The notes under the pieces are model-generated. The model searched no databases. It saw only the letters and a program-made list of their open reading frames with translations, and was not told the DNA's origin. A stretch of DNA of 40,883 nt from an uncultured Clostridia bacterium (GTDB lineage: Bacteria > Bacillota > Clostridia > Oscillospirales > Acutalibacteraceae). The number at the start of each line of letters is the position of its first letter. The stretch's first letter is position 1. The translations under genes and the position numbers were made by a program. The stretch covers positions 1 through 40,883 of the forward strand of contig CAMCHQ010000017.1 of the NCBI GenBank assembly GCA_945874765.1, read 5' to 3'. Below are positions 1-40,883 of this stretch, piece by piece.

Positions 1-2
1 CA

Positions 3-1442
3 AAGACAAGCACAGTAGCTGCAACTTGTACCGAAAAGGGTTATGATGTTTATACATGTTCCCGTTGCCATACGACAGAGCATAGAAACGAGACAGCAAT
101 CAACCCTAACAATCATAACTTTACTAAGACAAAGACAGTAGCTCCGACTTGTAAAGATAAGGGTTACGACCTTTATACCTGCACTCGTTGTAATGCAACA
201 GAGCATAGAAACGAAACTGCGGTAAATCCTAATAACCACAATTTTGTTAAGACAAGCACGGTTGCACCAACCTGCACAGATAAGGGTTATGATATCTACA
301 CTTGCTCACTTTGCGGCAAGACAGAACACAGAAATGAAGTTCCGGCTATCGCAGGCAACCATTCATATCAGTTTACAAAGACTGTTGTCCCAACTTGTAC
401 CGAAGAGGGTTATGACCTTTATACCTGTTCAAAGTGCGGTGCAACGGAAAAGAGAAATGTAAAGCCTGTTGACCCTAATAATCATAATTATACCTCATCA
501 GTTGTTGCACCTACTTGCACCGAACAGGGTTATACAACTTATGTTTGCTCAAGATGTAATGACACTTATGTAGGCAATTACACTGCGGCTCTCGGTCACA
601 GCTACAGCGCAAATATTATTCCTGCCACAACAACTGCGCAGGGCTACACTGTATATACCTGTACCCGTTGCGGTGCTAATTATGTAAGCGATTACACACC
701 TGTTTTACAGCCGACACTTACACCTGACGAAAGCAAAATTTCAAAAGATTACGGTGTTGACGCTAAAACAGCACAGGATATCAACTATATTCTTATTATA
801 AACAATGTTTCTAAAGATACCGCTTCTTTGACCGAAAGCAGAATGACAGCTAACCCACCTAAGGGTGACGGCGATTATAAAGGCTCATCATTCGGTCTTT
901 TGAGAGCACAAACCACTAAGCTTACAAAGAACAGCGTTACCGTTAAGTGGAACAAGGTTAAGAATGCAGACGGCTATATTGTTTACGGCGCTAAGTGCGG
1001 TGCTAAGAACAAATATAAAGTTCTTAAAGTAGTTTCAGGTAAGACTACATCTTATACACATAAGAAACTTAAGAAGGGCACATATTATAAATATAATGTT
1101 GTTGCTTTCAAATATGTAAACGGCGTTAAGGTTACAATTGCCGCTTCTAAGAAGGTTCACGCAACCACACAGGGCGGTAAGTACGGAGTAGCAAAATCTG
1201 TTAAGCTTAATAAGTCTAAGGCTACTATCAAGAAGGGTAAGACCTTTAAGATTAAGGCTTCCGAAGTTAAAAAGGATAAGACTATCAGAAAGCACAGAGG
1301 CATTTGCTATGAATCTTCCAATACTCAAATTGCTACAGTAGATTCTAAGGGCAAGATTAAGGCTAAGAAGAAAGGTAAATGTACTGTCTACGTTTACGCA
1401 CAAAACGGCGTTTATAAGACTGTAAAGGTAACAGTTAAATAA
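3..1442 (+). CDS. Surface protein, 3' part: Cys-rich 41-residue repeats, Fn3-like and Big2-like domains
   Basis: The frame is open from the left edge to the TAA at 1440-1442, so the start lies outside the window. The first ~230 residues hold about six tandem repeats of 41 residues (123 bp; conserved Cys codons at 27, 150, 273, 396 and 516). The pattern is T-C-T-(E/D)-x-G-Y-x-x-Y-T-C-x-x-C, which looks like a small knuckle with paired cysteines; the last repeat has lost its first Cys. A Lys-rich fibronectin-III-like domain follows (about 900-1170, ending near the motif ATTQ), then a Big2-like domain (about 1185-1440, with SSNTQIATVDSKGKIKAKKKG). Such tails are common on secreted or wall-associated Clostridia proteins, where they act as stalk or adhesion modules. 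No catalytic domain is visible in this part. The domain names are my reading of sequence patterns; the secreted location is inferred. Confidence 0.8.
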   Translation, partial: KTSTVAATCTEKGYDVYTCSRCHTTEHRNETAINPNNHNFTKTKTVAPTCKDKGYDLYTCTRCNATEHRNETAVNPNNHNFVKTSTVAPTCTDKGYDIYTCSLCGKTEHRNEVPAIAGNHSYQFTKTVVPTCTEEGYDLYTCSKCGATEKRNVKPVDPNNHNYTSSVVAPTCTEQGYTTYVCSRCNDTYVGNYTAALGHSYSANIIPATTTAQGYTVYTCTRCGANYVSDYTPVLQPTLTPDESKISKDYGVDAKTAQDINYILIINNVSKDTASLTESRMTANPPKGDGDYKGSSFGLLRAQTTKLTKNSVTVKWNKVKNADGYIVYGAKCGAKNKYKVLKVVSGKTTSYTHKKLKKGTYYKYNVVAFKYVNGVKVTIAASKKVHATTQGGKYGVAKSVKLNKSKATIKKGKTFKIKASEVKKDKTIRKHRGICYESSNTQIATVDSKGKIKAKKKGKCTVYVYAQNGVYKTVKVTVK

Positions 1443-1459
1443 AAATCAATAGTTTTTTC

Positions 1460-1493
1460 AGGGGCAATCTTTGTGGGTTGCCTCTGTTTTTTT
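1460..1493 (+). terminator. Intrinsic terminator of the surface protein gene
   Basis: An 8-bp stem (AGGGGCAA at 1460-1467 with TTGCCTCT at 1478-1485, one G-U pair) is followed by GTTTTTTT. On the opposite strand the stem is followed by A's, so it works for the plus strand only. Confidence 0.85.
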
Positions 1494-2493
1494 ATTTCAC
1501 GATAAAATAAATATATCCGCCGTAAATTAAGAGGAGAAGTATTCCTTGCCATCTTTGAAATTTTTGCGTTATTATTGTCGGCAAAACTGCTATGCAAATA
1601 ACAATCAGGCACATTATCATATCGAAACTTACGCTTGAAGCACTGACGGCAAGTTCACCCGTACCGCTTACTATTGAGATTAATGAGCAAAGCGGCAAAA
1701 TTAATGTTAAATCAATAATGTTTGCGCCGAGAATGTTGCCTGCCGACAGTGTTCCCGATTTCTTTTTCAGTGCCGTAAGCGCTGTAACAAGTTCGGGCAG
1801 GGAAGTGCCTATCGCAACGGCGATTACGCTTATCACCCTTTGAGATACGTTTAAACTTATTGCGATTTGCGTGCCCTGAAAAACAAGAAGTCTTGCGCCT
1901 ATAACTATTCCTGCCGCACCGAATATAAACGAAAAAGTGCAAATGATTTTTTCTTTTGCCGAAAATGTTTCGCTTTCGTTGTCGTTTTTTGCCTCTTTTT
2001 TTATACTTTTTATGTTTTCAAAAATAAATACTGCAAATACTGATATTAAAAGCGTAACACCCAGCGCCGAAAGAAGATAATATTCTCCGCTTTCACCTTT
2101 GAAACTTAATACTTGCTTTTTTGTGACAATACAGCCTGTTATTAAAAATATAACCGCTAAAATCATCGATATCCCTTTAAAAGATATGTCACGTCTTTTG
2201 ATTTCAAACGGCATAAACGTTATGAAAAGTCCGAGTATCAGCGCCGTGTTCGCCGTGACTGAACCTATTGCATTGCCTACCGCCATATCCACATTTTGAC
2301 TTAGCGTTGCCTGAACGCTTACTATTATTTCAGGCAGGGTAGTTGCAATTGAAACAATTGTTGCACCTATTATAAAATTCGGAATTTTCAGCATTTTTGC
2401 CGCCTTGGTTGCGCTGTCAACAAAAATGTCTCCGCCTTTGATTATCAAAATAAGCCCTATAATAAAAAATATATATGTAAAAATATCAGCCAT
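1492..2493 (-). CDS. Na+/Ca2+ exchanger family protein (CaCA superfamily)
   Basis: An integral membrane cation antiporter of about 333 residues, the usual size for bacterial CaCA (YrbG-like) proteins. Two inverted alpha-repeat signatures are visible. The N-terminal one reads GATIVSIATTLPEIIVS followed by GNAIGSVTANT; the C-terminal one reads VAIGTSLPELVTALTA followed by GNILGANIIDL. The acidic residues in the (T/S)LPE motifs bind the ion in this family. About ten hydrophobic segments flank a charged loop near residues 165-185. Start choice: the ribosome site AAGGCGG (2500-2506) touches the ATG at 2499 but sits 6 nt before the ATG at 2493, so 2493 is preferred. The gene is convergent with the surface protein. 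Ca2+ or another cation as the actual substrate is inferred. Confidence 0.88.
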   Translation of the reverse strand: MADIFTYIFFIIGLILIIKGGDIFVDSATKAAKMLKIPNFIIGATIVSIATTLPEIIVSVQATLSQNVDMAVGNAIGSVTANTALILGLFITFMPFEIKRRDISFKGISMILAVIFLITGCIVTKKQVLSFKGESGEYYLLSALGVTLLISVFAVFIFENIKSIKKEAKNDNESETFSAKEKIICTFSFIFGAAGIVIGARLLVFQGTQIAISLNVSQRVISVIAVAIGTSLPELVTALTALKKKSGTLSAGNILGANIIDLTLILPLCSLISIVSGTGELAVSASSVSFDMIMCLIVICIAVLPTIITQKFQRWQGILLLLIYGGYIYFIVK

Positions 2494-2515
2494 ATCCATC
2501 CGCCTTAAAATTTTG

Positions 2516-2544
2516 TTGTGTTAAATGCTTATATATGTTATAAT
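2516..2544 (+). promoter_or_regulatory. Sigma-A promoter for capA-like gene
   Basis: An extended -10 (TGTTATAAT, 2536-2544) lies 17 nt after a weak -35 (TTGTGT, 2516-2521). The ribosome site GAGGTG is at 2565-2570, ahead of the ATG at 2576. Confidence 0.6.
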
Positions 2545-2575
2545 ATTTAAGTTAATTAATATATGAGGTGACGTT

Positions 2576-3781
2576 ATGTCTAAAAATAAAAAATTTTCCC
2601 CTTTAATATTTATTCCTATTGCCGTGGCGGTATGCGTGTTGATTGTTCTTGCTGTCAGCGGTCATTTAACTAAAACCGAAGATGAAAAAAAGCCGACAGC
2701 CGAAACTTCAATTTCTGTTGTAAATGAAGATACAACCGAGCCTACAAGCGCAAATACGGACGGCAAGGTTACTCTTTGTGCAGTCGGTGATAATCTTATT
2801 CATAATACTTTGATTGACGCAGGTAAGCAGGAGGACGGAAGTTACGATTATACTTGCCTTTATAAAAATATTGCTCCCGTTATCCAAAAGTATGACGTGT
2901 CTGTAATTGACCAGGAAACTGTTTTGGGCGGTTCTGATTTTGAATATACGGGATATCCTGTTTTCAACTCTCCTCAGGAGGTCGGCGACGCCGCAATCAA
3001 AGCAGGTTTCGATATCTTTAACTGCGCAAATAACCATATTATGGATAAAGGCTCGCAGGGCGTTATGAATGAAATCGAGTATTTCAAAAAGCAAAAGGAT
3101 ATCGTTTATCTCGGTATTAACGAGGACGAAAAAAGCTATAACACTATTAAATATTACGTTAAAAACAATATCACTTTCGCACTTCTCAATTACACCTACG
3201 GCACTAACGGTATCGATTTGCCGAGCGATAAACCGTGGCTTGTTAATTTGATGAATAAGGACAAGGTTACAAAGGATATTAAAGAAGCAAGGGCAAATGC
3301 CGACGTCGTAATCGTGTTCCCGCATTGGGGTACTGAAAACAGCTTTGGTATTTCCGATTATCAAAAAGAATATACCGACCTTTTCAGTTCTCTCGGTGTT
3401 GACCTTGTTATCGGCTGTCACCCTCACGTTATTGAGCCTGTTAAAGAGATTACTAACGATAAGGGTCACAAAATGCTTGTTTATTACTCACTCGGCAATT
3501 TCATTTCCCACCAGATTGAACTTGACCAGCTTTGCGGCGGTATTGCAAGCGTTGATATTGAAAAGAAAAACGGTGAAATTACTATTGAAGGTAAATTTAT
3601 CCCTATTGTAACTCACTATAACAGAACGGACAGCGGCAAATTTACTTTTGACGTTTATAAGCTTGCCGCTTATACCGATGACCTTGCCGCATCTCATTCG
3701 CAAAAGGGCGGTACACCGGAGTATTATAATAAGCTTGTTAAAAAAGTTATTGATGAAAAGTATCTTGACTTATCAAAATAA
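2576..3781 (+). CDS. CapA family (poly-gamma-glutamate capsule type) metallophosphatase-fold protein
   Basis: A 401-residue protein with an N-terminal membrane anchor (about residues 8-28) and a Thr/Glu-rich linker, so the body is probably outside the cell. The CapA/PGA_cap fold motifs appear in order: AVGDNLIHN (metal-binding Asp and His), DQETVLGG, CANNHIMDKG (NNH), FPHWGTE (HWG), GCHPHVIEP (HPH) and YSLGNFIS (GNF). Together these form the dinuclear metal site of the calcineurin-like fold. In Bacillus, CapA takes part in poly-gamma-glutamate export or assembly. There is no capB or capC here, so a capsule role is unproven and an orphan phosphatase-like envelope enzyme is equally possible. 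It has its own promoter and stands as a single gene. No clear terminator is seen after it. Confidence 0.88.
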   Translation: MSKNKKFSPLIFIPIAVAVCVLIVLAVSGHLTKTEDEKKPTAETSISVVNEDTTEPTSANTDGKVTLCAVGDNLIHNTLIDAGKQEDGSYDYTCLYKNIAPVIQKYDVSVIDQETVLGGSDFEYTGYPVFNSPQEVGDAAIKAGFDIFNCANNHIMDKGSQGVMNEIEYFKKQKDIVYLGINEDEKSYNTIKYYVKNNITFALLNYTYGTNGIDLPSDKPWLVNLMNKDKVTKDIKEARANADVVIVFPHWGTENSFGISDYQKEYTDLFSSLGVDLVIGCHPHVIEPVKEITNDKGHKMLVYYSLGNFISHQIELDQLCGGIASVDIEKKNGEITIEGKFIPIVTHYNRTDSGKFTFDVYKLAAYTDDLAASHSQKGGTPEYYNKLVKKVIDEKYLDLSK

Positions 3782-3862
3782 TCCTTTTCTTGTCATTTTG
3801 TATAAAAACTTTTAACGTGAATAACAGTTCACGCAGTAAATTGACAAAAATGCATAAAAACG

Positions 3863-3891
3863 TTGACAAATTAAATACTGCTGACTATAAT
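3863..3891 (+). promoter_or_regulatory. Consensus sigma-A promoter upstream of glnA
   Basis: TTGACA (3863-3868), a 17-nt spacer and TATAAT (3886-3891) match the consensus exactly. Transcription should begin near 3898. A second TTGACA at 3841 has no partner -10. Confidence 0.85.
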
Positions 3892-3910
3892 GAAAGTGTA
3901 GTAAGAACAA

Positions 3911-3946
3911 AGGCGTTCCGAGTGAATTCGGAGCGCCTATTTTTTT
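3911..3946 (+). terminator. Terminator hairpin in the glnA leader (putative attenuator)
   Basis: AGGCGTTCCGA (3911-3921) pairs with TCGGAGCGCCT (3928-3938) over 11 bp with one G-U pair and a 6-nt loop, followed by seven T's. It lies only about 12 nt after the expected start site and 44 nt before the glnA ATG. Transcripts from the perfect promoter would therefore mostly stop at about 50 nt unless something allows read-through. No upstream competing stem fits in the short leader, so a protein-mediated antiterminator is the likeliest mechanism, if regulation exists. Confidence 0.75.
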
Positions 3947-3989
3947 GCTTTAGTTTATTAAAAAAAATCTCAAGAGAGGAGTATTTACT

Positions 3990-5342
3990 ATGAGTAAGTA
4001 CACAAAGGAAGAAATCCTTAAAAGCGCACAGGAAAACGGCGTAGAGTTTATCAGACTTCAGTTTACAGACGTTTTCGGTATTATGAAAAACGTTGCTATC
4101 ACAAGCTCTCAGCTTGAAAAAGCACTTGATAATGAGTGTATGTTCGACGGCTCGTCAATCGACGGTTTCGTAAGAATTAATGAAAGTGATATGTATCTTC
4201 ATCCTGATTATGATACATGGACAATTTTCCCATGGAGAAAGCACCAGAATGCTCAGACAGCCCGTCTTATCTGCTCTGTTTATTGCGCAGATAATAAGAC
4301 ACCGTTCCTCGGCGACCCGAGAAACGTTCTTCAAAAGGTTATGGATGAGGCAGCTGAAATGGGCTACAGCTTTAACGTAGGTCCTGAATGTGAATTCTTC
4401 CTCTTCAAGCTTGATGAGGACGGCAATCCTACCACAACAACAGGTGATGAGGGCGGTTACTTCGACCTTAACCCTATCGATCACGGTGAAAACTGCCGTC
4501 GTGATATCTGCCTTGCTCTTGAGGAAATGGGATATACAATTGAAGCATCTCACCACGAGGTTGCACAGGGACAGCACGAAATCGACTTCAAATTTGACGA
4601 GGTTATGACAACTGCCGACCGTGTAATGACATTTAAGCACGTTGTTAAGACTTATGCTACAAAGCACGGTCTCCACGCAACATTTATGCCAAAGCCGATT
4701 TACGGTATCAACGGTTCAGGTATGCATACAAATATGTCACTTATGACTAAAGACGCTGATGGTAATACAGTTAATGCTTTCTATGACCCTGAAAGTGAAG
4801 ACGGTCTCAGCGATGTTGCTCATTACTTTATCGGCGGACTTCTTAAGCACGTTAAGGGTATTGCCGCTTATTCAAACCCAACAGTAAACTCATATAAGAG
4901 ACTTGTACCGGGTTATGAAGCTCCTACTTATATCGTTTGGTCGGCATCTAACCGTTCTTGCCTTGTTCGTATTCCTGCAGCAAGAGGAATGGGTACTCGT
5001 GTTGAACTTCGTTGTCCTGACCCAACCTGCAACCCTTATCTTGAAATGGCACTTTGCCTTGCAGCAGGTCTTGACGGTATTAAGAATAAAATCACTCCTG
5101 CTCCGGCAGTTGATTATAATGTATTTGACCTTTCAAATGAAGAACTTGAAGCAAGAGGTATTGATTGTCTTCCTGGTTCACTTGAAGAGGCTGTAAAGGC
5201 TTCCGAGGCTGACCCGTTTGTTAAGGAAACAGTAGGCGATCACGTATTCAACGCTTATACAGAAGGTAAGAAAGCTGAATGGGACGAATACAGAACTAAG
5301 GTTTCTCAGTGGGAAATCGACAGATATATGGTAAACTATTAA
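3990..5342 (+). CDS. glnA: Glutamine synthetase, type I
   Basis: Converts glutamate, ammonia and ATP to glutamine in the cytoplasm, the entry point of ammonia into organic nitrogen. At 450 residues it has the length of the GSI-alpha form found in Firmicutes. Visible signatures include the beta-grasp N-terminus, [10 protein letters not shown] near residue 52, the catalytic-metal Glu in GPECEFFLF (~130), the ATP/glutamate motif [10 protein letters not shown] (~243) and [13 protein letters not shown] (~320). The GSI-beta adenylylation-site region is absent, so control should come from feedback inhibition and transcription. The ribosome site GAGAGGAG precedes the ATG. It heads a block with an ammonium transporter-PII fusion and glutamate synthase, which together make a complete GS-GOGAT set. 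Its leader carries a terminator just after a perfect promoter. Confidence 0.97.
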
Positions 5343-5413
5343 TAGGTAATAACCAATAAGTAATAGTTAATAGGTAATTTTAATTGCCCTCTCTTATGGC
5401 ATTTATGCCGTTT

Positions 5414-5457
5414 AGCCAAGCCGATATTGTTTCGGTGTCGGTTTGGCTTATATTTTT
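5414..5457 (+). terminator. Intrinsic terminator after glnA
   Basis: AGCCAAGCCGA (5414-5424) pairs with TCGGTTTGGCT (5438-5448) with one G-U pair and is followed by TATATTTTTT. Short near-direct repeats of TAATAGGTAATA type lie between the glnA stop and this stem (5342-5380). Confidence 0.85.
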
Positions 5458-5470
5458 TCAGCACAATGGG

Positions 5471-5518
5471 GTGCGACAATGCAAATGCGTTGCCGCATCT
5501 CTTTTTTTATTTCTTTTT
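5471..5518 (+). terminator. Second terminator-like hairpin directly upstream of amt
   Basis: GTGCGACAATGC (5471-5482) pairs with GCGTTGCCGCAT (5487-5498) with one A-C mismatch and an AAAT loop, then a long T-rich run to 5518. It sits 36 nt before the amt ATG. No convincing promoter lies between it and amt, so it may be an attenuator for amt or a back-up terminator for glnA. Confidence 0.65.
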
Positions 5519-5554
5519 ATCATTACAAACTATAAATTTGAGGAGGAAGAATAA

Positions 5555-7312
5555 ATGAACATAACATCTATTCTTGAAAAAGTCGACAGCGAAATGTTCG
5601 GCATCTGGTTTTTAATCGGTGCGGCTCTCGTTTTCTTTATGCAATGCGGTTTTGCTATGGTTGAAACGGGATTTACACGTGCCAAAAACGCCGGCAATAT
5701 TATAATGAAAAATCTTATGGATTTTTGTATCGGTACGCCGATGTTTATTTTGCTCGGTTTCGGTCTTATGATGGGTGAAGAGGTCTTAGGCGGTTTTTGC
5801 GGTATGCCGACTTTGGGCGTTTTCACAAATTATCAAAACTTCGACTGGTCAAACTTCGTGTTTAACCTTGTTTTCTGCGCTACTGCGGCAACTATAGTTT
5901 CAGGCTCAATGGCAGAACGTACTAAGTTTTCAAGCTATTGTATTTATTCGGCAGTAATTTCCGCTGTCGTTTATCCTATCGAGGCAGGCTGGATTTGGAA
6001 TTCAAACGGCTGGCTTGCAAATCTCGGCTTCCACGATTTCGCAGGCTCGTGTGCTATTCATATGGTAGGCGGTATCACTGCATTTATCGGTGCAATTATG
6101 GTCGGTCCACGTATCGGCAAATATGTTGAGGATAAAAAAACAGGCAAAAAGGTAGCTAAAGCTATCCCGGGTCACTCTCTTACTCTCGGCGCACTCGGCG
6201 TATTTATTCTTTGGTTCGGTTGGTACGGCTTCAACGGTGCAGCCGCAAAAAGCAGCGGTCAGCTTGCTTCTATCTTTGTAACAACAACATGTGCACCTGC
6301 CATTGCAACTTGTGTAACTATGATATTTACTTGGATAAAGAACGGTAAGCCCGATGTTTCAATGTCGCTTAATGCCTCACTTGCAGGTCTTGTAGCCGTA
6401 ACTGCCGGATGTGATGTTGTTGATGCTCTCGGCTCTTGCATTATCGGTGCAGTTGCAGGTATTCTTGTAGTAGTTGCTGTTGAATTTATCGATATTAAAC
6501 TTAAAGTCGACGACCCTGTAGGCGCTGTTGCGGTTCACTGCGTAAACGGTATGTGGGGCACAATCGCAGTCGGTCTTTTTGCAACAACTTCCGTACCCGG
6601 CAACGATTCTTTCAAAGGTCTTTTCTACGGCGGCGGTTTCTCACTCCTCGGCAAACAACTTTTAGGTCTTGTATGCGTTGCCGCTTGGACAATTGTAACA
6701 ATGACAATCGTATTCTTTATTATTAAGAAAACAAACGGACTTCGTGTATCTGAAGAAGAGGAAATCAAAGGTCTTGACGCTACAGAACATAATCTCCCTT
6801 CGGCTTATGCTGACTTTATGCCTGCAATGGCTTTTGCAACCTCTTCTTCGATTATTGCTTCCGCTCCTAAGCCAAGCGCTCCGGCAGCTCCTCTTGCTCC
6901 GGTTGAAAAGGCAGTTGAAGTTGAAACATATACCACTAAAAAATCACCTGCACTTTCAAAAGTAGTTATGATATTTAATCCTGCCAAATTCGAGGAAATC
7001 AAAGCGGCTATGAATTCAATCGGTATTACCGGTATGACCGTAACTAATGTTATGGGCTGCGGAACTCAAAAGGGACATATCAGAAAATACCGTGGTATTG
7101 AAATCGAGGAAATGAACCTTAACCCTAAGATGAAACTTGAAATGGTTGTTTCGGCAGTTCCTGTTGAAAAGGTTGTTGAAACGGCAAGGGACGTCCTTTA
7201 TACAGGTAATATCGGCGACGGCAAAATCTTCATTTATGATGTTGAGGACGCTGTCAAGGTTCGTACAGGCGAGCGTGGATATGACGCTTTGCAGGGTGAG
7301 GACGATGTTTAA
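5555..7312 (+). CDS. amt: Ammonium transporter fused to a C-terminal PII signal domain
   Basis: A 585-residue fusion. Residues 1-410 are an Amt/Rh channel with 11 membrane segments. It has the family Asp in HDFAGSCAIHMVGG with the first pore His, and the second pore His in GAVAVHCVNGMWGT. An Ala/Pro-rich linker (~420-465) leads to a full PII domain (~467-580). That domain contains LSKVVMIFNPAKFEEIK, the ligand-binding GCGTQKGH with the conserved Gln, a T-loop, and TGNIGDGKIFIYDVEDAV. PII proteins sense ATP/ADP and 2-oxoglutarate and plug Amt pores with the T-loop, so this channel probably carries its own gate. The T-loop reads KYRGIEIEE, so the Tyr that is uridylylated in enteric PII (YRGAEY) is Ile here. 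Uridylylation at that residue is impossible. The ribosome site AGGAGG precedes the ATG. It lies between glnA and the glutamate synthase operon. Confidence 0.95.
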   Translation: MNITSILEKVDSEMFGIWFLIGAALVFFMQCGFAMVETGFTRAKNAGNIIMKNLMDFCIGTPMFILLGFGLMMGEEVLGGFCGMPTLGVFTNYQNFDWSNFVFNLVFCATAATIVSGSMAERTKFSSYCIYSAVISAVVYPIEAGWIWNSNGWLANLGFHDFAGSCAIHMVGGITAFIGAIMVGPRIGKYVEDKKTGKKVAKAIPGHSLTLGALGVFILWFGWYGFNGAAAKSSGQLASIFVTTTCAPAIATCVTMIFTWIKNGKPDVSMSLNASLAGLVAVTAGCDVVDALGSCIIGAVAGILVVVAVEFIDIKLKVDDPVGAVAVHCVNGMWGTIAVGLFATTSVPGNDSFKGLFYGGGFSLLGKQLLGLVCVAAWTIVTMTIVFFIIKKTNGLRVSEEEEIKGLDATEHNLPSAYADFMPAMAFATSSSIIASAPKPSAPAAPLAPVEKAVEVETYTTKKSPALSKVVMIFNPAKFEEIKAAMNSIGITGMTVTNVMGCGTQKGHIRKYRGIEIEEMNLNPKMKLEMVVSAVPVEKVVETARDVLYTGNIGDGKIFIYDVEDAVKVRTGERGYDALQGEDDV

Positions 7313-7366
7313 TATTTAATTTGACCTCTGACAATTTTTTGTATTTGTTATTTTCTACCTAAGGAG

Positions 7367-7404
7367 GCAGGGCTGTATATTATTTACAGTCCTGCTTTCC
7401 TTTT
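7367..7404 (+). terminator. Hairpin with T-rich tail after amt
   Basis: GCAGGGCTGTA (7367-7377) pairs with TACAGTCCTGC (7385-7395) with one G-U pair and a 7-nt loop, followed by TTTCCTTTT. This is a likely terminator of amt. Confidence 0.7.
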
Positions 7405-7425
7405 GCATTGCATAAATATAATACG

Positions 7426-7441
7426 GTATTCATATGAATAC
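7426..7441. promoter_or_regulatory. 16-bp perfect palindrome upstream of the glutamate synthase operon
   Basis: GTATTCATATGAATAC is a perfect dyad in the 326-bp gap between amt and the glutamate synthase genes. It could be a regulator-binding site; the regulator is unknown. Confidence 0.4.
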
Positions 7442-7527
7442 GCATAACTATACAATGATGTTAATAAATACTGTGAAATTATACATAAAATGAGCAAAAA
7501 ATCGCTTTAATTTTGTAATTTGTATAA

Positions 7528-7557
7528 TTGACTACAGTACATTATTTATTGTAAAAT
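7528..7557 (+). promoter_or_regulatory. Putative sigma-A promoter of the glutamate synthase operon
   Basis: TTGACT (7528-7533), an 18-nt spacer and TAAAAT (7552-7557). The ribosome site AAGGAGAGG precedes the ATG at 7639. A weaker alternative is TTGTTC (7587-7592) with TTATCT (7610-7615). Confidence 0.55.
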
Positions 7558-7577
7558 TAATCTATCGGTGATATTTA

Positions 7578-7594
7578 ATGAACATATTGTTCAT
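7578..7594. promoter_or_regulatory. Operator-like inverted repeat downstream of the glt promoter
   Basis: ATGAACATATTGTTCAT is a perfect 7-bp dyad with a 3-nt centre. It begins about 20 bp after the proposed -10, where a bound repressor would block initiation or early elongation. It also overlaps the weaker alternative -35. It resembles the LexA box but has one base too many between GAAC and GTTC. Confidence 0.45.
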
Positions 7595-7638
7595 AAATTT
7601 TATATTGTATTATCTATTTAACTTAAGGAGAGGATATT

Positions 7639-8739
7639 ATGTTGAAAGAGGGAGAAATCAGGATTCCGTCAGGCTGTGCCATTGCCGCTATTATTGACAG
7701 AAAAGGCAATCGTATTAACGGCTCGGAAATCATTAAATCTATCGCTCTTATGCATGACAGGTCCAACGGTCTCGGCGGCGGCTTTGCGGCTTACGGCATT
7801 TATCCCGAGCACAAGGACGAATATGCAATTCACGTTTTCTATGATTCAAACGACGCAAGAAAGCAGTGTGAGGATTTTCTTTTCAGACATTTTAATATAG
7901 ACGTTGCGGAGAGAATACCTACCCGTCAGGTTGAAAGCATTGAAAAAGGACCTGATATTTGGAGATATTTCGGTAAGGCTAACCGTGTTCGTATGAAAGA
8001 CGCACGTCTTGATGAGCTTGAATATGTTGCTCAGTGCGTAACTAAAGTCAATAACGCTATTGACGGCGCATATATCTTTTCAAGCGGTAAAAATATGGGC
8101 TGTTTTAAAGCAGTCGGATATCCTGAGGACGTCGGCGAATTTTATATGCTTGACCAATATGAGGCGTATATTTGGACGGCACACGGCAGATTTCCTACCA
8201 ACACACCGGGCTGGTGGGGCGGTGCTCACCCGTTCAATATTCTTGACTGGTCAATCGTTCATAACGGAGAAATTTCTTCATATGACACTAACCGCAGATA
8301 TATCGAGCAGTTTGGATATATTTGTACTATGCAGACGGATACAGAAGTTATTACTTATCTTTTTGACCACCTTTTGCGCCACCATAATCTTCCTATCGAG
8401 GTTGCCGCAGATGTTCTTACCGCACCTGAATGGGAAGAGATAGACAAAATGGACGATGAGAGAAGAGAGTATTTTACAAATCTTCGTTCTATTTATAACA
8501 GCGCTCTTGTAAACGGTCCGTTTTCCGTTATTCTCGGCTCTAATAAAGGGCTTCTTGCTATTAACGACAGACTTAAACTTCGTTCGCTTACTGCCGCAAC
8601 TAAGGGCAATAGGGCGTATTTTGCTTCCGAGGAATCGGCTATCAGAATTATTTGCCCCGACCCTGAAAAAGTATGGTCTGTTTCAGGTGCCGAACCTGTA
8701 TTTATTCCGCTTGAAATTGATGAGGAGGTTGAGGACTGA
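7639..8739 (+). CDS. Split glutamate synthase, class II glutaminase (amidotransferase) subunit
   Basis: Equivalent to the N-terminal domain of the large glutamate synthase subunit: it releases ammonia from glutamine for transfer to 2-oxoglutarate. At 366 residues it is a stand-alone class II amidotransferase. The nucleophile is Cys13 in SGCAIAA, so a 12-residue leader must be removed to expose an N-terminal Cys, as in other members. Further signatures are AHGRFPTNTPGWWGGAHPF and VHNGEISSYDTN (~200-230) and QTDTEVITYLF. It is the first gene of a tight five-gene operon: its TGA overlaps the next ATG by one base (TGATG). Ammonia would have to pass to the FMN subunit encoded next. Confidence 0.92.
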   Translation: MLKEGEIRIPSGCAIAAIIDRKGNRINGSEIIKSIALMHDRSNGLGGGFAAYGIYPEHKDEYAIHVFYDSNDARKQCEDFLFRHFNIDVAERIPTRQVESIEKGPDIWRYFGKANRVRMKDARLDELEYVAQCVTKVNNAIDGAYIFSSGKNMGCFKAVGYPEDVGEFYMLDQYEAYIWTAHGRFPTNTPGWWGGAHPFNILDWSIVHNGEISSYDTNRRYIEQFGYICTMQTDTEVITYLFDHLLRHHNLPIEVAADVLTAPEWEEIDKMDDERREYFTNLRSIYNSALVNGPFSVILGSNKGLLAINDRLKLRSLTAATKGNRAYFASEESAIRIICPDPEKVWSVSGAEPVFIPLEIDEEVED

Positions 8740-10241
8740 TGATAAATTATATTCCACGCAGATTTACCGTTATTCGTGATAAAGAACTTTGCATTAACTG
8801 TGGCTGTTGCGTTCGTCAGTGCTCAAACGAATGTCACTTTTTCGACGAGGACGGCAAGACCGTATTGGTTAATTCAAAAAATTGCGTTGCCTGCCACAGA
8901 TGTGTTGACCTTTGCCCGACAGGTGCGCTTCGTATAGAAAAATATGTTTGCGACTACCGTGATAATGCAAACTGGACGCCTACCTATCAGCAGGAAATTT
9001 GCCGTCAGGCAGATACAGGTTCTGTTCTTCTTTCCGCAATGGGCAATCCGAAGCCTTATCCTATTTATTGGGATAAAATTTTACTTAACGCTTCTCAGGT
9101 AACTAACCCGTCAATTGACCCGCTTCGTGAACCTATGGAAATTCGTACCATTTTAGGCCGCAAGCCCGATAAATTGGAGGTTGAAAGAAAAGGTAAGTCA
9201 ATTACCAAAATGCCTCCTCAGGTTATGCTTGAAACACCTATTATGTTCTCGGCAATGAGCTTCGGTTCTATTTCCCTTAATGCTCAAAAGTCACTTGCAA
9301 TGGCTGCCGTTGAACTCGGTACACTCTTTAATACAGGTGAAGGCGGACTTCATCCCGATTTGCGTTCGTTCGGCGATTATGCAGTTGTTCAGGTCGCTTC
9401 GGGACGTTTCGGTGTTCATAAAGATTATCTTAATAATTCTAAATTTATTGAAATTAAAATCGGTCAGGGTGCAAAACCGGGTATCGGCGGTCACCTTCCG
9501 GGTGAAAAGGTTAATGTTGAAGTATCAAACGCACGTATGATTCCTGAGGGTTCGGACGCTATTTCTCCTGCTCCTCACCACGATATTTATTCTATCGAGG
9601 ACTTGCGTCAGCTTATATGGTCGCTTAAGCAGGCTACTCATAATAAAAAGCCCGTTTCGGTTAAAATTGCCGCTGTTCATAACGTTGCCGCTATCGCTTC
9701 CGGTGTTGCAAGAGCAGGCGCAGATATCGTTGTAATCGACGGTTTCAGAGGCGGTACGGGTGCCGCACCTACAAGAATAAGAGATAACGTAGGTATTCCT
9801 ATTGAACTTGCACTTGCCGCAGCCGACCAAAGACTTCGTGATGAGGGTATTCGTTCAACCGTATCTCTTGTTGCCGCAGGTTCTTTCCGCTGTTCGTCGG
9901 ATATTGTTAAGGCTATTGCTCTCGGTGCGGACGCTTGTTATGTTGCTTCCGCTCCCCTTATCGCAATGGGCTGCCATATGTGCCAAACATGTAATACGGG
10001 TAAGTGTAATTGGGGTATTGCTACTCAGCGCCCCGACCTTACACGTCGCCTTAATCCTGAAATCGCACACAAACGAGTAATCAATTTAATAAACGCTTGG
10101 AATCACGAAATTAAAGAAATTATGGGCGGTATGGGTATCAACTCTATCGACTCTCTTCGTGGTAACAGACTTATGCTTCGTGGTATCGGTTTAAGCGATA
10201 AAGAACTTGAAATACTCGGCATTAAACACGCAGGCGAATAA
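8739..10241 (+). CDS. Split glutamate synthase, FMN synthase subunit with N-terminal 2x[4Fe-4S] domain
   Basis: The central synthase of the complex: FMN-dependent reductive amination of 2-oxoglutarate to glutamate. Residues ~15-65 carry two 4Fe-4S motifs (CINCGCCVRQC and CVACHRCVDLCP). The Glu_synthase barrel follows, with SAMSFGSISLNAQKSLA, FNTGEGGLHPD, GQGAKPGIGGHLPG, KIAAVHNVAAIASGVARAGAD, DGFRGGTGAAPT and GADACYVASAPLIAMGC. It also has the 3Fe-4S cysteines in MGCHMCQTCNTGKCNWGIATQ (~410-430). At 500 residues it matches the archaeal-type stand-alone synthase with fused ferredoxin domain. It overlaps the preceding gene by one base and is followed 13 nt later by a ferredoxin gene. Confidence 0.95.
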   Translation: MINYIPRRFTVIRDKELCINCGCCVRQCSNECHFFDEDGKTVLVNSKNCVACHRCVDLCPTGALRIEKYVCDYRDNANWTPTYQQEICRQADTGSVLLSAMGNPKPYPIYWDKILLNASQVTNPSIDPLREPMEIRTILGRKPDKLEVERKGKSITKMPPQVMLETPIMFSAMSFGSISLNAQKSLAMAAVELGTLFNTGEGGLHPDLRSFGDYAVVQVASGRFGVHKDYLNNSKFIEIKIGQGAKPGIGGHLPGEKVNVEVSNARMIPEGSDAISPAPHHDIYSIEDLRQLIWSLKQATHNKKPVSVKIAAVHNVAAIASGVARAGADIVVIDGFRGGTGAAPTRIRDNVGIPIELALAAADQRLRDEGIRSTVSLVAAGSFRCSSDIVKAIALGADACYVASAPLIAMGCHMCQTCNTGKCNWGIATQRPDLTRRLNPEIAHKRVINLINAWNHEIKEIMGGMGINSIDSLRGNRLMLRGIGLSDKELEILGIKHAGE

Positions 10242-10254
10242 GGAGGGCACAGAT

Positions 10255-10692
10255 ATGAAAAAAGTATTCGCAAGAGAAGAGCTTTGTATAAACTGCCGTC
10301 TTTGCGAGGTTTATTGCAAAACCGCTCATTCAAAATCCAAAGACGTAGTTAAAGCGTATAAATCGGAAAAGCCCGAGCCTGTAAGCAGAATATCTGTTTT
10401 CGGCGATAAGGTCGCTTCCGTTGCAGTCAATTGCCGCCATTGTGATGACCCTGCCTGCGTTAAGGCTTGTATCACAGGTGCAATGACTAAGGATAAAAAA
10501 ACAGGTATTGTATCTGTTAATGAGGATAAATGTATAGGCTGTATGACTTGCCTTGCAGTATGTCCTATCGGTTGTATCAAGCAGGGTAATATCGCATATA
10601 AGTGTGACCTTTGTCAGGGTGAAGAACCGGCTTGTGTTAAAAATTGCCCTAATAATGCTTTGCTCTGGCTTGAGGTAGGAGGTGCTAAATAA
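10255..10692 (+). CDS. Polyferredoxin-type [4Fe-4S] electron carrier of the glutamate synthase operon
   Basis: A 145-residue protein with many Cys-x-x-Cys motifs: CINCRLCEVYC (~12-22), CRHCDDPACVKAC (~59-71), CIGCMTCLAVCP (~93-104) and CDLCQGEEPACVKNCP (~117-132). This is the four-cluster layout of HycB/DmsB-like electron-transfer subunits. The start at 10255 is set by AGGAGG at 10241-10246; a longer in-frame start at 10207 would run into the previous gene. It probably carries electrons between the FAD subunit encoded next and the synthase. Its last base overlaps the next ATG (TAATG). Confidence 0.9.
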   Translation: MKKVFAREELCINCRLCEVYCKTAHSKSKDVVKAYKSEKPEPVSRISVFGDKVASVAVNCRHCDDPACVKACITGAMTKDKKTGIVSVNEDKCIGCMTCLAVCPIGCIKQGNIAYKCDLCQGEEPACVKNCPNNALLWLEVGGAK

Positions 10693-11954
10693 TGAATTAT
10701 GTTATTGTAGGCGCTTGTGCCGCAGGTCTTGCCGCTGCCGAAGCTATAAGAAAAGCCGACGCTAAGGGCAATATCACAATGTTTACCGAGGAAGCGTATT
10801 TTCCTTATTCCCGTCCGTCTATCAGCTATTTTCTTAAAGGTAAGGTTAAGGAAAGCAATATGGCTCTTCGTAAGCCGTCATTTTATAAGACAAATAATAT
10901 CAATGTTGTTACCAATGCTAAAGTAACCGCAATTGACAGAAAAAATAAAACGGTTAAGGTCGGCAGAAAATCGTATCCTTATGATAAACTTTGCCTTGCA
11001 ACCGGTTCAAAGCCGTTTGTACCTCCTATGGAAAACGTTGAGGGTAAGGATAACGCCGTAACTTTTCTTGATTTGGCGTCTGCCAAGGAACTCAAAAGCC
11101 TTGCAAATGAAAATACAAAAGCTGTTGTAATCGGCGCAGGTCTTATCGGTATGAAAGCCGCTGAGGGACTTGTTAAAATTTGCAAAAGCGTAGAAGTTGT
11201 CGAACTTGCACCGAGAGTTTTACCGTCAATTCTTGATAAAACCTCTGCCCGTCAGGTAAAAAAGCATTTGGAAAATAACGGCATTAAATTTCATCTTGAA
11301 AATACCGTTGTTAAGGCTCAGTCAAAGGGTAAGCATATCACAGGTGTAACTCTTAAAGACGGCAAAACTTTGAAGTGCGATTTGCTCGTTCTTGCAGTAG
11401 GTGTAAGACCGCAAACAGACCTTGCCGAAAGTGCGGGACTTGAAGTAAACAGGGGTATTATTACCGATATTCACACTATGCAGACAAGCGATAGGGATAT
11501 CTATGCGGCAGGCGACTGTACCGTATCTGTCGATATGCTCGACGGCTCTAAGAAAATTATTGCTCTTTGGCCAAACGCTGTGCAGCAGGGCAGGGTTGCT
11601 GGCTGTCAAATGGCAAGTGAAAGCGAAATTGTAGACGGTACTTATTCTGTTAATGCTATCGACTTTTTCGGCTTGCGTATTTGCACTTGCGGTCTTATTA
11701 ATGCTCAGGGTGAACAGTATTTTGATAAAATCAAATCCGACGGCGATGTATATAAAAGACTTGTGTTTGAGGGCAACAAACTTGTAGGCTTTGTTCTTAT
11801 CAATTCAAGCGAAAACGCAGGTATTTATACAAATCTTATTTCAAACAAAGTTGACCTTTCCTCTTTGGAGGGGGATATTATGGATACTCCGTCCATATTC
11901 TTGTTTGATAAAGATACAAGAATTAAAAAGCTGAGAGGGGGCATTTTATTATGA
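10692..11954 (+). CDS. FAD/NAD(P)-dependent oxidoreductase of the glutamate synthase operon
   Basis: A 420-residue pyridine-nucleotide disulfide reductase-fold flavoprotein. The N-terminal FAD motif reads VIVGACAAGLAAAEA, with Cys where many relatives have Gly or Ser. The rest of the fold is clear: ATGSKPFVPP (~99), the NAD(P)H motif VVIGAGLIGMKAAE (~145), and DRDIYAAGDC before the C-terminal dimer region. It resembles NADH oxidase/rubredoxin reductase-like proteins rather than the usual GltD small subunit. In this operon it most likely replaces GltD as the electron entry point, feeding the ferredoxin and synthase subunits. NADH versus NADPH cannot be told here. It overlaps the next gene by 4 nt (ATGA). 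Confidence 0.9.
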   Translation: MNYVIVGACAAGLAAAEAIRKADAKGNITMFTEEAYFPYSRPSISYFLKGKVKESNMALRKPSFYKTNNINVVTNAKVTAIDRKNKTVKVGRKSYPYDKLCLATGSKPFVPPMENVEGKDNAVTFLDLASAKELKSLANENTKAVVIGAGLIGMKAAEGLVKICKSVEVVELAPRVLPSILDKTSARQVKKHLENNGIKFHLENTVVKAQSKGKHITGVTLKDGKTLKCDLLVLAVGVRPQTDLAESAGLEVNRGIITDIHTMQTSDRDIYAAGDCTVSVDMLDGSKKIIALWPNAVQQGRVAGCQMASESEIVDGTYSVNAIDFFGLRICTCGLINAQGEQYFDKIKSDGDVYKRLVFEGNKLVGFVLINSSENAGIYTNLISNKVDLSSLEGDIMDTPSIFLFDKDTRIKKLRGGILL

Positions 11955-12685
11955 TTATCGAAGCAGGACTTACCCGATACGAAACAGTAAACAGTGAAAT
12001 CGAAAAGCAGCTTGAAAAGCAAAATAAGGTTACTGTTAAAGATGTCAACGGTCAGCGCTATATCGGCTGTGCTCTTGATGAGGGTAAAACCGTTGAAGTT
12101 TACGGCACTCCCGGTAATGATATGGCTTGCTATTTAAACGGCGGCAGGGTAGTCGTTTTCGGCAATTGTCAGGACGCTGTCGGCAACACGATGGGCGGCG
12201 GTGAAATTGTTGTTCACGGTCACTCGGGTGACGCTTTGGGCTATGGTATGCGTGACGGTCAAATTTATATTCGTGATAATGTCGCTTGCCGTGGCGGTAT
12301 TCATATGAAAGAATTTAGGCAGATGCGTCCCGTTCTCGTTATCGGCAAAAATGCAGGCTCATTCCTCGGCGAATATATGGCAGGGGGCACAATCGTTCTT
12401 TTGGGACTTGGTATGAAAAGGGGAGAAAAGCTTTTCGGCACTCATTGCGCTTCCGGTATGCACGGCGGTAAAATCTTTGTCCGTGGCACATTCCCTAAGG
12501 AGAATATTTCCCAAAACATTAAAGTTCAGTCGCTTGACGATAACGATAAAAAAGAACTTGACGAATATATTAAAAAGTATTGTAAGTATTTTGATGCGGA
12601 TTATAAGGAGATTATGTCAAAACCGTTTAAAAAACTTGTTCCGGCTACTTCACGTCCGTATGCAAATCTCTACACACCTAATTAA
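11951..12685 (+). CDS. Split glutamate synthase, GXGXG (alpha-subunit C-terminal) domain protein
   Basis: A 244-residue stand-alone version of the C-terminal right-handed beta-helix of the large glutamate synthase subunit. The repeats are plain: YGTPGNDMACYLNGGRVVVFG, GNTMGGGEIVVHGHSGDALGYGM, RDGQIYIRDN, GSFLGEYMAGGTIVLLG and GMHGGKIFVRG. In the fused enzyme this domain is structural and supports the ammonia tunnel. Its ATG overlaps the preceding TGA by 4 nt, and a strong terminator follows 5 nt after its stop, so it closes the operon. The C-terminal ~45 residues are a charged helical tail ending near NLYTPN. Confidence 0.93.
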   Translation: MIIEAGLTRYETVNSEIEKQLEKQNKVTVKDVNGQRYIGCALDEGKTVEVYGTPGNDMACYLNGGRVVVFGNCQDAVGNTMGGGEIVVHGHSGDALGYGMRDGQIYIRDNVACRGGIHMKEFRQMRPVLVIGKNAGSFLGEYMAGGTIVLLGLGMKRGEKLFGTHCASGMHGGKIFVRGTFPKENISQNIKVQSLDDNDKKELDEYIKKYCKYFDADYKEIMSKPFKKLVPATSRPYANLYTPN

Positions 12686-12690
12686 TTATG

Positions 12691-12720
12691 AAAAGTCACG
12701 CCTTTTGACGTGACTTTTTT
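12691..12720 (+). terminator. Terminator of the glutamate synthase operon
   Basis: AAAAGTCACG (12691-12700) pairs perfectly with CGTGACTTTT (12709-12718), then more T's. Confidence 0.93.
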
Positions 12721-12730
12721 ATTTATATTA

Positions 12731-12759
12731 TTGCAAGTAGTTTTTTATTGTGATATAAT
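12731..12759 (+). promoter_or_regulatory. Sigma-A promoter of purF
   Basis: TTGCAA (12731-12736), 17 nt, then TATAAT (12754-12759) with an extended -10 TG at 12751-12752. No PurR or purine riboswitch pattern is evident in the 43-nt leader. Confidence 0.8.
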
Positions 12760-12802
12760 ACGCAAAACAGATAAAAATTTTATACTTTTGGGAGTAGGGT
12801 TA

Positions 12803-14254
12803 ATGTTTAACAGTCTTCACGAGGAATGCGGTGTATTCGGCATTTTTGAAAACAAAACAACTTATGTGGCTCATTCGGCTTATCTTGCACTTTATGCACT
12901 TCAGCACAGAGGTCAGGAAAGCTGCGGTATTGCTGTCAATGATGACGGTGTATTCAGGCATCACAGAGGTGACGGTCTTGTTCCCGACGTGTTCACAAGC
13001 GAAAAACTTGATGCACTCGGAACAGGCAATATGGCTATCGGTCACGTAAGATATTCAACTACAGGCGGCAAGAATGTCAATAATATTCAGCCTCTTGTTA
13101 TCCGTCATATTAAAGGTAATCTTGCAGTTGCACATAACGGTAATCTTGTTAATGCACCTGATTTGAGAAAAACTTTTGAGCTTAAAGGCGGTATTTTCCA
13201 CGGCACATCGGATACAGAGTCTATCGCTTATTCTATCGTTTCTGCCCGTCTTACAAGCAAGAGCACCGAAGAGGCTATTGAAAAGGTAATGCCTACTCTT
13301 AAAGGCGCTTATTCTTGTGTTGTTATGACCGCTACAAAGCTTATTGCATTTCGTGACCCTAACGGTTTTCGTCCTCTTTGCCTCGGTAAGACTGAGGGAG
13401 GCGCTTGGATTGTTTCATCGGAAAGCTGTGCGCTTGATACATTGGGCGCCGAGTTTGTCCGTGATATCAGACCGGGTGAGATTGTTGTAATCAGTACCGA
13501 CGGCGTTAAGTCTATTGATACCCATTGCACCCAAAAAGGTCATATTTGCGTATTTGAATATATTTATTTCGCACGTCCCGATTCTGTTATTGAAGGTTCG
13601 TCAGTTCAGCACGCAAGAATGAGAGCAGGTGAGTTCCTTGCCAAGGAACACCCAGTTGATGCGGATATCGTTATCGGTGTTCCGGATTCAGGTCTTGACG
13701 CTGCTTTGGGATATGCAAATGCAAGCGGTATCCCTTACGGTATCGGATTTATTAAAAACAGATATATCGGCAGAAGCTTTATTCAGCCTACTCAGGGTCA
13801 GCGCCGTGACGCAGTAAGAATTAAGCTTAATGTTGTTAAGGAAAATATCAAGGGCAAGCGAGTTATTATGATTGATGACTCAATTGTTCGTGGCACAACG
13901 TGTGCAAGAATTGTCGGCCTTTTGCGTGAGGCAGGCGCTAAAGAGGTACATATGAGAATATCGTCGCCTCCGTTTAAATATCCTTGCTTCTTCGGTACAG
14001 ACGTTGACAGTCAGGAAAATCTTATTGCCTGCAAGTTTGACACTGTTGAGGAAATCGCTAAGGAAATCGGCGTTGATTCTTTGGGTTATCTTTCCGTTGA
14101 GGCTACACATAAACTTGCGGAAAATACGGACTTCGATTATTGCGACGGCTGCTTTACCGGCAAATATCCTATTGAAGTTCCTAAGGAACAGCCAAAGGAT
14201 AAATTTGAAGAAAAGCTGAATAAATTTTCAGCATATTATCAGGTTCTTGACTAA
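12803..14254 (+). CDS. purF: Amidophosphoribosyltransferase
   Basis: Catalyses the first step of purine synthesis, transferring glutamine-derived ammonia to PRPP. The start at 12803 is chosen because GGGAGTAGGG sits just upstream and it gives a short propeptide before the nucleophile Cys9 (HEECGVFG); an upstream in-frame start would lie in the previous terminator. Glutaminase motifs: ALQHRGQESCGIAV, GHVRYSTTGG, VAHNGNLVN and GTSDTESI. PRPP-site motif: VIMIDDSIVRGTT (~355). Cysteines in HICVFEY, YPCFFGTD and DYCDGCFTGKYP match the Bacillus type that carries a 4Fe-4S cluster. It lacks pur neighbours here and is followed 17 nt later by mscS, probably co-transcribed. It fits the nitrogen theme as a glutamine consumer. 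Confidence 0.96.
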   Translation: MFNSLHEECGVFGIFENKTTYVAHSAYLALYALQHRGQESCGIAVNDDGVFRHHRGDGLVPDVFTSEKLDALGTGNMAIGHVRYSTTGGKNVNNIQPLVIRHIKGNLAVAHNGNLVNAPDLRKTFELKGGIFHGTSDTESIAYSIVSARLTSKSTEEAIEKVMPTLKGAYSCVVMTATKLIAFRDPNGFRPLCLGKTEGGAWIVSSESCALDTLGAEFVRDIRPGEIVVISTDGVKSIDTHCTQKGHICVFEYIYFARPDSVIEGSSVQHARMRAGEFLAKEHPVDADIVIGVPDSGLDAALGYANASGIPYGIGFIKNRYIGRSFIQPTQGQRRDAVRIKLNVVKENIKGKRVIMIDDSIVRGTTCARIVGLLREAGAKEVHMRISSPPFKYPCFFGTDVDSQENLIACKFDTVEEIAKEIGVDSLGYLSVEATHKLAENTDFDYCDGCFTGKYPIEVPKEQPKDKFEEKLNKFSAYYQVLD

Positions 14255-14271
14255 TCTTAGAGAGGTTAATT

Positions 14272-15384
14272 ATGAGTGACAGTGTAAATAAAATTCTGTC
14301 AAAGCTTGTAACGTCTATTGAAGGTGTCAAAGACGAGAGGGAAATGCTGCTGAGACTTGTTATAGGCTTGGCAGTATTTTTGTTACTTGCTGTGTTCAGA
14401 AAGCAAATTTCAAAAGCTGTGGTTTGGCTTTGCACAAAAACTTTGGCGAGAAAAAGTGAGCTTGCGCAAAGGGCACTTATTGACGCTCTTTCAACTCCGC
14501 TTTCATTCTTTATTTTAGTGTTCGGCATTTATATCGGTACGGAAATTATCGCTCCGAGCGGCGAAATCCGTAACCCTGTTTTGCTTATCTTTAAACTTGG
14601 AATTATCTTTTCAATCGCTTGGTTTTTGATTAATTTTATTAACAGCGATTTTTCATTTGTTTTAAAAGATGACGATTCCAAAACAAAAAAGACGGCAGTT
14701 AATTTTATTTCAAATTTAATTAAGATTTTTGTTATCATTGTTTCGGCACTTCTTATGCTTGAGCAGTTCGGTATCAGCGCAACAAGAGTGTTTGCCGCTT
14801 TGGGTATCGGCGGTGTTGCCGTGGCATTTGCCTGTAAAGACGCAGTCGAAAATTTACTTTCGGGCTTTATTATCATTTATGACAAACCGTTTGAAGTTGA
14901 CGATTTTATCAAGATTGATAACGAAGTGGGTCAGGTTGAGGAAATTAAAATCCGCACCACAAGGCTTAGAATGACGGACGGCAGTCAAAAGATTTATCCC
15001 AATACCACCGTTGCAAACAGCGCAATTATTAACCTTTCACGTATGTCGCACCGCCTTGTAAACGAAACTTTGGGTATTGAATATAAACACACGGCAAAGG
15101 AAATTAACTCTTTTTGCGATAAAATAAGAGAACTTATCAATTCTTATGAAGCGGTTGATAAATCGGATATCCGTGTTAATTTCACCGATTATTCCGATTC
15201 CGCCCTTAATATAGAAGTGTTCTTTTATGCCGATATTTCATCACTTACGGAATTTCTTGCTTTTAAAACAAAATTTAATTGCGATGTTAAATCTCTTGCG
15301 GAAAGTATGAATATCGATTTTGCATTCGTTTCCCGCTCACTTTATTTTGCAAATGAGCTTGAAATTAAAAATAATATAAAATAA
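14272..15384 (+). CDS. Small-conductance mechanosensitive channel, MscS family
   Basis: A 370-residue membrane channel that opens on hypo-osmotic stress. Hydrophobic segments lie near residues 25-42, 73-93, 104-122 and 146-166. The pore-lining helix and start of the beta domain follow: FAALGIGGVAVAFACKDAVENLLSGFIIIYDKPFEVDDFI (~170-208). The Gly/Ala-rich pattern of TM3 is kept, and YPNTTVANSAIINLSRM marks the beta domain. The extra N-terminal segments make it longer than E. coli MscS (286 residues). The ribosome site AGAGAGG precedes the ATG. It lies 17 nt after purF with no terminator between, so it is probably expressed with it. Channel gating properties cannot be judged. Confidence 0.92.
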   Translation: MSDSVNKILSKLVTSIEGVKDEREMLLRLVIGLAVFLLLAVFRKQISKAVVWLCTKTLARKSELAQRALIDALSTPLSFFILVFGIYIGTEIIAPSGEIRNPVLLIFKLGIIFSIAWFLINFINSDFSFVLKDDDSKTKKTAVNFISNLIKIFVIIVSALLMLEQFGISATRVFAALGIGGVAVAFACKDAVENLLSGFIIIYDKPFEVDDFIKIDNEVGQVEEIKIRTTRLRMTDGSQKIYPNTTVANSAIINLSRMSHRLVNETLGIEYKHTAKEINSFCDKIRELINSYEAVDKSDIRVNFTDYSDSALNIEVFFYADISSLTEFLAFKTKFNCDVKSLAESMNIDFAFVSRSLYFANELEIKNNIK

Positions 15385-15387
15385 ACA

Positions 15388-15416
15388 TTGATTTTTTTGC
15401 TTTGATAAGTTATAAT
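15388..15416 (+). promoter_or_regulatory. Promoter of tRNA-Ser
   Basis: TTGATT (15388-15393), 17 nt, TATAAT (15411-15416); the tRNA begins 18 nt further on. Confidence 0.8.
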
Positions 15417-15433
15417 ATCAAAGCATTAAATAT

Positions 15434-15526
15434 GCAGATGTGTCCGAGCTGGCCGAAGGAGCACGATTGGAAATCGTGTAAGTCTTTAACGAGGCTTCTG
15501 GGGTTCGAATCCCCACATCTGCGCCA
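15434..15526 (+). tRNA. tRNA-Ser (anticodon GGA)
   Basis: The acceptor stem GCAGATG (15434-15440) pairs with CATCTGC. The anticodon arm is ACGATT-GGA-AATCGT, so it reads UCC/UCU. A long variable arm follows, then the T-arm TGGGG-TTCGAAT-CCCCA, discriminator G and an encoded CCA (15524-15526). The length of about 93 nt suits a class II tRNA. Confidence 0.97.
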
Positions 15527-15530
15527 AAAA
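15506..15530 (+). repeat. Direct repeat copy 1 (tRNA-Ser 3' end)
   Basis: The last 21 nt of tRNA-Ser plus AAAA form a 25-nt block that recurs exactly at 15669-15693. This is the typical location of an attachment core for tRNA-targeting integrases. Confidence 0.85.
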
Positions 15531-15560
15531 TAAAAAGCCGCTTTTGCGGCTTTTTATTTT
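15527..15560 (+). terminator. tRNA-Ser terminator
   Basis: AAAAGCCGC and GCGGCTTTT pair around a TTTT loop, extended by A/T pairs to about 15 bp and ending in ATTTTT. Confidence 0.93.
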
Positions 15561-15565
15561 TGCTG

Positions 15566-15666
15566 TAAAGAACGGGATTCGAACAGGGCAATCCGAAGGA
15601 TAGAAACAGTCCGGCGGACTGTTTTGGTGCCCGCGGGCGTGCCGAAGAAAGCTTTAGCTTTCGATG
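15566..15666. repeat. Hairpin-mosaic element between duplicated tRNA ends
   Basis: Four small perfect or near-perfect hairpins stand in a row: ATCC-GAA-GGAT, AAACAGTCC-GGC-GGACTGTTT, the GCCCGCGGGC palindrome, and GAAAGC-TTTA-GCTTTC. The stretch starts with a reversed copy of the T-loop (GGGATTCGAAC) and ends at the second tRNA 3' end. There is no gene. The AAACAGT/ACTGTTT stem recurs in the second mosaic at 25346-25368. Confidence 0.7.
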
Positions 15667-15668
15667 GG

Positions 15669-15693
15669 CGAATCCCCACATCTGCGCCAAAAA
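15669..15693 (+). repeat. Direct repeat copy 2 (orphan tRNA-Ser 3' end)
   Basis: An exact 25-nt copy of 15506-15530, without the rest of a tRNA. The spacing of 163 bp suggests that a small element or remnant entered at the tRNA 3' end and left both junctions. Confidence 0.85.
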
Positions 15694-15745
15694 AGCCTTG
15701 AAATCCTTTTATTTAAGGGGTTTCAAGGCTTCTTCTATATTTTGC
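15693..15745 (+). terminator. Second tRNA-type terminator
   Basis: AAGCCTTGAAA (15693-15703) pairs with TTTCAAGGCTT (15721-15731), followed by a T-rich tail. It stands after the orphan tRNA end just as the first terminator stands after the real one, so it may be the original tRNA terminator. From here to 15856 nothing else is recognisable. Confidence 0.8.
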
Positions 15746-15856
15746 TGTGAAATTAATACGCATTAGATATTGTGAATTATACCGACAAAAAGTTGCAAAA
15801 TATGGCATAATTTTGCAATAAAGTGTGATACTTTTATTTTGCGAGATATTCGTTGA

Positions 15857-17065
15857 GCTTACGTCTTTAACGCTTATGTCAGCTACAAGGGCGCAGATAA
15901 TTTTAACTCTCTTGTTGACGCTTATATCGATACATATACTAAGGCTGAGGGGTCAAAGACAAGAGCCGAGGCGATTGACGAGCTTACCAACGACGCTGTA
16001 TCGGGTCTCTTTTCTACGGATGAGGGCGTTGAGCAGTTTGCGAAGTGGCTTAGTGACAACAAAACCGAGGCTGAAAAGAAAAACATTATTGAAACAATCG
16101 CAGATTTTCTTAAGTCTGTTATTGAAAAAATTAAAAGTGTGATTGCTACTTCTAATTTGCAGACGGCTGCAAGGAACGCTATGGAAATGGAGCAAAAGCG
16201 AGCCGACCATATCCGCAAGCAGTTTCTCAATATGCTTGATAATGCAAGCAATAATCTTTATAACGGTACCGAGGTTGAGGAAAACACTAAAAATTCTGTA
16301 ACTCTCGGTAAATTTGCTGATGTTGATATTAATTCTAACGAGAAATTAGAAAAATTCGGTATATCAAATACAGCGAGAATGCTTGGCGACTATGTTTATA
16401 TTCAAAAGAAAGTTTTAACAGCACTTAATAATGAAAACTTTTTTAATCAAAACAATAAAAATATTGTAGTAAATGCTGATACGGATATTGTAGTTTCGAT
16501 AACTAAAGACGGAATTAGAGAAACATTATCGACAGAAAAACGATATGCCAAATTACCACGCAAGATAAAAACTGCAAAAATAGCCGTTATTGATAATTTA
16601 CCGGATATGATTAGATATGCAGAGGTGGTTAATGAAAATGAAAAAAACTACCACTCAAAAGAGGGTAGTCAATTTTTAGTGCTTAGTCATCCTGCAATAG
16701 TTGACGGTGAAAATTATAATGTTGAAATAAAAATAAAGAAAACTCCTTTTAAAAATAAGTTTTATATCCATAATATGAATTTGCAAAATAAAAACGAGAC
16801 AGTCGCATTGAACACAAAGGATAAAATATCCAGAGGTTATAACAACAACGAACTGTCTCGCACAGATAATATAGCAAATAATGCTTCAAATGTCAATAAA
16901 AAATCGGCAGCGATTATAGAACACTGCCGACATAAAAGGTCGACCGGGAGTTCTAAATCCCCGAAGGTTTCGACGCCTTCTACCGACCATAAAATATTTA
17001 TAGCAAAAAAAATAACTTATGTCAATAAAAAGATACATTGCCGTTCAAGACTGAGCCTCGCCTAA
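15857..17065 (+). pseudogene. 5'-truncated remnant of a phage/conjugative-element polyvalent protein (LPD-like domain)
   Basis: The frame is open from the codon after TGA (15854-15856) to 17065 with no ribosome site or good start. GTG at 16139 is the first conventional in-frame start and lacks a ribosome site, so the frame is most likely the tail of a larger protein. The first ~90 codons give an acidic helical region (EAIDELTNDAVSGLFST, FLKSVIEKIKS). A compact alpha/beta domain follows at ~16470-16790 (VVSITKDGIRETLSTEKRYA, IDNLPDMIRYAEVV, FYIHNMNL), which looks like the domains at the ends of MuF/large polyvalent proteins of prophages and ICEs. The last ~70 codons look out of frame or random and overlap several inverted repeats. 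Its position beside an att-like duplicated tRNA end supports a decayed mobile element. The family name is a recognition guess. Confidence 0.55.
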
Positions 17066-17090
17066 AGGTTTGCTCAGCGACAATGTATCT
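16648..17090. repeat. Run of inverted repeats in the 3' half of the remnant
   Basis: Five stems occur within 440 bp. ACTACC/GGTAGT with an inner CTC-AAAA-GAG is followed by CAATTTTT (about 16648-16676). CGAGACAGT (16795-16803) pairs with ACTGTCTCG (16852-16860). TCGGCAG/CTGCCGA lies at about 16903-16930. A three-arm fold is closed by GGTCG/CGACC at about 16938-16990. AGATACATTG pairs with CAATGTATCT at about 17031-17090, around an inner CTGAGC/GCTCAG. Several stems are preceded by A-runs. Some may be terminators, but the density is far above the surrounding genes. Confidence 0.6.
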
Positions 17091-17196
17091 TTCTTAGTAT
17101 TATAATATATATTTACAAAAAATCAATTGTATATTTGATAATTACAGACTATAATTTTTAATAGTTATTAATTTTACCCGAAAGGTATTAAATGAT

Positions 17197-17688
17197 ATGA
17201 ACATTTTACATAATTTAAAATCCGCAATGGTTGAATATTATCAGGGAGATGCGAAGAGGATTCAGCATTTTATAAAAGTACATTCTTTTGCAAAGCATAT
17301 TGCCGAGGGTGAAAATGTTGACTCTCATACGCTTTTTATAATCGAAGCTTCTGCGCTTACTCACGATATAGGTATCAAAATTTCCGAGGAAAAGTACGGC
17401 GATTCGAGCGGTAAGCACCAAGAACTTGAAGGGGAGAAAGAGGCTGAAAAATTGCTTTCGTCTCTCGGCTTTGAAAATGACGATATAAAACGTATTTCCT
17501 ACCTTGTTTCACATCATCATACTTATGAAAATATTGACGGTATTGATTTGCAAATTCTTATCGAAGCTGATTTTCTCGTGAATTTATATGAGGATAACTC
17601 GTCATTGTCGGCAATTAATACAGCATATCGCAAGATTTTTAAAACAAATTCGGGCAAATATTTGTGCAAAGTAATGTATAATTTGTGA
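17197..17688 (+). CDS. HD-domain phosphohydrolase
   Basis: A 163-residue cytoplasmic metal-dependent phosphohydrolase of the HD superfamily. The signature is complete: His in VHSFAKHIAEG (~29), the HD pair in ALTHDIGI (~55), His in GKHQELEG, tandem His in VSHHHTYEN (~107), and Asp in LIEADFLVNLYE. The size fits the small stand-alone HD proteins that act on nucleotides or similar compounds; the substrate is unknown. The ATG at 17197 follows AAAGG at 17181-17185 at a long spacing of 11 nt. The 17066-17196 gap contains the end of the inverted-repeat region and AT-rich DNA with no clear promoter. Confidence 0.88.
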   Translation: MNILHNLKSAMVEYYQGDAKRIQHFIKVHSFAKHIAEGENVDSHTLFIIEASALTHDIGIKISEEKYGDSSGKHQELEGEKEAEKLLSSLGFENDDIKRISYLVSHHHTYENIDGIDLQILIEADFLVNLYEDNSSLSAINTAYRKIFKTNSGKYLCKVMYNL

Positions 17689-17703
17689 TTTTGAAAAAAG
17701 TTC

Positions 17704-17732
17704 TTGCTTTTTTGATAATCGTTTGATATAAT
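17704..17732 (+). promoter_or_regulatory. Sigma-A promoter of the amino-acid ABC operon
   Basis: TTGCTT (17704-17709), 17 nt, TATAAT (17727-17732). Confidence 0.8.
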
Positions 17733-17740
17733 TAAGTCAT

Positions 17741-17776
17741 CGATTTAGCGTGGCAAAGCGCTAATGTGAAAAATCG
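17741..17776 (+). promoter_or_regulatory. Structured leader or operator of the amino-acid ABC operon
   Basis: CGAT-TTAGCG (17741-17750) pairs with CGCTAA (17759-17764) and ATCG (17773-17776) in a bulged hairpin just after the transcription start. No riboswitch class is recognised. Confidence 0.45.
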
Positions 17777-17794
17777 TGAAAGTAGGAATTAAAG

Positions 17795-18640
17795 ATGAAG
17801 AAATTTTTATCAGTAGTTTTGGCGCTTGCTATGATTGCTTGCGTAGTTGCAGGATTTGCAGGTTGCTCAAAATCAGGAAAAGACGACACCCAGGCTTCGT
17901 CAACAAGCCAGCAGGACACAACAGCTAAGACAGTTGCAGACCTTGATAAGGTTAAAGACGCTAATAAGATTGTTGTCGGCATTACGGATTATGAGCCTAT
18001 CGACTATAAGGTTAAGGGCAGTAACGAGTGGATTGGTTTCGATGCAGACCTTGTAAGAGCTGTTGCGGATAAGATGGGCATTAACGTTGAATTTGTTGTT
18101 ATCAATTGGGACAATAAATTTATTGAGCTTAATTCAGGAACAATCGACTGTATTTGGAACGGTATGACTGTTTCCGATTCGGTTAAGACAAACTGCGATA
18201 TTTCAGACGCTTATGCAGGTAACAGCCAGGTTGTTGTTATGAAGAAAGACGCTCTTTCAAAGTATAAGGACAAGGATGCAATCAAGGCTGCCGATTTGAC
18301 AATTGCCGTTGAAAAAGGTTCGGCAGGTGAAACAGAAGCAAAGAAACTTTCAAATAACGTTGTTTCTCTTTCGGCTCAGTCAGACGCACTTAAAGAAGTT
18401 AAGTCAGGTACTGCGGATGCTTGTATCATCGACTCGACAATGGCTAACTCAATGACCAAAGAGGGTACAGACTTTGCAAACCTCGGTTATTCAATTTCTC
18501 TTACAACAGAGGAATATGCTGCCGGCTTCAGAAAAGGTTCTGACCTTACTCCTGAGGTGAACAGAATCCTCGGCGAACTTAAAAAGGACGGCACAATGGA
18601 TAAGCTTTCTGAAAAGTACGGCGTAAACCTTGTTAAATAA
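17795..18640 (+). CDS. Polar amino-acid ABC transporter, substrate-binding lipoprotein
   Basis: A family 3 solute-binding protein of 281 residues. The N-terminal lipoprotein signal peptide ends at the lipobox AGFAGC (Cys24), followed by an Asp/Ser/Thr linker, so it is anchored outside the membrane. The SBP_bac_3 pattern is clear: IVVGITDYEPIDYKV, EWIGFDADLVRAVADKMGI, FIELNSGTIDCIWNGMTVSD, LTIAVEKGSAGETEA, SGTADACIIDSTMA and GFRKGSDLTPEVNRIL. The ligand is probably a polar amino acid such as glutamine or cystine, but the pocket cannot be read reliably. The ribosome site is weak (GTAGGA). A strong hairpin separates it from the permease and ATPase genes, the usual way to keep the binding protein in excess. 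Confidence 0.93.
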   Translation: MKKFLSVVLALAMIACVVAGFAGCSKSGKDDTQASSTSQQDTTAKTVADLDKVKDANKIVVGITDYEPIDYKVKGSNEWIGFDADLVRAVADKMGINVEFVVINWDNKFIELNSGTIDCIWNGMTVSDSVKTNCDISDAYAGNSQVVVMKKDALSKYKDKDAIKAADLTIAVEKGSAGETEAKKLSNNVVSLSAQSDALKEVKSGTADACIIDSTMANSMTKEGTDFANLGYSISLTTEEYAAGFRKGSDLTPEVNRILGELKKDGTMDKLSEKYGVNLVK

Positions 18641-18673
18641 GAAACTTATATTTTAAACATTATAATATTTATC

Positions 18674-18703
18674 AGGCAGAGAGCATTTCGGTGTTCTCTG
18701 CCT
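18674..18703 (+). terminator. Intra-operon hairpin after the binding-protein gene
   Basis: AGGCAGAGAGCA (18674-18685) pairs with TGTTCTCTGCCT (18692-18703) with one G-U pair. It is followed only by AATTTGC, so it is a leaky terminator or a 3' stabilising stem. Confidence 0.7.
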
Positions 18704-18755
18704 AATTTGCTGAATAGACAGCTTGTTTTTTTAATGATTTTTGGAGGAAATATGT

Positions 18756-19415
18756 ATGGATACATCGTTTTGGGCGATAACGCTTGAGCTTTTAAAGGGA
18801 TTTTGGATAAACTTTAAGCTTTTCGGTATCACTCTTCTTTGCGCTTTGCCTTTGGGGCTTATTTTAAGCTTTGGCTCTATGTCTAAGTTTAAGCCTCTTA
18901 AATATCTTGTTAAATTTATTGTTTGGATTATTCGTGGTACACCGCTTATGCTTCAAATTATTGTCGTTTTCTACGGACCGGGGCTTCTTTTCGGAATGCA
19001 GGTCGGAAACGATTACCGCTTTAAAGCCGCATTAATCGCATTTATTATCAACTACTCTTGCTATTTTTCGGAAATTTACCGTGGCGGTATCGAAAGCATA
19101 CCGAAGGGACAGCAGGAGGCGGGTCTTGTACTCGGTATGACCAAGTCGCAGATTTTCTTTAAGGTTACGCTCTTGCAGGTAGTTAAAAATATTGTTCCGC
19201 CGATGAGTAATGAAATTATCACTCTTGTTAAGGATACATCTCTTGCAAGAACTATTGCTATTATTGAGGTTATTCGTGTCGGTGAGGATTATATCACAGG
19301 CGCAGGTCTCTTCTGGCCACTGTTCTATACAGGCGCATTTTATCTTGTATTCTGCGGAATTCTTACTCTTCTTTTCGGTCAAATCGAAAAGAAACTCAGC
19401 TATTTTAATTCTTAA
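18756..19415 (+). CDS. Polar amino-acid ABC transporter, permease
   Basis: A 219-residue permease of the His/Glu/Gln/Arg/opine type, with five or so membrane segments. The EAA loop that docks the ATPase reads YRGGIESIPKGQQEAGLVLGM (~112-132). The start at 18756 is set by GGAGG at 18743-18747 (8-nt spacing); a TTG 15 nt earlier overlaps the ribosome site. An out-of-frame ATG at 18752 is ignored. It is followed 14 nt later by the ATPase gene. With one permease gene, the channel is probably a homodimer. Confidence 0.94.
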   Translation: MDTSFWAITLELLKGFWINFKLFGITLLCALPLGLILSFGSMSKFKPLKYLVKFIVWIIRGTPLMLQIIVVFYGPGLLFGMQVGNDYRFKAALIAFIINYSCYFSEIYRGGIESIPKGQQEAGLVLGMTKSQIFFKVTLLQVVKNIVPPMSNEIITLVKDTSLARTIAIIEVIRVGEDYITGAGLFWPLFYTGAFYLVFCGILTLLFGQIEKKLSYFNS

Positions 19416-19429
19416 GGAGGTTAGGCTTT

Positions 19430-20185
19430 ATGGCATTTTTGGAAGTAGATAATATCAAAAAAAGTTTCGGCAAAAACGAAATATTAAAGGGCATAAGCTT
19501 TGACCTTCAAAAAGGTGAGGTGCTCTCGATTATCGGCTCGTCGGGTTCGGGTAAAACAACTCTTCTTCGCTGTATAAACTTTCTTGAATTTGCCGAAGAG
19601 GGTACAATTACCGTAAACGGCGAAACTATTTATGACGGCGCTGTCGACAAAAAAATCAAGGAAAAGGATTTAAGAAAAAAAAGACTTCACTTCGGTCTTG
19701 TTTTTCAGGATTTTAACCTTTTTCCGCAATATGACGTTCTTCAAAATCTTACTCTTGCACCGTCTTTGCTTAAAATGGGAACTAAAGAGGAACTTGAATC
19801 TCAGGCAAGAGAAATTATCAAAAAAGTGGGACTTGAGGACAGAATTAATCATTATCCCTGTCAGCTTTCTGGCGGTCAAAAGCAACGTGTCGCAATTGCA
19901 AGGGCACTTATGCTCAATCCCGATATTCTTTGTTTTGACGAACCCACCTCTGCGCTTGACCCTGAACTTACGGGCGAGGTACTTAAAGTTATTAAAAGTC
20001 TTAAAACAGGCAACAGCACTATGATTGTTGTTACTCACGAAATGGATTTTGCAAAGAATGTTTCAGATAAAGTTATATTTATGGCAGACGGCGTTATTGA
20101 AGAATACGGCGAGCCTAAAGAACTTTTTGAAAACCCTAAAAGCGATAAACTTAAAGCATTTTTGAATAATGCACTTGATGTATGA
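19430..20185 (+). CDS. Polar amino-acid ABC transporter, ATP-binding protein
   Basis: A 251-residue ABC ATPase that powers uptake with the preceding permease. All motifs are intact: Walker A GSSGSGKTTLLRC (~36), Q-loop LVFQDFNLFPQYDV, signature LSGGQKQRVAIARAL (~144), Walker B ILCFDEPTSALDP (~165) and H-loop VVTHEMDFA. The ribosome site TAAGGAGG directly precedes the ATG. It is the last gene of the binding protein-permease-ATPase operon. Confidence 0.95.
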   Translation: MAFLEVDNIKKSFGKNEILKGISFDLQKGEVLSIIGSSGSGKTTLLRCINFLEFAEEGTITVNGETIYDGAVDKKIKEKDLRKKRLHFGLVFQDFNLFPQYDVLQNLTLAPSLLKMGTKEELESQAREIIKKVGLEDRINHYPCQLSGGQKQRVAIARALMLNPDILCFDEPTSALDPELTGEVLKVIKSLKTGNSTMIVVTHEMDFAKNVSDKVIFMADGVIEEYGEPKELFENPKSDKLKAFLNNALDV

Positions 20186-20229
20186 ATGTTACAAAATTAA
20201 TACAAAAATATGCAAATTTATGTTAAATG

Positions 20230-20258
20230 TTGACGAATGATTATATTTATGTTTTAAT
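20230..20258 (+). promoter_or_regulatory. Promoter of the M28 peptidase gene
   Basis: TTGACG (20230-20235), 17 nt, TTTAAT (20253-20258). The ribosome site AGGAGG lies before the ATG at 20309. Confidence 0.7.
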
Positions 20259-20308
20259 ATAAATATGTTTTACTAAGCGTAATTAAAACATACACAGGAG
20301 GTATAAGG

Positions 20309-21547
20309 ATGGATTTAAAAAACATTATTGACAAAAAGGGCGAGTATGCCGATTATATGCTCGACGAAATTACCCATATTTGTAAAGATATGGATAAGCG
20401 TGACCCCGGCTCACCGGGCGAAAAGCAGGCTTGCGAGTATATGGCTGAAGTGCTTAAAAAGGACTGCGGATGTGAAAGAGTGGACGTTGAAAGTTTTAAG
20501 GAAAATCCCGGCTCATTCTTCGGCTGGATTTATTTCACAATCACATTTGTTTTAGCCGCAATCGTTCTTTTCTTCTTCTGCCCGATTGTTTCGGCAGTGC
20601 TTATCGTATTGGGTCTTACAATTGTTTTGCTTGAGTTTGGTTTTTATAAAAAATGCGTTGACAGATTTTTCCCTGAAAAAACAGGTCATAACGTAACCGC
20701 TGTCAAGAAATGTTCAGGCGAAGTTAAACGCCGTATTTTCTTCAACGGCCACCCTGACGCTGCTTGGGAATGGCCTGTAAACTACGCTTTGGGCGGCGTC
20801 GGTTTTGAGGGTCACGCTGTTATTTGCGGTATCGGCGCAGTTTATTATCTTGTTATTTCTATTATTTCAACTGTTAAATACGGCGCATTCGGTATGATTA
20901 GCCACGACGCAACACTTTTTAAAATGGCTCTTTGGGGTCTTATCTTTGTTCCTTTCCTTATCGGTCTTTATTGGATGTGGAATGAAAAGAGAATTGTTGA
21001 CGGCGCTAACGATAACCTTTCAGGCTGTTATATGGGTATCGCTGTTCTTAAGGCTCTCCACGACCAAGGTATCACTCTTGAAAATACAGAGGTCGGCGTT
21101 ATCCTTTCGGGCAGTGAGGAAGCAGGTCTCAGAGGTTCTAAGGCTTGGTGCGAGGCTCATAAGGGCGAGTTTGACGATGTTCCTACAATCATTCTTTCTT
21201 ATGATACAATCCACGACCCTAAATATCTTATGACTAACTATCGTGACCTTAACGGTACTGTTAAGGTTGATAAGGCGGTTTCCGATTTGTTTATGGAATC
21301 TGCCGCTGACCTTAATATTCCTTGTAAAAAGGGTTGGGTTCCGCCTCTCGGCGGTGCTACGGACTCTGCCGCTTTTGCTCAGGCAGGCTTCCGTGCAACA
21401 GGTGTAACAGGTCTTAACCATAAGCTTGAGGATTATTATCATACAAGACGTGATACTTATGATAATATGAACCTTCAAGGTCTTGCAGATTGCTTTGCAA
21501 TCAGCGTTAAGGCTCTTGAAAAATTCGATAACGGCAAGGAAGTTTAA
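20309..21547 (+). CDS. Membrane-spanning M28 family zinc aminopeptidase-like protein
   Basis: A 412-residue protein with M28 di-zinc peptidase motifs. The His-x-Asp equivalent is NGHPDAAWEW (~147), the bridging Asp is in GANDNLSG (~231), the catalytic/zinc Glu pair is in SGSEEAGLRGS (~268), an Asp is in LSYDTIHDPKY (~297), and the last His is in YYHTRRDTYDNM (~375). Unusually, four hydrophobic segments are built into the domain: two at about 68-110 (before the first zinc ligand) and two at about 172-225, between the first ligand and GANDNLSG. The catalytic domain is thus threaded by membrane hairpins. There is no signal peptide. The substrate is unknown; peptide breakdown at the membrane face is an inference. 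It is monocistronic, with its own promoter and a very strong terminator. Confidence 0.87.
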   Translation: MDLKNIIDKKGEYADYMLDEITHICKDMDKRDPGSPGEKQACEYMAEVLKKDCGCERVDVESFKENPGSFFGWIYFTITFVLAAIVLFFFCPIVSAVLIVLGLTIVLLEFGFYKKCVDRFFPEKTGHNVTAVKKCSGEVKRRIFFNGHPDAAWEWPVNYALGGVGFEGHAVICGIGAVYYLVISIISTVKYGAFGMISHDATLFKMALWGLIFVPFLIGLYWMWNEKRIVDGANDNLSGCYMGIAVLKALHDQGITLENTEVGVILSGSEEAGLRGSKAWCEAHKGEFDDVPTIILSYDTIHDPKYLMTNYRDLNGTVKVDKAVSDLFMESAADLNIPCKKGWVPPLGGATDSAAFAQAGFRATGVTGLNHKLEDYYHTRRDTYDNMNLQGLADCFAISVKALEKFDNGKEV

Positions 21548-21563
21548 TACTTACTTAATATGC

Positions 21564-21605
21564 AAAAAGGGATACCGATAATTGTTATCGGTATCCCTTT
21601 TCTTT
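21564..21605. terminator. Bidirectional terminator
   Basis: AAAGGGATACCGATAA (21566-21581) pairs perfectly over 16 bp with 21585-21600 around a TTG loop. T's follow on both strands, so it ends both the M28 gene and the minus-strand gene at 21614. Confidence 0.95.
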
Positions 21606-21613
21606 AGCTCTGT

Positions 21614-22105
21614 TTAATTAAACACTAAAATTATTCCTATCATCAAAGAGGCTTGTGCTGTTGCGTTTGTTATCTGTTCAATCCAATTTGATTTTGCCTT
21701 AGAGCCGTCAAGTTTGAATGCAAATACGCTCATTAATACCATACCTAAAATTGTTATTATGAAAAATAATAAACACGGCATTTTTAATGCATTTCCCCAA
21801 AAGAAAGAAAAATCAACTGCCTTTCTTCCCAAAACGGCACCGATTATCATAAGTAAAAATCCTATCGGCATTACCACTCTCATTTGCCGATTTAAAATCG
21901 CTATATCCTTTTTTGAAGCGGCTATTATTATTTTCCATATTACCTTTAATAACCCTGCCAGCGTGCACATTGCCGCACCTAAAATGAAAACGGTATTTTT
22001 AAAATTAATCGCTGTTATTATCATTGACACACTGAAAAATATAACGGGTAATGCGTCAAATAATGCTAAGCCGAGTGAGAAGTTTTCGTATTTTTTCTTG
22101 CTCAT
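21614..22105 (-). CDS. Hypothetical membrane protein (163 residues)
   Basis: No family is recognised. About five hydrophobic segments are visible (near residues 12-32, 36-58, 74-92, 104-127 and 147-163), with a short charged N-terminus (MSKKKYENFS). Its ATG directly follows the TAA of the upstream DUF1295-type gene with no gap, and its own ribosome site is weak (GGTGGGA). The two are therefore very likely translated together. It ends at a bidirectional terminator. The shared operon suggests a role in the same membrane process, which is unknown. Confidence 0.75.
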   Translation of the reverse strand: MSKKKYENFSLGLALFDALPVIFFSVSMIITAINFKNTVFILGAAMCTLAGLLKVIWKIIIAASKKDIAILNRQMRVVMPIGFLLMIIGAVLGRKAVDFSFFWGNALKMPCLLFFIITILGMVLMSVFAFKLDGSKAKSNWIEQITNATAQASLMIGIILVFN

Positions 22106-22897
22106 TTATCCCACCAACCATTTGTATTTTTCAACACTGTAAAGCGGAACGAGCGGCAAGAGGATAGGTGTCTTTTTCACATATTTTTGATATTCGGGGT
22201 CATTTCCGTAATTCTTGTTTTGCCTGATTTCAAGCCTTCTTGCACCGCCGAACATAATGTAAACAATGCAAATCCAGCCTGCAATTGCGCATATCCATTC
22301 AAGTGCGTTTTTGTAAGCCGTAATTCCGGAAATGAATACGCCCGTCCAAGTGAATACCTCGCCTAAGTAATTTGGGCATCTTACGATTTTAAATAGTCCA
22401 ACGTCGCAAAAACGCTTTGGGTTTTTCTTTTTAAAGCTGTTTTTGGTAAGGTCAGCCGCACTTTCAAGTATAATACCCAAAATCATAATTATCATACCTG
22501 CGATTGCACAGCCGTTGTCCTTTTTACCGCCGTTTAGCCTGAAAAATATCGGGCTTGCCTCAAGCACATATAAAAGCGCACACGAAAGCCATACGCAAAG
22601 TTTAGGGAAAAGCTTCATATTTGAGCCGTCTTTGATATCGTTTTTCATAGTTCTTTGGTACGAGGCACTTTTCTTTTCTCTTATAAGCAAATATCCGCCG
22701 AGCCTGCAACCGTAAATTATAAGCATTACAGCCATTATTGCCGTAACGGGCGTAAGATTTTTTGCAAACATAATGAGAAGTGCAACGCCTATTCCCGCTA
22801 TTGAAAAGCCGTATCCGAGCGATATAAACCAAACGAATTTCTTGAACCCTATTGAACTGATTAATACCGCAACCAAAAATAATATAAGAAATTTCAT
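22106..22897 (-). CDS. DUF1295-type membrane protein (steroid 5-alpha-reductase/methyltransferase-like)
   Basis: A 263-residue integral membrane protein. The C-terminal part has the pattern of the DUF1295/ICMT-like superfamily: RCPNYLGEVFTWTGVF (~170-185), then GGARRLEIRQNKNYGNDPEYQKYVKKTPILLP, which matches the conserved LE-x-R...Y...Y-x-x-Y-x-x-x-T region. Members are membrane reductases or methyltransferases that use a bound cofactor; the substrate here is unknown. Seven or so membrane segments are evident. It has its own promoter on the minus strand and is joined without gap to the downstream membrane gene. Confidence 0.82.
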   Translation of the reverse strand: MKFLILFLVAVLISSIGFKKFVWFISLGYGFSIAGIGVALLIMFAKNLTPVTAIMAVMLIIYGCRLGGYLLIREKKSASYQRTMKNDIKDGSNMKLFPKLCVWLSCALLYVLEASPIFFRLNGGKKDNGCAIAGMIIMILGIILESAADLTKNSFKKKNPKRFCDVGLFKIVRCPNYLGEVFTWTGVFISGITAYKNALEWICAIAGWICIVYIMFGGARRLEIRQNKNYGNDPEYQKYVKKTPILLPLVPLYSVEKYKWLVG

Positions 22898-22922
22898 ATT
22901 TTTCCTCTCTTCCTAAATGTAT

Positions 22923-22950
22923 ATTATATCACTTATTAAAAAATAATCAA
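22923..22950 (-). promoter_or_regulatory. Promoter of the DUF1295-type gene
   Basis: On the minus strand, TTGATT (complement of 22945-22950), 16 nt, TATAAT (complement of 22923-22928). The ribosome site AGAGGA precedes the ATG at 22897. Confidence 0.75.
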
Positions 22951-23000
22951 CGCCGGTCTAAAAACGAAAATCATAAATTATTCCAAAGTAAGTTTTACCA

Positions 23001-24233
23001 TTAAAGCGGCGATACCGGGTGAATGTTGTGGTCGTCATATGGACTGAAATGCGAAAGTTTGGTATCGTAAAGCACCGTGCCACGTCCTATACAGTAGTTT
23101 CCGTATCTGTCTTTCAAAGCGTCGACGGCGGCGTCGATTTTTTCGAGTTTTTCTCTTTTTTCAACCGATTTTGAAAAATCAAATTGTGAACAGCAATCGA
23201 AATCAAAATCCGTAACGCTTAAACCTAAACTTCTTATAGGCATTTTCCAATCGTAATTTATAACGAAAAGAGTCATTGCGTTTTTTATCAGTTCACCGCT
23301 TACATTCGTTGCGCTTTCCAATTTGCATTGCCTTACAAAACTTCCGAGTTCCTTGTTTCTGACATAGATTGAAAGGGTAGTTGCTTTTAATCCGAGATTT
23401 CTCATTCGCCTTGCAACACTTTCCGCTAAAACCGTAAAAATTATTTTTACGTCATTGTTGTTTACCAAATCTCTCGTTGTTGTTGTGGCGTTTCCTATGC
23501 TTTTTATGTCACGTTCAATATCCTTGTGCCTGACCGGCGTTTTGTCCTCTCCCCGTGCATACCGTCTCGGTAATGTTCCGTTTTTGCCGAGTATGTTTTT
23601 TATAAATTTCTCATCACTTTTTGCAAGGTCGCCTATTGTATATATTCCGTAATTATTAAGCTTTCTTGTTGTTGCCGGACCTACCATAATCATATCACTG
23701 CATTTGAGCGGCCAAACGATTTTTTGATAGTTCTTTTTTGTTATAACCGTCATTGCATTGGGCTTTCTGTAGTCCGAACCGAGCTTTGCAAATACTTTGT
23801 TGAAACTTACTCCCACACTTACTGTAATTCCGACTTCTTTTCTCACTCTCTCTTTTATTTCAAAGCCGATTTCTCTGCCGTTTTTAAACCAATCGCCGGT
23901 TACGTCAATCCAGCTTTCGTCAAGACCGAACGGTTCTATCAAATCGGTGTAGTCCTCTAAAATTTTTCTTACCTTTTTTGAAAATTCAATGTAAACGGGG
24001 AAGTTGGGCGGGACAATTATTAAATCCCTGCACTTTTGCTTTGCTTTCCATAACGGTTCACCCACAACAAGACCGTACTTTGACGCAATCTCGTTTTTAG
24101 TCAGTATAATTCCGTGCCTGCTCTCCTCACTTCCGCCTACGGCAACAGGTTTTCCTTTTAATTCGGGATGCAAAAAACATTCCACACTTGCATAAAATTT
24201 GTTGCAATCTATATGAAGTATTTGTCTTTCCAT
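23001..24233 (-). CDS. dinB: DNA polymerase IV (Y-family translesion polymerase)
   Basis: A 410-residue error-prone polymerase used under DNA damage. Catalytic elements are present: the first acidic motif HIDCNKFYASVECF (Asp9, followed by the steric-gate region), PFGLDESWIDVTG with the second acidic pair (~101-113), and SVGVSFNKVFAKLGSDYRKPNAMTV (~141-165), which holds the nucleotide-binding Lys. The thumb and little-finger regions follow, and SQFDFS (~345) could serve as the sliding-clamp contact. Two LexA-type boxes sit in and just after the promoter, so SOS control is expected. No terminator is obvious after it. Confidence 0.95.
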   Translation of the reverse strand: MERQILHIDCNKFYASVECFLHPELKGKPVAVGGSEESRHGIILTKNEIASKYGLVVGEPLWKAKQKCRDLIIVPPNFPVYIEFSKKVRKILEDYTDLIEPFGLDESWIDVTGDWFKNGREIGFEIKERVRKEVGITVSVGVSFNKVFAKLGSDYRKPNAMTVITKKNYQKIVWPLKCSDMIMVGPATTRKLNNYGIYTIGDLAKSDEKFIKNILGKNGTLPRRYARGEDKTPVRHKDIERDIKSIGNATTTTRDLVNNNDVKIIFTVLAESVARRMRNLGLKATTLSIYVRNKELGSFVRQCKLESATNVSGELIKNAMTLFVINYDWKMPIRSLGLSVTDFDFDCCSQFDFSKSVEKREKLEKIDAAVDALKDRYGNYCIGRGTVLYDTKLSHFSPYDDHNIHPVSPL

Positions 24234-24262
24234 AATACGCTTGTCCTTAATGCTGAAAATTA

Positions 24263-24278
24263 TAGAACACTTGTTCTA
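24263..24278. promoter_or_regulatory. LexA (SOS) box 1 of dinB
   Basis: TAGAACACTTGTTCTA is a perfect dyad containing GAAC-N4-GTTC, the Firmicutes LexA core. It lies just downstream of the dinB -10 on the minus strand. Confidence 0.85.
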
Positions 24279-24287
24279 ACAGAATAT

Positions 24288-24316
24288 ATAATAAAACAAA
24301 CGTTCGATAATGTCAA
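24288..24316 (-). promoter_or_regulatory. dinB promoter
   Basis: On the minus strand, TTGACA (complement of 24311-24316), 17 nt, TATTAT (complement of 24288-24293). Confidence 0.85.
24295..24306. promoter_or_regulatory. LexA (SOS) box 2 of dinB
   Basis: On the minus strand CGAACGTTTGTT is one base away from the GAAC-N4-GTTC core. It fills the spacer between -35 and -10 of the dinB promoter, a classic repressing position. Confidence 0.75.
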
Positions 24317-24348
24317 GAACACTTTTTCCAAAGTCCGTATTTTATCCC

Positions 24349-24377
24349 TTGACGTAAATTGATTATTAAGTTATACT
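24349..24377 (+). promoter_or_regulatory. Promoter of the HprK-like gene
   Basis: TTGACG (24349-24354), 17 nt, TATACT (24372-24377). It is divergent from dinB. Confidence 0.75.
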
Positions 24378-24415
24378 TTTTATTGTTGTAGGTAATAAAT
24401 TTTTAAGGTGAAAAT

Positions 24416-25132
24416 ATGATTTATGATATCGCAGGTCTCAGGGTAGAAATTAAAAACGAAAAGGGCAGAACAAAAAAGCAGGCTGTTCCTTATCTTGCAG
24501 AAAATCAAGACGAAAATAATATCGATATAACTATTAATGTTGATGATGAGCGTGTGCAAAATATGATGCAGGCGCACCCGGAACTTGTTCAGGACGATTG
24601 GGAATATATGCTCACCGGCTCCGATTTTTATACCGAACTTATTAAGTATGACGGCTTTTTGCTCCACTCATCGTGTATAGTTGTTGATGATGTGGCTTAT
24701 GCCTTTTCTGCCGACAGCGGTACGGGTAAATCGACCCATACAGAGCTTTGGCTTAAACATTTCGGCGACAGGGCATATATGCTCAATGACGATAAACCGG
24801 CTATCAGGCTGATTGACGGTGTTGTTTATGCGTGCGGAACTCCTTGGAGCGGTAAATATGACTATTCAACCCCTAAAGTGGTTAAACTTGCCGGAATTTG
24901 CTTTCTTCAAAGAAGCGAGGATAATTGGATTAAAAAGGCTGAAACAGGTAAGGCTGTATTTAATATTTTTTCTCAAACCGTTCACCAGCTCGATAAGGTG
25001 AATATGGAAAAACTTTTCGACGTGCTTGAACAGATTTTTGCAAATGTACCTATTTATGACCTCGGCTGCAATATCTCCGACGAAGCTGTATTGACTTCAT
25101 ATAACGCAATGAAGCCTACAGACTGTCGATAA
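24416..25132 (+). CDS. HPr kinase-like P-loop protein
   Basis: A 238-residue protein whose C-terminal half looks like the HPr kinase/PEP-carboxykinase fold. The P-loop is SADSGTGKSTHTELW (~98-112), followed by MLNDDKPAIRL (~122-132), where the acidic pair should bind metal, and by CGTPWSGKYDYS (~140). The residues 60-95 stretch (YTELIKYDGFLLHSSCIVVDD) matches the beta-strands before the P-loop. It lacks the N-terminal domain of true HprK and there is no ptsH nearby, so it is not the carbon-control kinase. Similar stand-alone proteins occur in peptide-modification cassettes (ScmC-like), but no precursor peptide or radical-SAM gene is seen here. The substrate is unknown. It is monocistronic. 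Confidence 0.7.
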   Translation: MIYDIAGLRVEIKNEKGRTKKQAVPYLAENQDENNIDITINVDDERVQNMMQAHPELVQDDWEYMLTGSDFYTELIKYDGFLLHSSCIVVDDVAYAFSADSGTGKSTHTELWLKHFGDRAYMLNDDKPAIRLIDGVVYACGTPWSGKYDYSTPKVVKLAGICFLQRSEDNWIKKAETGKAVFNIFSQTVHQLDKVNMEKLFDVLEQIFANVPIYDLGCNISDEAVLTSYNAMKPTDCR

Positions 25133-25171
25133 AGCGGCTAAACCGCGCCGAATAAAATTAAATAAACATAT

Positions 25172-25368
25172 TGTCTCCCTTGTGTAAAGGGAGATGGGTG
25201 CAACTTGTTGCACTCAGAGAAATTGGAACAACGGCAAGGACATTAAGTCCTTGCCGTTGTTGGCGCTTTTCGTCTTTTGCTCAGGGGAGTGAATTGTGCG
25301 AAGCACAAGAGACACGTGGCTCCAAATTCACTTGTGAATTTGGGAGAAACAGTACAGTGTACTGTTTC
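25172..25368. repeat. Hairpin-mosaic intergenic element
   Basis: A chain of stems with tiny loops. TCTCCCTT/AAGGGAGA is at 25174-25194 and GTGCAA-CTTG-TTGCAC at 25198-25213. AACAACGGCAAGGAC/GTCCTTGCCGTTGTT is a perfect 15 bp at 25227-25261. TTGTGC-GAA-GCACAA is near 25294-25308, CAAATTCAC-TT-GTGAATTTG at 25323-25342, and GAAACAGTAC-AGT-GTACTGTTTC at 25346-25368. The 103-codon open frame across it looks accidental. It is probably a palindromic intergenic repeat or MITE-like element. Confidence 0.7.
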
Positions 25369-25454
25369 GTAGCAAGTGGAATAAAACAGCACCCGTTCGC
25401 AAAATACGAAATTTATCTCACTTTCTCGAAGTATGCTTATGTACTGAAACTATA

Positions 25455-25690
25455 TATAAAAAGAAAAGAAGTGAAAGCATAAAAGTTTCCACTTCTTTTT
25501 CTATATAAAAATCCACCCAGCCGCCGCCTGCTGAGAATAACCTGCTCTCTTAGCAGGTGGGTTTTGCTCTTATCACTTTGTGCTACCAACGTCCTTATAA
25601 ATAAGGGAGGTCTGCATTCCCGTTTCAAAGAAGTCAAATCCCTAAAAAAACGTGTTCGGGTTACTAAAGCTGACGGTTGTCGAGAAGGGC
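25455..25690 (-). ncRNA. Candidate structured small RNA (possibly 6S-like)
   Basis: After the DUF1292 stop the minus strand has no gene for 230 bp. Going 5' to 3' it holds a CCTTA-TTTA-TAAGG hairpin (about 25594-25607), a perfect ACCTGCT-AAGAG-AGCAGGT hairpin (about 25539-25557), a GC-rich GCAGGCGGCGGCTGGG block (25517-25532), and then a terminator with T-run. AAAACCCACC and GGTGGATTTT flank the second hairpin and can pair with one mismatch. ACTTCTTT near 25630 can pair with AAAGAAGT at 25490. The layout, a short hairpin followed by a GGCGGC segment near the 3' end, recalls 6S RNA, and the DUF1292 neighbourhood is compatible. No strong separate promoter is visible, so it may also be the 3' tail of the DUF1292 transcript. 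Confidence 0.35.
25461..25500. terminator. Bidirectional terminator
   Basis: AAAAGAAGTG and CACTTCTTTT pair around an A-rich loop with a short extension. T-rich runs follow on both strands. Confidence 0.8.
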
Positions 25691-25708
25691 AGATTCTATA
25701 AGCTATTA

Positions 25709-26029
25709 TTACTGCTCAGGCTCAAAATATTCTACGTCAAATTTTTCCTCAATCTTTTGCATAAGAATGTCGGAAATTTGCTCGTATTCCATTTCGTCCT
25801 CAATTTCAACGAGATATTCGTCGCCGTTATCGTCAGTTTCAACTTTAAGGGTGATTACCTCGTAGTCGCCGTCAACAATATCTTCGTCTGTTTCATTATA
25901 TTTAGTAATGGCAACGTAAACATCGTTGTCGGTTTCATATCTTTCCAAAAGTTCAAAAAGAAGCTCGTTGCCGTCATCATCTGTTACGCTGATAATGTCA
26001 GGCTCATAATATTCTTCGTTTTCAGCCAT
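25709..26029 (-). CDS. DUF1292 family protein (YrzB-like)
   Basis: A 106-residue very acidic protein of the DUF1292 family (ENEEYYEPDIISVTDDDGNELLFELLERYE...). The family is widespread in Firmicutes, usually near ruvX and the IreB gene, and has no known function. The N-terminal beta-rich ISVTDDDGNE and the central VYVAITKYNETDE patterns are typical. A strong ribosome site (AGGAGG) and a near-consensus promoter precede it. The usual neighbours are missing, so it has moved or stands alone here. A candidate small RNA lies directly downstream on the same strand. Confidence 0.9.
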   Translation of the reverse strand: MAENEEYYEPDIISVTDDDGNELLFELLERYETDNDVYVAITKYNETDEDIVDGDYEVITLKVETDDNGDEYLVEIEDEMEYEQISDILMQKIEEKFDVEYFEPEQ

Positions 26030-26061
26030 AAATTAACCTCCTAAATCAATTTACCTGTAAT

Positions 26062-26090
26062 ATTATATATACTTTTCCCCGTTTAGTCAA
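26062..26090 (-). promoter_or_regulatory. DUF1292 promoter
   Basis: On the minus strand, TTGACT (complement of 26085-26090), 17 nt, TATAAT (complement of 26062-26067). Confidence 0.85.
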
Positions 26091-26101
26091 TAGAATTGAT
26101 G

Positions 26102-26125
26102 AATATTTAACAATTGTTTAATATT
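26102..26125. promoter_or_regulatory. 24-bp near-perfect palindrome between divergent promoters
   Basis: The outer arms AATATT are separated by T-AACAATTGTT-T. The central 10 bp are a perfect dyad and only one symmetric pair mismatches. It lies upstream of both the DUF1292 promoter and the promoter of the large RNA, so it is a candidate shared operator. Confidence 0.45.
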
Positions 26126-26158
26126 GCTAAAAAAATATAAAAAAATTCAAAAAAACTA

Positions 26159-26187
26159 TTGACAATTCACAATTGCGGTGCTATTAT
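26159..26187 (+). promoter_or_regulatory. Promoter of the large non-coding RNA
   Basis: TTGACA (26159-26164), 17 nt, TATTAT (26182-26187): one mismatch from consensus. The start is expected near 26194. Confidence 0.85.
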
Positions 26188-26302
26188 GTAGATGAACAAA
26201 GGAGATAGATACAAAGGCTTGAGAGTGAAAGGACTTGAGGTAAGGAAAAGCCAAAAATCTCTATCGCTTAACTTGTTTAGAATACGAAAGGAGGCTTGTC
26301 CG

Positions 26303-26350
26303 ATGGATTTAGAACCAGGTCAGACAAGCACCCGAGAAGTAACCCAATAA
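26303..26350 (+). CDS. Possible 15-codon leader-type ORF inside the large RNA
   Basis: A full AAAGGAGG (26287-26294) stands 8 nt before ATG at 26303, with 15 codons (MDLEPGQTSTREVTQ) before TAA at 26348-26350. The start codon lies in the loop of the GCTTGTC/GACAAGC stem, which also partly covers the ribosome site. This could be chance, a translated micro-peptide, or a conserved structural motif that mimics a ribosome site. Confidence 0.25.
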   Translation: MDLEPGQTSTREVTQ

Positions 26351-26687
26351 AATAACGGAAACTAATGTATCGGCAGAAGCAAAACGGAATTGCTTACGGG
26401 TACAAACTTTATGAAGGATTATTAAAATAGTTATTCGGCAGAATTGGTAAATTACTATCGGGTGCGAAAAACTTAATAGTAAAGGTATATATTGATTATC
26501 CTGCCGGTAATCTGTAGCGAAAGCTACAATATAAAATAATTTAAAGAGGTACAGTCCAATGGGTTAGTAAGTTAATCTAAATGCTAAAAGTTAATATTAG
26601 TATTTTAGAATAGGTCATTAAATATACGAGGTATAGACCGATGTACTAATCAATTATAAGATTTAAAATTCAATAATAAATAACTTC

Positions 26688-26724
26688 AAGGCGCTCAACC
26701 GTTAGGTTGGGCGCCTTATGTTTT
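26688..26724 (+). terminator. Terminator of the large RNA
   Basis: AAGGCGCTCAACC (26688-26700), GTTA loop, GGTTGGGCGCCTT (26705-26717) with one G-T pair, then ATGTTTT. Confidence 0.9.
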
Positions 26725-26791
26725 GCCGGTCTGTTGAATTTAAAGATTTTGCTTTTTGGGGACCCCGAATAATAGATATGTAATTACGTAG

Positions 26792-26811
26792 GGCAAGGGC
26801 TTGCTCTTGCC
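26792..26811. repeat. Short palindromic intergenic repeat
   Basis: GGCAAGGGC-TT-GCTCTTGCC forms a 9-bp stem with a 2-nt loop. A GGGGACCCC palindrome lies about 30 bp upstream (26758-26766). The style matches the other intergenic hairpins in this window. Nothing else is seen between 26725 and 26840. Confidence 0.55.
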
Positions 26812-26840
26812 GAAATAAAATCAAAAATTGCATTTATAAA

Positions 26841-26880
26841 AAAGTGGCTTGAACGTAGTGTTCAAGCCACTTTTGCTTCT
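26841..26880. terminator. Bidirectional terminator
   Basis: AAAGTGGCTTGAAC (26841-26854) pairs perfectly with GTTCAAGCCACTTT (26860-26873). T-runs follow on both strands, so it closes the DUF523 operon and backs up the large RNA. Confidence 0.93.
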
Positions 26881-26889
26881 TTTCGTCTT

Positions 26890-27330
26890 TCACTCATCTA
26901 AAAACGCAACTTTTTCTGCGTCGCTTTCGCCGTAAATCTTTATGCCGTGTTCATAAAGCATTTGCGCCGCTATGCCATTTCCGTATGTAAGTTTTCCCGA
27001 AAATGTTCCGTCATATATCCTACCGAATCCGCAAGACGGGCTTCTTTCTTTCAATATTGCCACCTGACATCCGCTTTCCTGCGCAATGTAAAGCGCTTTT
27101 TCCGCTCCGTCAAAGAACGCTTCGGTTAAATCTTTTCCGTCTTTTGAATACACTTTGCCGTCTCTGATTTCACTCGGCACTCTCGGAGTAGGCAGGCACG
27201 CAAATGTTTCCGGACAAATCGGAATTAACGTGTGCTTTTCACCGAGTTTTATAACTTTTTCATTTTTATTGTTGCCGCCGTTGTATTTGCAGTTTTCGCC
27301 AAGCAGGCAGGCACTTACAAGTATTTTCAT
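26890..27330 (-). CDS. DUF523 family protein (YbbK-like)
   Basis: A 146-residue protein of the DUF523 family. Conserved parts are visible: the N-terminal ILVSACLLGENCKYNGGNN, then IPICPETFACLPTPRVPSEI, and LKERSPSCGFGRIYDGTF near residue 95-112. The conserved cysteines suggest a metal or redox site, but the function of the family is unknown to me. Its ATG overlaps the stop of an upstream small membrane-protein gene (ATGA), so the two are translationally coupled. It ends at a bidirectional terminator. Confidence 0.92.
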   Translation of the reverse strand: MKILVSACLLGENCKYNGGNNKNEKVIKLGEKHTLIPICPETFACLPTPRVPSEIRDGKVYSKDGKDLTEAFFDGAEKALYIAQESGCQVAILKERSPSCGFGRIYDGTFSGKLTYGNGIAAQMLYEHGIKIYGESDAEKVAFLDE

Positions 27331-27515
27331 TTTCTTCTCCTTTTACTTATAATTATAAAAAATCCTAAAACAAACAATACTAATATTACGGCGAATATCA
27401 ACATAAGCGGTTTTGAAATAATCGGAATTTTACCGGCTATTGAGATGAACAGCGCCAAAAGCATAAATATTACAATAAATATGACCGTAATTATTGCGGC
27501 TTTTTTGTTTTTCAT
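27327..27515 (-). CDS. Small two-segment membrane protein (62 residues)
   Basis: Two hydrophobic segments (about residues 7-29 and 35-56) lie between short Lys/Arg-rich ends (MKNKKAA and ISKRRRK). No family is recognised. It is supported as a gene by its ribosome site (GGTGAT), the upstream promoter-like TAGACT-17-TAATAT on the minus strand (about 27527-27560), and the 4-nt ATGA overlap with the DUF523 gene. Confidence 0.7.
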   Translation of the reverse strand: MKNKKAAIITVIFIVIFMLLALFISIAGKIPIISKPLMLIFAVILVLFVLGFFIIISKRRRK

Positions 27516-27685
27516 AGTATCACCAAAGCTATATTATCATATATTTTTCGATTAGTCTACACCTAAGTGTAAAGCATTTTACTTTACATATATGCAATAT
27601 ATACAAATATCATACCCAATCTATACCTTGTTTTTAATATAAACTAAGAAAATATTAAAATTTGGTGTCAAATTAAAAAGAATAG

Positions 27686-27714
27686 TTGCAAAATTTGTAA
27701 TTTAGTAATAATAT
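27686..27714 (+). promoter_or_regulatory. Promoter of xpt
   Basis: TTGCAA (27686-27691), 17 nt, TAATAT (27709-27714). An upstream hairpin TGTAAAG-CATTTTA-CTTTACA lies near 27569-27589. The gap 27541-27757 shows no purine riboswitch. Confidence 0.65.
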
Positions 27715-27757
27715 ATACACACATTATTATTAATCATTATTTTCGGTGGTACAAAAT

Positions 27758-28336
27758 ATGGATTCATTAAAACAGAAGATATTAAACGAAGGCGAGGTTT
27801 ACGAGGGTAATATCCTTAAAGTAGACGGCTTTTTAAATCATAGGATTGATATTCCGTTTATGAGGGAGATTGCTAAGGAATTTCATCGCTTGTTTAAAGA
27901 TGACGGCGTTAATAAAATCCTTACTATCGAAGCGTCGGGCATAGCTATCGGTGCGCTTGTTGCCGAGGAGTTCGGTTGTCCGCTTGTTTTCGCAAAGAAA
28001 ACAAAAACAAAAAATATTGCCGGTGATGTTTATACCTCTAAGGTTGAAAGCTTCACTCACGGTACTACATATGATATTATTGTGTCAAAACGATTTCTCG
28101 ATGAAAACGATAAAGTGCTCATTGTTGATGATTTTCTTGCAATCGGCAATGCACTCAACGGTCTTATTGCTCTTGTTAAAGACAGCGGCGCTTCTCTTGC
28201 GGGCTGCGGCGTTGTAATTGAAAAGGGCTTCCAGCACGGCGGCGATAAGCTCAGAAGTGAGGGAATTAAGGTTGAATCTCTTGCTATAGTGGAAAGTATG
28301 GACCACGAAACGGGCAAGGTTTATTTCAGAGATTAA
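27758..28336 (+). CDS. xpt: Xanthine phosphoribosyltransferase
   Basis: Converts xanthine and PRPP to XMP in purine salvage. The 192-residue sequence aligns by eye over its whole length with Bacillus Xpt: LKVDGFLNHRIDIPFM (~22-37), TIEASGIAIGALVAEEFG, the PRPP-binding VLIVDDFLAIGNALNGL (~120-136), and GCGVVIEKGFQHGGDKL. The start at 27758 (MDSLKQKIL) is chosen over a GTG 12 nt earlier because CGGTGG is well spaced for it. In Bacillus the gene often has a guanine riboswitch; none is seen here. It is followed by a nucleoside ABC transporter, together a purine salvage block. Confidence 0.95.
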   Translation: MDSLKQKILNEGEVYEGNILKVDGFLNHRIDIPFMREIAKEFHRLFKDDGVNKILTIEASGIAIGALVAEEFGCPLVFAKKTKTKNIAGDVYTSKVESFTHGTTYDIIVSKRFLDENDKVLIVDDFLAIGNALNGLIALVKDSGASLAGCGVVIEKGFQHGGDKLRSEGIKVESLAIVESMDHETGKVYFRD

Positions 28337-28379
28337 TCGTTTTTATTTTTTATTAATAGGTTATTCGGTGTTTTCACCT

Positions 28380-28385
28380 TATAAT
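28380..28385 (+). promoter_or_regulatory. -10 element before the BMP lipoprotein gene
   Basis: TATAAT at 28380-28385 is perfect, but no convincing -35 is present (TAGGTT at 28357). The ribosome site GGAGG lies just before the ATG at 28417. Confidence 0.45.
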
Positions 28386-28416
28386 AAAATAAATTATTTG
28401 TACGGAGGTAAGACAA

Positions 28417-29655
28417 ATGAAACTCACAAAGAAAATTCTTGCAGTTGTTCTTTCAGTTCTCTTTGTTGTAGGCGTATTTGCTGGTTGTTCTTCAAATAGC
28501 GCTAAGGACAAGGACACAACAACTAAGGCATCTGCATCATCAGACGTTAAGGTAGGATTTATTTTCCTTCACGACGAGAACTCAACTTACGATAAGAACT
28601 TCATCACAGCTGCTGACGAAGCTTGTAAGACTCTCGGTATTTCTGATGAAAACAAGATTTACAAGACAAATATTCCTGAAGGTCAGGAATGTACTGAAGC
28701 TGCTGAGGACCTTGTTGATAAGGGCTGCAACATCATTTTCGCTGATAGCTTCGGTCATGAACCTTATCTTATTGAGGTTGCTGAGAAACATCCTGAAGTT
28801 CAGTTCTGCCACTCAACAGGTACAAGAGCTCATACAGAAGGTCTTGACAACTATCACAACGCATTCGCTTCAATCTACGAAGGCAGATATCTTGCAGGTA
28901 TCGCTGCAGGTATGAAACTTAATCAGATGATTAAGGACGGCGAATTTAAGGCTAAAGACGCTAAAATCGGTTATGTAGGTGCTTATACTTACGCTGAGGT
29001 TATTTCAGGTTATACTTCATTCTTCCTCGGTGCTCGTTCGGTTTGCCCGACAGCTACTATGGAAGTTCAGTTCACAGGTTCATGGTATGATGAAGCTGCT
29101 GAGAAGGAAGCTGCTAATACTCTTATCGCTAACGGTTGTAAGCTTATCAGCCAGCACGCTGACTCAATGGGTGCTCCTACAGCTTGCGAAACAGCAGGTG
29201 TACCTGACGTTTCTTACAACGGCTCAACAGTAAGCGCTTGCCCTAACACATTCATCGTTTCTTCAAGAATTAACTGGGCTCCTTACTATGAGTATGCAAT
29301 CAAGGCTGTTATGAACGGCGAGAAGATTGACACTGACTGGATAGGTGACCTTGCTACTAACTCTGTTCTTCTTACAGATGTAAACGAGAAGGCTGCTGCT
29401 CCTGGTACTCAGAAGGCTATCGACGAAGCTAAGGCTAAGCTTGAAGACGGTTCTCTTCAGGTATTCGATACTTCAACATTCACTGTTGACGGCAAGAAGC
29501 TTGATTCTTACAAGGCTGACGTTGACACAGATGATAAGTACACACCTGATACAGAAGTAATTGAAAACGGTGCATTCCAGGAATCAAAGTTCCGTTCAGC
29601 TCCATACTTTGACGTTAAGATTGACGGTATTAAGCTTCTTAACGAAAAAATGTAA
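28417..29655 (+). CDS. BMP family nucleoside ABC transporter, substrate-binding lipoprotein
   Basis: A 412-residue Bmp/PnrA-like binding protein. The lipoprotein signal ends at VFAGC (Cys24), followed by an Asp/Thr/Ser linker, so it is tethered outside the cell. Family patterns: VGFIFLHDENSTYDKNF, EDLVDKGCNIIFADSFGHEPY, AEKHPEVQFCHSTGT, YEGRYLAGIAAGM, IGYVGAYTYAEVISGYTSFFLGAR and LISQHADSMGAPTACE. Relatives bind purine or other nucleosides. It is followed by a hairpin, then ATPase and two permease genes. Codon use is visibly more biased (many GCT and AAG codons) than in neighbours, consistent with high expression. Confidence 0.95.
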   Translation: MKLTKKILAVVLSVLFVVGVFAGCSSNSAKDKDTTTKASASSDVKVGFIFLHDENSTYDKNFITAADEACKTLGISDENKIYKTNIPEGQECTEAAEDLVDKGCNIIFADSFGHEPYLIEVAEKHPEVQFCHSTGTRAHTEGLDNYHNAFASIYEGRYLAGIAAGMKLNQMIKDGEFKAKDAKIGYVGAYTYAEVISGYTSFFLGARSVCPTATMEVQFTGSWYDEAAEKEAANTLIANGCKLISQHADSMGAPTACETAGVPDVSYNGSTVSACPNTFIVSSRINWAPYYEYAIKAVMNGEKIDTDWIGDLATNSVLLTDVNEKAAAPGTQKAIDEAKAKLEDGSLQVFDTSTFTVDGKKLDSYKADVDTDDKYTPDTEVIENGAFQESKFRSAPYFDVKIDGIKLLNEKM

Positions 29656-29689
29656 TTAAATAATTCTTAGTTATATTTTATAATTAAAC

Positions 29690-29721
29690 CCGTGGCCGTA
29701 CCCTCAAAAGTACGGTCACGG
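29690..29721 (+). terminator. Intra-operon hairpin after the BMP gene
   Basis: CCGTGGCCGTAC (29690-29701) pairs with GTACGGTCACGG (29710-29721) with one G-U pair. The tail is only weakly T-rich (TAGTATTGTTTT). It is a leaky terminator or protective stem allowing excess binding protein. Confidence 0.7.
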
Positions 29722-29763
29722 TAGTATTGTTTTAAGTGATATTAAATTTTTGCGGAGGAAAAT

Positions 29764-31293
29764 ATGAGTGATACTTTTGCAATTGAATTAAAAGGCGTCA
29801 CCAAAGTTTTCGGGCAGATTGTTGCAAATAAGGACGTTAATCTGCAGGTTAAAAAAGGTGAAATCTTAGCCATTTTGGGCGAAAACGGCAGTGGTAAAAC
29901 CACTCTTATGAATATGCTTTCGGGCATTTATTTCCCTGATGAGGGTCAAATTTTTGTAAACGGTGAGGAAGTTGTTATCAAATCACCGAGAGATGCGTTT
30001 AAATACGGCATCGGTATGGTACATCAGCATTTTAAACTTGTTGATGTTTTTACGGCTACCGAGAATATCGTTCTCGGAATTAAAGATATAGAAAAATTCA
30101 GCTTGAAGAAAGCCGAGCAAAAGGTAAAGGAAATTACCGATAAATACGGCTTTGATATCAACCTTGAAAGCAAGGTTTATGAAATGTCTGTTTCGGAAAA
30201 GCAGACTGTTGAAATTGTTAAGGTGCTTTACAGAGGTGCGCAAACTCTCATTCTCGATGAGCCTACCGCTGTACTTACACCGCAGGAAACTGAAAAATTA
30301 TTTGATGTTTTGCGTCGTATGAAAAAAGACGGAAAGTCAATTATCATAATTACACATAAGCTCCACGAGGTTATGTCACTTACCGACAGAGTTGCGGTTT
30401 TGCGTAAGGGCGAATATATCGGAACTGTAGATACAAAATCTGCTACCGAGCAGTCGCTTACCGAAATGATGGTCGGTAAAAAGGTATCACTTAATATTGA
30501 AAGAACAGCTCCTGTTAATCCGCAAAACAGGATTGAGCTTAAAAATGTTACTACTCTTAATGCCGAGGGTGTTAAAGCGGTTGATGATATTTCATTCAAT
30601 ATCAGAAGCGGTGAGATTCTCGGTATCGCCGGTATTGCCGGAAGCGGTCAAAGAGAACTTCTTGAAACTATTGCAGGACTTCAAAGACCTGAAAGCGGTG
30701 AGATTATTTATCATTCGCCTGAGGGTGAAACGGTTGACCTTAAAGCTAAAACTCCTACTCAGATTAAGGAACTCGGCGTAAGGCTTTCGTTCGTTCCGGA
30801 GGACAGACTCGGTATGGGTCTTGTCGGCAATATGGATATTATCGATAATATGATGCTTCGTTCATATAAAAAGGGTAATACGGCATTCCTTGACCGTAAA
30901 AATCCTAAGAAACTTGCCGAAAAGATTATTGAAAGTCTTGAAGTTGTTACTCCCGGCGCTACCACTCCAGTAAGACGTCTTTCGGGCGGTAACGTTCAAA
31001 AGGTACTTGTAGGCCGTGAAATTGCTGCTAATCCTAAAGTTCTTATGGCTGCTTATCCTGTAAGAGGTCTTGATATCAACTCTTCTTACACGATTTATAA
31101 TCTTCTTACAAAGCAAAAGGAAAACGGCGTTGCTGTTGTATTTGTCGGTGAGGACCTTGACGTTCTTGTTGAACTTTGCGACAGAATTATGGTTATCAAT
31201 TCAGGTAAAATTACCGGTATGCTCGACGGCAGAACCGCTACCAAAGAGGAAATCGGTTTGTTAATGACTAAGACAGAAAGGGAGGATGCATAA
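29764..31293 (+). CDS. Nucleoside ABC transporter, ATP-binding protein (two ABC domains)
   Basis: A 509-residue tandem ABC ATPase of the sugar/nucleoside (RbsA, NupO-like) type. Domain 1 has Walker A GENGSGKTTLMN (~40), a relaxed signature MSVSEKQTVEIVKVL and Walker B LILDEPTAVLTP. Domain 2 (from ~260) has a degenerate P-loop GIAGSGQRELLE, a full signature LSGGNVQKVLVGREIA (~406), and KVLMAAYPVRGLD without the acidic Walker B pair. This asymmetry is normal for the family and leaves one main catalytic site. The ribosome site GCGGAGG precedes the ATG. Two permease genes follow without gaps. Confidence 0.95.
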   Translation: MSDTFAIELKGVTKVFGQIVANKDVNLQVKKGEILAILGENGSGKTTLMNMLSGIYFPDEGQIFVNGEEVVIKSPRDAFKYGIGMVHQHFKLVDVFTATENIVLGIKDIEKFSLKKAEQKVKEITDKYGFDINLESKVYEMSVSEKQTVEIVKVLYRGAQTLILDEPTAVLTPQETEKLFDVLRRMKKDGKSIIIITHKLHEVMSLTDRVAVLRKGEYIGTVDTKSATEQSLTEMMVGKKVSLNIERTAPVNPQNRIELKNVTTLNAEGVKAVDDISFNIRSGEILGIAGIAGSGQRELLETIAGLQRPESGEIIYHSPEGETVDLKAKTPTQIKELGVRLSFVPEDRLGMGLVGNMDIIDNMMLRSYKKGNTAFLDRKNPKKLAEKIIESLEVVTPGATTPVRRLSGGNVQKVLVGREIAANPKVLMAAYPVRGLDINSSYTIYNLLTKQKENGVAVVFVGEDLDVLVELCDRIMVINSGKITGMLDGRTATKEEIGLLMTKTEREDA

Positions 31294-31294
31294 T

Positions 31295-32401
31295 ATGAGC
31301 AATAAGCAAAAGGTTCACGAGCCTCTCTTTCATATCAGCAAGAGAGCGTCTATGCCTTGGTATTTTTCTTGGCTTATTCGCCTCGGCTCAATTCTTGCCG
31401 CACTTATTGTCAGCGGCGTTGTAACAATGCTTTTAACCCATCAAAATCCTATCAGCGTTTATGCCACTATGGTTGACGGTGCTTTCGGTACTTCAAGACG
31501 TGTTTGGAATCTTCTCCAAAGCCTTGCAATTCTTCTTTGTATCGCACTTGCACTTACTCCGGCATTTAAAATGCGATTTTGGAATATCGGCGGTGAGGGA
31601 CAGGTGCTTGTCGGCGGTCTTGCAACTGCTGCTTGTATGATTTGCCTCGGCGGTAAAATCCCTAACGCACTTCTTATTATCGTAATGATTATATCAAGTA
31701 TGCTTGCAGGTGCAATTTGGGCAGTTATTCCGGCTATTTTTAAGGCACAGTTCAATACTAACGAAACACTCTTTACTCTTATGATGAACTATGTAGGTAT
31801 TCAGCTTGTATCATATTTCGTTATGGTATGGGAAGTTCCTAAGGGCTCGGGTAAGATTGGTATTATTAACCAAATGAGCCACGCAGGCTGGTTGCCTCAA
31901 ATCGGCGATTACGAATATTTACTTAATATTCTTGTCGTTCTCGCACTTACAATCTTTATGTATGTTTATCTTAAATACAGCAAGCACGGTTATGAACTTT
32001 CCGTTGTAGGTGAAAGTGAAAATACCGCTAAATATATCGGCATTAACGTTAAGAAGGTAATTATCAGAACTATGCTCCTTTCAGGCGCAATGTGCGGTAT
32101 CGCAGGTCTTCTTCTGGTAGGCGGTACAGACCATACTATCACCACAACCACGGCGGATAACAGAGGCTTTACCGCTATTATGGTATCTTGGCTTGCTAAA
32201 TTTAACCCTATCTATATGGTGCTCACTTCTCTCTTGCTTGTATTCTTCGATAAGGGTGCAACAGAAATCGCAACCGTATATAGACTTAACGAATCATTCA
32301 GCGAAATCATTACAGGTATAATCCTTTTCTTTATTATCGGTAGTGAATTCTTTATCAACTATAAGATTAATTTCCGCAAGGCGCATAAGGAGGGTGAATA
32401 A
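31295..32401 (+). CDS. Nucleoside ABC transporter, permease 1 (NupP-like)
   Basis: A 368-residue BPD_transp_2 family permease with about ten membrane segments. FKMRFWNIGGEGQVLVGGL (~87-105) and YVGIQLVSYFVMVWE are typical of the nucleoside branch. The start at 31295 is supported by GGGAGG at 31279-31284 (10-nt spacing); an in-frame ATG at 31286 would be too close to it. It pairs with the next permease as a heterodimer in related systems. Confidence 0.93.
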   Translation: MSNKQKVHEPLFHISKRASMPWYFSWLIRLGSILAALIVSGVVTMLLTHQNPISVYATMVDGAFGTSRRVWNLLQSLAILLCIALALTPAFKMRFWNIGGEGQVLVGGLATAACMICLGGKIPNALLIIVMIISSMLAGAIWAVIPAIFKAQFNTNETLFTLMMNYVGIQLVSYFVMVWEVPKGSGKIGIINQMSHAGWLPQIGDYEYLLNILVVLALTIFMYVYLKYSKHGYELSVVGESENTAKYIGINVKKVIIRTMLLSGAMCGIAGLLLVGGTDHTITTTTADNRGFTAIMVSWLAKFNPIYMVLTSLLLVFFDKGATEIATVYRLNESFSEIITGIILFFIIGSEFFINYKINFRKAHKEGE

Positions 32402-32402
32402 T

Positions 32403-33392
32403 ATGACTACATTAATTACTTTTATCCAACGTGCGATTATGCAGGGTATTCCGCTTCTTTACGGCTCAACAGGTGAAATTCTTACAGAAAAATCGGGTAA
32501 CCTTAACCTCGGTATTCCCGGTATTATGTATGTCGGCGGTATCAGCGGCGTTATCGGTGCTTTCCTTTATGAGGAGTCAATGGGCGCTAATGACCTGAAC
32601 CCTTTGCTTGCAGTTTTAATTCCGCTTCTTTGCACTATTGTAGGCTCTCTTTTAACAGGCCTTATTTACTGCTTCTTGACAGTAACTCTTCGTGCAAATC
32701 AAAATGTAACAGGTCTTGCAATTACAACTTTCGGCGTCGGCTTCGGTAACTTCTTCGGCTCTTCGCTTGTTAAAATTACGGGCAGTGATATTCCGTCGGT
32801 TGCTCTTACAAGAACAAGTGCGTTTTTCACCAAAAAAATGCCTATCGCTTCAACTACAGGCTGGTTTGGTAAAATATTCCTTGATTACGGCTTCTTAACT
32901 TATGCGGCTATCGTTATTGCTCTTTTGGTTGCTTACTTCCTTAAGAAAACACGTGGCGGTCTCCATCTTCGTGCAGTAGGTGAGAACCCTGCAACAGCCG
33001 ACGCAGCAGGTATTGACGTTTCAAGGTCAAAGTATCTTGCTACTTCAATCGGCAGCGTTATCGCAGGTCTCGGCGGTCTTTTCTATGTAATGGACTATGC
33101 TAACGGCGTTTGGTCAAACGAGGGCTTCGGCGATAGAGGCTGGCTTGCAATTGCACTCGTTATCTTCGCAATTTGGAAGCCTGATTTCGGTATCTTAGGC
33201 TCAATTCTCTTCGGTGGACTTTATATTGTTTACCTCTTCATTCCGGGACTTAAAATGAGTACTCAGGAACTTTTCAAAATGCTTCCTTATATCGTAACAA
33301 TTATTGTTCTTATAATCGTAAGCGTAAGAAAGAAGAGAGAGGATCAGCCACCGGCATCGCTCGGTCTTTCATACTTCCGTGAGGATAGATAA
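32403..33392 (+). CDS. Nucleoside ABC transporter, permease 2 (NupQ-like)
   Basis: A 329-residue permease of the same family. The N-terminus GIPLLYGSTGEILTEKSGNLNLGIPG (~15-40) and RAVGENPATADAAGIDVSRSKY (~192-213) are hallmarks of nucleoside/BMP-type permeases. AAGGAGGG before the ATG at 32403 sets the start; the in-frame ATG at 32343 lies inside the previous gene. It is the last gene of the operon and is followed by a terminator at 33413-33443. Confidence 0.93.
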   Translation: MTTLITFIQRAIMQGIPLLYGSTGEILTEKSGNLNLGIPGIMYVGGISGVIGAFLYEESMGANDLNPLLAVLIPLLCTIVGSLLTGLIYCFLTVTLRANQNVTGLAITTFGVGFGNFFGSSLVKITGSDIPSVALTRTSAFFTKKMPIASTTGWFGKIFLDYGFLTYAAIVIALLVAYFLKKTRGGLHLRAVGENPATADAAGIDVSRSKYLATSIGSVIAGLGGLFYVMDYANGVWSNEGFGDRGWLAIALVIFAIWKPDFGILGSILFGGLYIVYLFIPGLKMSTQELFKMLPYIVTIIVLIIVSVRKKREDQPPASLGLSYFREDR

Positions 33393-33412
33393 TATTTTAT
33401 TTGATAGAATAG

Positions 33413-33443
33413 AACGGATAGGGATTTTCCTTATCCGTTTTTT
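33413..33443 (+). terminator. Terminator of the nucleoside ABC operon
   Basis: AACGGATA (33413-33420) pairs with TATCCGTT (33432-33439), with inner GG/CC pairs, then T's. Confidence 0.88.
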
Positions 33444-33454
33444 CTATGCACGGC

Positions 33455-33483
33455 TTGACATTTAATGCTTTTTTTGCTAATAT
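33455..33483 (+). promoter_or_regulatory. Promoter of the valS T-box
   Basis: TTGACA (33455-33460), 17 nt, TAATAT (33478-33483). Confidence 0.8.
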
Positions 33484-33489
33484 AAGTGC

Positions 33490-33725
33490 ATATTGTAACG
33501 GCTGTGAAAAAGAGGAGTAGCTTATTTATTCTTTCAGAGAGTGCTCGTTTGGTGGAAGAGTGCAGAGGCGGTAAGCGAAGGTAGCTTTTGAGCCGGCAAG
33601 GTGAAATTAAGTAGCTTTGTCCGTATATCTGCGTTAAGGATTTGAGTGGCATTATTTTTTAATGCAATTTGAGTGGTACCACGGAATTTTTCGCTTTCGT
33701 CTCAACTTGAGGCGGAAGCGTTTTT
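33490..33725 (+). promoter_or_regulatory. T-box riboswitch, valine-specific
   Basis: Stem I parts are visible: AGTA (33516-33519) and GAA (33577-33579) of the specifier loop, AGAGAG followed by TTTGGTGG (33537-33555), and a likely specifier GTA (33581-33583, Val). The T-box itself reads GAGTGGTACCACGGAA (33671-33686) and binds the uncharged tRNA 3' end. The terminator CGCTTTCGTCTC (33692-33703) with GAGGCGGAAGCG (33709-33720) plus T's competes with the antiterminator. Low charged tRNA-Val should switch on valS and folC. Confidence 0.93.
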
Positions 33726-33770
33726 GTTTTTATAAAGCAAAATATACTCTATATTATAAAGGAGAACATT

Positions 33771-36473
33771 ATGGCAAAGGAACTTGCAAAGCAGTACGAT
33801 CCAAGCGAAGTTGAGGACCGTACCTATAAGTTTTGGTGTGATAAAAAGTATTTTCACGCTAAAAGAGAAAAAGGCAAAAAAACTTATACAATAGTTATTC
33901 CGCCTCCGAATATTACCGGTCAGCTTCATATGGGTCACGCACTTGATAATACGCTTCAGGATATTCTTGTCCGCTATCACAGAATGGCGGGATACGATAC
34001 CTTGTGGCTTCCTGGCACAGACCACGCTTCTATCGCAACAGAGGCTAAGATTGTTGAGGCTATGCGCAAAGAGGGTCTTACAAAAGATGACCTCGGACGT
34101 GAAAAATTCCTTGAACGTGCTTGGGATTGGAAAAAGCAATACGGCGGCAGAATTATTGAACAACTTAAGAAAATGGGCTCTTCCTGCGATTGGGACAGAG
34201 AACGTTTCACTCTTGACGAGGGCTGCAGTAAGGCGGTAAGAGAAGTATTTGTAGGACTTTATGAAAAGGACCTTATTTATCGTGGTAACCGTATGGTAAA
34301 CTGGTGCCCTCATTGTAATACTTCCATTTCTGATGCCGAGGTTGAATATGAGGAAAAAGACTCTAATTTCTGGCATCTTCTTTATGAGGTTAAGGAAACA
34401 GGCGAAAAGCTTGAACTTGCAACTACCCGTCCCGAAACTATGCTCGGCGATACTGCGGTTGCAATTAACGGCGACGACCCGAGATATAAGCATCTCCACG
34501 GCTGTCACGTTATTCTTCCTCTTCTTAATAAGGAAATTCCTATCGTTTGCGACGAACATGCCGATATGACTAAGGGTACAGGTGTTGTTAAAATCACCCC
34601 TGCTCACGACCCTAATGACTTTGAGGTCGGACTTCGTCATAATCTTCCTATTATCCGTACATTCACTTATGACGGTCATATGACAGGTAAGGCTGATAAA
34701 GAGGCTGCCGACGAAATTATCAGAAGCGGCAAGGCTACACAAAACGAGCCTGAAGTTCTCGATTGCGGTAAATATGCCGGTATGACTACTCTTGAAGCAA
34801 GAAAAGCTATTCTTGCAGACCTTGAAGCCGGCGGATATATCAAGGAAATTGAACCTCTTAAACACGATGTTGGCACTTGCTACAGATGTCACACTAATAT
34901 CGAGCCTATGGTTTCAAAGCAATGGTTTGTTAAAATGGACCCTCTTGCAGGTCCTGCAATTGACGCTGTTGAAAACGGCGACATTAAATTTGTACCCGAA
35001 CGTTTCAAGAAAAATTATATGAGCTGGATGCGTGGCTCACGTGATTGGTGTATTTCACGTCAGCTTTGGTGGGGACACAGAATCCCTGCTTGGTATTGTG
35101 ATGATTGCGGCGCTACAACAGTTTCTAAAGAGGACCCTTGCAAGTGTGCTCATTGCGGCAGTGAAAATATCCATCAGGACCCCGATACTTTGGACACTTG
35201 GTTCTCATCTGCTCTTTGGCCGTTCTCAACTCTCGGCTGGCCCGATAAGACTGAGGATTTGGAACATTACTATCCTACCAATACTCTTGTAACAGGCTAC
35301 GATATTATCGGATTCTGGGTTTCACGTATGATTTTCTCGGGTCTTGCTTATACGGGCAAAGCACCTTTTGATACCGTTCTTATTCACGGTCTTGTTCGTG
35401 ACGCACAGGGCAGAAAGATGTCTAAATCTCTCGGCAACGGCATTGACCCTCTCGAGGTTATTGATGAATACGGTGCAGACGCATTGAGATTTACTCTTGC
35501 AACAGGTAATTCACCCGGTAACGATATGCGTTTTTCAGATGAAAAGGTTAAGGCTTCACGTAACTTTGCTAATAAACTTTGGAACGCTGCCCGTTTTGTT
35601 TTGATGTATCTTACAGACGATTTCAAATATAACGGACTTCCGAGTGACCTTGCAGTTGAGGACGAATGGATTGTATCTAAGGTTAATACTCTTGCAAAAG
35701 ACGTTACAGATAACCTTGAAAAATATGAGCTTGGTATCGCTATTCAAAAACTCTATGATTTCATTTGGGACGTTTTCTGCGATTGGTATATTGAAATTGC
35801 AAAAATCAGACTTCAGGGCGACGACGAAAAGGCAAAGGATACCGCTAAGAGCGTTCTTGTTTATGTTCTTACCGATATTTTAAAACTTCTTCACCCGTTT
35901 ATGCCGTTTATTACCGAAGAAATCTATCAGGCTATTCCTCACGACTGCGAATCTATTATGATTTCAAAGTGGGTAGAATATGACGAAAACCTTTGCTTTG
36001 CCGAAAACGAAGCTAAGATGGAAATTCTTATGAGCGCTATCCGTGCTATCCGTAACCGCAGAGCAGAGATGAATATTCCGCCAAGCAAAAAGGCTAAGGT
36101 TTATGTTGAAACCGAGGAAACAGAGCTTTTCTGCGCCGGTGTTGACTTTATCAAGCGCCTTGCTTCGGCAAATGACGTTGAGGTTAAATCAAGCTTTGAT
36201 AATCTCGGCAATACCGTAACAATTGTTACCGATAATGCTAAGATTTATATTCCTATGGGCGACCTTGTCGACTTTGAGGCTGAACGTAAGCGTCTTGAAA
36301 AAGAACTTGCTCAGGCACAGGATAAACTCGACTTTATCAATAAAAAGCTTTCTAATCCCGGATTTGTAAATAAAGCTCCTGAAAAGGTAGTTAATCAAAA
36401 CAAAGAGGACGCCGCAAAGCTTGAAGACAAGATTGCAAATATTAAAAATTCTATTGATTCTTTGGGTAAATAA
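33771..36473 (+). CDS. valS: Valyl-tRNA synthetase
   Basis: Attaches valine to tRNA-Val. The 900 residues are of normal length for the bacterial enzyme. The class I signatures are LHMGHALDNTL (HIGH motif, ~47) and GRKMSKSLGNGIDP (KMSKS, ~545). Between them lies the CP1 editing domain, with TTRPETMLGDTAVAIN and ITPAHDPNDFEVG. A CxxC-containing knuckle (YCDDCG and CAHCGS, ~440-465) is also present, followed by the anticodon-binding domain. The C-terminal arm is a Lys/Glu-rich coiled coil (~830-890), as in other ValRS. AAAGGAG precedes the ATG. It is controlled by the T-box upstream and directly joined to folC. Confidence 0.98.
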   Translation: MAKELAKQYDPSEVEDRTYKFWCDKKYFHAKREKGKKTYTIVIPPPNITGQLHMGHALDNTLQDILVRYHRMAGYDTLWLPGTDHASIATEAKIVEAMRKEGLTKDDLGREKFLERAWDWKKQYGGRIIEQLKKMGSSCDWDRERFTLDEGCSKAVREVFVGLYEKDLIYRGNRMVNWCPHCNTSISDAEVEYEEKDSNFWHLLYEVKETGEKLELATTRPETMLGDTAVAINGDDPRYKHLHGCHVILPLLNKEIPIVCDEHADMTKGTGVVKITPAHDPNDFEVGLRHNLPIIRTFTYDGHMTGKADKEAADEIIRSGKATQNEPEVLDCGKYAGMTTLEARKAILADLEAGGYIKEIEPLKHDVGTCYRCHTNIEPMVSKQWFVKMDPLAGPAIDAVENGDIKFVPERFKKNYMSWMRGSRDWCISRQLWWGHRIPAWYCDDCGATTVSKEDPCKCAHCGSENIHQDPDTLDTWFSSALWPFSTLGWPDKTEDLEHYYPTNTLVTGYDIIGFWVSRMIFSGLAYTGKAPFDTVLIHGLVRDAQGRKMSKSLGNGIDPLEVIDEYGADALRFTLATGNSPGNDMRFSDEKVKASRNFANKLWNAARFVLMYLTDDFKYNGLPSDLAVEDEWIVSKVNTLAKDVTDNLEKYELGIAIQKLYDFIWDVFCDWYIEIAKIRLQGDDEKAKDTAKSVLVYVLTDILKLLHPFMPFITEEIYQAIPHDCESIMISKWVEYDENLCFAENEAKMEILMSAIRAIRNRRAEMNIPPSKKAKVYVETEETELFCAGVDFIKRLASANDVEVKSSFDNLGNTVTIVTDNAKIYIPMGDLVDFEAERKRLEKELAQAQDKLDFINKKLSNPGFVNKAPEKVVNQNKEDAAKLEDKIANIKNSIDSLGK

Positions 36474-37562
36474 ATGAATTACGATAATGCTTTGAATTTA
36501 ATACTTCAAAAGCAAAGCCTCGGTATTAAACCGGGGCTTACTCGTATTTATGAGCTTTTGAATAAAATGGATAATCCGCAAAATAAACTTAATATTATTC
36601 ATATAGCAGGCACTAACGGTAAAGGCACCACCGCCGCCGCACTTTCAAACGCATTAATAAAATCAGGCAGGAAAGTCGGTCTTTTTACTTCCCCTTGGAT
36701 CGAGGATTACCGTGAGCAAATTAAAATTAACGGCAAAATGATTTCTAAGGAAAAGTTTTCTTCCTATGTTGAAAAATATATAGATTGTGACGCTACCGAA
36801 TTTGAACTTGTTACTGCAATAATGTATAAGTATTTTTCAGATGAAAAGGTGGATTTTGCCGTTGTTGAATGCGGAATGGGTGGCAAGGGCGACGCTACAA
36901 ACGTTGAAAAAAAGAATATTTCGATTATAACCTCCGTCGCAATTGACCATACAGCGTTTCTCGGCAATACTCTTGAAGAAATCGCAGCCGAAAAATCGGG
37001 AATTATTAAACCTGATTCAACCTGTATTCTTTATCCTAATCCAAAATGTGAGAGCGTTTTTGAAAAAGTGTGCAATGATAATAATGCCAAACTTGTTAAA
37101 ATCAATGATTTCAAAAACGTTTTGAAAAATGATATCGCTTGTTCACAGGCGGCTTTGGATGAACTCGGTATAGATGCCAAGGCTGAAAATCCTAATCTTC
37201 CCGCAAGGCAGAGTAAAGTCGGCAATATCCTTGTTGACGGCGGTCATAATGTGGATGCGGCTTGTGCCCTTGCACCTAAAATCTATAATGAAGTTGCCGT
37301 TATTGCAATGATGAAGGATAAAAATGTTGACGCTTATTTGTCTTTAATTGCGCCTAAGTGTAAAACGATTTATGCAACGCAGGTTGATAACAACCGTTCT
37401 ATGAGCGCAAATGAACTTGCCGATATTGCAAAAAAATATTGCGATAATGTTTTTTCCATTGATAAAGCGGAAAAAGCAATTGCACTTGCAAAGCAAAATA
37501 ACCTCTCACTTGTCTGCGGTTCGTTTTATCTTTATCGCCAAATAAGAAAAGAATTAAATTAA
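36474..37562 (+). CDS. folC: Folylpolyglutamate synthase / dihydrofolate synthase, short form
   Basis: Adds glutamate to folates (Mur-ligase superfamily). The P-loop is HIAGTNGKGTTAAALSNAL (~42-60). TSPWIEDYREQIKING (~72), VECGMGGKGDATNV (~125) and SVAIDHTAFLGNTLEEIAAEKSGI (~145-170) give the catalytic core. LVDGGHNVDAA (~247) starts the C-terminal domain, with MKDKN and CGSFYLY near the end. At 362 residues it is about 60-80 shorter than usual. The stretch between ~205 and 247 is compressed, and the usual L-x-G-x-H-Q-x-x-N-A block is missing. The frame is clean, so this is a natural short variant or a deletion form rather than an obvious pseudogene. The ATG follows the valS stop with no gap. 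Confidence 0.85.
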   Translation: MNYDNALNLILQKQSLGIKPGLTRIYELLNKMDNPQNKLNIIHIAGTNGKGTTAAALSNALIKSGRKVGLFTSPWIEDYREQIKINGKMISKEKFSSYVEKYIDCDATEFELVTAIMYKYFSDEKVDFAVVECGMGGKGDATNVEKKNISIITSVAIDHTAFLGNTLEEIAAEKSGIIKPDSTCILYPNPKCESVFEKVCNDNNAKLVKINDFKNVLKNDIACSQAALDELGIDAKAENPNLPARQSKVGNILVDGGHNVDAACALAPKIYNEVAVIAMMKDKNVDAYLSLIAPKCKTIYATQVDNNRSMSANELADIAKKYCDNVFSIDKAEKAIALAKQNNLSLVCGSFYLYRQIRKELN

Positions 37563-37585
37563 ATACAAATTTTGATAAATTATTC

Positions 37586-37627
37586 AATACCAATCTGTTA
37601 GTATTATCGCAGATTGGTATTTTTTTA
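37586..37627 (+). terminator. Terminator after folC
   Basis: AATACCAATCTG (37586-37597) pairs with CAGATTGGTATT (37610-37621), then T's. It ends only 15 nt before the spoIIAA ATG with no sigma-A promoter between. Confidence 0.88.
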
Positions 37628-37642
37628 TTGGAGTGACAAAAT

Positions 37643-37984
37643 ATGAACGTTACGATTGAAAGCAGCGGGTGCGTTGTTATTGCTTATCTTATCGGCGAAA
37701 TAGACCATCACACAGCCGGCGACGTCAGGGAAAAAATAGATAATACCCTTATGTTCAAAAAGCCGAATACTTTAATTCTTGATTTTAAAAATGTCAGCTT
37801 TATGGATTCGTCGGGAATAGGTCTTGTTATGGGCAGATACAGATTGCTTCAAAGCATTAATCCCGCTTGCCAAATCGAAATTAAAAACGTAACCCTGCAA
37901 ACTAAAAAAATTATGGAGCTTGCAGGTCTTTCGTCAATTGCAAATATTAAGGAGAATGACAATGAATACAAAAAAGCTAATTAA
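37643..37984 (+). CDS. spoIIAA: Anti-sigma F factor antagonist
   Basis: A 113-residue STAS-domain protein that releases sigma-F from SpoIIAB in the forespore. The phosphorylated Ser is in FMDSSGIGLVMGRYRLLQ (Ser around residue 57-58), as in Bacillus SpoIIAA. LIGEIDHHTAGDVREKID is the N-terminal STAS strand and helix. It is the first gene of a compact spoIIAA-spoIIAB-sigF operon and overlaps spoIIAB by 23 nt. GGAGTG is the ribosome site. A strong terminator sits just upstream, so its promoter must lie within or before that stem, perhaps a sigma-H type that I cannot place with confidence. Confidence 0.93.
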   Translation: MNVTIESSGCVVIAYLIGEIDHHTAGDVREKIDNTLMFKKPNTLILDFKNVSFMDSSGIGLVMGRYRLLQSINPACQIEIKNVTLQTKKIMELAGLSSIANIKENDNEYKKAN

Positions 37985-38408
37985 TGAATTTAAACTCACA
38001 ATCGACAGTAAAAGCGTAAACGAATCTTTTGCACGTGTTGCCGTTTCAGCTTTTGTAACACCTCTTGACCCAACACTTGAGGAAATCGCAGATTTAAAAA
38101 CGGCTGTAAGCGAAGCGGTGACCAATTGCATAGTTCACGCTTATAAAGATACATACGGCAAAATATTTATATCGGGCAAACTTTTTGACGATAATACAGT
38201 CAAAATTGTTATTAGGGACAAGGGTTGCGGAATTGTAGACGTCTCTCAGGCAATGACGCCTCTTTTCACTACCGGTGAGGGTGATAGGGCAGGTCTCGGT
38301 TTTACCGTTATGGAAAGTTTTTGCGATAAAATAAACGTTAAATCAAAATTGACTTTCGGTACAACCGTAACCCTTACCAAAAAAATCGAGGGCAAATCAA
38401 AATGGTAA
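37962..38408 (+). CDS. spoIIAB: Anti-sigma F factor (serine kinase)
   Basis: A 148-residue GHKL-type kinase that binds sigma-F and phosphorylates SpoIIAA. N-box: LKTAVSEAVTNCIVHAY (~43-59); G1 box: VIRDKGCGIVD (~85); G2: TGEGDRAGLGFTVMESF (~105-121). The start at 37962 is set by AAGGAG at 37949-37954; longer in-frame starts lie deep in spoIIAA. It overlaps sigF by 7 nt (ATGGTAA), so all three proteins are translationally coupled. Confidence 0.95.
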   Translation: MNTKKLINEFKLTIDSKSVNESFARVAVSAFVTPLDPTLEEIADLKTAVSEAVTNCIVHAYKDTYGKIFISGKLFDDNTVKIVIRDKGCGIVDVSQAMTPLFTTGEGDRAGLGFTVMESFCDKINVKSKLTFGTTVTLTKKIEGKSKW

Positions 38409-39055
38409 CAGACCGTGATAAGATGATTGAGGATAATATCGGCTTGGTTCATTCTATCGCCAATCGTTTTAAGGGCAGAGGCGTGGACTATGACGATTTA
38501 TTTCAAAGCGGTTGCGTGGGCTTGATTAAGGCAGTCGATAATTTTGACGAAAGCCGTGGCTTTGCCTTTTCAACTTATGCCGTTCCCGTAATAATGGGCG
38601 AAATCAAACGTATTTTTCGTGACGGCGGCGCAGTAAAGGTAAGCCGCAGTTTAAAGGAAAAAGCTATTAAGGCTCAGTCTCTTCGTGAAAAATTTATTAA
38701 TGATAAAATGCGAGAACCGACCGTGTCCGAGCTGTCTGCTCTTCTCGATTGTCCGCCCGAGGAAATACCCGAAATTTTAGGCGTTATCGCTCCTATGATA
38801 TCTTTAAGCACTTCAAGCGACGACGGCGAATACACTATTGACGTTCCTGTTGACGAAAGCGAAGAACTTTTCAATCGCTTAACCGTTCACCGCCTTTTTA
38901 AATTTCTTGACGATACGGAAAAGGCAATAGTAGATATGCGCTATTATAAGGGCTTCACTCAGGCAAAAACAGCCGCAAAACTCGGTATTTCTCAGGTGCA
39001 GGTTTCCCGCAAGGAAAAATCCCTCCTCCAAAAGCTTCGCAAATATGTTGAATAA
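38402..39055 (+). CDS. sigF: RNA polymerase sporulation sigma factor F
   Basis: A 217-residue sigma-70 family factor for early forespore genes. Region 2 reads NIGLVHSIANRFKGRGVDYDDLFQSGCVGLIKAVDNFDESRGFAFSTYA (first part ~12-32). VPVIMGEIKRIFRDGG is the typical end of region 2. Region 3 lies at ~85-125, and region 4 ends with FTQAKTAAKLGISQVQVSRKEK (~184-205), a helix-turn-helix. Gene order and overlap with spoIIAB support SigF over SigG. It is the last gene of the operon, with a terminator right after. Confidence 0.95.
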   Translation: MVTDRDKMIEDNIGLVHSIANRFKGRGVDYDDLFQSGCVGLIKAVDNFDESRGFAFSTYAVPVIMGEIKRIFRDGGAVKVSRSLKEKAIKAQSLREKFINDKMREPTVSELSALLDCPPEEIPEILGVIAPMISLSTSSDDGEYTIDVPVDESEELFNRLTVHRLFKFLDDTEKAIVDMRYYKGFTQAKTAAKLGISQVQVSRKEKSLLQKLRKYVE

Positions 39056-39056
39056 A

Positions 39057-39100
39057 ATAAAACACTATGCTTTTTTCAAACATAGTGCCTTATTTTTTGT
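39057..39100. terminator. Terminator between sigF and the XRE gene
   Basis: CACTATG (39063-39069) pairs with CATAGTG (39081-39087). T-rich tails on both sides let it serve the convergent genes. Confidence 0.8.
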
Positions 39101-39287
39101 ATATTAAAATGTCCTCAACCCTGCAATCAAGTATTTCGCACAGGTCGTTGATAGTCAGCGTACTTATTCCTTGATTTTTCCTAAGCCTGTTTATCGTTGA
39201 ACTGCTTATTCCGTGCTTTTGTATCAACGTGTATGTGCTTATGTTTTTCTTTTTCAGCGTTTCCCAAAACGGTTCATACGTTATCAT
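39090..39287 (-). CDS. Small XRE/Cro-family HTH regulator
   Basis: A 65-residue protein that is almost only a helix-turn-helix: WETLKKKNISTYTLIQKHGISSSTINRLRKNQGISTLTINDLCEILDCRVEDIL. This matches the Cro/CI HTH_3/HTH_26 pattern of small YozG-like regulators. The ribosome site is GGTGAT. Its minus-strand promoter (TTGTCA, complement of 39327-39332; TAATAT, complement of 39304-39309; 17-nt spacing) shares its -35 bases with the divergent LRR gene's promoter. It probably binds the TAGTCA boxes there and controls both genes. Confidence 0.88.
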   Translation of the reverse strand: MITYEPFWETLKKKNISTYTLIQKHGISSSTINRLRKNQGISTLTINDLCEILDCRVEDILIYKK

Positions 39288-39314
39288 TTATATCACCACT
39301 TAAATATTACGGTG

Positions 39315-39379
39315 TAGTCACACTCTTGACAATAGTCGAGATTAAGACTATAATTACAGTATAGTCAAAATAATGACTA
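39315..39379. promoter_or_regulatory. Cluster of TAGTC operator-like boxes
   Basis: Five copies of TAGTC or its complement: TAGTCA 39315, ATAGTC 39332 with inverted GACTAT 39346 (8-nt gap), and TAGTCA 39362 with inverted TGACTA 39374 (6-nt gap). They cover both promoters and the early transcribed region of the LRR gene, and are a likely target of the adjacent XRE protein. Confidence 0.65.
39326..39354 (+). promoter_or_regulatory. Consensus promoter of the BspA-like gene, overlapping the XRE promoter
   Basis: TTGACA (39326-39331), 17 nt, TATAAT (39349-39354) is a perfect sigma-A promoter. Its -35 overlaps the -35 of the opposite-strand XRE promoter by five bases, so RNA polymerase can occupy only one direction at a time. 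Confidence 0.88.
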
Positions 39380-39409
39380 CAATATAATAAAGAGTAAAAG
39401 GAGATTTTT

Positions 39410-40883
39410 ATGAAAAAAATAATAAGCTTACTTGTATCCTTTACAATGCTTCTGAGTATTGTATCGGTAGTCGATTTTTCAGCATTTGCGGATACTTTGA
39501 CAACAGGCAAATGCGGCGAAAATGTAACTTACTCATTCGATGAAAGTACAGGAGTTTTAACTATTTCCGGTACAGGCGATATGAGTCAATGGCCGGAAGA
39601 TGACTCACCTTGGTATGGTAATACTCATATTAAAACTCTTATCATTGACGAAGGCGTTACAAGTATAGGCGCAAGAGCGTTTCTAAGCTGCTCTAATTTA
39701 TCAAATGTTCAACTTCCAAACAGTTTAATCAGTATCAATAGTGATGCATTTTCTGATTGTACAAGTTTAACAAGTATAACAATTCCGGACAATGTAATAT
39801 TCATTGATGATTATGCATTTGAAAGTTGTACAAACTTAACAAGTTTTAATGTAAATGCGGGCAATTCTAATTATTCATCTCAAGACGGCGTATTGTTTAA
39901 TAAAGATAAAACAGAACTTATTCAATATCCTGTCGGAAACGAAAGAACAACATATGATATACCAAACAGTGTAAGAAGTATCGGCGATTACGCTTTTTCA
40001 AAATGCGCAAATTTATCAAATGTAACAATACCAAGCAGTGTAACAAGTATCGGTAATGACGCATTTTCAGAATGCATGAATTTATCAAATGTAACAATAC
40101 CAAACAGCGTAACGAGTATCGGTTGGTACGCATTTTACGGTTGCAAAAGATTAACAAGCGTAACGATTGGTAATGGTGTAACAAGTATTGAAGATTCTAC
40201 ATTTTCAGAATGCACAAGTTTAACAAGTGTAACAATACCTGACAGCGTAACAAATATTGGCAATTTTGCATTTCAAGATTGCACAAGTTTAACAAGTGTA
40301 AACATACCCAATAGTGTAAAAACAATTGGCGGCGATACATTTTCCGGTTGCACAAATTTAACAAGTGTAACAATTGGCAATGGTGTAACAAGTATTGGCT
40401 TTACTCCATTTTTTGATTGCTCAAATTTAAATGAAATTATTTACAACGGAACTACATCTCAGTGGACGTCGATTCAAGGCTATATTAACGTATCCATACC
40501 GGTAAAATGTACTGATGGTGTTTTCAAAAACGTTGTTACGATTGATTCTTTGAAATATGAATTTAGCGATAACACAGCTTCGATAACCGGATATACAGGT
40601 ACAATAAAAGATTTAGCAATTCCGGAAAGTATTTATTACGAAGACCGAACCTTTGAAGTTACGAAAATTGGTGATTCTGCATTTGAAGGCTGCACAAGTT
40701 TGACAAATGTAACGATACCTGATAGCATAACAAGTATCGGCGCTTCTGCATTTGAGGGTTGCACAAGCTTGATAAATGTAACGATACCTGATAGCGTAAC
40801 AAGCATTGGTGTAGGTGCATTTGAAGACTGCACAAGTTTGACAAATGTAACAATACCTGACAGCGTAACAAGCATCGGCGCTT
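39410..40883 (+). CDS. BspA-type leucine-rich-repeat surface protein, 5' part
   Basis: The frame is open from ATG 39410 (ribosome site AAAGGAG) to the right edge, at least 491 residues. A signal peptide (residues 1-27, cut after SAFA) precedes a short strand region (TLTTGKCGENVTYSFDESTGVLTISG). Then come tandem 23-residue BspA/LRR_5 repeats of the form IP-x-S-V-T-S-I-G-x-x-A-F-x-x-C-T-x-L-T-x-V-T. Two blocks are separated by a non-repeat insert (about 40430-40660), with an SQWTSI-containing segment. The repeats are about 69 bp each and highly alike. Such proteins are secreted or wall-bound and bind host or food polymers in some bacteria. The missing 3' end probably holds the attachment domain. 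A shared-promoter switch with a small XRE regulator lies upstream. Confidence 0.9.
   Translation, partial: MKKIISLLVSFTMLLSIVSVVDFSAFADTLTTGKCGENVTYSFDESTGVLTISGTGDMSQWPEDDSPWYGNTHIKTLIIDEGVTSIGARAFLSCSNLSNVQLPNSLISINSDAFSDCTSLTSITIPDNVIFIDDYAFESCTNLTSFNVNAGNSNYSSQDGVLFNKDKTELIQYPVGNERTTYDIPNSVRSIGDYAFSKCANLSNVTIPSSVTSIGNDAFSECMNLSNVTIPNSVTSIGWYAFYGCKRLTSVTIGNGVTSIEDSTFSECTSLTSVTIPDSVTNIGNFAFQDCTSLTSVNIPNSVKTIGGDTFSGCTNLTSVTIGNGVTSIGFTPFFDCSNLNEIIYNGTTSQWTSIQGYINVSIPVKCTDGVFKNVVTIDSLKYEFSDNTASITGYTGTIKDLAIPESIYYEDRTFEVTKIGDSAFEGCTSLTNVTIPDSITSIGASAFEGCTSLINVTIPDSVTSIGVGAFEDCTSLTNVTIPDSVTSIGA

Follow-up and report, generated by a model that had tools for sequence, protein, structure and literature searches.

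A conserved structured RNA of gut bacteria carries recurrent translation starts followed by early stop codons

The window, that is, the whole 40,883 nt stretch of DNA analysed here (contig CAMCHQ010000017.1 of an uncultured Clostridia bacterium), contains on its forward strand a putative RNA gene of about 530 nt, extending from an inferred start to the end of its terminator (26194-26725). Its promoter (26159-26187) is perfect, with TTGACA as the -35 hexamer (26159-26164), a 17-nt spacer and TATTAT as the -10 hexamer (26182-26187), and is highly conserved in relatives; the extended -10 reads TGCTATTAT in most of them and GTGCTATTAT in the window. Transcription would start at about position 26194, presumably at a high level, given how good and how conserved the promoter is. 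A terminator-like hairpin, common to the 55 aligned copies described below, lies at 26688-26717, its T-run (ATGTTTTG) being weak in the window and longer in many relatives. The predicted fold of 26190-26722 was better than those of 100/100 dinucleotide shuffles (z = -4.04). The independent transcription unit with a promoter, a terminator of its own and a structured body of about 530 nt, as proposed in an earlier note made from the letters of this DNA, is thus borne out in its elements, from which we infer transcription itself. A second strong hairpin with a T-rich flank was seen beyond the RNA's own hairpin, at 26840-26874, and is perhaps shared with the DUF523 gene of the opposite strand.

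Pfam matches confirmed that the RNA gene lies between DUF1292 and DUF523 genes. The DUF1292 gene (25709-26029, reverse strand) is a divergent neighbour kept in relatives, and the DUF523 gene (Pfam name 2-thiouracil desulfurase) is also on the strand opposite to the RNA. Next to DUF1292, and unmentioned by the earlier note, we found a 6S RNA (Rfam RF00013) on the reverse strand at 25506-25698, scoring 39.7 bits (E 1.2e-6) where the gathering threshold is 46.4. The RNA gene adjoined DUF1292 in 15 of the 18 loci examined, and a 6S match was present near it in 19/20 loci (at E values up to 1; several of these matches scored under the gathering threshold). The 6S RNA and DUF1292 lie side by side (window 25506-26029; L120-L239) in 69/80 family and 35/40 order loci, a synteny from which other RNA genes could be sought. 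Farther away in the window, on the reverse strand at 22106-22897, is the gene of a DUF1295 protein with weaker matches of the steroid 5-alpha-reductase type (Steroid_dh); it is of interest because the [Eubacterium] coprostanoligenes group takes its name from the conversion of cholesterol to coprostanol.

At gathering scores the sole Rfam match in the whole window was a T-box leader (33495-33707, forward strand, 143.7 bits), and none fell on the RNA gene. When E values up to 10 were admitted for 26040-26800, four weak matches appeared, mainly in the terminator region, and ROOL, OLE, GOLLD and HEARO were not among them; the same four families were absent from the Rfam matches of 26 relatives' loci at E up to 1 or 2. 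With no match to any Rfam family at the gathering score, the RNA is not a recognisable ROOL, OLE or GOLLD, and the kinship with these RNAs or with HEARO that had been considered for it found no support in the covariance-model search, while its description as an RNA of no known family held. Weak matches such as sau-41 (29.2 bits, 80 required) and, in L033, Ref84 (36.8 bits, 52 required) look like chance matches of terminators and were rejected. A displaced RNase P or tmRNA was rejected as well, since the same genome has matches to both elsewhere (147.6 bits for tmRNA; 39.2 bits, under the cut-off, for the type-B RNase P-like one), as was a phage origin, the phage search giving only four records in which 6-7% of the query was matched (E 0.6). 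The genome itself had one match to the RNA stretch at E <= 0.001. No paper describing this RNA was recognised in the open-access literature searched; the main text of one survey (PMC11109978) makes no mention of DUF1292, 6S RNA, Ruminococc- or Eubacterium, and that of another (PMC8040213) none of DUF1292 or 6S RNA.

A DNA search of 80 genomes of the same genus gave many strong matches and many more short ones confined to the promoter end. Sixty-three sequences were extracted by their promoter-end match, and 55 of them, window included, were used; L016, L028 and L030, where the script found no terminator, and L057, L059, L066, L067 and L068, judged to be promoter-only, were left out. Also outside the 55 are L041, with an unmatched promoter end, and the copies of G002 and G051, found by the covariance model only. 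All 55 share the promoter, a short open reading frame in the core (ORF1) and the terminator-like hairpin, the end of which, hand-picked from candidate hairpins, lies 491-645 nt from the first promoter base in 54 copies and 780 nt from it in one; the sequences are related, so that counts made over them are not independent events. The homologues that one would wish to find in relatives were detected with a covariance model of 138 core positions (R1), which matched 61 of the 80 genomes, 59 of them with a single match and two (G028 and G073) with a second, weak one. Among the 51 good assemblies (>= 90% complete, <= 5% contaminated) 45 were matched; the 19 genomes without a match comprised 6 of these good assemblies and 13 others. 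The promoter pattern was also searched in named genomes and gave 33 stretches, including one in Eubacterium coprostanoligenes ATCC 51222 (locus L102), whose RNA would measure about 460 nt by its sequence; seven of the 33 were inspected closely, of which L083 seemed to be spurious.

A consensus fold was derived from 16 sequences picked as closest, window included, and the support for its pairs was evaluated over the 55 copies. The pairs of helices P1, P3, P5, P6 and P8 were kept well above column shuffles, and several helices covary in the homologues. In P1 (26193-26199/26273-26279), the pair 26198-26274 was formed in 53/54 sequences against a shuffle mean of 28.0, and two pairs swap A-U and U-A among clades. 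Covariation was strong in P5 (26367-26371/26399-26403) and P6 (26378-26382/26390-26394), for which an alignment of 52 of the 55 copies (A1, with L019, L035 and L061 left out) showed 92.3% of cells paired, 128 double-sided changes and a covariation score of 0.686, as compared with 0.255 in shuffles, none of 500 of which scored as high; slid versions of the two helices paired in 31-44%, and the P5 pair 26367-26403 was kept in 46/53 sequences (shuffle mean 19.9). The long-range pairing previously noticed between 26328 and 26458 corresponds to P3 (26328-26335/26458-26465), which belongs to the consensus fold; its six inner pairs are retained, with compensatory changes, by 50-54 of 53-54 sequences, and the two outer ones by only 32/53 and 31/54. 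P8 joins 26437-26441 to 26501-26505. Hairpin P2 (26294-26300/26323-26329), formed around the ORF1 start codon, had a stem of at least 6 bp in 49/55 copies, with a mean of 6.62 bp against 5.05 bp with shuffled strands; its letters vary between clades while the stem persists, and its support in the fixed alignment was mixed because the alignment shifts between clades. P2 and P3 share 26328-26329 and would compete there. Of the remaining helices, P3a (26344-26348/26443-26447) is part of the consensus fold with mixed support over the 55 sequences, P4 (26351-26356/26430-26435) is nearly invariant, so that it speaks neither for nor against itself, and P7 had weak pair support. The GAAA-capped stem described earlier at 26513-26528 (P9) recurs as a hairpin of mixed support, and the triple-nested 3' arm claimed at 26597-26649, which covers the start of one of the very short frames described below, is absent from the consensus fold of the 16 aligned sequences.

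It had been stated that the body lacks a long ORF, and this is literally true; it nevertheless hides three short ORFs preceded by Shine-Dalgarno (SD) sequences, at 26303-26350, 26559-26567 and 26641-26649. The first of them is ORF1 (26287-26350, forward strand, SD included), in which the SD AAAGGAGG (26287-26294) is followed by ATG at 26303, the peptide MDLEPGQTSTREVTQ and the stop TAA at 26348-26350, so that the frame overlaps P2, P3 and P3a. ORF1 was present in 55/55 copies as AAGGAGG...ATG with 10-19 residues, its length being 15 or 16 codons in 41/55, and its recurring residues include EP and AC. In 150 similar pairs, codon positions 1, 2 and 3 differed 230, 332 and 377 times, and the single-change codons comprised 164 synonymous and 354 non-synonymous changes, a comparison confounded by the overlap with the helices; with that proviso, ORF1 may be under little amino-acid constraint. 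A CC within four bases before the ATG was found in 42/53 ORF1 sites. The ORF1 site was predicted to be unpaired at 0.30, less than its surroundings.

The other two frames lie in the 3' tail and follow a common plan: an SD, CC[A/G], AUG, usually one or two codons and a stop. Mini-ORF 1 (26546-26567, forward strand) has GAGGT, a spacer ending in UCCA and ATG at 26559, and reads M-G-stop (26559-26567); mini-ORF 2 (26628-26649, forward strand) has GAGGT, a spacer ending in ACCG and ATG at 26641, and reads M-Y-stop (26641-26649). The aligned copies carry GAGGTnnnGnCCAATG with a stop soon after, and the products across them are M-Y, M-G, M-H, M-F, M-Y-S and M-Y-K, each followed by a stop; the RNAs of the genus have one to four such frames. 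Sites with an SD, an ATG and an ORF of 1-5 codons numbered 2.33 per RNA in the 55 copies and 0.43 in dinucleotide shuffles, and 51/55 copies had two or more. Only 7 of the 55 single RNAs exceeded the maximum of their own 100 shuffles, so that the case for the mini-ORFs rests on the set of copies. There were 142 SD-ATG sites in the tails, 92 with one codon after the ATG and 25 with two (117/142). The 127 tail sites with at most five codons end in TAA (97), TAG (21) or TGA (9), and a stop directly after the ATG occurred in just 1/128 short sites. The arrangement is that of a minigene (SD, AUG, one to few codons and a stop) and is commoner than chance. Besides the promoter, a recurrent conserved feature of this RNA is a translation start with an early stop codon behind it, and the view of a purely noncoding RNA, in the form put forward, found no support.

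The CC that precedes the ATG sets these sites apart from ordinary gene starts. It was found within four bases before the ATG in 125/127 mini sites and in 0/99 ordinary starts, the latter taken from SD-bearing ORFs of at least 150 aa in the window and in loci L080-L112 and not from annotated genes, and it occupied exactly positions -3 and -2 in 98% of the 127 mini sites. The pattern GAGGnnnnRnCCRATG occurred four times in the genome, two of them in this RNA, and its reversed control once. The mini sites were not predicted to be more accessible than their surroundings (0.41 and 0.43 unpaired, respectively). At one tail site of L004, L027, L042, L051, L052, L060 and L061 we observed a ten-codon ORF of a recurring type (MLRSFIVSKK, MRRNFNILIK and similar) in place of a two-codon frame.

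Pairing with the 16S rRNA tail offers a possible reason for the CC. No 16S rRNA match was obtained in the RNA's own assembly; the gene of a genome of the same genus (G001) ends with TGCGGCTGGATCACCTCCTTT in the stretch searched. The motif is able to pair with this tail on both sides of UCA, the SD with CCUCC and UCC[A/G] with UGGA, and in fifteen hand-chosen examples RNAduplex predicted both halves to be paired, at -9.3 to -21.4 kcal/mol. The native spacers of the mini sites paired with the 16S tail better than shuffled ones in 95/127 cases (mean -10.4 against -9.3), whereas ordinary genes went the opposite way, the native spacer being better in 32/99; among the ORF1 spacers 25/53 were better than shuffled spacers, i.e. 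there was no gain. For S. aureus, a cryo-EM study described an SD helix that extends on the start-proximal side (PMC13009471). A mini-hairpin between CC and the GG of the SD was tried as another reason for the CC and rejected, for the units GAGTGAGTCC found in two distant loci (L096 and L109) lack the GG and still have the CC; pairing with 16S rRNA is therefore the preferred explanation, short of proof.

R1 matched 11 of 398 genomes in a sample of the family: seven of the genus, two clear cases from other genera with the same anatomy (G112 and G149) and two weak ones that look unlike this RNA (G445 and G326). The more distant loci L096 and L109, recognised by promoter and motif, have tails with about eight units like GAGTGAGTCC[A/G]ATG, followed by few codons and a stop, and some of the units have AAG for ATG; L110 has the promoter and an ORF and is devoid of mini-ORFs. 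Several units in the extracted region 1-700 of L109 read AAG and keep the short frame and stop, which may mean that the mini-ORFs are decaying or that the unit acts in some way other than through initiation. Using the 6S RNA as an anchor, which had a match in 123/140 family genomes and 62/68 genomes of the order sample, the homologous place was read in 80 of the 123 and 40 of the 62, several stretches ending early with the contig. Sites there were defined by CC[A/G]ATG, a predicted 16S pairing of -9 kcal/mol or lower and an ORF no longer than 30 codons. On the RNA strand, 39 of the 80 other family loci had such sites beside DUF1292 and 6S RNA, against 5/80 on the opposite strand, and two or more of them were present in 20/80 and 1, respectively; 37 of the 39 site-bearing loci had an upstream promoter-like sequence by a loose pattern, and in the other 41/80 there was no site. 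Some of these sites, such as those in L137, L138, L164 and L192, are probably due to chance. The ORFs of the 81 sites, those longer than 30 codons being uncounted, were of 1-5 codons in 44 cases, 6-10 in 5 and 12-30 in 32. In a second family (f17) sites were found in 3/3 loci, and in the remaining 37 order loci only two had sites, both lacking the promoter. The putative homology of the distant loci relies on position, promoter and motif rather than on a full-length alignment. Units lacking the AUG in L186, L219 and L227 retain the part complementary to 16S rRNA; with AAG or nothing in place of AUG in distant units, initiation cannot be the role of all of them.

Comparison of the sequences shows a conserved, structured RNA that keeps its promoter, its SD-CCR-AUG motif, its early stops and its place beside DUF1292 and 6S RNA, and the combination of an extended SD with early stops suggests that the RNA takes on ribosomes and lets them go again instead of using them for protein synthesis. 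Our main reading, to which we assign a probability of roughly one half, is that this independently transcribed RNA serves to engage 30S subunits or ribosomes at initiation, possibly as their titrator. The core formed by P1-P9 would hold ORF1 with its start codon in the loop of P2 and its codons in P2, P3 and P3a, so that a ribosome on ORF1 would have to open the core; translation and folding would then compete, which would suit a sensor. The 3' tail would offer initiation sites whose extended SD (the SD plus [U/A]CC[A/G]) could pair with the 16S tail on either side of UCA, and the ORF that each site opens is usually two or three codons long. A captured ribosome would make fMet-Tyr or a similar product and reach the stop, leaving the site free again, and in this way the RNA would occupy 30S subunits or initiating ribosomes with no protein made, as a titrator or sensor of ribosome supply. 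Several results count against this reading: the ORF1 spacers gained nothing in pairing, few single RNAs stood out from their own shuffles, the mini sites were of ordinary predicted accessibility and the ORF1 site of lower accessibility, some distant units have no AUG, L110 is devoid of mini-ORFs, 41/80 family loci had no site, and R1 missed 19 of the 80 genus genomes. A more specific version, which we hold only tentatively and consider somewhat doubtful, is that of a ribosome sponge, a translational counterpart of the adjoining 6S RNA that would trap 30S subunits by extended 16S pairing and cycle them on the two- and three-codon ORFs, with ORF1 as the sensor.

The same units could also be read as decoys for an RNA-binding protein, the GAGG-spacer-CCR-AUG unit mimicking translation starts and soaking up a regulator of such starts. 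The repetition of a conserved unit within a structured RNA would fit this, as would the existence of AUG-less units and the near invariance of the CC, although the pairing of two bases would bring only a small gain. CsrB is the known example, which soaks up CsrA, a regulator binding translation starts; CsrA was found in 0/80 genomes of the genus by a search that detected it in the CsrA-bearing control genomes, and a CsrB-like sponge of CsrA was rejected. A decoy of any kind, moreover, leaves the early stop codons unexplained, and the motif is so nearly private to this RNA in its own genome that few mRNAs would share it, for which reasons we regard this explanation as unlikely, if still worth attention. 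A large structural RNA of the ROOL or OLE kind, with incidental AUGs and the repeated unit as a structural or assembly motif, would account for the strongly covarying core and again for the AUG-less units, and in it the CC might pair with the GG of the SD. That SD, CC, AUG and stop recur together, that the ORF lengths of the wider family are bimodal and that the GAGTGAGTCC units keep the CC without a GG partner all speak against it, and make it rather improbable.

A messenger for small functional peptides, ORF1 with its 15 or so residues being the main one and the mini-ORFs minor, would be in line with the universal presence of ORF1 in the copies, its predominant length and its recurring residues. 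The larger number of non-synonymous changes in the 150 pairs, confounded as it is by the helices, may point the other way, and dipeptides would hardly be selected for as products; that the RNA mainly yields a functional peptide of 15 residues was set aside because ORF1 seems to be under weak amino-acid constraint, and we consider this role very unlikely. Least credible is a leader or attenuator controlling the next gene. Short ORFs and a terminator are what such an element would have, and the nearest large downstream ORF is co-directional with the RNA in many relatives; however, among the 52 relatives with such an ORF the largest homology group had 19 members, and in several groups, just as in the window, the ORF was on the strand opposite to the RNA. 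No constant same-strand downstream gene was found among the relatives, and control in cis of a fixed downstream gene was rejected.

If the ribosome-engaging role is correct, some bacteria would have a dedicated RNA that governs how many free ribosomes are available, in the way that 6S RNA governs RNA polymerase, and the presence of this RNA in a cultured gut species makes the idea directly testable. Should it lack that role, a conserved structured RNA holding a series of two- and three-codon ORFs still makes the line between coding and noncoding RNA less sharp, and annotation does not usually consider ORFs so small. The conserved RNA described here is, on the comparative evidence, not simply noncoding.

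Like ROOL, OLE and GOLLD, it is a large structured bacterial RNA with a promoter of its own (PMC12286853). Unlike them, it has no Rfam match, and it carries an SD-bearing ORF in the core together with mini-ORFs. It resembles the neighbouring 6S RNA as a structured RNA gene and in the comparable idea of occupying a central machine, which in the case of 6S RNA is RNA polymerase; the two are separate families on different strands, and this RNA would engage ribosomes instead. With the CsrB and CsrC sponge RNAs it has in common several copies of a short unit like a translation start, but here the units end in stop codons and the 80 genomes of the genus lack CsrA. Dual-function small RNAs such as SgrS and Spot 42 also combine a structured RNA with a short ORF, whereas this RNA has a series of ORFs of two or three codons. 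The phage lambda bar minigene consists of an SD, an AUG, very few codons and a stop. The same plan is seen in the minigene of axe-txe (PMC8708949) and in the mini-ORFs of this RNA, with the difference that here one to four of them in the genus, and about eight in the distant loci, are embedded in a dedicated structured RNA.
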